Shown piece by piece: positions 1 through 64,000 of a DNA stretch of 64,000 nt (within the stretch, counting starts at the first letter, position 1; each line of letters begins with the position of its first letter). Location of the stretch: NCBI RefSeq assembly GCF_004027225.2, contig NC_044277.2:100061725-100125724 (forward strand), written 5' to 3'. The notes beneath the pieces are model-generated. The model did no database searches. It had not been told where the DNA came from and saw only the letters and a list, made by a program, of their open reading frames with translations. This DNA is from Strigops habroptila. Lineage: Eukaryota; Chordata; Aves; Psittaciformes; Psittacidae. A program made the translations under genes and the position numbers.

Positions 1-3000
1 AGTCAAACAGCTGGAAAGAGAAGTGAGACATTTTTCTTGTTCTTTTTTGCATGCTAAAACATAGAAATCTAGCTTTTGAGATAGAGGACCTGTAGAAACT
101 GAGTTTGATTCATGTTCCCATTTTGTACTTGCTCTTACATCCATGCTTGCTTTGAGTTCTTGTAATTTCTGTCCATAATAGGAGAAAGGGATGTGTGCCT
201 TCAGCTGTGTTTTCACGTTTGCAGAAAGGAGGAGCTAGGAAAGCTCCTAAATCCATAAATTGTGATGACCCAAGAATTTATGAAATAGTGATTAGGAATG
301 TGTATTTGCCACACAGAGGCTTTTCTAGCACTATGCGAATGATATTTTTCTGATCTTATTTTTCTGTGAGGAGAAGCAAATTTCATACCATTATGTCTTA
401 CATTCCCACCTCATTAATACCGGCCATGAATTGATATTCTCTTCTTCTAAGCTTTGTTTGTCCACATAATGAAAGCTGCTTTCTGACATAAGTACTTCCA
501 GAACTGAGACAGTAACAAAATAGATCATGTAAAACAGCAAATCTTCACTCAGGGAAATTAATTTTTCACATATGAAAAATTAGTATGAATGTTTCATATG
601 TGCTAACCTATCACAGGAATAATTTTACTCAGGTGACTGCTAAAATGAAAATTAGAGGCCCTGATGGCAGCGTTTACTTTGTTCATTGGCTACTACTGCT
701 CTTCCTTACACAATACTGGTAAAAATTTGGGTAATTTTTAATGCTTTTTTTCTGCACTTTGCTTCCTTAGAAGCATCGTTTAAATGGATCAATAATGTTT
801 ATCATGCTGACAAATGCATTTTTGACTTCATCTTTCACAATCAATTATCACAAATCATGCATTTATCTGAATTGTACCCCAGTTACCTGAAAGTTGAAGA
901 AATGGTAGATTAAAATTTTGAGAACACCTCCATATATCCACAGTGTTCTGGTCAGAGGGGTCTTGTCAAACAGTTGGCAGGCTGGCTGAGAAATGTCAGG
1001 TGTAGCTGGGGACCTGCAAAATCACACAAGAAGGGGAGCAAACCATGAATAATTTCAAGAAAAATCAAGTTGGTTATAATCCCCTACTTGCAGAAGTGTA
1101 ATGACCGTTATTCAAACAGAAATTTAAAGTATCATCAGATACTGACCCAAAACAAAGGACCACAGGCATTTCGGGAAAGGAAATCAAACTGAGAGCAAAC
1201 ATAAATTTTCAAGGAACAATAATTGCTGGTCAAAGCAGAGATAGACACGTTAAATGTGAACTAATGTGCCCTTAAACACCAACACCATCAAAATCAAAAC
1301 TAAATACAGCAGTCTGTCTCATCTGAGGTAAAGATAACCGCAGCATGAATCCCACTGAAACCATGCCCTGGTCAATGTTCTACATTTTCTCACAACCTCA
1401 CTTGGAGTGGCTTTTCTCTAAACTGATGATGACTGGCTGAGTCTGTGAACTGTACTTGTTCAGTAGAACTATAGGAAGATAAGGAGGCTGACAAGAAAAC
1501 TGAAGAGGAACTTTTTACAAGGGCAGGTAGGGATAGGACAAGGGGAATGGCTTTAAACTGACAGAGGGGAGATTTAGATGAGATCTGAGGAAGAAGTTCT
1601 TCCTGTGAGGGTGGTGAGGCCCTGGCACAGGTTGCCCAGAGAAGCTGTGGCTGCCCCATCCCTGGCAGTGTTCAAGGCCAGGTTGGACAGGGCTTGGAGC
1701 AACCTGGTCTAGTGGAAGGTGTCCCTGCCTGTGGCAGGGGGTTGGAAGTGGATGAGTTTTAATGTCCCTTCCAACCCAAACCATTCTGTGAAAGAGAAGA
1801 GCTGTCACAGATGGAAACCTGCATTAATTCATATCTCTTTAATAGCTCTTAGGCTAAGCTGGATCACTGTCTAGACACACTCATCTTTTTCCATTGATTG
1901 TAGAAAGAACCAAGACAACTAAAGTGCCATTCAGTTGCCCACGCATAAGTGTGAAAGTACAATCTGAGATGCCACTTAAACCTCCTAGACATCCCTGCAA
2001 GGCTGTTGGACGTGACGGGACAGGCAGTGCTGAGGTGCTGACTGGTGCAGTGGCTGAAGGCCTGCTGGGTACCCTCAGATGCCTCAAATGGGACTAGGCA
2101 GCTGTGGTCCCACAGCCTAGTCACATCCACTTGGTGTAATGTAGGAGTCTACTGTAGAGTGAGCTGAAGACTTACCTGATTTTATTGGCCAGGCTCCATT
2201 CTTTATAAAAACTCCCACACTGAAAACAAGGAAAATGTTAATTTGTGGTTTGACTCTCATCCCCTGTGCTGACTTCTAGATGCCTTAAACCCTGCAAAAT
2301 GAATTGTCGTGACGCAATTGCATCACAATATGTACTTTCACCAGTTATTTTACATAATTAACTCTTTGCTTGTATGAAAAGTGAAAAATATGTAAATCCA
2401 AAGTGTTTTAACATGACTCTGTTCCCCCAAACAAAATGGAAGGTGTGGCCATTGAGCAATCACTTAACAAAGGGTGGTACATGTAAACAAATACTGCAGA
2501 TGGATGTTTGCAGAAAACTTCCTTAGAATTTGATCTAGCAGCTGCCAACACTAGCTGAAATATCTGATTCTCAGTCCATTGACTAAAAGAGTTTATGAAC
2601 TGTATAGAAGGGGTTGCCTAACCAATGATTTACTTGCAAAGAAGGGGTGACATTAGAGCTGGTTCCAGGTTACACTCTGTGTTTCACCAAATAATGATTT
2701 GAATGAAGAAGCTATTCCTTAGCACCTTTTTTTACTCAGGCAAATAATCAAGATTTTCCTCCCACCTCAAAGAATGAAGTCTCAGCCCTTTAAAGCAACA
2801 TTTCCTGGCCTTTTCAGCTCCAAATTACAACACTCCTGACCAGTAAGAAGTCTTTGCAACCTCAACGTAGGACATGGTTCAGATCAGGAATGGCTTATGT
2901 CTGCCTGCCTTTGCTGTGGCGAGCAATCGGATGTATATTCTTCACAGGTTGAGAAATGCTACCTTAGAGCTACCAGCTAAAGAGAAATGGCCTTAACATC

Positions 3001-6000
3001 ATTGCTAAATGTCGTCTGTAGGGCAATAGGTAGTCATTCCTTCTTTTACATTCGTTTGGTGAGTAGGCCTATGAGGTTTTTATTAAATATCCTGTACTGT
3101 AGTGGATTTACATTTATGTATATAAACACTTATTTTATGAACTTACGGTAATAAAATCCTCCAGAAGTCTCCATACTTGATAACTGGTCCTGTCTCAGCA
3201 AGTCAGAGACATTTTCACTGAATTTATTCCACAGTAAAGTAACATATGTTACTTTGGGAAGTATTTCAGGAAAAAAAAAATATGCTTTCCTACTGATTGT
3301 ATTTAAAAACAAGGGAAAATTAAGTTGTTGTCTGTTTTTTTCTGAGAGTAAATAAACATCCATGTTGTACTTTTTTGCTAATTAATATTCCATGGAGGTA
3401 TGCTCTTCACTGTATTCATTTTATAATAACAGTGCATTTTCTTTACAGTTACAGACAGCCGTAGAAAAAATACATTGTCTTGGTGGTGGTGATGCAGGAA
3501 TCAAGCAATCAACTCTGAAGATGATAGAAGGAAACTTGGTACGAGTTGTAATTGAAGAGAGGAAATCAGAAGCTGTTACTTAGTTCTCTCCTATTGTGCA
3601 ATCCTTTCCCTATGACACGAACATATCCCTGTCACTAGTTTTGTGGCCAAATTGCTCTGTATCGCCTCTGTACCCCCAAAATTAGGGAAGGCATGGGTCT
3701 GGAAAAAGAAGATTCTGTGATTCTGAGGGATCTGTGGATCTTAATCACTTCAGTTTTTCCTTGAGCACTGTGTGCTTACCAAGTACATTCTTCTCTTCAA
3801 AGGCTGAAAGTCCAGAGGTGAAAGCATTGCAAGAAAAATTAACTGCAGCCAACTTTAAAGTGATGGAATATCGTAACCAACTTCAATCTGCAAAGCAGGA
3901 ACTGAAGATGACCCAAAAGGTACTGTTGCAGGATGCAGTCTGTGTCTGGGATCCTGTGCAAGAGGTAAATTCTTGTGAAATCAGGAGGCTTCTTTTCTTT
4001 TGAGCTTTGATGAGCCTCCAGGAAACATTCCAGTGAACTGTAAAGAGGTAAGGAAAGACAGAGGTGTAGTGGTTGCATTGGAAAGATATGCACATGGACA
4101 CACAGATTTCATGCTCTGGCATGATGACTAGATGACCTTGTCCATTATTTCTATTGCTATGACAGGTACAGATTCTTCAAGGTTTGAAAGTCCCAGTAGA
4201 GCAGAATAGCTTTAAAGCACGCGTTCAGGCCCATTCCTCCTTTCCAAAACATTTAATTATGTATTTACTTTAAAAGTAGGCTTCAGTCCCATGGAAATCA
4301 ATGGGATTAAAGACCATGCTTGAACTAAAGTACAGTTTGTTGGAGTGACATCCGGAGTAACCTTTTTGATTCATGATGGATTTTAAAGCGTTACTATGTG
4401 CTCTGTTTCTTTTGGTTTCATTACTTTGCATAAGAGACCTGCAATGCAGATCAGAGTAGAAATATGGTCCTAAAAATAGAATTCTGCTGACCTTTTTATA
4501 AATAATTTAAATGCTCTTCATACTAACTTTAGCTCTGGTTAATGTGGCTGTGTTGGAACTGTGTAAGAGAGATTGGCTCAATTCCTGATTGCAAGGGTGT
4601 GCATTAAGACGCTACTCTGTTCCTGTTTAGTTCTGGTTAAGTATTCATTGTATCAAAAATAATTACATATATTGACAATTTTTAGTACTAGTTAGTAAAC
4701 CTTGGTGGTGAATTTGAAATCTTTTTTACAAGATTTTACAAGAAGTAGCACAGTTTGCCACACAGCTATACAGCTAGAGAGAACAATTTGACACTCTCCA
4801 TAGGCAGGCAGGAAAACACAGATTCACGTTTTTTTTAAATCGAAGAATAATACTCAAACATATAAAAATTCTGAAATACCCACCTCAAGAAGTAAAACCA
4901 TTCATGTTAGCCAAACTTCTCCTACCCACCAACAATCTGTATTGAAATAATGATCTGAAAGAGCTTACATCCCATGAGATACTGGGTATCAGATGCAGGC
5001 CACTCTGTATAGATAGTGTTTTGTGTTTACTGCTAGAGTGAGCAGCTTTTCCACCCCCCTCCCCAACATGTATTAAGCCTAGCCTTCTTGTTAATGTTAA
5101 TTTTTTTTTCATAGCTTTTAGCAAATGAAGTTGGTGAAGATGTGAATATTCAAAGTCTCTTGACCAATTCTGGCAGCTGGCGTGGACGAGCACAGCAAAT
5201 TCTTGTTCTCCAAAGCAAGGTGAGTTAAGACCCTGCAGGGTGCCATGTAAGCTGGGTACCAGGGTGCTCTTTCTAAGTACAGATATTACATCAGTTTAAA
5301 GTAAAGATACTGTTAGTTCTTTATTACATAACTCCTAGCATCTGTACTTGTTTATAAGGTATGTCCCAGTACAGTGTTTACTGCAACTACATGGCAGTTT
5401 TCTAAGTTGAAGAAAGCAACTGTTAGAATAAAACACTTTATGGTAACTTTTGTAGTAGTTTTTAGGTATGTTTGTATGTGTCAGCACATGCATGTGCATG
5501 TGTGGTGACAGGGATGTTATATTTTAAGTATGTGTTGATGTGTGCAGGGTCTTTCAGAGTTTCTGCAGATTATAGTAGTTAGTCTATTGCAAACCTGCAA
5601 GCTTCAGTATTTAAGCTGGGAATTTTTCTCATCTGTGTCAAAGGAGAGAGTTTGGTCACCTTAGGCAGTTAAAATCGCAGGATGTTCTGAAGGTGCCTTT
5701 CTCCACTGAGTAGAGAAGGAGCCCTGTTCATTGTCTGTGCTCTGACTTAGACACCTTTGCTCAGTGCCTAAAGTCAGATGGGAAGAATTGAGGTCAGATA
5801 AGATTTTCAAATTGTTCCCCCAAGAACTTCAGTAAAATCTTTAACTCTTGAATCTTCTGAAGGGCACAGCCTAGCTGAAATGTCAGCTCAAGACGGGGAG
5901 GCAGTTTTTTCTGCTGTTTAATTCTATGCCAACAAACTGATTTTTGCACTCTGACTGAAAATGTTAACCTCTGATTTCCCTGGAGCAAATTACATTTTCC

Positions 6001-9000
6001 TTCTGTTAGGCCCCCTGGCTGGGATTCATCTAAAGACTGTATGTACTGTACTCTAATGTAGAAATTTCTTTCTGAGCCAGTCTCCTCAGGCCCCTTCAGT
6101 AGTCAGTGGGGATCATGTAAATACAATCACTTGATCAAAAGTGAGGTAGGTGCATCTTGTCCCAGAAGACACCTCCAGAAAAAGGCAGAGGAACTGTGCT
6201 GTAGCAGTGCCCATTTCCTTCTACTGACTGTAAAAAAGGTCTATAGCAAATAGCTGAGATGCAGTTGCTTAGTTCACTTGACTGCACATAGGTGTTTAAT
6301 GCTAGCTGAGATGCCACAGGATGTCCCTCTGGCTTCTGGTCATCTCTAGAGGATTACGGATGTCTTGTAGATCCTGGATCATGTGTGTCTTCAGTATCCC
6401 AGGGCATCTAAACCAGCACTAGGTACCCATGTTCAGGCTAGTGAACTGTGCCTTTGATTGTGGGCATCCTGGATGGTGATTCTGCTAAAGACCAAGATGC
6501 TTAAATGTAGATAGATGAGTGGGTGTCTGCCCTTTTAGAGGAGATCTAAGGTATTATTCTGTTGCCCACATGTGTGTGTAGTGGCAATCAAGATGCTTTG
6601 GAGTGTCTGCCTAGCCTCCATGTGGCCCAAGTAGAGCACATATATCCCATGTGTCCTGAGTCTTCTGTCAGTCTGGTGTTACACCTCCTCCCTGCACAGA
6701 TGCCCTAGATATCTGCATGTTTGTTAGCAGCTAACACATTTAAATTTGAAAGAGAAGACATTGCTCTGTGTTAGTTAACCATGATAATGTCAAGAAGTAA
6801 TATGATGCCGCACTCTGAGCTCCTTTTGGTTATGTCCTCTTTGGGGCTGGACCACTGTACTCCTGGAAAGGGCTCTGAATGTGTTGTCGTTATTGTCCTC
6901 TAGGTTCGAGAGCTGGAGAATCAGTTGGGTCAAAGCAAGACCAGAAAATCACTGAGCAAGGTTGATGGGGAATTGCTGGCACTTATTGATCCAAGGAAGT
7001 TATCAGCCCAAGAGAAGAACTTCGTGAAGATTCGCAGCTTAGAAAAAGAAAAGAAAGAAACTTTGGAGGTAAAACGCTGTGAGCTGACAGAGTCTTATTT
7101 GGGTATATAGTGTGTAATAACTTGCCTTACCTTACTTTCAAGGTGTATGTTACATCCCATCCAGAGACCATTTCAGAAACCCACCTGGTTTTTGATCTGC
7201 TGGAGGAAGTTCTGCCATGCTCCACAGACTGCGCAAAAGGCTTCCACACTTCTTGTCTGTATTGCAGTCTTGTGTGGACAGGCATGCCTCTGCAGTACAA
7301 AATTTGGTCTTCACCTCTGCTTCTGTCTTCAGCTTGGGGCCCCCAGCATAAGAAGGTTATAGGCCTGTTGGATTGAGTCCAGAGGAGGCCATGAAGATGA
7401 TTAAGTGCCTGGAGCATCTCTCCTATGGAGACAGGCTGGGAGAGCTGGGCTTGTTCAGACTAGAAAAGAGAAGGCTCTGGGGAGACCTTAGAGCAGCTTC
7501 CAGTGCCTAAAGGGGCCAACAAGAAAGGTGAAGAAAGGCTTTCGACAAAGGCATGTAGGGGTAGGACAAGAGGGAATGGCTTTAAACTGACAGAAGAGAG
7601 ATTTAGATTGGATATTAGGAAGAAGTTCTTCCCTGTGAGGGTGGTGAGGCCCTGGCACAGGTTGCCCAGAGAAGCTGTGGCTGCCCCATCCCTGGCAGTG
7701 TTCAAGACCAGGTTGGACGGGGCTTGGAGCAACCTGGTCTAGTGGAAAGTGTCCCTGCCCATGGCAGGGGGATTGGAACTAGATGGTCTTGAAGGTCCCT
7801 TCCAACCAAAACCATTCTATGATTTATGTGTCACATGTATCTGTTTAGCCTGAAATGTGGCCATCTGACAACTGTGCCTGCTAGGTGAAGTTGGAAAGAG
7901 GGAGAGAGACCCTGGATTGCAATACAGCTGGTACTGGCTTTATACTGAAGGCATATGTAGAAAGAAGCCCTGCTACAGCTGCATCCAAACTCTGTAGCAT
8001 CCCTCTTGCACTTTGGCCAGATGTGCATTCTTCGTGTAATATTAAATACAAACCAGGAGCATACAGAATTAGGTTTTAATACAAAATTATCATTTGCTTC
8101 TCGGCACATACTGAATTAAGCTAGTCCACTTGTGTTCCTGAGCAGACAGACGTTTTTTTGTTTTGGTGCTGGCAAGCAGGCAGCGAGTTGTAGCATTTGT
8201 AATTTCTACTTACTTTGGGATGATACAGAATGCCAGTGCCGTTTTTTTATATTCTCCCAGGCAATATGTGATTCCTTTAGCTCACCAGAGCACCTGGGGC
8301 TTGGTGATAGGCTATAACTGTCATTTCCTATGATGTGTTTGCATCACTGCAGAAACTCACTGGGAAATATGATGCTCTCAAAAAGAGTCATGAGGAAGTG
8401 AAAAAAACCCTTGATGCATCAAAAGCCAGGAACAAAGTACTGTGCAGTGAAGTGAAAACCCTGAAGGGACAGATCGTAATCTTGTTGGAGAAAGGAAAAC
8501 ACGACAATGAGCTCATAGACGCTTTACTGGTATGGTCTGACTTTTACTGTTGGTTCCAGCCCCTGCATATCAGCCCTCTTTCTGTAAGTGATGAAACATG
8601 ATGTCATTTAATGACACAGACAACCTTAGGGTATAGAGGAGCCTGATGAATCAAACTGTGACAGCCAGAGGTTTCCTAGGCAGCTATTCTGTGTTTTGGA
8701 TCAGATCATGTAAAGGGTGCAAGACAGCACCAGGCGTGACACAGTTGCAGTGAAGTGGCTCTAAGCTTCAAATATTGGAAGAAACATTTTGCAAAAGAAG
8801 GATTGAATAGGTTTGTCTAGAAGGTTGAGGAAGGGCTTCATTCTTGACCCATGAAGATGGACAGTATTTTCTGTTCTGCTTTCAGCTTCATTGGCAGGTT
8901 TGGTTTCTTTTCTTAGAATGCCAGCAATTTTGCACTTTCATTTTTTGTGTTACACAGCTCAAAACACGCAAGCTGAACCATGAGTACTAACCCATATGCA

Positions 9001-12000
9001 CATTCGCTTGCAGTAGCTAGAGCTGAAATTTGGCCTCTTCAAAACCAAGAGTATTAGCAAAGATTCAAGATGCAGTTATGCTGAAATAAATAGCTGCTGT
9101 CATGGTCTTGCAGTATCCCTTTGTCCTGACATGGTTCTAAATAGTCTTCCCCAATTTCAATAATTTAAAAAAAAAAAAAAATAGAAAATATGCTGCTTCT
9201 TAGTAGGGTTAGCTCTGTGTTTCCTGATCCAGCTCCTCACAAGTTTCAAATCACACTTCCTTGCTTCTTTAGGTTTTAGCTAAGACACGCTTATGAGTAA
9301 GCTGGCATTCACCTTTCTGCACACCAGGCAACCGCTAGGAGCGTGGGTACTGACCAGCACATTAGGCAGATTCTAGAGGAGCCAAATAACAGTTTTCACT
9401 GTTGCTAAGTCTTAGCGTCTCACTAAAATTATTACAGAAAGACACAAGTTTACTTGGGAGGAATGGTTAAACTGTTTTATGCCTTACATCAAAGAAGCAC
9501 CTTGCTTGCAGTTTGTTGTCCTGACAGAACCAACTGTCTGGCAAGTATTAGATTTGTCAGTGTGAGAAAAACTCCAAAAGCCACTGGTAAAACAGCCTAG
9601 CCTTATAGCTGTCATCTCATACTACCCTCATCTTTTAATGTCGCTCACACAATCTGATCATGTTCTAATTTCATGAAAAGCACATTGAAATCTTTACTTT
9701 TATCCAATTTATGAAAAAGTCACCTTCATTGTCAAAGGCCAGCCTTAGGTCAGCCTTTCTTGCTCTCTTTTCTGCTATACTGAGTAGCAAAGCTGCCAGC
9801 AACCTGAATCTCCCGGTTGCTCAGGTCTTTTCTACTTGCACTGCCCGGTCGCTAAAGTCTTGATATGACCAGCAGGAGCCAGTGGGGATGGACTGTCCTT
9901 ACCCAGCCACATGTGTCTGGACATTGCAAGTAGATGTCCTGTGCACTCCTTTCAATTGATAAATGCTGATGCGGTGATCTCATGCTTAAAACATAACGGA
10001 CTAAACTCTTGGAGTAGCACTAGTGACATCAATGTGCTTACACCAAGGAATGGGTTTGGCAGAGCAGAGTCTTGCCCTAGCATTCCTAAACAGGTATCTG
10101 ACTTGGAGGGTGTAAAACACCCGGGGAGTCTTAATAATCATTGTGTACAGAAGTGAAGATCTCACTCATTGTTTCTATTTTATCAGGCCCAGCAGAAGCA
10201 AATGCAGGAGATCTTAAAGCACCTGAGCCATCAGGATGAGAAGAACAAGGAGTCCAAGCACATGCTAGGGCAGAACTTGAACAGTGAGGTTCAGAAGCAA
10301 AACTGCCTTATAGAGCAGCTCAGACAGGTAGTGGCTGAACGAGAAGCAATGGTTAAAGAGCTGGAAGAAGAGGTTGAGCAACTCACGCTTCAGGTAGACA
10401 GAAAAAATTAACTGGTGAAGCATGCTTTGTAATAATTTTAGATCTGCTCTCCCACTTCCTTCTCCCTTGTTATCTGAGTTGACTGCTAGCTTGAGACACT
10501 AATACCTGTCCTACTGATAGCCTGTCCTCTTGGAATGGTAAAGCAAGAATTTTCTCTTGTAACTCTTGAATTTCTTTCCTGTACATAACTTTTCTTTAAG
10601 CTGTTTAAGCAGCAGAAAACATAAAAATATCAACCACATCCACACGTGGCTCTGTGTCAAGGCTGTCACATAGCTGACAGCAAGGGTTGGGCTACAAGGG
10701 GGACTTCTCAGTATTAAGCATCCTTGACCGCTGAAGGAAGCAAGCAAACAAACATAGGTGAAGTTGACATCGGGAGGCTGCCATGATACCCAGCTACATC
10801 CCTATATGGAGTGATGGACCCCTAGTAAATTATTCTCATCTCCCATTGTAAAACACTTCAAAAATTTCCTTTCCTTCAGACCTCTAAACTATTGATATGA
10901 ATCTGACAGGCCTCAAGCATATGGAAATTTCATTGTACAGATGAAAGAACTGGGGAGGTTGGCCCCTTACAAACTAGTATGGTAAAAATGTTTTAAACTT
11001 TTATGATTTAGTGATGCAAACTGACAGAGGCAAGATGGCACTACTGCCAGAGCACAGGCACAGGAGTTGAGAAGAAGTCCACTAACCTGCCAAAGGCTTC
11101 TCATGTGGTCTGATATCTTACAAGTCAGGTTTTGTTAAGAGTATTTAGGCAGCCAATTCCTGTTGATATAAAACCCTCATAGGGTTATGGTGAGATTGTG
11201 GATCTGTCAGATGTCTCAGTAATGAGAGCTAGAGCATTGAACCCAACGTCAAACTTGGGTTAGGGACAAAAATCAACTGTGCTGGCAGTGGTAGTGGTGG
11301 TGCTGCACTGTGTGCTTCTCTAGTGAGACTGTGTGCACCCTATGATTTCATATGCAACTTGCTTTGTTTTCATTCTGCAATGGATAGAAGCTAAAGGAAA
11401 CTTTCTGAGAGGTTCTGTAAATCAAAAGTTCTGGCATGCTTATAGCCATAATTATAAGCTGCTGATTAGGCATTGATGCAGCTATTTTTCTTTGAACTGT
11501 GTAATCGGTTTTATAACCTGCTCCAACATTAACAGTTGAAATCTGCCTATGAAGGGGACAGTTTGGAAGCTGCTGTAACACCACCTTCTGAGTACTCAGA
11601 AGATCCAGGTTCTAAGCCTGTGGCATCAGGCAGCAATGAGGTTGGAAGGACTGGATCTGCTCGGTAAGAAGACCCTAATGTCAATGTTTATAATTGCTTT
11701 GAGTTATTTGGAAGCATGGTTTTCCCAGGCAACTGTATGAAACCACAAGTGCTATGTGCCAGCAGTGATGGCAGCCTGTTTACAGTATATAGGAATCTCT
11801 AATCACATTATGTCTTGGATTTTCATGCTGGAACAGAGAAAGATCTACAGACTTGCAGGCATTACTACATTTGGCATGATGGTAGTGCAGCTAATTCTCC
11901 TTCTGCAGCTCAGATAATGTTTATGTGGTTAGCTTAAGTGCCTGTGATTCTTCTCTCTTATGAGAAACGGGGTTTCTAATGAGCAGACTTCTGAAAGCAG

Positions 12001-15000
12001 GGTGGCGAATACATACAGAATGCCATTTTAGGTAAGCACTAAATCGCTGGCTCATTATTTAAATCAATAAATACACTTGGAATAAGATTACTTGCAGAAA
12101 CGTTGAAAACACCCCACATCATTTGTTCTTAACAAATACCCTTTTTAAAGCCTCACTGAAGACCATGTAAATTACACTAATCTTAATACAGCAGTAAATC
12201 TGATTTTTGTGTACACTGATGTGGATCTGTGTCACTCTGGCTGTGTAAAGAGACCATAATACCAAACCAGGTTATATCATTTCCTATTAAAATTCTGGTT
12301 TTGTTGCTAAAGAGTTCATGGTCTAATTGACAATCAGAATTTGAGACTGGTCTTCTGAGAAAGAAGGAAATTTTTCATCATGTTAAAGTTGCAACTGATT
12401 TCTTCTATGTAATTTTAACTTGCCTACCATATTACTTTAGACACTGAATGTGGTTTTAAAATTGACAGATGTATCCCTGTCAATCAGAGTTAAAGTAGAG
12501 CATTACTATGAAATTTAAGAAAAGTTCTTCTCAGTGTTTTTGAGTTACAGTTAAAACAACCTTTATTTCAAAGTTTCCGCATCTCTGTTGTTATACCTTT
12601 CTGACTGACTTTATTCTCCCACTTCTAGTTCTGCAGTGTGCTCTCAAGGAGTAAATCGTAGAATCATGGAATAGTTTTGGGCGGAGGGGACATTAAAGAC
12701 CACTGAGTTCCAACCCCCTGCCATGGGCAGGGACACTTTCCGCTAGACCAGATTGCCCCAAGCCCTGTCCAACCTGGCCTTGAACACTGCCAGGGATGGG
12801 ACAGCCACAGCTTCTCTGGGCAACCTCTGCCAGGGCCTCACCACCCTCACAGGGAAGAACTTCTTCCTCACATCTCATCTAAATCTCCCCTCTGTCAGTT
12901 TAAAGCCATTCCCCCTTGTCCTGTCCCTACCTGCCCTTGTCAAAAGCCCCTCTCCAGCTTTCTTGTCAGCCTCTGTAGGCACTGGAAGCTGCTTTAAGAT
13001 GTCTCCAGAACCTTCTCTTCTCCAGGCTGAACAAGCCCAGCTCTCTAAGCCTGTCTCCATAGCAGAGGTGCTCCAGCCCTCTATCTTTGTGGCCTCCTGT
13101 GGACTTGGTTTAGATAAAAATCTACATTTTATCCACTTTTTTACTTCATATATCTGCTGATATTAAGCAGGAAGGCAAGCAAGATAATGAGGTTGGGTAA
13201 TGGCTTTGTAGAAGCCACTAAGTGCAGTGCATAAATTATTGCTTGTATACGTGGCTAACATAGCTCTGTCGTGAAAATAGCTGATATGTCAGGTGGGCAA
13301 TGAATGAGTCTGGAAATTGCAAGAGCCGTTAATAATTTGGTCAGCAGGGCTCACTCATTCCATTAACTTTAATATGCTGATGAACTCTATTCCGTTTTAC
13401 TTTAGTGAATCATCTTTTCCTATCACGAAAGATGAGATGAAAAATGCTATAAATAGGAACTAAAGCCCCTTGGAGATGTCGAAGTAAAAATCTACATTTT
13501 TAGACTGGGCCACTTCTGTCATTACCAACCTTAACTTGATTTTAGGATTAACCACTCCTAGTCTAGAAGGCAGCTCTGCCTGTTCCACAATATTAAGGGT
13601 TTATGCTCTGTCAGCTGCAGCCTAAAGACAAGGAAACATGGGCTAAGTCTGGAGTGACTTGCTTTTAGGCAGCTGAGCTGAAATTCAGAAAACAAACACA
13701 CACTAGAATTTTATGTTCCAAGTACACATATTATGCATAAAATTCATCTAGACTGGAAATGATTCTGTAGTGTTGTCTCCTCGTCTTAGAACAAGTAAGC
13801 CTGACAGATCTTCCTTAGGGTGTCCACAAAGTAGAATGGTTCAGAAAACTATATGAAGTATATTTTTAGAAGGCATTTGGAAGTAAGTTGTGCACCTTGT
13901 TGCAGAACAGGAATTCATTTGGTTAGAAAGTGTGCAGCATGCAAACACCATCAAACAAGCACAGTAACCTGTGCTTGTCTCTCACCGCAGTGGGTGAAAG
14001 AGTAAGATGAGAGTGCTCTGTCCAAGGCAGTGCCTGTGAGGAAACAGCAGCGGTGGCTGCTTGTGTGGCTGTGTGCTCCGTTTGAGCCAAGCAGTGTTGA
14101 GACCATGCCTGCTCACAAGTTGCTGTGTGACTACTCTGTGGCATGGAGCTCCACAGTGCTAGTCTGGAGTGCCAGCAAAGTATCCCCAGAAGCCCAGAGA
14201 TCAAACACTGAGCTACATTTTTTTGTACACTGGAGACAAAAAGTGTTTTTGCAGCATGTTTTGGAGTTGGGGAGCAAGCTGAGTTATTGTGTATGTAGGG
14301 CCTGTATGATACCCACTTAGGAGGCTCTGGGAATCTTTTCCCTACAAGGCAACAATAAATACAGTCATTGGAAAATGACTGGAGTTCTTGGAAGACTGCC
14401 CTCTGCAGAGCTCAGGGTCTAATACAGCTTTCTTCCTCTCAGCACAGTGTCCAAGATGGGCCATACACTCGTAGAGTCAGCAGCTACTAAGCCTTTCCAT
14501 CTCAGTAATAACATCACACCTGGAAGGTATGTATGTAAACTTCATCATAAACAAGGGAGGTTTCCTGCCATGCTCCACAAGCTGCGGGCCTTATCCTTGT
14601 GTGCCTTGTTTCTGAAACAAACGGCTTCTTTCACCATCCTTTCTACTGGATACTGCCGAAGGCTTCTGACACAGACTCTATCATCTTCTTACTATCTTAA
14701 TTTTTTTAATTGACTGCTAGTTTTATGCTCCATAAATCCCATTTTTCCCTTTTCACCTCCAGCCACCAAGATTTCTCCTACTTTTTGGTCTCAAGGAGAT
14801 ATTCCTGAATACTACTCCTATGTGGAGAGGTCGGAGAAGTAATGAAGTACATAATAATGGGATACATGGGAGAACTGGCTCTTCCTTTCATCACATATCA
14901 GACACAAGAACAGCCATTGTATTAATGCTGCCTGAAGCCTTTCAGTGGGAGAAAATCAGTAGCATGCCATTTAACAGGTTAGCTAGCGCTTTGGAGAATC

Positions 15001-18000
15001 CACATGTAGGCTTCTTTTACTTTGGCAGTAGCAAAGTAACTACTTTGCTACTGGGAGGAGAGTCAGTGATAGTGAATTGATAGGAGGTGGAAGTTTATTT
15101 TCAGGGGTAGTGGGAAGGGAAAGCACCTTTGTGAAGGAAAAGACCTTTCTAATGAAACTCGTGGTAGCTTTATTTCCAAATATTTCTGTTCCATTTATTG
15201 CAATATAGAGATTGGTTCTGGGGGGTAGTAGTGAGCCTGGCTCTGCTTAGTCTTCACACAAGTGTATTTTGGTATGTTTTTCAAATCCTGTCTTTGTTTC
15301 ATTTCTTTCATTTTTGAAATGGGAAACAGACTCTCTATGCTTCTGCTGCTTTTAGGCTTGCTGGCACTAACAGCCTGGATTTGAAAGTGCTGCAGACACA
15401 GATCACAGAGCACAAGGCTCTCTGCCAGGCTGCTGAAGTGGAAAGAGACAGGCTCCTGGAACTGGTCACTGTGCTGCAGAAAAGGTAGTGGCTGATTCTG
15501 CCAGTATCCTTTGTGGGATGCTGCGATTAAGGAGTGCTTGAGACATGTGCGAACCTATAGCGTGCAGTACAGTACGCCATGCACTGCCAGGGTGATCCTT
15601 TCCTTAAATAGGGGCTTTTAAATTTGTTCTACTCAATTTCCCTGCCTAGTTGATGATTCACTTTTTTTATTATTATTCTTTTAGAACAAAGAGCCAAAAA
15701 AATGGAGTCATCTTCAAGCTTGCTGCACCTAGATGAAATTAGAATTCTTGTACTTATATACATGTGGTGTTATTTAGGCAGCAATATTATTCATCAGTAG
15801 TAAATACTGTAATTATAGTTGTAATCTGTCTTCTGTTCCAAAAGCTTTTCACATTCTTATAAGTTACACTGTATCTTCTTCTAAATGAATTTATTCTGCT
15901 TTGATTGAAGCATAGGTGTGATTTTATTTTTTTTTTCCCTTTCTATTATTCAATTCAATTTAAGATGATGTGAAAAACCAACTATGTTTTAAGGGGGCAG
16001 GAAAAGCAAAGTCCTTTCTCTTTGGACACCTTTCAGCTACTGGGTTTTTTTTGGTTTTTTGTTTTGTTTTTTTCCAGTTAGAGAATGTATATTGTTTGAT
16101 TCCCAAATCTATATTCCAGCTTGTAGGAAAATACACTTTTGTCTGTGTGCTTTTGAATACAATAGGCACTATTCGCTTGCTTGCTTTATTTTAAAATAGT
16201 TATCATTTCTCACTTGTCCAGCTTTGGTCCGATACAATTAATTGCAGTAAGAAAAATACATCTTTTTTATAACTGTGATAAAGGTGCTTTTAAGAGCTAA
16301 ATCCTGGAGATGATACACACTGGGAGAATCTTGCTCCTCTTTGTAAGACCAGTGATTTTAATAGAGCTATGCAATTAGATAAGAATGGAGGTGTGAGTGA
16401 TAGCTAAAATGGGGCTATCACGAATATGGGATAATGAAGAACGCAGAGCCAATGAAATGCGTAGTTGCTTGTAAAATGTACCACAGACTGATGATTCAGC
16501 AGCTCCACAGTTATTACACATATATCAAGAGCTCCTGCAGGTAAAGTAAATTTTGTGAGATTGCATGCAATAATTCTTGCAAAACATGAGGATAATATAG
16601 CATCCAGTCATATTTTAACATGAATATGTATAAAAAAATCAGGCATTCTTCCACTTCCCTGTTGGATTGTGGGTCAGCAAAGCTCAAGTAACATGTAATG
16701 CTTAAGTTAAGAGAAGAATGCTGGGAATGGTTACGTGAGTGGGATTTTTCTACAGCAGCTGCCAGGATTTAGGACTGTGTTCCACAATCACTCACTGTAG
16801 AGCAGAGTATACTCTCAGAAGATACTCTGTGGTAAATGGTTTGTAGGATAGGGCCCTGCTGGGGAAAGAGCAAGAGCGAGAGGAACATTTTAACTGAAGT
16901 TATTCCTATTGGCAAAAGTTTTCATTAAAAAAAAATTACTAGTCTTGTCATTTTTCCTCCACTGTTTGTCTAATGTGGATGCTAGGGGAACACCTGGTCA
17001 AATGAAAGTTGAGTGAATTCAGAACCACCGAGAGAAATATAATTTCTCATAGCATGTCACCAGCCTGGGAATTCACTGCCACGGGAGGTCGGAGTCTTGC
17101 CTGTAGCTAGATTTTTAAGACAGTGATATAATTTTATTATAGTTGTAATAGTTTTTTAGTTATGCCAGCTAGGAGGGAAATAAGACTAATCAGGTCTCCT
17201 GATTCAGAGAGTAATCAGCTATCATCTGTGGGGTCAAGAAGGAAATTCTTTTGTTCTGCACTATACAACACAGTGAGTGAATTCAGGTTTCTCTCTAGCT
17301 TTAAACTCCTCTAAATCGTTTGGTATCAGGCACTGCCCCACACGAGATGCACCACTGACTCCATCTGTGGGCACACATCAAATTTTTGTAGTAAATTTTC
17401 TAAGATGTTGTGCAGGGTGAATATAGAGTCAGTTTGCTCTTCTGTATTGTACTGCAGAATGAACCATCAGTTTCTTTTCCAGTTGCTTCTTTCCATGGTA
17501 GTAGCTAATGGCCAAGTTTATTAGAAGCAACATCAAGTTTCTTTTCTTACTTGCAGATAACTGATGCAAACCAGCTAACTGACAGTGTTTTTGTAAACTA
17601 TTTTCCTTCCAAATTTTCCTAGTGTTTTAAAAAAACACAGTGTATTATTCTTGTAATAAAAGATCTTTCCTCAGCAATCTGCAGCTTGCCTGCTCATCTG
17701 AGTTGTAAAATCACACAAGTAGCCAGTGTTAAGGGATTTAGGTAACCTCCATTAACAAACCCATTATTTCCAACTGTACTCATTAGTTAATGCTGTTTTG
17801 CAAATTTGGAGGATGTCATCTGGAACAATTTCACTGAGATTTCTGCCTTTAGATGCATGGAAAATTCTCTTTTTCCCTCTGTTGGGAGCTGTGCAGTGTG
17901 AAGCAGGATTCAGTATCAAGACTGACTGATCCTTAATAGTCATGACATAAATAAGCTGAACTACCTTTTTTTTGTTGCCTGTCAGGGTGGAGGAAAGCAG

Positions 18001-21000
18001 CAATAAAATCTTGGCAGCTGAGAAAAGTCTTCAGGAAGAGCGGCGGCGATGTGTCATTTTGGAACAGCAGCTTGAAAAACTGCAAATGGATGCAGAGAGT
18101 GACACAAGTGAACAGAAATCTCCCCTGAGGAGCAAAACAGGTAAAGCGGAGCACTTGTCCCTCATCCTACCTTTACGGTTAATAGCAACAGCATTCGGAC
18201 ATTCATCTGTCAAACCTACACAAGTGCTTGATCTTACACGTGCTGATTTGGACCTACTCAGACTAGTGGAGCAATACAGAAGGTAAAATCCTGACCCCTG
18301 CTTAATTCAAGAGGATTTTGCTACAGATTCAAGAGGATTTGCTACATTCCCTAGGTGGGACCAGGACTTTTGCAATATGTTGTTTTCATGGAATGACAGC
18401 CTACAGAAAAATACTTGACGCTGCTCCTTGTTGCAACCATGCCCACTGCTGTGTTCCCTTTACACTTCTGCCCGAGGGATTCATCTGAAGGTTAAAAGCA
18501 GAATTAAAGGACGCATCCCAATTTAAGGCCTGTCAGTGTCTATGAAAAACTATTGCTGGTGATGAAGTAATTAGATCTGGTGTAATTTATTATCCCATGA
18601 ACATGATAATCTCCTGCTATAAATACGAACGCCTCACTAGCATAGTTAAAGGAGAGGAATTCATGGTGGATGTTAAATTTTTATTTCCCCAATCAGATCC
18701 TTTTATTGCTTAAGGACTCTGATTCTAGAAAGTGTCTAAACCAATAAAATGGCACATATTCTTAAGGAAACTTTTACAGTGGTTTCGCTTTTTATGTGTA
18801 TTTTCATAAAGTAAAAAGACCTTAAGTGCCGGTAGATGAACAATAGGGACGGGAATTTCAGTTTGGCAAATACTGGGATGGTGTCAGGTTAGTTAGGGTG
18901 ACTAGAGAGATCACAAGCCTCATCAAAGACCCTGCACAAGCACTTGGGCCATAGGAGGACTGCCCTGCAGCTCAGCAGATGGGTGGTGTGGTTTTCCATC
19001 ATTACTCTATCCAGCACTACAGTGTGTACTAATGCTACCTCATCAGCTTCTTAGAGCTGCTCTGTACTGAGAGTGGTAACCCATATAAGTAATCACCTCC
19101 TTTTCCACCCACACTGAGGTCTTGTTTCTCCTTAGGCATGGGTCAGACTGAGGTAAGAAACACTGTTGTAACTGCACTGCGTCAAACCTACCCCTCTCTG
19201 TAAAATATGCGTCTGTTCCTTAGAGTAGAACTGTTGTGTCCTTAGGAAGGGCTTCAGCCAACATTGACTCATTCCCATGTGTTTTTCTGTGAGCACTGAT
19301 TTTTAGAGCTGTCTTACATGTATTAACTGAGAGCCTGACAGGAGAAGACGTAGTGCAGAGAAACTTAGATCCTAATAGAAACCTAGAGTTTAGAAACAAA
19401 GTGCTACAGCCTTTGGCCTTTAGGATATAGGACATTCATGTTGATATGAGAGCAGTGCTGACCCTTACAGAAGTGATAGCATGGGATGCCCTTTGTGATT
19501 CCCAGGAGGGTTTGGAGGTGAGAGGCTTTGGAGCCCTCATATGGTTCTGCAGATGCCCAGAGGAAGAAATCAGGTGGTTTGTAGGGACAGGTAGTAGCCA
19601 AATAAGAGCTGTGGGAATACAGTTCTCAATGGTACACTTTTTACTGACTCCATGCCTTACACACGGAATGGAAATGGAAGCATTTTGGTGCTGTCTTCTA
19701 GAAGAGAATTTAACTGAATTTTTGAGTGTTCAGACTTTGATACAACCTGGCAGTGTAAAGCATTGGTGTGTTGTTCTATTATCATACATGTTCTCCACCT
19801 ACATTTCCCTTGCAATCTCAAAGAGATACAGCAATAAACTCTTCAGGTCGTGAGCTCTTTTGGGAAAGTTGTGCTGTAGTAGTGCTTTGGTAACTCATCC
19901 TCTGTGTAGATCGGCATTTCATAGCTGGAGGAAACAGGCCATTCTTACCAGTGTGACAGGTTCCTTCTTACTAAATATTTAGTATGTTAGTCTTGTCTGC
20001 TTAAGGACTAAAAGCTAATGTAGAAAAGGATTGGCAGTAAGACTAATACAAAGAAATCCTCTTTAAGTCCCTAAAATGGGTAGGTAACAATTTATTTCAC
20101 CACCTTTCTTTTGAAGAGAGCTCAGCCCCTAGTGATGTGCCAAAACTCTGGAGTTTGTACAAGAAACAAGTATGCAAGTCCATAATACACCTCTTCAGCA
20201 GAGCATGTAGGTTATCTAAATGCTTTCATGCCAGATAGTTGTCGAAATATGAAGGAATGAAAACCTTGAATATAAAATAGAGACTAGAGAACCCACTAAT
20301 TAACATAATATTTTCTTCTCTTTCTGAAAGTGCAAAATTGGAGAGAGCTGATCTAATTGCTTATCTAATGTTTCTAGTCTCTTCAATTCAAGGGAAGTAG
20401 ATAATGATGCCAAGCCGCTAGACACAACCAGTTGTGTTTTAAAATTATTCATGCTTTTCATTTTTCTTTTTTTTTTTCCTGTTTTATCCAAATTTCAAAT
20501 TAGCAAAGAATAATCCCAGAGGAGAATAGGAAAGTAACAGCAGGTTTTCCTCAGTCCTGTAAAACACAACCTCAAGATCAAAAGCATTTGTTTTTTATAC
20601 AACATAGCCTTTCTCTTCTCATGTTTTTGTCAGAGTTCAATACTCTCTGGCCAGATATTTCAGATACTCCACACAAGGAGGATTTAGTGTTTTAATACCA
20701 TTTACTCAACTGATTCAGCCATTTATCTACAGCAGAGACCACCCTCCAGTTCTCTCAGTGTTGGGATAAGTTCAGCATCCTGTACGATAGCTGTGGTCAC
20801 TTCCTACATTCCTTTCCTAGCTTCTTGCGCACATCATCCTTGCCTGTCTTCTCTGAGCCTTCTTCCATCGTAGGGGTTTGCTGGTTGGTCACACTTTTCT
20901 GTTTCTCCAGTCCCAGTAGTAAATTTGAATTGTATTTTCTCTATAACCCTGAAAAAAGTTTGGTGTCCCTTTGAAATGACAGGAGCAATGCTACATGTTT

Positions 21001-22388
21001 TGGGTAGGCCTTTAATTAGGAAAGCATTCCTGATTCAGAACCTTAGTTTGAGGTAGGTATTTAAGTGCTTTACTCCATTTAACCTATGTTGTGTTTATGC
21101 TGAGGATCAAAGTGCTTTACAAAAGCTGCTAGAGTGTGTGCCACATGCAAACTTTATCACAGGCATCCAGGAAGCAATAGTTGTCATTATCTTAAGTGAA
21201 ACACAAGGAAAAGATAAACATCAAAATAATCCTTTTCAACTGTTTCTATCACCTATTGTTTTGTCCATTTAAATACTTTGCATTAATTTTTTTCTTCTCT
21301 GAATACTTTGCATTAATTTTTTTCTTCTCTGAATAGGTAGGCTCACAGATTACTGCATTTAACCCTGAAATGCAAACTCATCGTGTTTTCATTTTGCTGA
21401 AAGCAGATTAAAATAAAAGGCTATCCTATACATTTACAGTATCTTCATGGATATATGTAGAACTTAACAGAGTCCTTAGTATTTATTGACTGCTTCCTGA
21501 GATTTACTCAGTGTGCTACCAAGTGAAAATGGTTGTTTGTTTTACTAAAACTCCATTTTGTGATTAAATTTATAGGCCAGACTGCAAGTCATTCAAGGCT
21601 CACCTTGGATGTGAGTGATGGGAAGTTCTCTGCAGCTCAGCTTTCCAGGTTGCCTATAGAATTGCGGGTAGAGGAGCTGAGCAGAAGGTATGGTTTCACT
21701 TTCTCCATGCTATGTTACTTGCAATAGCTAAAATTCATTGCTGTCCTTTTAGCAATGATATTATCTGCACCTGCTGCTCAGAAGATAAAACCTAGCAAAA
21801 TCTGTAGAAATCACAGATCATCTGGTTTGAGCTTGTTTATGTCATTCTTACACAAATTTCCTCGTAATTATACAGATACCCAGAAATGTGAAGCTAATGC
21901 AAATGTTAAGCAACACAAAACATGCAAGGAAGACACCTTTTTTTTTTTTCTCTTTTTCTTTCCCAATGCATTGATTGCAAGCTTATTAGTGAAAATATAA
22001 TTATAATCTTTAACAAAGCAGATCTGAAAAGTATATTGGTTGTCTAATAATTGTTTCTGTCTCAAAGGGAAGAGGAACAAGTAATAAGTTCACTCTTCCT
22101 CACACCTGTCATAAAATTACCAGTGAGCATGTGTTTCGGTATTTTCTTTCCCAGAGCTGAAACACTGTTCTTAATTTGCTTTAAAGCTCCACAATGCACA
22201 TGAAAGTTTTCCTTTTGTTTCCTCATAGGCTTGTGATGCAGCTGAATGAGAACAAATCTCTGAAGGCCGCTTTGGAGACTGCCCTGAGAAAGAAAGAGGA
22301 AGACTTTAAACTGTATCAAGACACAATGGGCCAAGTGAAGGATATCTTTTTACAGGCCATTCAGCAGCAGAAACAGGAGAAGAGTTAA
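1..22388 (+). CDS. CCDC13: Coiled-coil domain-containing protein 13, 3' part (13 exons)
   Basis: Coding exons read as 1-22, 3449-3538, 3803-3919, 5115-5219, 6904-7068, 8353-8529, 10187-10393, 11536-11663, 14443-14526, 15356-15484, 17986-18140, 21576-21687 and 22229-22388 (stop TAA 22386-22388). All introns are GT-AG and phases match, giving 549 residues plus stop. The gene begins upstream of the window; mammalian CCDC13 is about 715 residues, so roughly the N-terminal quarter is missing. Recognised by family landmarks: SPEVKALQEKL, GSWRGRAQQILVLQSKV, DPRKLSAQEKN, KGKHDNELIDALL, MGHTLVESA, CQAAEVERDRLLELVTVLQK, VEESSNK and the C-terminal KEEDFKLYQDTMGQVKDIFLQA. The protein is almost entirely charged heptad coiled coil, with a non-coiled Ser/Pro-rich stretch in the 11536-14526 exons. 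The family is known as a centriolar-satellite protein (PCM1-associated) needed for ciliogenesis and genome stability. Several donors (gtacga, gtactg, gtagac, gtagtg) are weak. Introns hold CR1 fragments at about 1.4, 7.3 and 12.7 kb and otherwise no gene I can see. Confidence 0.95.
1425..1793 (+). mobile_element. CR1 LINE 3' fragment (CCDC13 intron)
   Basis: 5'-truncated CR1. The body carries the block caagggcaggtaggga..ggcacaggttgcccagagaagctgtggctgcc and the 3' terminal signature ccttccaacccaaaccattctgtga. The first 50 bases are diverged, so the left boundary is approximate. It lies inside the first visible CCDC13 intron, in sense orientation. Short open frames on both strands here are repeat artefacts. 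Confidence 0.9.
7328..7823 (+). mobile_element. CR1 LINE 3' fragment (CCDC13 intron)
   Basis: About 0.5 kb of CR1 3' end. It runs from the cagcttggggcccccagcataagaagg block through gagtccagaggaggcc, ggagacaggctgggagagctgggc and the typical 3' end ccttccaaccaaaaccattctatgatt. It sits between the exons ending 7068 and starting 8353, in sense orientation. Confidence 0.92.
12658..13108 (-). mobile_element. CR1 LINE 3' fragment, antisense (CCDC13 intron)
   Basis: Reverse-oriented CR1. The + strand starts with the complement of the 3' tail (tagaatcatggaatagttttggg) and runs through ccctgtccaacctggccttgaacactgcc to the 5'-truncated side at ggcctcctgtggactt. The 135-residue open frame seen across it is an antisense CR1 artefact, not a gene. 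Confidence 0.92.
15026..15053. repeat. Perfect 13-bp inverted repeat, 2-nt loop
   Basis: CAGTAGCAAAGTA, then AC, then TACTTTGCTACTG, in a CCDC13 intron. The arms are perfectly complementary. No coding or repeat context explains it. Confidence 0.9.
18305..18346. repeat. Short tandem duplication, about 21 bp x2
   Basis: attcaagaggattttgctacag is followed at once by attcaagaggatttgctaca, differing by one T. It is in a CCDC13 intron and looks like replication slippage. Confidence 0.85.
21272..21335. repeat. 30-bp tandem duplication
   Basis: The unit aatactttgcattaattt..cttctct occurs twice head to tail (21272-21300 and 21302-21330, period 30 bp), with a partial third start (gaata). The two copies are identical over 29 bp, which suggests a recent local duplication. 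It lies in the last-but-one CCDC13 intron, about 240 bp before the exon at 21576. Confidence 0.92.
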
Positions 22389-22534
22389 GCAAGATATTCA
22401 AGAGTCGTTTGGACTGCAAAGCAGGGAGAGAGCTCGGGCATCGTGCCCATGAAGTGAAATGCAGTGGCAGTCTAGTTTTGCAGCTTCAGATCATGTCATT
22501 TCTTTAGCATTTGCAGAAGAGGATGAGAAGTGGA

Positions 22535-22540
22535 GATAAA
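22535..22540 (+). terminator. Possible CCDC13 polyadenylation signal (GATAAA variant)
   Basis: There is no canonical AATAAA in the first 2 kb after the CCDC13 stop. GATAAA lies about 150 bp past the stop and is followed by T/G-rich sequence near 22555-22585. The next AATAAA is at 24675-24680. The real 3' end is unresolved. Confidence 0.3.
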
Positions 22541-25500
22541 ATACAAAAAGAGTGAAGGTTTTGCATGTCAGCAAATTTTGTCTTTAAGAATTAGCCAGCC
22601 AGCAGCTGGCTCTCAAACTGCACATGCCATAGGTTGGTGCAGTTTAGGAAGCCGCAGGTCTGCAGTGTGATTTTAGACAAAACCTTCCTAGTTTCAACAG
22701 ATTTTTCCTCAAGAGGGCTCAATATTCAATACGCTGCTGCTTTTATCAGCTCTTGAAGGAATTTGCTCTATAAAAGTTGTGCCAGCCCCCTTCCAAATTT
22801 GTGCCAGGAACAAACCAAGTTCTGTTTTTATCAGCACATTGATACCTGTCTGTCTCAGGCTTTCTATAGCACGTAAGCGCTGAGGGAGAAATTTAGTCTG
22901 CCCTGTGAATATCTGCAAGTGAATTTCATGGGGGCTTCTCTCACCATTCCAACCTGTTTCTTTGCTTGAACATATGGGCAGCAGAGTTTTCTGAAACTCA
23001 GTGGAGTTTCCACTGAAAAGGTAGACTGTGCAGATTACCCCTATAATCAGTCAGACCTACCTTAGATTAGTTTATACCATATAAAATTTGCCATCCAGGT
23101 TATGAATTCCCTATTTCTGTGTCTCTGCATTCACCTGTTACGCAGGTCTTCTCACTAGAAAGAAATGCTAACAAAACTCAGACAGGTCCTCACTGCAGTA
23201 GTGGTGGGACTTTTGGAGATGCTGAAAACCATTTCATCTCTGTCCTTTTCTCTTGCAGCATGGTGAGAACACCAAGTGCAAGCTAATAAGGCATTAGCAT
23301 GCAGCCTGCCAGCAGAGAGCTAGCCTGGGGGATTACAAGCAAATAGGGAGCTAGTCATTTTTGTATAGCACTGCTTTGTTTCTCAGTGGAAAGTCTTAAA
23401 AGCTCTTCTTTTTCTGCTTTGCTTTGTCAGCCTCTTTTTGTGAGTGTGAAGTTGGTCAGATTTTAACCCCAGCCACCATCAGCACAAAGTGGATTTGGGG
23501 CCAGGCAAACCACAGCTCCCTTCCCCAGCGTGGGGCTTGCACCTTGACTCTGCTTGCATTAAGATGAGGCATGTGAAAAAGAGCAGAGCAGGAGTTACTC
23601 CAGATGCGTTGAGGGTGGTGTCATCCCTGTCTTCTTTTCCTGCTTATGCTCAGAGATGTCTTTCTTCAAACAGTTTGCAGAGTCCCTGATGGAGGAGCTG
23701 AGGGAGCTGAGGATAAGTTCAGCATCCAAGAGTTAGCCCTCCCTGTATTTAAAAGCCCTGCTCTGCTCCCCCAGCACTGGCCACAAAAAGTGGGACCAAA
23801 AATGTTCATTGCCATATTCCTCCTGCTCACCTTGCTGGTAGCATCAGAGGAAAAAGCATCTTGCAACCCACAATCCTCTCAACAACTCAAGGAATTGTAA
23901 ATCCTGGATCGAGAGACAGACACAGCCTCATCCAAGCGAGCTGTGGTTTGTTTCTGTTCAGCTCCATCCTCATGATTATGAGGTGAGGGGTAGAGAGAGC
24001 AGATCTAACAGAAGCAATCAGCCCACCTCTGATAGATATTTTAAGGACCTGCAGTAGCGAGCAGATCCCTTTGAAAAGCTGCCTGAGCTGTGGCAGAGGT
24101 GTGGAGATTTTGCTATGCGGTGGCTGCTAAATTCAGGCTGATAGCTTGCAGCTAGAGATTCTGATTTCACTTACACAGAAGTGTGAATCAATAATATTTT
24201 CACCTATGTACAGGAGAGGCAATCTGCCGTCCCTTCTAATACATGGTCAGCATTTGTCTCCTGTCTCGTGATGAAGCAGTGAAGCTCATACCACTTTCCA
24301 GCTGAATGGCTGTGAATCAACTCATGAAAAAGAGATAAGAAAATGGGAGTGTTATATGTTACAGAACACTTATGGCTTCCTAGCACATGGTGCAAACCTC
24401 AAATGCTGCAACACTCATTTCTTTAAACATATGTTTGTTTGGGGTGGCACAGAAGCATTTTTTTCTTCTTTTTCTGCACACATGCCCAGCATCTCTGGAC
24501 ACCTTGATACAGAAGAAGCTAAGACACTATGAAAGAAGTTATTTAGAGAGTCTGTACCTGTAGGTAACTGTTTCTCATGGAAATGTGCAATCTGTCCCCC
24601 ATCACAGAGCTGGGGAGGGTTTCTGTACACAGGCCAAATTGTCCAGGTCGTCTCAGTTTTCACCTTAGTTTTGAAATAAATTCCCTCTGCATTTCCGCTG
24701 AGTGACCTGCCTTTGAATTAATCCCCATGCTGACTCTTGTAGCAACTGCTTCCCAGTTTTCCAAGGTATGAGACTGATTTTCTTGCAGTGCATATCGTTT
24801 TGTTGCTGAATGTAAGAAATCCTGTCAGACCTTGGGAGCAGCAGCCCCATCTACCCCAGCCCACCACTCAGAGAACAAAACCAATGACAATATTTTTCTC
24901 ACTGCCTACAAAAACCCTTACCACTGCTCTTTAGCCATAGGATCTCTCCAGCACGCTTGATAAGCTGTTTGAACTGCAATATTTCTCTTAGGGATGTAGC
25001 TGGGCTTGATCTGAAGCCTCCACAACTCCCTGCTTTTCTTGGAAGTTTGATGGCCTTACAGATAATTACCAGCCTATTAAAATCCTGTGCTTTGATTCTT
25101 ATTTGAATTTCTCTGGCTGAAGTTTGCAGCCAATCATTGTTACACCTTTCTTTGCTAGATAAAAGCAGTGTAAGTATGCAGCATTTCCTCGCTGGGACAG
25201 CCTTCATCCTGTGCAAAGTCATGTCACAAGCTGCTTTTTGATAAGCTCAGAGTTTTTTCAGTCTCTCATTGTAGCTAATGGTGGTGACAGGCTGAGGGTG
25301 ACAACGCTTGCACCGCTGGCACAGGCTGGTGGATACAGTTAAGCTGTGAAGAACAGCATAAGGCTAATTTTGCTGCAAATATTTGAGGCTGTGGACACTC
25401 CTTTGTAAGATTTGGCCAGCTTTTAACTAATGTATGCTAAGAATACGAGTCCTCCAAATAGTTGGGCTGAGCCCAAGGTTGTCTTCTACGCTGGAGCAGG

Positions 25501-26315
25501 GCAGAGCACTTCCACAAAGCAGCTGTCAAGTGCCCGACAGATGCATCTGATTTTACAGGTACAACTGAACCTCTGGGAATAAATTATATTTGATGAATCG
25601 TCATTGTTTTCCTTTCAGCCTGTTGTGAGACATCTACCTGCAAAGAGCAGGGAGCATGAGAGTACAGCTTTCCAAACTGGTCATAACATGAATTCGGTTG
25701 CATTAGCATGGTTAAATGCAGATAGTATCGATGCAAGTGAGCTCTTCCTAACCTAGGGTCTGCTTGGCCAAGTGGTGGAGGATCAGCCAGCAGGTTGAAG
25801 ATGATCCCACTATAACAGCTCCAGTTTAGAGACATAGATCAGGGCTGTCGGTGGTTCATGCCCTTCCCAATGCTCCAAAGCAAGGAGAAGACAGATTTCA
25901 GTTCTTCACATGGGTGAAATGGGAAGGAAGTTAGTGGCAAAGGGGAATTGAGTTGGAAATGGCTTTGCCAACCCCTCCATCAGTCGCAGTCAGCAGCTGC
26001 TACTGCCCTGCAAGGCACAGGGCCCTTGCCCTGTGCGTGGCAAAAGGAATGAGGTTCAGCTTTAAATGGAAAAATACTCTAGCAGGGCCCCCATGCTCTA
26101 AATTAAGCCACAACTGAGCCAAGAGGGGTATTGGGTTTCTCCATCCTCTCCCTGTGAGCCTGGCTCAAGAGCTGGCTGCTCCCCTGGGACAGGGCGGCCT
26201 CACTCAACGAATGCCAACTCAATCCCATGCGTCTCTGCTTACAGCTCTGAAACCCATCTGCAGGCGGGGGGTGAGGTCCTGGGCTTTAGAGCAGCTTGTT
26301 TGTCAGCAGGGATGG

Positions 26316-26356
26316 TTATCTGCAGGGTGCAGATAAGAGATGATAAGGTCATTCCA
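26316..26356. promoter_or_regulatory. Cluster of GATA sites plus TEAD (M-CAT-like) site
   Basis: TTATCT (26316-26321), AGATAAG (26331-26337), TGATAAG (26341-26347) and CATTCCA (26350-26356) fall within 41 bp. GATA factors and TEAD are classic cardiac/muscle regulators and HHATL, 4.7 kb downstream, is known to be heart/muscle expressed. Enhancer function is inference from motifs only. Confidence 0.35.
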
Positions 26357-27018
26357 CCACATCGCTGACATAATTGGGGCATTTTTTTCAGGAACGGGAG
26401 GGGATTGTGAGGAGAGGAGCTGAAGGCTGTGACCTGATGCTGGTTGTCCCTGGCAGATGGTGGGAGCCTTCTTCAGAGTCCTTTCCCAGGGCAGGAGGAG
26501 GTCCTGGGATCTTTAATGGGGTTGGTGTAAGTCATGGGGGATGTGCAAAGCCATCCTCGGGGTGCTGAGAGGGGTCCTGGGGTGACCTTGGGTGGATCAA
26601 TGGATGGACAGGTGGATGGGGCACACATCCCCTTCTCCTGAGCCATCCTGCTACCATGGAGATGCCTGCTGAGATCCTGGTGGGGTTGGCATGTGTGGCA
26701 CTTTTGGATGGGAATCCAATGGGGTAACCTAAGGCAGTATAAAAAAAACCAACCAAGTGTGAGCTATTATAACCTTTTTCCCTTCCGTTTCACCCCAGAG
26801 AGAACAGGGAGACAGCAGTGTAAGGCAGGAACCAGGAGGAGGCTCCTTTGGTGTCCCCACTAAACATTCCCAGTTTGTGCCATGCCTCACCTGGGCCATA
26901 GCCAAGTGCCTTTCGTTGAACACAGCCACCTTCCACTTGCTTGTTTGGACACTAAATCGAGGTCTGGCCACAGTTCATGTGCCACAACTTCCAACAACTG
27001 CTAAATGTTTGAAAAAAA

Positions 27019-27028
27019 CTATAATTAA
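27019..27028 (+). promoter_or_regulatory. MEF2-type motif
   Basis: CTATAATTAA fits the MEF2 consensus YTAWWWWTAR. It lies about 4 kb upstream of the HHATL start codon in AT-rich non-coding DNA. A single degenerate motif can easily arise by chance. Confidence 0.25.
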
Positions 27029-28397
27029 AAGCAGCTCAAAGCCATAAACAGCCCTTGTCATAAAGCAGTGGGGCAATAAAACACAGAGGTGTCCCCCGTA
27101 CTGGAGCAGGCACGCTGCTTACATATTGAAAATAAATCTTTTTATATTAGAAATCAAGAGCAAGGGGTTTTTTTCCCATTTTTTTTATAATATCCATAAG
27201 TCAAAGCTAAATTATCTTTACCACCACAGTTCTCAGAGCCTCATGAAAAACTGCTGCCCAGCCCTCCGCTTGTGTTGCTCTTTCAATCCAGCAAGATCAC
27301 AAATTACTTAGGATTTTAAAAAGTAAAGAAAATAAATATCTATCATCATCCCAAAACTCGGGATGCTGATGCTCAGGGAGAGCAGCACGATGGGGCTGGA
27401 ACCTGCTCCCTGGAGCCCCCCAACATCCCAAAAGCAAGATCCCCATCTCCCACAGCCCTATGGTTACACAGTAGAGCCTATTGTGCCTCCAACACGGTGG
27501 GGGCTCGGAGAGAAGGATTTGGGGGCTGGTTTTGGTTTCTGCATGGAACAGGAGAGGGATAGGGTGGGAGCCAGGGGGGTGGCAGGGACCTGTCAGTCCC
27601 CCTGTGCCCCTTTGCATGTGGTATTCCTGTACCACCCTGCCACCATGGCAAGCCCATGTCCATCTGCATCCACTGGTGGGGGCAAAGAGCCTCAGCTTTC
27701 CCTCCTGCTGAGCTTCTTCGACATATGGCCATGGCTGGCCATAAACCCCTGCCCTCTACAGGCACACAGAGCATGATGAATTGTGTCGCTGCACTTATCT
27801 GCACTGATTGCTTAATTACTTTGCCTCTAAGCACCCACTCCATTATACCAAGGTCTGAAGAGACGAAGTTCCAAGAGCTGCTGCAGTAGGAACAAGGCTG
27901 GGGCTCGGGGGCATCCGAGAGGCAGGCGGCCAAATCCTGCCCAGCTGCTACAATTTATAATGGCTCATTAGGTGCTGAAAGTGTTGGCCATGCAGTGCCA
28001 AGAGTCTCTCTGCGCACACCAAGTTAAAAATGCTGCCAAAAAACCTTTTTATTCATGGCCAGTGCCATCCTGGGTGTCTATCCTGGGGATCCTCCCCCCA
28101 GAGCCCAGAACATGACTTCTTTCACCCCAAAGCAGGGTGAAACCCACAGAGGTATTTTTAAAAGCCAGGGTTGCTGTTTCTCTCCCCGACCCTACAGGCA
28201 GCCCAGAAGATGCTTGAGGATGTCAGCTCTCCCCAGATTTCACAGGGCTTTGGTAGAAATTGCTACCCACAGTACACAGGGATGGGACTGATGCTGTGTT
28301 GATTGGCTGACCTCTATTTGCCCATCCTAGAATAACAGAGGCCACAACCCCATGCAGCCCCTTCCTATCCTGTTTTGGTTTCAGATGCCAAAAGCTG

Positions 28398-28827
28398 AGA
28401 AGCCACAAAGATGCTCCAAGGGCTGGAGCACTTCTCCTATGGAGACAGGCTGAGAGAGCTGGGCTTGTTCAGCCTGAAGAAAAGGCTCCAGGTAGAGCAG
28501 CTTCCAGCGCCTAAAGGGGCTGACAAGAAAGCTGGAGAGGGGCTTTTGACAAGGGCAGGTGGTGACAGGACAAGGGGTAATGGCTTTAAACTGACAGAGG
28601 GGAGATTTAGGTGAGATCTGAGGACGAAGTTCTTCTCTGTGAGGATGGTGAGACACTGCCACCAGAGAAGCTGCGTTCAAGGCCAGGTTCTCTGTCAGTG
28701 CCCAAGGCCAGGCTGGACAGGGCTTGAAGCAACCTGGTCTAGTGGAAGGTGTCCCTGCCTGTGGCAGGGGGTTGGAAGTGGATGAGCTTTAAGGTGCCTT
28801 CCAACCCAAACCATTCTGTGATTCTAA
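28398..28827 (+). mobile_element. CR1 LINE 3' fragment with internal deletion
   Basis: Starts at gccacaaagatgctccaagg, contains the ggagacaggctgagagagctgggc block and ends with the 3' signature ccttccaacccaaaccattctgtgattct. Around 28655-28700 the usual ggcacaggttgcccagag..ccatccctggcagtg segment is partly deleted and scrambled. Confidence 0.9.
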
Positions 28828-28917
28828 GGGACCCCCAGAGTTAGTTTATAGAGGTGCAGCAACCTCTGAGCCTTGTGCTGATTTAAACACTGCCTGAGCC
28901 AGTGAGGAAGTGCACCT

Positions 28918-28950
28918 TTTGGCTCTGTGCCTCAGTTTCCCCATCGCCAT
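28918..28950 (+). repeat. MIR-like SINE core fragment
   Basis: The segment ctctgtgcctcagtttccccatc matches the conserved MIR core as I know it. The flanks are too diverged to delimit the element. Confidence 0.4.
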
Positions 28951-29019
28951 ACAATTATATTTGCCTCCCCTCCATCACAAGGCGATGAGGGCTTCCCCTT
29001 CCCTCGCAGGGCTCAAAGC

Positions 29020-30060
29020 AGGGCACTGAAACACCCCCGGGAGGGGACTGCTCCCTGCGGGGTGCCTCCCGCACCCCGGGGCTCCCCTGGCGAGCCCTGG
29101 GCCGCGCTCCCTGGCCCGGGTGAGCTTTGGCAGGCAGGACGGGTCCTCTCCGGCAGCTGCGGTGACAGACAGCTCCTGAACCAGCCCCCCTCTGCAGTGC
29201 TGCTCTAAAATAAAAATACCTCCTGCCTGCTCCGCTCCACTCCCTGCCAAACTTCCTCCAGGGGCAAGGTGGGGGACGGCAGACCCAAAATACACCCGGA
29301 CAGACACCCCCCCCAACCCGGGCTGAGAGATGCTCTAGGGCAAGCCAACAGCCCCCCAAAACCTTCCTTCGCCTCCCCCCCCCCCGCCTCCTCTCCGGTC
29401 TTCCCCTCCCGCCGCCCCCCGTCGCGGTGCCGGACGCTGGATACCCGCACCCTCGCCCGCCTCCCCCCGCGGCCCCGGGGCTCAAGGTCAGTAGCGGGGA
29501 GCGGTGCGGGGCTGAGCGGGGGGGTGGGCACGCCGCGGGTGGTGACACGCTGCTCCCGCAGCTCCGGGGCTTTTGGTCACCTCTGCCTTGCGCCCACCGC
29601 CCGGCCGGGGTCCCGGGGCGGCGGAGGGAAGCGGGGAGATAAGGATGCTGCGGCCCCGCGGCGGCCCGGAGCTGGGGCGGGGGGCTACGCTGGGCAACCC
29701 CCTGCACCTGACTCAGCAGCCCGGGAGCCATCGGGAGTTAAAACTGACCGAGGGGCCCCCGCCAGCACCCCTGACCCACTGCAGGGTCCCCAGCGGCACC
29801 CGGGGGCCGGTAACTGCCCTCCCGCCCGGCTCAGTTGCGGGGTGACCTTACCCCTCTCTCCCCCCCAAAAAAACCCCAAGTTTGAAAAGCATGGAAATGA
29901 ATTAAAAAAGCTTCTTAAAGCCACCGCCGTGAATGCCCCCCTGCCGCAGGGGACCGCGGAGCAGCGGCACCGGGACACCCCCCGCCTCACCGGGACCAGC
30001 GTTCCCTCCAGTCCTGGGGAGGATGGGTTCACCCCGCATCGCTGCCAACGACCGCCCCAA
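29020..30060. promoter_or_regulatory. CpG island upstream of HHATL
   Basis: About 1 kb of very GC-rich, CpG-dense DNA with GC-box cores (gggcggggggc near 29676) and a short C tract near 29375-29385. Open frames of 258 (minus) and 266 (plus) codons arise because GC-rich DNA lacks stops; their Pro/Arg/Gly-rich translations show no domain. It is the only CpG island in the window and sits 1-2 kb before the HHATL start codon, so a promoter for HHATL or an unannotated transcript is the natural reading. A sharply AT-rich stretch follows at 30065-30160. Confidence 0.7.
29709..29718. promoter_or_regulatory. NF-E2/MAF-type antioxidant response motif
   Basis: TGACTCAGCA, the complement of TGCTGAGTCA, matches the NF-E2/NRF2-small MAF core. 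It lies inside the CpG island. Function is inferred only. Confidence 0.3.
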
Positions 30061-30217
30061 AGCTCTTAAAAAAACTCAGTAACCGACAGAAAATAAATTT
30101 TAAAATAATAATAACTAACTAAAAAAAACCGAATTGTTTAAATAAGCACCCTCGGCACAAAGCTTGGCGAGGCAGATGCAAAAGCAGAAGGTGACCGGGC
30201 CGCCTTTTACTGCTGCC

Positions 30218-30540
30218 TATAAGAAGAATTCCGCCCCTTTCTCCCCCCAGAGCGCCCCGCGCCGCAGCGGGGTCCCCACACCCCCAGGGAGGGGGGAGAT
30301 GTCATGGATGGGGGGCAGTGTCCCAGGCAGCGTATTCTGCAGCACTCAGGGCGCTGCAGAGCTCGGGTCAGGCTGAGAAGCACGTTAATTACCCGGGGTT
30401 AATTAGCGTCGGGAGGAGTAATTAGCCCGGACTAATTGCGGGGCTGGGTGCCGCAGAGCGGCTGGGGGGTTCTGAGGTTGGTTCCTGGGGGGCTCCTAAA
30501 GCCCCCAAGAGCTTGGGGCTGGGCGGAACCCTAGCAGAAG
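30218..30540 (+). promoter_or_regulatory. HHATL: Candidate HHATL core promoter and non-coding first exon
   Basis: The coding exon that holds the HHATL ATG is preceded by a good acceptor (ttcccttttcccag, AG at 31016-31017), implying a non-coding exon upstream. A TATA-like TATAAG at 30218-30223 and a strong donor AAG|GTGAGC at 30540/30541 could frame it, with transcription starting near 30245-30255. No transcript evidence is available. The exon could equally start in the CpG island. Confidence 0.3.
30385..30437. promoter_or_regulatory. Four clustered homeodomain-type TAATTA/TAATTG cores
   Basis: TTAATTA occurs at 30385-30391 and 30399-30405, TAATTA at 30419-30424 and TAATTG at 30433-30438. Core starts are spaced 14, 19 and 14 bp apart in otherwise GC-rich sequence. 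This fits a homeodomain-binding array near the presumed HHATL 5' end. Confidence 0.4.
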
Positions 30541-31058
30541 GTGAGCAGCAGCCCAGGGCAAAGGAGCGGAGGCATCCCATCACATTCTTTCCAGCACGGG
30601 TGACTCCACACTCTGTCCTGGGTCTCCTCCAAAGATACGGTTAGCAATTAGGGAAGATACCAGAAACGTGCTGGAGGAACCCCATCCTGGGTGGGTGGCA
30701 TCCTGGAGCATCTCTGAACTTTGGGATGGATGTGCTTTGCCGGGAAGAGCCCTTTATCAGGAACACCCAGCTGAGCTGCCCCCAGAATCTAGCTCCTGGG
30801 TGGGTTTTGCAGCAGGGCTCAGCAGCAATTTCTATCCCTGCACCCAGCATTCAGCCCCAGGTGCTACCATCTTCTTCTCTTCAGCTACTACCCTTCAAGG
30901 AAGCCCGCCAAAGCAGAGCTGCAGAGGACCAGCAGCAATTCAGGGTGTTTGAGGGGTAGGAGGGCAGGTGGAGCTCTCACCCCTGGTTTTCTTCCCTCTT
31001 CTCCTTCCCTTTCCCAGGTCTGGATCCCCCGCACCAGCTGGGGCAGTAACCTGCCACC

Positions 31059-34000
31059 ATGGGGGTTAAAGCGATGCTTCCCAACTATGAACTGGGGTTT
31101 TATGCCCTCACCGTGACGTGTGCTGTGGTGTACAGTAGCAGTGAGATCTTCCAAGCATCCAGAGGTAATCACTCCCCATTGCATACCCCCTGAGGGGGCC
31201 CTGGGCGGGAGTATGGATGTACAGTGGATGCTTCTACAGCTATTAATACCAGCAGCAGATCCGTGGCTTTAGTCTGGGCAGAGAACAGCTTGGGAATCCT
31301 TTGCAAGGTTCAAAAAGGACTTCTGCCTTTTTGCCTGCTTTTCCCCCTGTCCCCATTGCCATGACTCAGGGCTAGAGGCTGTGGCACTTCACAGGTCTCC
31401 AGCCAGTGCCCAGAGCAGGCAGCCACTTTGCCAGTACAGGTCTGGTTCACAAATCTTTTCTCTGGAAATCTCAAAACACCTGAAAATTTCATGGGTTCAA
31501 CTGCAGGTCCCTGGGATCTGCACTGCAAAAAGGCTTTGCTGCAAAGTCTTGCAAAAACAGTTGAGGAGCCTGACTCCTATGGTCCTCCATGAGAGTTAGG
31601 CACTTTTGGGACGGGGTGTTTGAGCCCTTATGGCTCATCATCATGGTGATGAAGGCTCCTTGCTCTGCTGAAACCTGGGCCCCACTTCCCAGAACTGTTT
31701 CTCTCCCCATAATTCTGTTCTGAATTATGCTCCCATAATTCTGGTTCTTTTGCAGATAGCATGAACAGAAAGGCCTTTCGGGACGGCATAAAGCCGGGCT
31801 GGCACTACTTCGGCAGGAAGATGGTAAGAGGAAAACAGACTCAGTCTTTTGTAGCTACTGGTGACAAGGTCAGTGCTGACTGCTGGAGAAGCAGAGCTGG
31901 TTGTTCTCGTGCTGACATGCTTTGGAAAGTCCACGTGACTTGTATTTTTCTCCCTAAAAATACAAGTCACGTATACAAAAGCCAGGAAAATATCAGCCAT
32001 GCAGCACTGTGGGTGCTCTCCTTTGTGTCCACCAAGATGAGCCACTTCTCCACATCTCCCGGGGGTTTATGACCAACCTAAAGTGCTCGGGAGCCCTTGA
32101 GTGGAAAATGGGAAGAAAAGGCTTTGAAAGTTACATGGTTTCCCCACTAGAAAGAAGGGTGTTGGGGCAGGGGTGCAAGGACTTGGGACAGTAAGGCACC
32201 GGTGCTGCTCCCACAGGATGTGGCCGATTTCGAGTGGGTGATGTGGTTCACCTCATTCAGGAATGTCATCATCTTCGCTCTCTCGGGACATGTCCTCTTT
32301 GGCAAGATCTGCTCCCTGACGGTGCCACAGGTGAGCCAGGGTTGTGGTGGGATGGATTTGAAAGCACCAGGGTGGAGGGGGTTCGAGGGATGTTCTAGGA
32401 TAGGGGGAGAAGAGTTGGGGTTTTCACCAAGCTGACCATGGGTTAGGGCTGCTCTTGTGAGACACACTCAGAGTCCTGCATCCAGCTCTGGGGCCCCAAC
32501 ATAAGAGGGACATGAAGCTGTTGGATCGAGTCCAGAGGAGGCCACAAAGATGCTCCGAGGACTGAAGCACCTCTGCTATGGAGACCGGCTGAGAGAGCCG
32601 GGCTTGTTCAGCCTGAGAAGAGAAAGGGACACCTTAGAGCAGCTTCCAGTGCCTAAAAGGGCCAACAAGAAAGCTGGAGAGGGGCTTTTGACAAGGGCAG
32701 GTAGGGACAGGACAAGGGGGAATGGCTTTAAGCTGACAGAGGGGAGATTTAGATGAGATATGAGGAACAAGTTCTTCCCTGTGAGGGTGTTGAGGCCCTG
32801 GCACAGGTTGCCCAGAGAAGCTGTGGCTGCCCCATCCCTGGCAGTGTTCAAGGCCAGGCTGCACGGGGCTATGAGTAACCTGGTCTAGTGGAAGGTGTCC
32901 CTGCTTGTGCCAGCAGGGGTGGAACTGGATGAGCTTTATGATCCCTTCCAACCCAAACCAGTCTGTGGTTCTTTTTGCAGCACCGGGCTGTGGTGTACAT
33001 GCTGTATGGGTTCTTGGCCGTGCTAAGCAGCATGGGGCCCGTCTACCTGATGATCATCCTTTCCCACTGCCTTGTCCTCTACTCCATCGCGCTGGCTAAG
33101 CAGAAGTGGCTCTGCTATGTGGCCGGGCTCTGCTGTCTCGCCTCCTTCAAGATGGAGCCGTTTAGCTCATGGCAGGTAGGTGCTGTCTTGGAACATCTGT
33201 CTGCCTCGTGTCCAGCCCACTTGTATCTGGCTTCTTGGGTTTACTTCCAAGGTGGACTCCTGGGGCACCCCCAAACCATGGCCACTTCTCCACTGGCCAC
33301 ATCAGAGCTCCCACAGGGTTTGAGAAGGAGGGGACTCCAGTGCCAGTGAGTTTGGGAGTAATGTCACTGGGGCTATGTCGTCTTTTGATGGCTTCGTGCT
33401 GGGCCAGAGCTCAGGACACCTGAGTCCTTCTTGCTGCTCAGTCAACAGCTTGTCAGCCAGGCAAGATGTGTTCCTGCCCTGTGCCTCAGTTTTCCCATCT
33501 GTAAAACAGTGCTGGGATGGGTCCATGCCTGTCTGTTAGGTCTCTGTCCAGTTAAGATGATCTCTCACTGATGGTGGAGAGGAGCCCAGGAAGGACTTTA
33601 TAAAGCTATTCAGTCCCTCTGAAGGACAGTGCGGTCCCTCCCTGCTTGCTGCTGACCTCCTGAAATGTGTATGTCCCTTCCATCAGGCTTGTGCTGGCTT
33701 TTCTTCACTCCCTGGGCAGGGTTATGTCCCTGTGGCAGGGTAAACGCTCCCACCCCAGACTAAAGCCTCTGTGACATGGCCAAAGACATAAAAACATGGC
33801 CAAGAGGATCTCCTCCAGGGTGCAGGACCCAGCTGGGAAATTGAGCCCTAGTTTTCTCTTTCCAACAGCAAGGCTCATTAGCTCCTGGGACAACTGGTGT
33901 CAGAGCATAATTAGAGGCTTTATGTGGTGTCCCAGGAATGATGTCCTCCACAAAGCAAGGGCACACGGAAGTGACACCATGTTCCTGGTGGTAACTCTTA

Positions 34001-37000
34001 ATTTCTCATCCAGAGCGGGTTTGTAATGGGAGCTTTTGATCTTCAAGATGTCCTATTCTATGGAGGAAGTGGGTTCACTATTATGCGCTGCATGAGCTTT
34101 GCACTCGAGAGTGCTGAGAAGAAAGAGGGCATCTACTCCATCTTCGACCTCCTCAAGTACAACTTCTACCTCCCATTCTTCTTCTTTGGGCCTGTCATGA
34201 CTTTTGACCAGTTTCTTGCCCAGGTGAGTGCTCCTCCATAAACCTTTCCCTGCGTTTGTTTGCTTGGGTTTAATGCCTACAGAACCCCACCTTTTGCCAC
34301 AGTGAAGGTGTAAATGGTTGTAGAGTTTCTCATTATCACCTAGAGTCTCTGGCCATAGTAGGAGCTGCACAATGATGCTGTGATTTTTGTGGGGAGGGGC
34401 ATAAACTGATGGGGTTTTAACCTTCCCTTTTGGGTTTTTGGTCATTTCCACCGGTCAGTTCAGAAGGGAAGACATTGCTGTGGCAATAGCATCATGCTGG
34501 GGTGAGGAGGGGAGGGTTCAGATCATGTCCTTGTTTGCTGGGCACCTGCACTGCTTGGTGCCTCAGTTTCCGAGTGCTGCCACCCCAGCAGCTCCCTGCT
34601 GCCCCACTGTGCTGTGCTGGGAAGCCACGATGAGAGCCAGACCTGTGCTGCCCATCTGCAGGGCTTTTGCATACTGGTGGTTGGGACAGCAAGGGCAGTC
34701 TCATGCTTCCATCCAGCTGGTTTGCCCAAGACGTGGCCATCCAGTGTTCCTGGGGATGGTGTCTGTGTCTTCAGATGGAGTTATTTCTCTAGAAATCAAT
34801 AAGATTGCAAATAGAAATAAATAAAGAAGCAGCCAGGGGCTTCCTCTGATCTCCATGAAATACCCTGATGTCCCAACTCTTTGCCTGTATCACAAAAAAA
34901 CAGGGGAGCTTTGTGAAGAGCAGGCTTCAAGTAGCACTGGAAAACATCAGCAGAAGGCTGGGCTGGAACCAGCCAACATCTGGAGCTGTTTCACAGCCAG
35001 ATCATGAAAAACAGCAGTGCTGCTCTCTCCCTTCTCACTCTTCCCATCTCTACATCCTCTTTTACACCAATGATCAACCTTGGCCATCAAATCAGACTGG
35101 TACTGCTTGCTAAGGAAGGAACCTCTTGGTCAGCAGTGGTGCTGGGGAAGACTGCCGTCCCCCTGTTTCCTTTCAAATAAGAACAGTGACATTGGATTTT
35201 TGGACCCAAATTGACCTCTGAGTGCAAAAGCATTCTGGAAGAACATTTGTGAATTCAGAAGAAATAAACAGCCCAGAGCTGGCAAGGAGGAGACTGAAGA
35301 CCCACCCAGCTCAGCACCTTCTCCCCAGTGCTGGGCTAGTACTAGCTGCCTAAGAAAGGGTCTGCACTGGTCTTGTTTCCTCCAGTGAGCTGGATGAGCC
35401 CTGACCTGAGTCCTGCTCCTTGCTGCTGCATCACCTGGGGAGTGAATAACCTTGTGCTGTGTGTTGGAAGCAACAGGATCCATTGGGTCTTACAGGATCT
35501 ATTTAAAAAGACTTTTAGAGCATTTAGACCCTGAAGATCGTAAGATCATTCTGTCCCCTATAAGGAATGCTTGCAGTGCATGGAGTCTGCCATCAGCCCA
35601 TTCTCAGCAGACAAGCACCAGGGATGGCCAGGCTGCTGGAAGAAATGTAAGGCTTCACCTTTCCAGTCTTATCTGTCAGGCTGAAGTCCAGGCGAGCATG
35701 GCTCCAGCAGCCCCACTCTCCAAGCCCCTCTGGAGGGGATACAGTGCCTTGGGGTGCCCTCCTCACCCCATGTTCCTCTTCTTTCCCCCTTTTTCATCAG
35801 TCTGTCCTATGAAACAGGCAGTACTGGCTTCTCCTAACGCTACAGCAGCCATGTGTCTGTAAATCAGGGCATTAAACTCCTCATATCTCCAGCACATGAA
35901 CTCCATCACTCCTACAAATCTTGATCTGGAGGGGTTGTAATTTACAGCATCATAGTATGGTTTGGGGTGGAAGTGACCTTAAAGATCACCTAGATCCACC
36001 ACGCTGCTCCTCTTCACAGCTCCAAACCAAGATGTCTATGGACACATAATGAGCAATTCCCCCATCTGCTGCTTAAAACGCTCACCCCAAAAGGCCCAAG
36101 AAGTCCCAACACCTTTCCCATGCCCCGGCCATGGGTCCTGTCTTGGCCTGGCCACTACTGCCATCTCCTGGCTAAATGCTCCCCTGCTCTGCTGGAGCTG
36201 CAGCTCATCGCAGAGGTGAATTCCTGATTGCCCAGCAGCAATTATGGGGGGCAGGCAGATGGAGTCCCTTCCCCAGCGTGGGGTGTGCGGCCCAGTTAGG
36301 AAACACATCTGTATCCTTGTCTCCTACTGGTGCTACATCGTGGTAGAACCCTTGCACCCCCACGTGTGATGGGACATCACCTGTACCAGGGCTTGGTCAG
36401 CCTCATTTGAGATGAAAAGCATCTTCCTTATTAGGATCAAGGGAACAAATTCACTTCCGTAGGGCTGGAAGCATGGGGCACACATCCCTGATGACAAGGG
36501 GGTGATACCATCACACTCAGACATGAGGATAAGGGGAAATGGCCTCAAGTTGCACCAGGGGAGGTTTAGATAGGATATTAGGGAAGATTCTTCACTGAAA
36601 GGGATGTCAAGCAGTGAAACAGGCTGCCCAGGGAAGTGGTTGAGCCACCATCCCTGGAGGAATTTAAAAGACCTGTAGATGTGGCACCTGGGGACATGGT
36701 TTAGTGGTGGACTTGGTAGTGGTGGACTTGATGATCTTAAAGGTCTTCTCTAAATGTTCTTCTCTAAATGTTTCTATGAAAGGGGGTCTCCCTGTCCTCC
36801 TGCATATCTCCATGCTAGAGACTGTCCTCCCTCGAATTGTCTACCAGCTCAGGGTCCAGTGGCCTCTTTGTACCCTTGAAGCACTTGGCATATAACAGAC
36901 ATGAAAGAAATCTGGCAAAGGCTTTAATGCTCGGAAATCATCTGGATTTGATGATGGGGCTGGTGTGGAAGCCTGTGGATTATGCTGGGAGAGCTCCCAC

Positions 37001-40000
37001 CTCTCGCAGGGAATAAAGGGAAAGTAATAAACATAAGAGGATTTTGAATACAGCAGCAATTTTTACGGCAATGCGGGGAAGCGAGGACATCAGTCTGCCC
37101 AGTGTAATCCTGAAAGCTTGCTCGGATGGTGATTATATTACAACAGCCAGAGACATGACAGCTCCGGGAGGCAAAGCCCGGCCCCCTGTTGGTACAAGAC
37201 ACAGCAGAGATGAAATCCCCATAGATTAGGTCCCAGCCTATTCAGGATGGCCTCTCTAGCAGCTACCCTCTCATTTAAAGCAAGTGTCTTCAGCAGAAGC
37301 TCCAGAGACCATCAGTCATCTTCCTCCTCCTCCCAAATGATCCTGCTCCAAAAATATAGACCTGGCCCTGGCAGAGCTATAGGTGTGATTCCAGCCCTGT
37401 TCCCAACCTCTCCTGGGCAAGGGACTTGTAGGGATAGGACAAGGGGGAATGGCTTTAAATTGCCAGAGTAGAGATTTAAATTAGATATTAGGAAAAAATT
37501 TTTCACTATTCCTATATTAGGAAGAAGTTCTTCCCTGTGAGGATGGTGAGGCCCTGGCACAGGTTGCCCAGAGAAGTTGTGGCTGCCCCATCCCTGGCAG
37601 TGTTCAAGGCCAGGTTGGACGGGGCTTGGAGCAACCTGGTCTAGTGGAAGGTGTCCCTGCCTGTGGCAGGGGGTTGGAAGTGGATGAGTTTTAATGTCCC
37701 TTCCAATTCAAACCATTCTATAAGTCCATGTCCTTCCCTCAGGCTGTGGCATCCTGTAGATGTGGCGGGTATGGGCATTTGCTCTCCCTTAGTGATCTGT
37801 GCATGGTGCCACCCTTAAGAAAACTTGACTTTCTGAACACGTCCCTGCAGAAAGAGCATAAACCCCAGCTCCCTGGTTGATATGGTTTTCACCCCAACTC
37901 AGGTCCCTTAGGTACAGCCAGACCTGTGGTGTCACACTGTGTGCCTGCTCTGCTAGAAGGCCCAGCAATGGGAACAGCCTTTGCTAGGAGGGTGATCCAG
38001 GAGGCACATTGCTGCTATTCTCAGCACCGAGGTGTGGGTATTGGAGGGACCCCCCTGGGTGTTCCTGCATCAGTGGTGATTTGTGCCACTGTAGGCCATG
38101 GTGTGATTCTGAAGGGCAGCATTAAGTCCCTGTTTGGACCATTTCTCTGGATGTAAGAACATGCTGCCTGTCTCTCAGCTCAATCCTTTCCTGGCTTGCC
38201 ATCCTGGGCAGGTGAGCACCCGAGAGCTCAGACGCAAAGATGATGAGATGAGGAACATCCGGGCGCATGCCCTCATCCACGTGGGGGCCATCATTGCTGT
38301 GGACATCTTCTTTCACTTCTTCTACATCCTCACTCTCCCTTCTGACCTGAAGTTCATGAACCGCCTCTCAGACTGGTCCTTGGGTGAGTGGCCGTGCTCG
38401 GACAGGTTCACACCTGTACTCAGCTTCAGGGCAGTGGTGAGTGATTCCAATCTCCATCCATCCTCACTGAGAGGCTTTGGCAATGCCTTTGTTGGACAGG
38501 CTTGAGAAAAACCCTTCTTCTTCCCATTGATAATGCACAGAGCTGGGGCAGGCAGCCCTGGAAAGCAGGTGGTGTTGGTCTGATGTTCTCACAAGGTCCC
38601 AATGTAAATTGTTTAGCTGCTGGTTTAAGAGGCTGAGCACCAAGCCATTCCCATTGACTTTGTTCTGGGCTGGGAGGGAGCTCAGCACCTCCAAAAAATC
38701 AGCCCCATGCTGTTGCAAGAGGCACACCTGGTATCTCAGATGCCTTCTCAGGTGGCCACCCGTTATAGGTGTTTGTGAGCCACCGAAATAGCCCCTGTGT
38801 GTAGGTTGTACAGAGAGCAGCTCAGGGGAGTTTTAGCTTCTGTCTTCAACTGCCTAATGGAGGGTTGTACAGAAGGTGGACTCTTCTTGGAGGCTGGCAG
38901 GGAAGAAGCAAGATGCAGCAAGCAAGGTGCAGCAATAGGAATTAGAAATCTTTAGTGTTTGTTCCTGCAGGGTTTGTCTTCCAGTGTCAGACTCCTCCTC
39001 TCCAAGGCAGTCTCATTTGACTCCCATTTTTGCTCCAGCTGGCCTGGCCTACTCCAATTTGGTGTATGATTGGGTGAAAGCTGCTGTCATGTTTGGGGTC
39101 ATCAACACCATTGCCAGACTGGACCACTTGGACCCACCTCAGCCCCCCAAATGCATCACCATGCTCTATGTCTTTGCAGAAACGTGAGTACCCCACATGC
39201 AACAAAGAGAGATGGCATGTTTGACCTGAATGAAACACTCATGGCGGGGAGACATCTGTGCTGGGATTCTGAGCAGTTGGCCTATGAGTTGGAGATTATC
39301 TATGATGTTGAACATATATACTGAACCTATAGTCTAGACCTGACCATAGCCCAGGAAAATATTCTTGGGCAGGAAGCAATAGATAAGAAGAGAGGTTACC
39401 ATCACATAAACAGTGGGACCTGTTCAAGGAAGGAGCATGGACAACTGCTATGAACAAGGTTCAAGATGTATCTTGCCAGGGGATTGGGTACCTTCTCTGG
39501 CTGACTGCTGTGTGGAAGGGTGTCATTCATTACGCTGCATGTTTTAACATGCTTTTTATCATCTGCATTTTAGGCATTTTGACAGAGGGATTAATGACTG
39601 GCTATGCAAGTAAGTGTTAACCATCTCTAGTCTGGTTCAGGGTCTTATCTTTCATCACATAGCAATGAAGCATTAAATGCTGTTCATCCCAAAGCTGAGG
39701 TGTCCTCTCTTGCAAATGAATCCCATTATGGCATGAAGTCATATTTGGTCTGTTTATCCCTAAGACCATTGAATTAATCACCACAAAGGGCCACAGCCCT
39801 CTGCCAAAGTTAGGAATAAGAGAGTCCTGTCCAGACATCCCTTGAAGTCTGGTGGGTTTAGCGTTCCCTCGAGGGAGGAAGAGTCAGGTTCATATTCCAC
39901 CAAGAGGAAAGGGGAATTGAGCCCAGGTCTCCCATATCCTGGGTAACAAGGGTGGCCTGAGCTGTAGCTACACCTCCCTGAGCCTGTCAGCTCTCTTCAG

Positions 40001-43000
40001 CCACAAGTTCGCACCAGTAAACTTGTACTGAAGGTAGTGGCTGCTCTGTGATGAAATCTTGTGCAGCAGAAAGTCCGAGATAGCCTGCAGCTCTACAGAT
40101 CCCCGTGGTTTAGCAACCCTTTACCTGCAAGAGGGGGAAAGGGTGCTGGACTGCAGCAATAATCAGTTTATTGCTAGAATGTGTCAGCCAAAACATCTTT
40201 CCTTTCTTGCTGGGGTGCTCTATGTTGACCTGCCTATGAAAGGCTTATGGTGGGTGAGCATGGGGTAAGGGACTCCAGAAGGGTCTCATTGACTACAGGG
40301 AGCACCAACTTCTTTCCTTGCCCGTTAGGTATGTGTATGATCACATCGGAGAGAACCATGACAACATCATTAAGGAGCTCATGGCCTCCATCTCCACCTT
40401 TGCCATCACCACCCTGTGGCTAGGACCCTGTGAGATCATTTACATCTGGTCTGTCTTCAACTGCTTTGGCCTCAACTTTGAGCTTTGGGTGCAGAAGTTC
40501 TTCCAGCAGGCGCCCTTTGTCAAACTGGAGGTGAGGAGCTAGGCCGCAAATGGATGGGGAAAAGTCAATAGGTCTGGAACCAAACTCTGGTGCTGGGAAA
40601 CATTCATGACTGTAGGGAGATCAGACTTTGTTATACAAGCCAGATCCATTTTCAGCTGAGACTGAAGAGCGACATCACTGATGAAGCTATGCAGCTCCAT
40701 GTCCAGGCCTCCTGTGTGGAGACCTGAAGCTTTTTCCTGTGGCCTTTAGCATCCTTGCAATCAGCTACTTAGCTGGCCAAGGGAAACACAGTCCTGGTAT
40801 TTGGTATCCCTTCATTTTATGCACTGTGTCACCCATGCAGAGCAAATTCCCACGTGCCCCTATGACATTTAGGCTGAGTGTGGAGCTTTCAGAGGGAAAA
40901 TGGAGGTCCAAGAGAACAAGACGTGCAGCCCCAACGAGTGTCAAAGTACCACAGATGATAGACACACAATCTGAGGTCTGTTCATGGTGAATTGTTTATA
41001 CATTTCCATATAAAAATAATTTGTTCTTGTTCTGCAAAACATCTTGATATTCTGAGTGGTTTTGATGTTTTGATCTGATTTCTGATAAAAGCAAACTTTT
41101 AGATATTAGAATGAATCATTTTCCAACCACTCCAAAGCTTAGTCCCCTGTCTCTGGGACCAAGGTACCTCGGGGATATGTTGGAAGAAAAACTTTGGAAA
41201 CTCCATCCTGGAAACAATTATGTTGCTTATTTGTTTTGCCCAGTCTAAAATCTGGAGGTTCTAAACCAGCTCAATAAAGACTTCTTTTGAACAAAAACTT
41301 TGGAGAGGAGTCCTCCTATTTACTCTCCTCACTTCTAATCAGATGATAGCACTGACAGGCAGTGAAATCTCCTTCCCTGTGGCACTGCAATTCTCAGCAC
41401 TAAGTGGCCTGGGGATTCATCGTGCTCTTTGAAGATTGCTATAAACGACTTCCCTGCCCCACTCACAGCAGCTGCTCCTGAGGATTATATGCCAGTGACA
41501 ATTTCACTCTGTTGCTGTCACCAGTTTTCAGCTTGTTGGGGTTTTTTAACTCCTAAGAAACAATTTCTACCAGGAGCCAGGAGTGATATGCACATAGGGA
41601 TAATAATAATCCTGGTATAAAAGAGCATTCATCTGCCTTGAGGAATGGCTTACCCCAGGCAACAGATGAAGGAAGCAGTACTCAACCTTTACAGTTAGCA
41701 TGAAACCACGTATAACATCTTGCCCCTACCCATGGGACCTTGAAACACCAGTCGAGTCCCAAACGCAGGAGTCCAGCAGCAGAGCACAAGTTTTACCTTG
41801 TCCTTATGTTTCTTCATCCCAAAGATGCTAAAGGCTGCTCTAATTTCTGCCTACCCCTCAGGGATCCCAGCTGGAGTTAGGTAGGACTTGGCCTAGTGCT
41901 TACCCTATCCTTACAGCCTCATTTTTCCTCACTCTCTACTCCTCTCCCCACCACAGGACAAAATGTCAGTGGCCATGTCTCGGCGAATTAGGGCAGTTTT
42001 TGGGGCTGTGAATTTCTGGGCCATCATCCTCTTCAACATCCTAGCCCTCAACAGCCTGGAGTTTGCACTGCTGGTGACCAAGAGACTCCTCCACACAGGT
42101 AAGGTGCTACCAGCCTTCCCCATTGAGGGACATCTTGTCTTGATGGGGGGACACTGGTAGGAGAGTTGATGACCGGGACTTTTGAGTCCTCTTGGATCCG
42201 AAATGGCCTAGCCATTGGGTTGTTATGTGGCAGCTCCCAATGTGCTCAATTCTTATGGAAAAGAATGGTTTCTTAGCTCCCACCCTTCTCATGTGAGCTC
42301 TCTGGGGCATGAGCTACCTTCCAGGTGTGCTTGTACAGCTCCTAACACAGCCTGACACTGTGGTTTAGACTCCTTGCAGCAATGCAAAGGTCACATTCAC
42401 CGCACCAATGAGTCCCTGGCAATGAAATGGTCCCCTTGCTGGAGAAAGTGACTTACTTGTCCTACCTCTTCTCCTTTTGCTTTAGCAGTTACTCCTGCGT
42501 CAACCTGAAGGTGACAGGTACAAATCCTCATGCTACAGTACATTAGCAATGTACAGCAAATATGTACATTTCTAATCAGTGGATGGTGGCACCATTTTGA
42601 AGTCTTCTTGAGCACCCCAGGGTATAAATAACCATCAGAAGCCCATGTCCTCCAGCCCTGTCTGGGATAGGGCTGGCATAGGAAACAGATAATGTGACAC
42701 TCTGGGCTCAGTGTGCCAGAAGTGCCTGCCCGCTGAGCTAGCTGGCTTTTGCTGGTTGCATTATACATTTCAGAGGTCCTGTTTTAGCAGGTACAAAGCC
42801 TGTGTCTCCTCTCTGCTGTGGATACCAGATTTGTGATTACAAATGCCATTAGATCTTTCATAAGTGAAGGGAGAGCTCTCAGCTCTCAGTCACTTACGTA
42901 GGTGACAAAAACATGTGTTTCCCTAGGTGTACATTGTGTCCCCATTGAGTAAAGAACAAGGCTGGGGTTGATCCTCAGCATTAGTAGGACCTAAAACTTC

Positions 43001-43496
43001 CAGAAGGTCACAGTACTGAACAACGATGGATATGGGCAGATTGAATGTCTAAACCGAGGGAACAGAAGGAGTGTCGGGGGTAAGACAGTGCTCAAAGCCA
43101 CTCCAGCATATTCCCCCATTAGCTGTGGTCCATGATGCTTTGGTGGGCTCAGGCACAGCCCATCTAAATCAGATCATCTAAAATCTGATTTTGGGGTTTT
43201 CTCTCTTCTCTCAGTGAAGCTGTAGGGTTGGATCCACAATGGAAAATGTTGTTGGCCATCACGAACTCGTAGGACCTCTAAACCCACCTGAGAGGCAGCA
43301 TTGCTGGAGAGAAGAGTTGGCTTTGTTAGGCAAGCTGCCACACTAAGATGACCATGTCTCCCTACATCTTCTAGGTTTCCCTGTCAGCACCTTGTCCATC
43401 TGGTTCATCACGTACTGCGGAGTGCAGCTGATCAAAGAGCATGAGCGCATTATGGCAATCAAGGAGGAGAAGACTGACAAAGCAAAGGCAGAGTAG
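31059..43496 (+). CDS. HHATL: Hedgehog acyltransferase-like protein (MBOAT family), 11 coding exons
   Basis: Coding exons 31059-31164, 31756-31823, 32217-32330, 32981-33175, 34014-34223, 38212-38383, 39039-39183, 39574-39609, 40329-40530, 41957-42098 and 43375-43496 (TAG 43494-43496) join in frame through GT-AG introns to give 503 residues (human protein about 504). The start is set by a perfect Kozak ccaccATGG. Landmarks are [16 protein letters not shown] (59-74), [16 protein letters not shown] (210-225), [61 protein letters not shown] and [12 protein letters not shown]. Many hydrophobic segments indicate a polytopic ER-membrane protein. Residue 380 is Leu (LWLGP) where acyltransferase relatives such as HHAT have the catalytic His, as in mammalian HHATL, so transferase activity is not expected. 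The family is described as a heart/skeletal-muscle ER protein that antagonises Hedgehog palmitoylation. A CR1 copy lies against the fourth exon's acceptor. Confidence 0.96.
31933..31972. repeat. Perfect 17-bp inverted repeat (hairpin), 6-nt loop
   Basis: Left arm ACGTGACTTGTATTTTT (31933-31949), loop CTCCCT, right arm AAAAATACAAGTCACGT (31956-31972); no mismatches. It lies in the HHATL intron between the exons ending 31823 and starting 32217, so the hairpin would be transcribed in the HHATL pre-mRNA. Confidence 0.95.
32470..32972 (+). mobile_element. CR1 LINE 3' fragment ending at an HHATL splice acceptor
   Basis: About 0.5 kb of CR1. It runs from ctgcatccagctctggggcccc through gagtccagaggaggccacaaag to the 3' tail ccttccaacccaaaccagtctgtggttct, ending about 8 bp before the AG (32979-32980) of the HHATL exon beginning 32981. 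Most of the branch-point region of that intron is therefore CR1-derived. Confidence 0.93.
33410..33520 (+). repeat. MIR-like SINE fragment (HHATL intron)
   Basis: ctgtgcctcagttttcccatctgtaaaacag matches the MIR core, with weaker similarity to its left in the expected order. It is ancient and diverged; boundaries are approximate. Confidence 0.5.
35948..36003 (-). mobile_element. Short CR1 3'-end remnant, antisense (HHATL intron)
   Basis: catcatagtatggtttggggtggaagtgacc..aaagatcacctag is the complement of a CR1 3' terminus of the ggatgatctttaaggtc..ccattctatgatt type. Only about 55 bp survive. Confidence 0.7.
36524..36783 (+). mobile_element. CR1 LINE 3' fragment, divergent subfamily (HHATL intron)
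   Basis: It carries aggataaggggaaatggcctcaagttgcacc, aggctgcccagggaagtggttgagccaccatccctggagg and a 3' end near tttctatgaa. The wording differs from the other copies in the window, indicating an older subfamily. Two small internal tandem duplications (gtggacttg and ttcttctctaaatg) sit near its 3' end. Confidence 0.8.
37424..37723 (+). mobile_element. CR1 LINE 3' fragment with internal duplication (HHATL intron)
   Basis: Starts at acttgtagggataggacaaggg and ends at ccttccaattcaaaccattctata. Around 37480-37530 the atattaggaaraa..ttc segment is present twice, separated by a few bases, a local duplication inside the element. Confidence 0.9.
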
Positions 43497-44137
43497 AGGA
43501 AGGCATCAACAGACTTGTCCCAAAGCCTCATCCCCCTTCCAGCCACCGCTGCCAGGCCAGCCACTGGCCGGGACTCTCCAAACACTCCTGACAATCAGAC
43601 TGCTGTATCTCACCCATGTAGAAGTCACCTGGAAGGCACAGGTCACCCCGTTGCTGCAGGAAAGATTTTCTATAAGACACAGTGGGCGTTTTGCAGGCTC
43701 CCCATGTGTGACAGACTGCTGAGGTAGGCTCCCAGGACATCTCTTTAATGCTAGAAAGAGTCACCCTCATCATTTTTCTGACCCCCTGACCTCATGCAGG
43801 ACTAGAAATTTCACTCTCTGCTTCCAGGGGGTCCACCAGCACTCAGGTGGATCTGATCCCGCGCTCCTTGATCCCACTCCCTCAGGATCTGTAGCCCATG
43901 TCTCCCAGAGGAGACTCTCCAAGCTCCACAACTGGAGGTTTTTTGGTGGTCCAGACACACAGCTATGAGAAAAGGATTAGTTGGTGCTGAGCCTGATCTG
44001 AGCAGACCACCTCCAGGTCACTTCCAGCCTAAGCATCCCATGTTTCCTTCACTACAAGAAGTGGTCAGCATCCTTTGGTTGTGCAGTAAGGATTGTGAAA
44101 TGGCTCAGCACAATCTATACCTGCCAAGAGGCTAGTA

Positions 44138-44143
44138 AATAAA
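44138..44143 (+). terminator. HHATL: Probable HHATL polyadenylation signal AATAAA
   Basis: First canonical AATAAA after the HHATL stop, about 640 bp downstream, giving a 3' UTR of roughly 43497-44160. The solo LTR begins about 110 bp further on. Confidence 0.5.
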
Positions 44144-44269
44144 TAGTACAGTCCTTATAGCAAAGGGTAGGAAGACCAGGATGTCTTTAATACCCATTGA
44201 AGGGTACTATCTCCCCACCACTGGCAGCAGTGTGGAGTGATAGCTGTTACAATCTCTGCAAAACAGGTC

Positions 44270-44844
44270 TGTCGTGGTTTGAGCCCAGCCGGTAACTCAG
44301 AACCACACAGCCGCTCGCTCACTGCCCCCCCCCCCCGCTTCTTCCTCCCCCCGCTCCTGGAGGGATGGGGAGGAGAATGGGAAGAATGCAACTCCCACGG
44401 GTTGAGATAAGAGCAGTCCCGCAACTAAGGTATAACACAAAACCACTACTGCCACCACCAATGATAATAACGATTAGTGAAATAACAAGGGGAGAGGATA
44501 CAATTGCTCACCACCCGCCGACCGATACCCAGCCCGACCCGAGCAGTGATCTGGGCCTTCCGGGTAACTCCCCCCGGTTTATATACTGGGCATGACGTGC
44601 TGTGGTATGGAATACCCCTTTGGCTAGTTTGGGTCAGGTGTCCTGTCTCTGCTTCCTCCCGGCTTCCCCTCCTCCCTGGCAAAGCATGAGACTGAGAAAG
44701 TCCTTGGTTGGAATAAACATTACTTAGCAACAACTAAAAACATCGGTGTTATCAGCGTTGTTCCCAGGCTGAAAGTTAAAAAACACAGCACTGCACCAGC
44801 TACTAAGCAGGAGAAAAATGACTGCTATAGCTGAACCCAGGACA
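44270..44844 (-). mobile_element. Solo LTR of an ERVL-like endogenous retrovirus
   Basis: A 575-bp element bounded by TG..CA with imperfect inverted termini (tgtcgtggtttgagcccag on the left; ctgaacccaggaca on the right). It is flanked by a perfect 5-bp direct repeat AGGTC (44265-44269 and 44845-44849). On the minus strand a TATA motif (GTATATAAACC, about 44577-44588) lies mid-element, so transcription would run leftwards. A 14-bp class C homopolymer is near the left end. No internal retroviral genes are present, so it is the product of LTR-LTR recombination. A 5-bp target duplication suits the ERVL class, and the sequence resembles LTRs I associate with songbird genomes. The exact family name would need a repeat-library search. 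Confidence 0.88.
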
Positions 44845-44849
44845 AGGTC

Positions 44850-47495
44850 TCATCAGTGCTAAATGTCTTGGCAAAAAGTGATTTAACACCAACATCAGGC
44901 ATAGTTAAGGAGAGTGCGGGAGCCACACTTGCTTCACAGCCATCGTGCAACACATACAAGTTGCCTGGGGACCTGCTGAAGAAACAACACATGGCTCACA
45001 GCTGCTTGGTCTCCAGGCCCCAACTCAAACCCAAAGGGCTCTCCACTGCCGGGTCTCAGACTGATGTGGCCACCATGACCATCCTGCTATGATATGATAC
45101 GCTATGATTTTTCAAATGCCATGGACAAAGGCTTAAGCTCACATTCCTGTCCATGGCTGAAGATGCTGTAGCCAACTCTTGCTCATCTCCAGCCATGCAT
45201 CCCTTGAGTGACTTTGGTGCACACAGCCTAAGCCCGTGACTGCATGGCTGAATGAGCGCACATGTGTATATATAACCAAAGCAGAAAGACCCTGAATGAA
45301 GGGCAGTGATCTGGGGCTGGGTGGTGGGAAGAAAGCCCATGACAGCTTCCTTGGAGAAGTAGACTTTAGGACACTGCATAGGGAGTGTATAGAATAAATG
45401 TACATGTGTGAAATGTGGTGCCTTGGGGAAAAGGTGAAAAATAGCTCTGGCTCTCTTGCACTTTAGAATAACTTTCAGTGGCCTTATGTCTGAGTTATGT
45501 CAATGTTTGGTGAGGGCAGAATCTGGACCACTTTACAAAGTGGATTCAAGACGCTTGGTGCTGGTGTATTCTGGCTTCCCTGTGGATGAAACAGGATCAG
45601 TTCCTAGCCAGCTTTCAGCTCTGCCAAAGTACTTTGTAAAGTCCCTGATAAATGTTGCTTATTTATGTAGCAAATAAATGTTGGACATCTATGATGCCTG
45701 CTGCTCATCACTGTCATGGTGCTGTAATGCAGGTGACACCCTGGGCAATGGTCAATGTGCTACCATTAGAGCCAAGAGACAAAAAGGATCTGTTTGCAGG
45801 TCCTCACCTCCCACCCCTGACAGTGACATGAGACATCACTAAGTTTAAAGGAAACCCACGTTAGTGGCATCACCAGATTGGAGGTTTGTCTGCGGCTTGA
45901 TTTGTACTTACCTTTATTTTGACTCCATCTTCATGTCAGTGAAATATCACAAGCCTACTGCCATCAGACTGTCACCTATGTACTTTTTGAGCTTGAAGAA
46001 GTGTTGGTTTTATTTCTGGGAACCCAACCAAAACTGCTGGAAGGGCAGGTATTATGCCTTGGTGGCATCTCTTGTCACATCCCCAAAACCAGGCACATCG
46101 CTTTTTAACACAGGTCTGCTGCTGGACTTCTGGTGGATGTTTCTTGGCATCTCCATTATTTCAGATTTACTCTTTCCCACCAAAACAGTTACAACATGCT
46201 GTGTTTCCTTCCAGGATAAAACTCATCTCACCCACCTCCATACAGGTGTCCCTACACAGCTGAAGCTACCCTGAGCTCCTGAAACCACAGAATCTGACTC
46301 TGCAGGTGGCTCAGCTCAGGTCCTTGGATGCCTGGGAGGACAAACAGAGTCACCCACTTTGCGATGTCGAAGTGGGTGACTTACACGGCAAAGCCCAGTG
46401 ACTCTGCACTGCCCTCCTGACGCAGGTACTCCAGGAGAGAAAATAACCCATTCACTAAGGGTCTAAATTTACCCAGCAGCTGCATCGCTGGAGCTGCCAG
46501 AAGGAGCTAATCTTAGACACCAACTGAGCGGGTGATTTGTTAGAGAGGCTGTTCATGGGAGAACTTGGGATTTGCCCCTCTTTGCCTGAGGTTCTCCCCT
46601 CAGCTATCACTGCTATTACAAACCCAGGAGGTCTGGTGGGCCAGGAGCACCCAAGAGGTGCTATCTATCTCGGCCAGCTCAGACTTGCTTAGCAGAGCTT
46701 CAAGCTCAGTGTATGTCTCTGTAGAACATGATTTATCAACTGCTCCTCTCTCTCCTGGAGAAAAGTATCTTGTCTGATCTGGTTATCACCTGTCTGTTAG
46801 CAAAACTCACCCAGGAAGCCAAGAAAAGCAATTGTTCATTGCTATTGCAAGTACAAATCCCAATTAATAGCCCTACATTTGACACCTATTCACCTGACAT
46901 GGCTATAATTCCTGCATTCACCTTCCTTGTTCTAAAATTGTGTATGGGAAGGAATGATCCTGCTACATTGCATACCCTTAGGATACCTTCAATGAATCCT
47001 CACTCACTTCCATGTCATGGGGGGTGCTATTGCCCACTTGGAGACACACTTTGTAACTGACTTAGCCCATTAGTTATCGGAAATTACTAGCTGTAGTCGT
47101 GTTAGATCTGGGGCCAGTTAGCAGGGGCTACCTCAGAACAGCCCACCACCATTCAGGGCTGTTGTCTGTTACACAGCAGTCAGCACTCTCAGAGGAAAGG
47201 GAGGGAATTCCCTGAGGAGGGTCGATTCATCCATTCATGTGGATGAATGGTAACTATGAGCACTGCTCACCATTATCGCATCTGCATGTGCCATCTCATC
47301 TGCTTTTAGACGCTAAACCCCTCTGGGCTTGGCTGGTACTTGTTTGAAGACCAGTTTACCTTAGTGGTGACACATTGGACCCAGCAAATGGAAGACAGGT
47401 GGGACAAATCTACTATGATCAAAGCCTCTACAAGAGATAATGGTTGCAGAGGACTCGGAATTGATGGCTGCCTCCAATTCCACTGCTATCATCAG
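44850..47495. other. Intergenic DNA, no gene recognised
   Basis: Only short open frames without domain character (longest about 136 codons at 45864-46274, beginning at a non-ATG codon). It contains a perfect 11-bp inverted repeat at 46349-46380 and a short 8-bp one near 47234-47253. Confidence 0.55.
46349..46380. repeat. Perfect 11-bp inverted repeat, 10-nt loop
   Basis: GTCACCCACTT (46349-46359), loop TGCGATGTCG, AAGTGGGTGAC (46370-46380). It lies in HHATL-KLHL40 intergenic DNA. Confidence 0.9.
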
Positions 47496-47499
47496 AGAA

Positions 47500-47797
47500 A
47501 AGACTTGGAGAGGGACTTTTTACAAGGACAGGTAGGAATAGGACAAAAAGTAATGGATTTAAACTGATAGAGGGGAGATTTAGACGAGATCTGAGGAAGT
47601 TCTTTCTTGTGAGGATAGTGAGACACTGGCGCAGGTTGCCCAGAGAAGCTGTGGCTGCCCCATCCCTGGCAGTGTTCAAGGCCAGGTTGGACGGGGCTTG
47701 GAGCAACCTGGTCTAGTGGAAGGTGTCCCCCCGTGGCAGGGGGGTTGGAAGTGGATGAGCTTTAAGGCCTCTTCCAACTCAAACCATTCTGCGATCT
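47500..47797 (+). mobile_element. CR1 LINE 3' fragment (left arm of an inverted pair)
   Basis: It carries gagagggactttttacaaggacaggtagg, ggcgcaggttgcccagagaagctg and ends at cttccaactcaaaccattctgcgat. A second CR1 piece in opposite orientation follows 24 bp later. Confidence 0.92.
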
Positions 47798-47820
47798 GAT
47801 ATGGCTCTGCTGATATCCAT

Positions 47821-48058
47821 ATCTCCCCTCTGTCAGTTTAAAGCCATTCCCCCTTGTCCTGTCACTACCTGCCCTTGTCAAAAGCCCCTCTCCAGATTTC
47901 TTGTCAGCCCCTTTAGACACTGGAAGCTGCTCTAAGGTGTCCCTGGAGCCTTCTCTTCTCCAGGCTGAACAAGCCCAGCTCTCTCAGCCTGTCCCCATAG
48001 CAGAGGTGCTCCAGCCCTCGGAGCATTTTTCTGGCCTCCTCTGGACTCACTCCAACAG
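47821..48058 (-). mobile_element. CR1 LINE fragment, antisense, lacking its 3' end
   Basis: The + strand reads atctcccctctgtcagtttaaagccattcccccttgtcctg through ccaggctgaacaagcccagctctctcagcctgtcc to ggcctcctctggactcactccaacag, the complement of the CR1 body. The terminal 150 bp of the 3' end are missing, unusual for CR1, so a secondary rearrangement is likely. Confidence 0.9.
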
Positions 48059-48059
48059 T

Positions 48060-49795
48060 CCTTTCATCTCAAGTAAGTGTTTAACTTGGGTGCAGTGAAC
48101 CAGCTCCCAGAGATACCTGTATCTCCCAATGCTTGTAGGAAGCCTAAACAACACAGTGTACTGAGGAGGCAGTGCACTTGAAAAAACAGGGATGCATCCC
48201 CATGCCTTGGAGCTGGCTCAGCTGCTGTGCAAAACCGCTGAAGCCAATGGAGATCCCAGACCAGCTCTGGAACTGGCATAGTGCTCTTTCCCCAGGTGGA
48301 CCACAAACCTGGGAGAAGCCATAGACCCACTGTCTGGTGAGAGTACCTCTGAGAAGGAATGGGCTGTAGCTGCATTTTAGCAGCTGCACTTTGTGACACA
48401 GGGAGTATTGCAGCAAACCTTGGATGGCAGCACACGCTGAGCAGCACAGTGAACAGGAAAACAAGCCAGGGCTCAAGGGAGATTAAAGGCAGAGAGGGAA
48501 AAATCCCTGCTGGTAGCACAACATTATGATTAAACTTGGGATAGTGCAGAACTAATGCAGAGGGAGGGGAGAGGGGAAGATGCGAGTGTCCAGCCCCACA
48601 TGTCTGGGAGCAGAGGAGCATTTCTAAAGTTCAACCCAGTTCAAAGATCAGTGCTCATCGCCTGATCCTGTCACAGATGAGCAGCCCAGCAGAAGAGCTT
48701 ATCATGTGAGCACCGAAAACAGCTTATGATTATTTCCCTGCTATACTGGTACCTCCCAGATGCTGCTGGAACTTCACCAGTACAAGAGAGCTTCATACCA
48801 GTATAGCTCCCTCCCTCTTCGCACGTCTGTAGACAAAAGCACAAAGCACTTTTATAAATACATCCATGCTAGGGTAAGGGGTTAATGTGGCTTTAAATAC
48901 ACAAAGAAGACTGGCTATTATCTTTGCATAGACTTATTTAGATCATTAATTAAATCTGTGCTATAACACTGTCTGCCAGCCCAAAGGGTCCATAGTAACA
49001 AAGATAAAACAGATACATGTACAATTTTTACTGTAGGCATAATTATAGCTATTCTGCTCACCTATGTCTATCCAAACTAATTTGCTCCTTTGTGAGCTCC
49101 ATGGGAAGAGATGGACAAAGACTGGCCATTTGAGGACCCATGGGGCTTCCTAGACATCCATGGCATGCAAGCAGGACATCAGACCTGCTGGAGACTCAGT
49201 CTTTCTGGAACATCAGCTCAAGGCGAGGCAGGTTGACCTGCTGTGGCTCTAGACTTCAACATAGGGGTGTTGCATTTCAGTAGACCTTAGAAGGAGACCC
49301 CCAATTTACAAGAATATACCCATGTTTAGATGTCTTAACCCATGAGTTGAAGCCCTCCGCTGCTCTCTCTTTACTTCTCAGTCTACTGCCACAGACTTTG
49401 TCACCAAGATGGATTTATTAATGATGGATTAATATGGTGGAAAAGATGGATTTATTAATGATGAGGCATCCAGAGACTGTGCCATTCAGGCCCATGCATG
49501 TATTGTAGGCGAAGCAGAGCCATCCCTCTCCCAGGCTCCTCGAGTCTCTTCCTTTAGTGAGACTTCTAAGTAACTTCCAGCATAGGTGTCATATCCCGTA
49601 CAGGGATGTAAATAAATAGCTCTATCTTCATTTTCCACCCCCCTTCCAGACTCCTGAAAAGTGGCTCCAGAGGAGAATAAAGGACAAACCTGTGCAGAGA
49701 AGCAGCCCTGGGAGCAAGCTGGCTGGAGTCAGGGATGCCACAAGGCCCACATAAGACGCTCCCTTATTGCATCTTTCCAGCTTTGACTTCACTGA
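48060..49795. other. Intergenic DNA upstream of KLHL40
   Basis: No gene seen. A 185-codon minus-strand frame (48064-48621) lacks any recognisable domain. It contains a 21-bp direct repeat at 49406-49463. Confidence 0.55.
49406..49463. repeat. 21-bp direct repeat, 37-bp period
   Basis: The string aagatggatttattaatgat plus a following g occurs at 49406-49426 and again at 49443-49463, identical, separated by 16 bp. Confidence 0.88.
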
Positions 49796-49805
49796 CTATT
49801 TTTAG
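49796..49805. promoter_or_regulatory. KLHL40: MEF2 site upstream of KLHL40
   Basis: CTATTTTTAG is a perfect CTA(A/T)4TAG MEF2 site, about 370 bp upstream of the TATA box and 590 bp upstream of the KLHL40 ATG. KLHL40 is a striated-muscle gene, so MEF2 control is plausible; binding is inferred. Confidence 0.5.
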
Positions 49806-50055
49806 CACAGCAAAAGGTTTAGGAGTTTCAGAGCAGTCATTTTAGTGGTGTTGGGAGAAGGTCTCGGTCCTGCCATTCATGACCCAGAAGGCAGATTCAG
49901 ACGTTTGATTCATCTGGAGGTCATTTCCCAAGCATGGTGGCTGCACCAATGGGTCGCGTATGTCTCCCATCATGACATGGCAGCAAGAACTCCTGCTCTC
50001 CCTGGGGTGACTCATGGGCTGTCAGACCCTTCCCGAAGCACGGAGGCTGGAATTA

Positions 50056-50388
50056 CAGCTGTTCCCCCGGCCCCCTCCCTTCCTCCTTGTCCAATGTGTC
50101 ATATTAAAGGGTGATCGGCTTACACATGCTTCAGTATAGATTCCTTAAGCTTTGTAGCGCTGTGGCTATATATAAAGCCCTACGCTGGAAACTGAAGTAC
50201 ACAGACAGCTGCGATAGTAGCAAGCGTTTCACATTCCCACTGTGCAGACGGTCTGGAAGCAAGGGAGACCGTGAGCCCTGCTTTGAACAAGTTTCTTTAC
50301 CAGGGGTTTAGGTATAGATATATTCATAAATATATATCTATAAAAGAAGGATTGGGAAAAAAAGGAGAAAGAGCAGTTACTCTTCATC
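50056..50388 (+). promoter_or_regulatory. KLHL40: KLHL40 core promoter and 5' UTR
   Basis: TATATATAAAG (50167-50177) is a good TATA box. Initiation would fall near 50200, giving a 5' UTR of about 190 nt with no intron required. E-boxes CAGCTG lie at 50056-50061 and 50206-50211, consistent with myogenic bHLH input in a muscle gene. Confidence 0.55.
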
Positions 50389-53300
50389 ATGGGTTTGCCT
50401 TTAGATCAAGCAGAAGAATTGCGTCTCTACCAGCAAACTCTTCTCCAGGATGGACTCAAAGATATGTTGGACCACAATAAGTTTCTGGACTGTGTCTTAA
50501 AAGTCAAGGGGAAAGAATTTCCCTGCCATCGGCTGGTACTGGCAGCATGCAGCCCATATTTCCGAGCGATGTTCCTCTCGGACATGGAAGAGAGTAAGAA
50601 GAGGGAGGTCAGTTTGGAAGATGTTGATCCGGATGTCATGGGCAAGATCCTCCATTATATCTACACCTCTGAGCTGGAGATCACAGAGCAGAATGTGCAG
50701 GACATCTTCTCCGTGGCCAACATGTTCCAGATCCCCTCCATCTTCACCGTCTGCGTGTCCTTCTTGCAGAAGCGGCTTTGCCTCAGTAACTGCTTGGCTA
50801 TCTTCAGGCTGAGCTTGATGCTGGATTGTGCCCGGCTGGCCGTGGCAGCTCGGGATTTCATTTGTGATCGTTTTGCACTGGTTTCTCGTGACGAGGAGTT
50901 CTACCAGCTCTCCCCTGACGAGCTTATTGCAGTCATCTCCAGTGACTCCCTCAACATTGAGAAAGAGGAGACTGTCTTCGAAGTGGTGATGAAGTGGGTG
51001 GGGACCAAGGACCATGACAGCCGGCAGAAGGCCTTGCCTGTCATCTTTGAAAGCATCCGCTTCCGCCTCATGCCCAATGACTACATCAAGGACCATGTGG
51101 AAAAGCACGCCATGGTGAAGTCCAGCCCAGAGCTGCTTAAGAAACTGCAGATGGTGAAGGATGCCCAAAAAGGCAAATTCACTGTGGTGAGGAAGAAGAA
51201 AGTGAAGAAAAGCAGTGAAAAGCAAGAGAAAGACAATGTTGTCAATGGAGCAGTAGATGAGGAAGAAGATATAGAGGAGGATGCTCTCCCAGGGATCTTA
51301 AATGACACAATGCGCTTTGGGATGTTCCTTCAGGACCTTATTTTCATGGTGAGCGACAGTGGAGCAGTGGCCTATGACCCCACTGCCAATGAGTGCTACT
51401 TTGCCTCCCTGTCTACTCAAATCCCAAAGAACCACATCAGTCTGGTGACCAAAGAGAATCAGATCTTCATTGTTGGAGGACTATACTACAACGAGGATAG
51501 CAAAGAGGATCCCATGAGTTCCTATTTCCTACAGGTACTAGCTTTATCTTTCTTTTGTTTCTTTGACCACTTTGGAGCATCACCAGTCTTTAGCTTCCAT
51601 GTAGTTCATTGTCATATGATATTAAAATGCAAGCTGTAAATGAAGGTGAAACATCTGAGTTGCTTCACTCTTCTCCCTATAATTTTAAGGCAGATCCCAC
51701 TAGAAGGGGTTCTGTAATTGGGGAAGGAGGCTTGAAGGAGTAGGTAATAGGAATAAGCCTTCCTGATTCAAATCCTGAATAGGGGACCACTTTGAACACT
51801 GCATTTGGTCCAACCCTGGCTGCCATAGGGTACACTAACTGGAAGGTGAATGGCATCAGGTCTGGGTTCTGCTTTGCATCCTTTGTGTTATGAATCCCCA
51901 GCTAAAACCAAGGGTGGCTCTGCCAAGTGCCAACAAAGGAACAGCAGCAGCTACAGCCACAGAGCAAACACCCCAAGGACACAGGGTATTTCCCAACCTA
52001 CCAGTATGTTTCCCATTTCTAGTGCTGTTCTTGCCCCTAGAGGTGTGCTGGGCCTACTCAGTCTGGAGAAGGGCAAGGGAAGATATCATTGGTGTCTGCA
52101 GCTTCCTGATAAGAGGGGGCACAGAAGAGTGATCCAGACTCTTCTTGGATTTGCACAAAGATGGGACAAGGACAATGGCCACCGGTTGCAGCAATGGAAA
52201 TTTCAGTTAGTTGTGAGGAAAAGGTTTTCCCAACAGAGGTGGTGGGGTACTGAAGCAGGGGTCCAGAGAGGTCACAAAACCTCCATGCTTGGAAACATTT
52301 AATATTTGACTGCACAAAGCCCTGGCAACCTGTTCTAACTCCAAAGCTGTACCTGCTTGAGCATGGAGGCTGGATGAAAGACCTTTGGAGGTCTCTCCAA
52401 CCTAAAGCATTCTGTGATTCTAAGCTGCAAACACCAAAGTTTCCATATTCAGCTCCCAGTTTGCCACTGACCCAGTAGCAAATGCCTTGGGTATCATGTG
52501 GCTGTTAGTATTGCCTTGCCCACAAGAAGGGGACTGTGGTCCCTTCACAGCTTTCTGTGGCACTCATGCATGGGAAGTGCAGACAAGTCTCCCAAGGTTG
52601 GAAAGTGCCATCAATTTCAAAGGTGTAATTTATTGCCACTAGTGTCATTATGTAGCTTGAGGTTCCTGAGCAAGCTCTCCTGAGGTTCCTCTCTTCCTTG
52701 AGCAAGAGAGCCTTTTTGAATCTTTTTTTCAGATGAAACTTCACACAAATGTAGACAGACCGCTATATAACAAAACTTTGAACCACTGTGCCAGTGCAGC
52801 AGCAACCTTCTGACTGTTTCTATTCTCCCCAGTTTCACATTCCTCCTGCTGAAGCCAGGACAGTTAGGTCAGGGATAGTTTAGACTTAAGGACAGGCACC
52901 AAAATACAAAAATGCTGATAAATCCCAGAGGTCTTGCAAATTTTGGCAGGAACAAAATGATTCCATCGACATTTCAGATGGAAAAGGGTATCCTTTATTT
53001 GTCATTTCTAAGATTTGTGACTTTAAAACAATGCTGAATCCATCAAGAAGCAGGAACTAACTATCCTGGTGACTGAGCTGCTCAGGCTTGCACTATAAAT
53101 AACCCATATGTGGACCACAGATTACAAAGAGACAATAACCACAGGCACCCAGCTGAGGCCAAGTCTTTGGAGGCAGCCCAGCAAGCTAAAGTTCTTTGGC
53201 CTGAGCCCACAGCAAACAGTGCTTCAGGCAATGCTGCATCACAGCTCTATCTTGCAGAGTCCCACCAAACTGGCTGAAAGACATCACTCCCTCCTCTGCT

Positions 53301-56300
53301 ATATTAAATGCTTTTGCCCTAGTTTACAGTTCCCATCAAGCCATGGTGCCCGGAGAGCCCCCAGCCTTATGATCTTTCACATCTTTTTTTTCTGATGGGA
53401 GATGAGGCAATGCCTTGATCTACAGATGTCCAAGGATCTGCAAGGATTTGGACATCTGATTTAGTAGTGCCATAGGAATCAGTTTCCCCTTCCATCAGAT
53501 GGGTCTGGCACACTCTGGTCAGCAAGAAGAGCTCTGGTCTTTGCAGTACCATCTCAGTTGTGTTGTACTGTGTTGGGTTGATAAGTATTGTGTAAATAGC
53601 TGTTGTGCAGATAGACACATGGTTCATCTCACGAACTCACACACACTGAAGCGATACAGGACAACATCAGTATCTTGAGAAGCAGAGGAAGAACATGGTA
53701 ACTGATCATTTCCCAGAAAGAAGAATCAATAGGAAAAGAAGGGGCTCAGGGCAGTGAGCTGTGTAGCCAACATTGCCAACACCTTGCTCTACCTGGCAGA
53801 GATGGAAAGTATCAGGATGAAATACTGTGGTGCGGGTTGCACCTGAAGACGTTCAGGCAGAAATTCTAAGATTCAAGTGCTTCAGCTCCTCCAGTCCAAG
53901 GAACTATCCATTGCAGGTCCAACATGGGACTCTCTCCTCCAAGGATGAACAAAGCTATTCTAAGTCAAGGCTTTGGTGCATAGACAAGAACATGTTCATG
54001 CTGGCGTATCTCTGCTCTTGTGCCTTGTCATAAAACACATGTCATATGATATATGGCTTGGAATTGCACTAAGATCTCCCTTTCTGCACCAGATGGTAAG
54101 GCACAGGCATTGCAGTAAGTGCCTACTGGGGTGACCAAGCTGCACATGGGAATAGACTTATCCGTCAGCCTCTGGCCCCTGATTTTTGCTAAGCAAATGG
54201 GCCGGGTGAGCACACACTAATGACCATGTGTTTCCTTTCAGTACGACCATCTGGATGCAGACTGGCTGGGGATGCCTCCCCTGCCCTCCCCTCGCTGCCT
54301 CTTTGGCCTGGGAGAGGCAGAAAACTCTATATTTGTGGTTGGAGGGAAAGAACTGAAAGAGGGAGAGAAGACTTTGGATTCAGTCCTGTGCTACGACCGG
54401 CTGTAAGTGTTCACATGCAAGTGTGGGGCGGGAGATGGCTTACAAGAGAAGGTGAAGCAGCTGCCATTGAAAATGATCCCAGATCTCCAGAGGCCAAAAG
54501 GTTTCAGAGGCAGGGCTCAAACTCTGCATCTAGATGCTGGGACCATTGGGACTGTCTCAGGCTATACCCTGGGGCGCTGAGCTGTCTCTGTCCAGCTGCT
54601 TCATTTATTGTAACTGAAGCTCCCCAAGATGGAAGCCGTAATGGGGATATTATGTATCAGGGACTGATCTTAGTAGATGCTTATGTGAGGCATACACAGA
54701 GGAGTGAGAGGAGTTTTTCCTTCTGCTCTTGCCCATTGGTTGGAGATCCAGTGACATTCACCATGATCTCACCAGGAGTGGCTTTCAACAGGAAAGTTTG
54801 TTTTGAAAATACCCAAACGTGGCACTGAACTGACCAGCCTAATTGATATCAGGCTTACTATCCAATTATTTTTGGACAATGGGCTCTGACCCATGTTACG
54901 TCATCACCTTTATTAAAAAGCACCATCCTTTTCTGCTCGCAGGAGACAGAAACATCCAAAGACTGCTGCCAAAGAGGCAGCGCAGTAAACATTAACAAGC
55001 CTTTGTTTGGTTTATATTTAGATGTGTGTGTTTCAAAGTCTGCTTTATGGGCAGAGACTTGAAACCAGTTTCATTCCCACGGAATGGGGCATTCATCTGC
55101 CCCTGCGTCTGCCCCTACTAAGTGCTCAGGGAAGGGTTTGAAGCTGGCGGAGATGTGATCAGCACCACTTGCCTTTCTAGCATTATTTAAGTCAAGATTC
55201 CAACTGTAACAAACCTGGAGGGGGCAAAGTGCTGCTCTATGGGATCAAATATTTGCCCAAATTGGTTGGGCAATTAGAAAACTTAAGAACTTTCAGTTCT
55301 TAAGTAAAATAAAGTGCAGGTCTTGGGGGCTACATCCTATATGTATGAAAACTGGGGACAAGTCTAAGCTACATGGATATGAACAGGCATCTGTTGAGAA
55401 ATTGGTCAGCCCTATTTGGGTACCAGTTTGGGGTTTCCAAAGCCTTACAGCTTCATCTTCTGCTGTCCCAGATCTAGCTCAGAGGCTTCAACACAGCACT
55501 GCACTGCAAAATATGGACATACCCACTCCCGTGGGTCCTTGCTGATGTTGGCTAACCAAAGCACCTCAAAGTGGTAGAGGATGGCCAAAAACCATTTGTC
55601 TTCAGGATCTTGTACCCCTAAGTCTCATTGGTTTTAATTTTCTTCTGTCATGCAGAAATCTGTCTTGTTTGCGTTCAGCTGGTAATGCTTGGAAATGAAG
55701 TGAAATCCTGGGAGAAGTGGGGATGTGTACCCAAAAAGCCCAAGAGTAGGGGATGCTGCAGAAAATAGAGTATTAGCATAAACATTCTGCATATTTCATT
55801 TCCCCCCTTTTTTTAGGATCACAAAATTTACTCATGAGCCCTATCTCATTGAAAACCTCATATTTTTGAGATTGAGTCACCTCTAGGTTTGGAAAATACC
55901 ATGTACTCTAGGCCTTACCCAGAAAGCTACAAATCCTTTTGCTTCCAATCTTTCTCTGATCCAGGTCCTTCAAGTGGGGTGAAGCCGATTCCCTCCCTTA
56001 TGCAGTCTACGGCCATGCGGTGGTATCGCATAACAGTCTCGTCTATGTCATCGGTGGCAAAGGAAGTGATAAGTAAGTCAAAAAACAAGAGAAACCTAGG
56101 AAGCCATCCCTCAAACTAGTGGGAGTGCAGAGTGTGAGTTGGTACCTCCCCAACCTGGATCCTATATGGGTTAAGAGGGTTAGAAGGGATATGAGATGTG
56201 GATCCTTCCCTCTCAGCTTGCTTCTGTGATTGCAGTCCTTCCCAAGCCCTTAGAAGTCCCACAGGGACATCAGGGAGATGGTACTGTCCTTGCAGGAGAG

Positions 56301-58829
56301 GGAACATATCATCCCTTTTGCTCACAAAATAAATGTCACAGAGATTGTGACAGGCACTGAAGAGCAAGAAACTCCTTCACATTCAGGGTCTCGTGCCTCT
56401 GACTTCTTGTGGAGCAGTGTGGTCCCAGCAGTCAAATCCAGATGGGTATTTGCAATAGGAGTGAAAAACCTCATCAAACCTGACCTCTATCCTGCCTTCC
56501 TGCAGGAGACGGGCTCAGCAGAAACAGCTTCTCTCAGGGAGCACTGTAGCCATTGCTTTGCAAGGCAGAAGTGTGACTGTTTGCAGAACAAACATGCCAA
56601 AATCCAGCAAAGATAGGTCCTGCTCTGTCAGGATTTTGGTCTGAAAAGTGTGAGCGTGCACACATTCACACACCTTACATTGCCGTCATGGGGACAGGGA
56701 TGCTGCTGGTCATATTTTGCAGCATCAAGTTGGATCAGGAGCACTGAAACACTGTCTTGATGGCTATGTGCAAGTTTCTGAGAGGCAGTTAGCTACATGG
56801 ACCCGTATCCAGCTCTTGAGCACTATACTGAACTTTTGGGACTCCTACCCAGCACAAGCACAGCAGAAGGGGATATGTTATACACACAAATTAGGCATGG
56901 GCATCTTTGGGTATATACCCAAGCAAAGGCACACATGCCAATGTGGAGGAGAAAAATCCTTTCTAGACACTCCACATTCTTCCCAGCAGACAACCCCAAA
57001 CTCCTGTGTTGCAAAGCTACTCCCTGTGAAGTGATCAAGGCTCCTGTTCTCTCTCATCTTTCTCTAGGAAGTGCCTGAAAAAGATGTGTGTCTACAATCC
57101 ATCCAAGTTTGAGTGGAAGGAGCTGGCTCCCATGAAAACTGCCCGCTCCTTGTTCGGAGCCACCGTGCATAAGGACAAGATCTATGTGGCAGCTGGCGTG
57201 ACCGACTCTGGTTTGACCAACTCAGTGGAAGTCTATGACATTGTCACCAACAAGTATGTACCTGAGCATAGCTTCGGGGTGTAGTTACATAAGGAGCAGC
57301 TACAGGTGTACATTAAGCAACTTCCAACCAATCATTCTGGAGTTTGCTTGCAAGTCCTGATACCAGTTACTCACAGTCTGTATTCTCTGGACAGCTGGGC
57401 ATCACCAATGCCACTGCAGTTGGGCTATGGATCATCTCAGGCTCACTCTCAAAGCAGTTTCACTAACTGGTGCAGTTCCTGGGTTCCCTGCAGTGCTGTA
57501 GCTTTATCTTGGCAGCTTCACCCAACACAATAGACTCTCTGACTTTGGGTGGGCCTTGCAGCTGCAGTCCTACTGCTGGGGCATGCTGGTCCATGCCAGG
57601 TGTGCTTCACAGCTCGCTTAGCACAAAATGCAGATGAACTATGATGATGGAGACAGGTATTTCTAACAACAGTTGGTGCATGATCCCATCCCATGTAGAC
57701 CTACACAAGTTAAACCATCCCTAGCTAATTCAGTTGTCGATTCCTGGTTCAAGGCCAGCCTCAGCGTGAAGGTAGGAAGGGTGCTCTAACATGTCCCCTC
57801 TCTCTATGCGGCAGGTGGGACACCTTCACTGAGTTCCCGCAGGAGCGCAGCTCCGTCAGCCTGGTGAGTTTGGCTGGGGTGCTCTACCTGCTTGGAGGGT
57901 TCGCCACAGTGGAGACAGAGTCGGGAGAGCTGGTGCCAACGGAACTGAACGATGTTTGGAGGTGATGATCTTCCTCAAGCTGTCCATGGGAGTATGGGAG
58001 GGATGCTAGCAGGAGCCACTGGGGGAACAGATAGCTTCTGTCTTTCTTGATGCCTTCAATGAGATGGTTACACCAGCATGAGGTTACAGGTTCAGTGCAG
58101 GGTCTGTGGGTGAGAAGTTTGTCCTGTGCTGTGCTGGAGGGCACATAAGGTGATTCAGTGATCTCTCTCAGCCTCATATAGCAACGTACCAGGGAAAATC
58201 GGCTCCTTTAGCTTTGTTGCCGCATTGTCATTTTGCCTGGAGCTGGTTCCAGAGCTTCCCTTTGGTGCGAAGCAGCACTTCTGCAATGCATCCTCTCCCT
58301 GGGAAAAGCCAGTACTCAGGATGGAAATCTGATAGTCTTATGTGCAAGCAGAAAGCACTTTCTGATGGCTGCTAATGGAGCGTTAGCTGCTCCTGTCCTT
58401 TACATCTGTGGCTCTAGAGCACCATCAGCAGGCACCCACTGGCCCTCACCATAGATGTTCAGTCTTGGTGTCACCAAGCCCTTTCCCAATGGAAAAATAC
58501 ACCCTGCCCTGCGAGACCATGTGCTGACACCCACATCCCCTAGCCTGGTGCTGCAAACCAGAGCAGACCAGGGCTGAAAGTCCCCATGCAGCTTCCGCAG
58601 ATACCTTGTAGCCAAATAACACCTATGGGGCATCACACCATGGGCTATCACTACCATGGAGAGCAGCTTGAGAGGAGAAGCTTTCCTTACCGTAACTGTC
58701 TGTCTGTCTGTGTCCAGATATGACGAAGAGCAGAAGAAGTGGGAAGGGGTCCTCCGGGAGATCCAATACGCCTCTGGTGCCACTTTCCTTCCTGTGCGCC
58801 TCAATGTTTTGCGCCTAACGAAGATGTAG
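50389..58829 (+). CDS. KLHL40: Kelch-like protein 40 (BTB-BACK-Kelch), 6 exons
   Basis: Exons 50389-51534, 54242-54402, 55965-56072, 57068-57253, 57815-57961 and 58718-58829 (TAG 58827-58829) join in frame by GT-AG introns into 619 residues (human protein 621). The ATG context is atcATGG and the N-terminus [19 protein letters not shown] matches the family. BTB domain about 33-100 ([27 protein letters not shown]), BACK about 135-240 ([20 protein letters not shown]), then a Lys-rich segment (263-280) and an acidic one (290-298) in the linker, then Kelch repeats from about 360, with motifs [26 protein letters not shown] and [15 protein letters not shown]. The C-terminus is [14 protein letters not shown]40 is a CUL3-binding sarcomeric protein of striated muscle that, unusually, stabilises clients such as nebulin and leiomodin-3. 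The first exon encodes 382 residues without introns. No disruption is seen. Confidence 0.97.
52150..52425 (+). mobile_element. Old CR1 LINE 3' fragment (KLHL40 first intron)
   Basis: It carries gggacaaggacaatggccaccggttgcagcaatgg, gtgaggaaaaggttttcccaacagagg and ends with tctctccaacctaaagcattctgtgattct. It is diverged from the other copies. A 150-codon frame across it is an artefact. Confidence 0.8.
55281..55305. repeat. Perfect 11-bp inverted repeat, 3-nt loop
   Basis: ACTTAAGAACT, loop TTC, AGTTCTTAAGT, in the KLHL40 intron between the exons ending 54402 and starting 55965. Confidence 0.9.
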
Positions 58830-59965
58830 CAAGGCCTGATTTATTTATTTTTCCAGGGGGATCTGGGGCAAGGAGGGATGCAGGGACATGAGACCATGCT
58901 TATCAGGACAGAGATGTGGCATTTGGTTACTGTGTGTGGGACATTGCATCTGTGATTGGTACCTTTTTATTTAAATGGGAAAGAGAGGAAATTACCTTGA
59001 AGCCCCATGGGAACTTGAAGATGCTCACAAGATAACTAGAGAAGGAAAGAAGGGATCTGGAGCCTGCAGGAATCCGAGGTAGGCTGAGAAGCATGGAGCA
59101 ATGCATTGTTCCACTATCACTAGACAGGACAAAAAGATCAAAAAGTTCTGCTTCTTTCTCCATGTTTTCCCATCTCACCTGCTGTTAAACCTCCCCAACC
59201 AATAGTGAAGGCAGAAAGTGGGTCCCAAGGGACTAAGTTGACATTCCCCAAGGAAGGGGGTCTATAAAAAATTTCCCCATCTAAGGTAGCTGTGAACATG
59301 GTGCTAGAGCCCACCTTGGAGGAGAAAAGGAAGAGTCTAATTCAAGTAGCACAGGAGAGACCTGGGAGAACCTTGATGAGTTCCCAAGTGATGAGGGTTG
59401 TTTGGATGAGACAGTTAGAAGAAAAGAGTATGTGAGCCTGGGCAGCAGAAATACTGTGCAAGTTACAGTGAGAATAAAAGAGTCTTTGTTCTTTACCTCC
59501 TCCTTGACTTTTGGAGGCCAGGAGCTAAGGTATCCAGGAAGTGAAAAGCTGTGCAAGTAGCAGGGTAGGAAAGCAGGGAGAGACAGGAACAGGAGGCCAT
59601 GTGTACTTATCTTCAGCCTTTTGGGCTCCTCATCTTCAATCACAGATCACAATGTCCTCACCTAATGATGGGCAAGTGCTGTTTTTCAGGGAAAGGTTTT
59701 ATATTAATGCTGTTTCTCTTATTTTTAATGTTATGATTTTTGGGGTTTTTTTTAAGAGTATTCTAGTTTGCTAAGTACGTGGAGATCTCAGATGTATTTG
59801 GCTCTAGGAGAGCCTCCTACTGAAGGAAAAATGCATATTTATTTTAAAGTTATCCATAATGATGTTTTGATAGAAACATGACTGCACTGGCACCAGGACA
59901 AAGATCTGCCCACACCATCTGACCAGCAGTTTATTTAAAAATAAATTATTATGCTATTTCAGAAG
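58830..59965 (+). other. KLHL40: KLHL40 3' UTR with two AATAAA signals
   Basis: AATAAA occurs at 59473-59478 and at 59940-59945. The second is followed by T/G-rich sequence (ctgtgtctgcatgtt, about 59971-59986), as expected around a cleavage site. The 3' UTR would be about 0.65 or 1.1 kb. No coding frame of note. Confidence 0.5.
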
Positions 59966-61890
59966 AAATCTCCTGTGTCTGCATGTTAACAGAGCTGTAA
60001 CTGAATGTCCATAGCAACTAGACAGAAGGACCAAGCCGCGATGAACGTACATGGCAAGCCAGCCCCATGGAGAGCCCTAGCAGAGCCCCAACATTTATTC
60101 TTCTTATTTTTCCCCCAATTTGGAAGCTGAAACTTTAGCATTCATATCCTTACAGCTATTCTCCAGAGACAGAAGAACTAGAAGCTTACCTAGGATTAGA
60201 AGGAAGCTGGTACCTACATGGTCTGATACTATGAACAGGGGTGATAATCAGTAATAATAAAAAAACCCAAAAAAACCCCAAATTCAAACCTTGCAAAATA
60301 ATTCCCCGAAAGTGGCATGAAAATTATGGTATCACAAATCATATCTGGCTGATTTGTCTAGTTCAAAATGCAGTCATGGGGGAAACTAAAACATGTTTGG
60401 AAGGAAAGACAATTTGGCATGAGTAAAAGAACCAGAGTCTTGTCCTGGTTTCATTTTAAGGATTTAAAAAGTTACAGGATAATCTCCTTAGACGACAATC
60501 ACATCAGAACCGTAATGAAATATTTTCACAAGAAAAATAAATCCCAGGTGACCGGCTGTCACAAAATAGCTTTTTAATTAAAAAAAAACCCAAAACCTAC
60601 AACAACAACAAAAACAAAAAAAAAAAAAAAAAAAGGCCACGAAAACCTTTCAAACTATCAATCAAGTGTGTAAAAAAAAAAGAAAAAAATCACATTCTAC
60701 CCAGTTCTGCAGAAATTCTTGTGGACGACTCCCAAGCTAAATGAAGATGAATCTGCTAAATGTAGAATAGCTTATGGTAGCAAAGAAAAAGGAAAATTAA
60801 GAAGAAGAAAGAAGAAAATCCATGCATAGAAGAACAATTTCTCAACAGTCATTTATTGCAGTGGCAGGATACCACCTCCTGCCTAGGATTAGACAGCAAC
60901 GCCTTTGCTTAAAGCTCTTCTTGCTGGATGCAGAATGGAAAGTTGTTGACACTTGGTCCTAAGAGAGGGTTAATCCCCATCCACCCGCTGCTTGGCTCTC
61001 CTGGGGGAAATCTGGGCCCTTTGAAGTCAATGGGGAATGTTGCTGAGCTTCAATGAGTTGTTGTAGAGTGGTCCCCTGTTATTAGCTTGAGGAGTGGTGA
61101 TTAAAACTGGTCCCCATCCTTGGTGGCTCACCTCGCAAATGTCCATCGGGAATACAGTTAATAGGAGCTTAGTGCTCCCACGTGGTTCACATCCATTATA
61201 AAGCTGTGAGAGATGCCATCACTGGCACAGGGCAAGAAACCATAAAAGGAAAAATAGCTGTTGTACCAAAGGACCCAGAAGAGCTTGAAATATCCCACTG
61301 CTTGAGCAAGGAGGGGCAAAACTAGCGCATGCAAATCAGCGTTGGCCCAAGGAAGGCAGCAAAGTTGCACGTCACCATGCAAAAGTGTGGCTCAGAGATG
61401 TTGACCACCACCACATCAAGAGGCTGCTTCAGTCCAAAGGCAGTTACAGACAGGAAATGCCATCATGAATACTCAGGCATCATTGCTCGCTGCTGCCCAG
61501 CACACAGCTCCAGTGGCACAGGTCCCCCCATGGGTATCTTCACCAGGCAATGCCAGCAGCAAAGGAGAAGGTGCATCCCAAGGGTGGGAAAAATCATCTC
61601 TCCTTCTATTAGCTTCCCAATATCAGTGCTGATATTAGCTGGCAAGGTTCCCACCACTCCATTTTAAATCAATAAAGGCACTGGGTGCTTTTAGATGGGC
61701 TCCTTGGTTTCTCCACTACCTCAGAGAGCTCAGAGAGACGTAGCTTGTAGCTCACACGAACCTCATGGGGCCAGTAGGACCCAGAAGCTCAGCCCCCACC
61801 CTCCCTAATACCCCCCCAGGGCTGTAAATACTGAGCCCCTTCCTCTATTCACTCATCACCCTTCCCTGCAAAGCTATTTGAATTGCCGAG
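59966..61890. other. Intergenic DNA between KLHL40 and the CR1 LINE
   Basis: AT-rich at first, no gene seen. It includes an A-rich low-complexity run with CAA triplets at 60576-60634. Confidence 0.55.
60576..60634. repeat. A-rich low-complexity tract
   Basis: A9, then (CAA) triplets, then a run of about 19 A. No SINE or processed-gene body is recognisable immediately upstream on the + strand. Confidence 0.85.
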
Positions 61891-61983
61891 GTGAGTATCT
61901 CCAGAGAGGACGCCTTTAACACCGGAGCGGGGGGAAGCACAGCGTCCCGGAGCCTCAGTTCGGAGCGGCAAGAGCGACCGAGG

Positions 61984-63267
61984 ATGCCTCAGAAGTCCTC
62001 GACAGGACTTGCCCAGGAGCCGGCAGCTCAGCTCACGCGAGCAGCTGACTCACAGGGGGCGGCGCCAGGAGTGACGGCACCAGCCCACAGTGGGGAAAAA
62101 CCCATCCCAGGGAGCGCGGTGAACAGGGCGTGGCACGTCAGTCAGGGTGTGGCGCGGCAGTTTGCGCGGCAGTTCGCGCGGGTAGCGAGCGGGATGGTGA
62201 GCACGCGCCTCAGGACCAGGGCCCGCTCTGGGAGCTCTGCCCCGGCGGTGGCCAGCGTAGGCACCCAGACAGAGCCGATGAGAGGGGAGGCTGCGGCGCA
62301 GACCTCGAAGTGTAGAAAGTGCCTCGACTGGTCTCTTGAGGCGAGGGTGCACAATGGACAGGGCTGCACTCAGTGCGCCCTGGTGGAGGTCCTCCTGCAG
62401 CAGGTGGCTGAGCTGCGGGAGGCTGTTGGAGAGCTAAAAGATGCCAGGGAAGCTGAGAGGAAGCTGGGCTGCTTGCTCAAGGCCCAAACTGTGCAGGGGC
62501 TGCAAACGTCTAGCACTGCTCATATAGGAAAGAAGGAGGGCAGCAACCCAGGAAGCTGGGAATTAGTCATGAGAAAAACGAACAAAAAAAGGAGGAAGAG
62601 GACAATTAACGACAAGGGGCTTCCTCCTAAATCTGATGTCCCCACCCAGAACCGCTTCGCAGTTCTGCAGGGGGCTAATGAGAAAGCACCCACCACACCT
62701 AATGAGCACCCTGCTGATGCACCAGTAAAGAGGATCGCTACTGGTGCCTCCAGGAAAAAGAGGAAGGTCATAACAGTAGGGGACTCTACTTTGAAAGGCA
62801 CAGAGGCACTCATCTGCCGTCCTGATCCAGTCTCGAGGGAGGTGCGTTGCCTGCCAGGGGCTCGGATCAGGGATGTTGCTGAGAGGCTGCCTGCTCTAGT
62901 AAGTCCTGCTGACTATTACCCCCTCCTAGTGGTCCATGTGGGTGCTAGAGATATAGATAGCAGTAGCCTGGAAAACATTAAGAAGGTCTACAGAGCCCTG
63001 GGAGAGGTGGTTAGGGGCTCTGGAGCTCAGATAGTTTTTTCATCGATTCTCCAGGGCAAAGGGGAGGACCTTAAAAAAGCTAGGCACGTTTGGCAGGTTA
63101 ATAAATGGTTAGAATGCTGGTGCCATAGTCAGGGGTTTGGCTATTTAGAACATGGGGCTCCATTTGGGAGGCCAGATCTACTGGAGGCTGGTGGAGCTGG
63201 TCTGACAAAGGGGAAGAGCTGTTTTGGTAGGAGGCTTGCCAGGCTGGTCAGGAAAGCTTTAAACTAG
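61984..63267 (+). CDS. CR1 LINE ORF1 protein (zinc-knuckle-like, coiled coil, SGNH-esterase-like)
   Basis: 427 residues from the first ATG; the frame is open upstream to at least 61891, without an ATG. Order: a basic, low-complexity N-terminus; a Cys cluster C-x2-C..C-x2-C (CRKCLDW..GCTQCA, residues 110-132) followed by a Leu-rich coiled coil (about 135-170); a basic stretch (KKRRKR); then a C-terminal esterase-like domain with VGDST (265-269). CR1-clade ORF1 proteins are known to bind nucleic acid and carry such an esterase domain. Two other SGNH blocks look degenerate: GARD (320-323) in place of GxND, and GGAGLT (403-408) where DGxHLT is usual, so catalytic activity is doubtful. The stop codon immediately follows a TTTAAAC heptamer. 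Confidence 0.85.
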
Positions 63268-64000
63268 ATGTGTGGGGGGAGGGGAGCGTTGATCCATCCC
63301 AACATTCCTGGTCAGTTGCCAGCACCTGTAATAAGTACTTGGAGCGATGTAGAGATGTTCCAGCTGCCCCAGCCATTGAGTCGGCTCCATTTGGAGCTCG
63401 GCTAAGGTGCCTCTATACAAACACCCGTAGTATGGGGAACAAGCAAGAGGAATTAGAGATGTGTGCAAGGCTACGGGAATATGATGTCATTGGTATCACA
63501 GAAACATGGTGGGATGGCTCCTATGACTGGAATGTCGGAATGGAAGGTTACAGGCTGTTTAGAAAAGACAGGCCAGGCAGACAGGGAGGGGGTGTTGCTA
63601 TCTATGTCAGTGATAGGCTAGAGAATATGGAACTCTGTCTGGGAACGGGTGATGAGGTAACAGAGTGTTTGTGGGTCAGGATCAAAGGGAAAACAGCATC
63701 AGGGGACATTACGGTGGGGATCTGTTACAGGCCGCCTGATCAAGAGGACTCTGTGGATGAAGCGCTCTACAGACAGATAGGAGCAGCCTCACGCTCGCAG
63801 GCCCTGGTCCTCATGGGGGACTTCAACCATCCTGACATCTGTTGGAGGGACGGTATGGCCCGGCACAAGCAATCCAGGAGGTTCCTTGATTGTGTGGAAG
63901 ACAACTTCCTCTTTCAAGCAGTAGAGGAGCCGACGAGGAGAGGTGCCATGCTTGACCTTGTGCTCACCAACAGGGAGGGACTGGTTGGAAATGTAACGCT
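63231..64000 (+). CDS. CR1 LINE ORF2, 5' part: AP-like endonuclease domain
   Basis: An open frame in -1 relative to ORF1, without stops from 63231 to the window end (256 codons), overlapping ORF1 by 37 nt. Endonuclease landmarks in order are LYTNTRSM (Asn of motif I), ITETWW (Glu), [32 protein letters not shown] (Asp/Asn) and LDLVLTN. The reverse transcriptase part would follow outside the window. The first in-frame ATG (63432-63434) comes after the conserved Asn, so normal initiation there would remove part of the active site. Confidence 0.85.

Follow-up and report, generated by a model that had tools for sequence, protein, structure and literature searches.

How the second open reading frame (ORF2) of a CR1-type LINE is translated is the question raised by the last 2.1 kb of the window (the whole stretch of 64,000 nucleotides of Strigops habroptila DNA analyzed here), which hold the 5′ half of such an element on the + strand. 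The CR1 label is the assignment of both the initial annotation and the present analysis. Based on sequence comparison, ORF2 is probably translated through programmed −1 ribosomal frameshifting. Ribosomes arriving at the end of ORF1 would carry Leu-tRNA and Asn-tRNA on UUA AAC, with UAG as the next codon. A minority is predicted to slip back by one base onto UUU AAA and to continue in the ORF2 frame, yielding an ORF1-ORF2 fusion, and the remaining ribosomes would terminate, yielding the ORF1 protein.

Anatomy of the ORF1-ORF2 junction

The window copy contains the following features:

61984..63267, + strand: CR1 ORF1, ending in Ala-Leu-Asn-stop (frame open from 61882, ATG used at 61984; identified from homologues)
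63231..64000, + strand: ORF2, −1 frame, truncated at the window end (open frame; endonuclease by Pfam and fold)
63258..63264, + strand: candidate slippery heptamer TTTAAAC in the X XXY YYZ register (from the sequence and its conservation among loci)
63264..63395, + strand: linker from heptamer to endonuclease; its −1 frame is open and has no ATG (sequence and copy comparison)
63265..63267, + strand: ORF1 stop TAG, the codon adjoining the heptamer on its 3′ side (sequence; kept among loci)
63275..63284, + strand: purine tract GGGGGAGGGG (start at heptamer +10 nt in families A, B, and C)
63396..63998, + strand: apurinic-like endonuclease domain, partial (Pfam and fold; YTN codons at 63414-63422)
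63432..63434, + strand: first ORF2-frame ATG, within the endonuclease (sequence and copy comparison)

The junction codons at 63256-63267 are GCT TTA AAC TAG. Reading the frames bore out the initial annotation in placing TTTAAAC (63258-63264) in the ORF1 register with TAG as the next codon, and in assigning ORF2 to the −1 frame, which is open from 63231, runs to the window end, and in this copy has no ATG before 63432. The ATG directly after the stop (63268-63270) belongs to the ORF1 frame, as had also been noted; this frame closes 45 codons on, at 63405, and never joins ORF2, so stop readthrough was rejected. The G-rich run described at this site spans 63274-63284. Its first G is found in the window copy only, as 29 of 30 copies have TGTTGGGG.. 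there. The window copy is itself dead, with an ORF2 frame that stops 356 codons after the heptamer.

The heptamer occurs 16 times in the window vs. 8.9 times expected, a count reached by 3 of 100 shuffles, and its occurrence by itself is unremarkable. Four of these sites (1552, 7581, 28585, and 47558) apparently lie in CR1 3′ ends, with TTTAAACTGA.AGAGGGGAGATTTAG or a close form of it, and may account for part of the surplus relative to expectation. With the codon usage of this ORF1, a slippery heptamer within three given codons has p ~0.005, and GCT-TTA-AAC given Ala-Leu-Asn has p ~0.03. The evidential weight therefore lies in the conservation across copies, not in the single window copy.

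ORF1 of the window has no Pfam match at 1e-3, and its homologues, which carry PF13472 or are named SGNH hydrolase-type esterase, place it among ORF1 proteins of the esterase-bearing kind. The nearest one listed is a Strigops (kakapo) SGNH hydrolase-type esterase with 92% identity over 84% of the query. ORF2 encodes an APE-type endonuclease (Pfam PF03372 and PF14529), and some of its homologues contain PF00078. For a structural model of the first 245 ORF2 residues (low confidence, mean pLDDT 59), Foldseek returned the TRAS1 endonuclease as the best match and LINE-1 at rank 4; a sequence search of the PDB gave two matches, weak and unrelated. Structure alignments begin at model residues 43-47 in 30 of 50 rows and earlier in the other 20, and the first Met is residue 57. 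The claim that an AUG start would break the nuclease thus agrees with the model (pLDDT 59), in which the fold begins before this Met. A protein starting there would lose the first endonuclease strand and the Asn of YTN, which is presumably a catalytic residue. The distance between the two had been given as three codons; with the Asn codon at 63420 and the ATG at 63432, three codons lie between them and the Met is the fourth codon on.

Conservation of the junction in the kakapo genome

Copies were searched for in the organism's own assembly (1,148,577,936 bases, 89 contigs). At the DNA level, the best 40 of 1,955 candidates are the window copy and 39 others at 98% identity. They belong to a young family, here named A; the letters A, B, and C were coined in this analysis. 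TTTAAAC is present in all 30 excised loci, window copy included. The first ORF2-frame ATG is that of the SMGNK motif in 27 of these 30 copies (SMANK in one); L055 and L060 have a stop before this ATG, and L066 is shifted. An ORF2 frame of 972 codons counted from the heptamer was found in 9 of 13 fetched copies, 12 of which had been preselected because their frame had not yet closed where the first excised piece ended. In a protein search, 38 of 49 scored matches (the best 49 of 112,600 candidates) have a frame of 981 codons, nine before the heptamer plus the 972, and internal stops are listed for six of the 38. Loci matching a 15-letter pattern (n = 41) were left out of the analysis. Of the 39 other best-scored copies, 38 have a length of 603 vs. 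600 in the window copy. The window copy also lacks one Lys codon near 63207-63210 (LTKGKS vs. LTKKGKS in L093, L095, and L103).

More divergent families were retrieved with the distant ORF1 protein P0007 as query, which gave 118 matches and 30 loci. Family B comprises L085, L086, L088, L089, L091 (a near-duplicate of L089), L092, and, added later, L115; family C comprises L087 and L090. Identity to P0007 is 49%-55% in B and C (60% over part of the protein in L115) and 41%-45% in A. All 64 loci of the three families (L042-L071 and L085-L118) contain TTTAAAC, followed by TAG in 62, by TAA in L105, and by a lost stop in L087. L089, L091, and L092 have upstream indels, yet the heptamer and the stop are both intact in them. 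Young A copies make up the majority of the 64 loci, and thus the lineages compared at the DNA level number three rather than 64. Among older relatives of family C (71%-86% identity to L090), four of the eight read, out of 40 scored, contain TTTAAAC, and the other four differ from it in four distinct ways. This loss in old copies fits neutral decay and adds no support for frameshifting.

An alignment of eight copies spans 2,356 columns; when a single representative of each of the three families is scored, the longest identical run is GCTTTAAACTAGA, 13 nt long and located at the junction. As the next runs measure 12, 10, and 8 nt, this run alone is not decisive. In ORF1 before its last three codons, 36 columns hold a residue common to A, B, and C, and its codon is identical in 7 of them (6 of 39 when other copies are taken; L090 is partly frame-broken). 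For Leu this is so in one of nine columns, and the same-codon rates between family pairs are 37/97, 18/49, and 28/65. The heptamer is thus conserved beyond protein requirement in three families at the DNA level.

The spacers between the junction and the ATG of SMGNK are 174, 129, and 303 nt long, the family C value resting on one copy. Among 10 copies tried, 8 were measurable, and in these ORF2 always stays in phase in the −1 frame; that frame has no stop, and each of the others has 1-10. The SMGNK motif was not recovered in L115 and L087, whose −1 frame contains one and two stops, respectively, within the 330 nt read. Taken together, aligning the junctions as the initial annotation had proposed revealed the heptamer, its register, the abutting stop, and the −1 position of ORF2 in three CR1 families of this genome. 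Among variants common to at least 4 of 54 family A copies, no purifying selection was seen on the ORF2 frame of the spacer (2 synonymous, 5 non-synonymous, and 1 stop), and the synonymous to non-synonymous counts are 9:9 in ORF1 and 14:16 in the endonuclease, with a synonymous share of 0.27 expected by chance. The spacer variants are close to this chance mix, suggesting that the linker residues are not visibly constrained, albeit from few sites.

The genomic distribution of family B is uneven: 24 of its best 40 scored copies, including several mirrored pairs, lie on contig C25 (37.4 Mb, 3% of the assembly), which may be the W chromosome.

The junction in other birds and turtles

Two protein searches listed 85 ORF1-type proteins, of which 51 reach the natural C-terminus by the pattern used; the other 34 fall short of it, being cut or chimeric. 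The 51 end in ALN (n = 47), SLN (n = 2), ASN (n = 1), or LAT (n = 1), and Arg-Ala-Leu-Asn is nearly invariant at the ORF1 C-terminus of the proteins listed. Proteins ending in ALN are found in parrots, swallow, whydah, penguin, swift, ducks, crane, pelican, killdeer, ostrich, and several turtles, and among metagenome proteins. Such near-invariance of a peptide would also be expected if the block were conserved for the ORF1 C-terminus itself or for an RNA function such as RNP assembly, and not for ORF2 translation. We consider this explanation very improbable, as the need for a peptide by itself neither fixes codons nor holds the phase of ORF2 behind spacers of three different lengths.

The other reading frame is visible in gene models. 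In 17 of them, among 205 proteins collected (stork, ibis, crane, duck, and godwit), xFKL followed by Gly-Glu or Gly-Gly is read across the junction in the −1 frame, under a pattern that demanded FK and then L, P, or Q. Two further stork models (P0070 and P0105) have FKLD without the Gly pair, and the crane model P0025 has LKL at this position. No turtle gene model among the 205 proteins has the FKL reading. Where FKL in the −1 frame and a Leu-Asn end of ORF1 come from the same element, T TTA AAC is the only possible sequence. The junction therefore appears to be kept in other birds, as inferred from the two reading frames of protein models and not from DNA. Gene models favor open frames, so that their openness is no test.

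From these comparisons, a more far-reaching scenario can be drawn, for which we see the chances as evenly balanced. The CR1 ORF2 of birds and turtles may have been a frameshifted fusion since before the two lineages split, produced via a UUUAAAC that abuts the stop and with a purine tract at a fixed distance taking the place of a pseudoknot. The turtle part of this scenario draws on ORF1 protein ends alone, not on DNA. As a side observation, the protein P0144 is listed as one of Klebsiella pneumoniae but is a CR1 ORF1 of the bird type, and its record probably holds bird DNA.

Routes to ORF2 translation

The main rival of frameshifting is termination at UAG followed by reinitiation 2 nt on, at an ORF2-frame NUG or without AUG. 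The codon at heptamer +12 in the 64 loci is GTG (n = 52), TTG (n = 6), ATG (n = 5), or CCG (n = 1); by family, C and one A branch would restart at AUG, most A copies at GUG, and most B copies at UUG. Since 63 of the 64 loci thus have GTG, TTG, or ATG two bases past the stop, reinitiation stays viable, and PMC5972666 describes it for SART1 and reports it as a proposal for LINE-1. In the 17 bird gene models, however, the same codon encodes Ser (n = 9), Leu (n = 7), or Asp (n = 1), while all 17 retain FKL (FK being preset by the pattern). Reinitiation also leaves unexplained why the heptamer is invariant and why codons ahead of the stop are constrained at synonymous positions. Both the invariant heptamer and the fixed phase are predicted by frameshifting and are not needed by reinitiation, which favors the former, and we regard reinitiation as unlikely. 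A SART1-like AUG that overlaps or adjoins the ORF1 stop is not a general feature of these elements, with an ORF2-frame ATG at this position in 5 of the 64 loci and GTG, TTG, or CCG in 59. In the A branch with L093, L094, and L098, the ATGTG that follows the stop is replaced by ATATG, which creates an ORF2-frame ATG (codon 4, as counted in L093).

An AUG of ORF2 itself is another conceivable start. The initial annotation named an ORF2 start codon upstream of the Asn motif in consensus elements as evidence against its reading, and such codons exist in part of the material: in L086, L088, and L089 at codon 22, in L090 at codons 4, 5, and 22, and in the L093 branch at codon 4, as well as in some gene models. 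They are absent from 27 of the 30 family A copies. ORF2 of families B and C, turtles, and geese could thus start at its own AUG, leaving the heptamer as a relic there or as a signal for family A alone. Among the ORF2 models of turtles, goose, and stork, some have their first Met upstream of TNARS; gene models may begin at any Met, however, and so tell little, and several crane models begin only at the inner MGNK. Moreover, the codon 22 ATG is missing from L085 of family B, AUGs in other frames lie upstream of it in L086, L088, and L089, and the heptamer is nonetheless retained in B and C. Together, these observations make a separate AUG start rather improbable.

The heptamer anatomy, its conservation, and the lack of an AUG before the endonuclease in 27 of 30 family A copies agree with the frameshift reading, but the downstream RNA, proposed to form a stimulatory structure, gave no consistent stable fold. 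Four folds had z values of +0.3 to +1.3 relative to shuffles, and one of 21 in a second set fell below −2; a downstream hairpin is not supported. The G-rich run is conserved in position and sequence, and only its structural role lacks support from folding. By inspection, it does not have the four separated G pairs of a G-quadruplex. As GGGGGARGGGG, the purine tract starts 10 nt past the heptamer in representatives of A, B, and C and is partly lost in L087 and L092; it is a possible stimulator, or may simply code for Gly-Glu-Gly. The sole match to a known RNA element within 62900-63700 lies at 63018-63064, scores below the gathering threshold, and is off the junction.

Frameshifting of the −1 type is well known from retroviral gag-pol, and coronavirus sites use UUUAAAC, the same heptamer as in CR1, together with a pseudoknot. 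No pseudoknot was found at the CR1 junction, where folding was done without pseudoknot models. The predicted CR1 arrangement differs from gag-pol in that CR1 is a non-LTR element, the stop abuts the heptamer, and no recognizable stem was found by pseudoknot-free folding. Retroviral and LTR gag-pol nevertheless resembles CR1 in having a structural or RNA-binding ORF followed by an enzyme ORF in the −1 frame, with an X XXY YYZ junction and a short overlap. The review PMC5009743 describes LTR elements whose pol lies in the −1 frame and, among non-LTR elements, HeT-A. HeT-A of Drosophila is, like CR1, a non-LTR element and is said there to require frameshifting, although this serves gag expression and reverse transcriptase is not encoded (PMC5009743). 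SART1 is likewise a non-LTR element with two closely joined ORFs, coupled by a restart at an AUG overlapping the stop (PMC5972666), whereas in most family A copies the AUG that abuts the stop is out of frame with ORF2. LINE-1 shares with CR1 an ORF2 without a normal start (PMC5009743 and PMC5972666), but in LINE-1 a 63-nt spacer lies between the two ORFs (PMC5972666), and those of CR1 overlap. Programmed CR1 frameshifting is not reported among the literature matches listed, and the portions of the CR1 papers covered do not mention how ORF2 is started. If frameshifting does occur, the predicted fusion would link the ORF1 esterase to the endonuclease-reverse transcriptase, and its rate would set the ratio of the two proteins. 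A vertebrate LINE would then group with retroviruses in a gag-pol-like expression strategy, and not with LINE-1, and the junction would be a directly testable signal.

Viral contigs and genome contigs yielded no confirmed relatives. One further candidate, the 1056-codon ORF1 frame of L127 (G000:C4:37188030-37188110), was rejected because heptamer and stop are missing, apparently through an internal deletion; its frame passes from the end of ORF1 into what appears to be the middle of ORF2.
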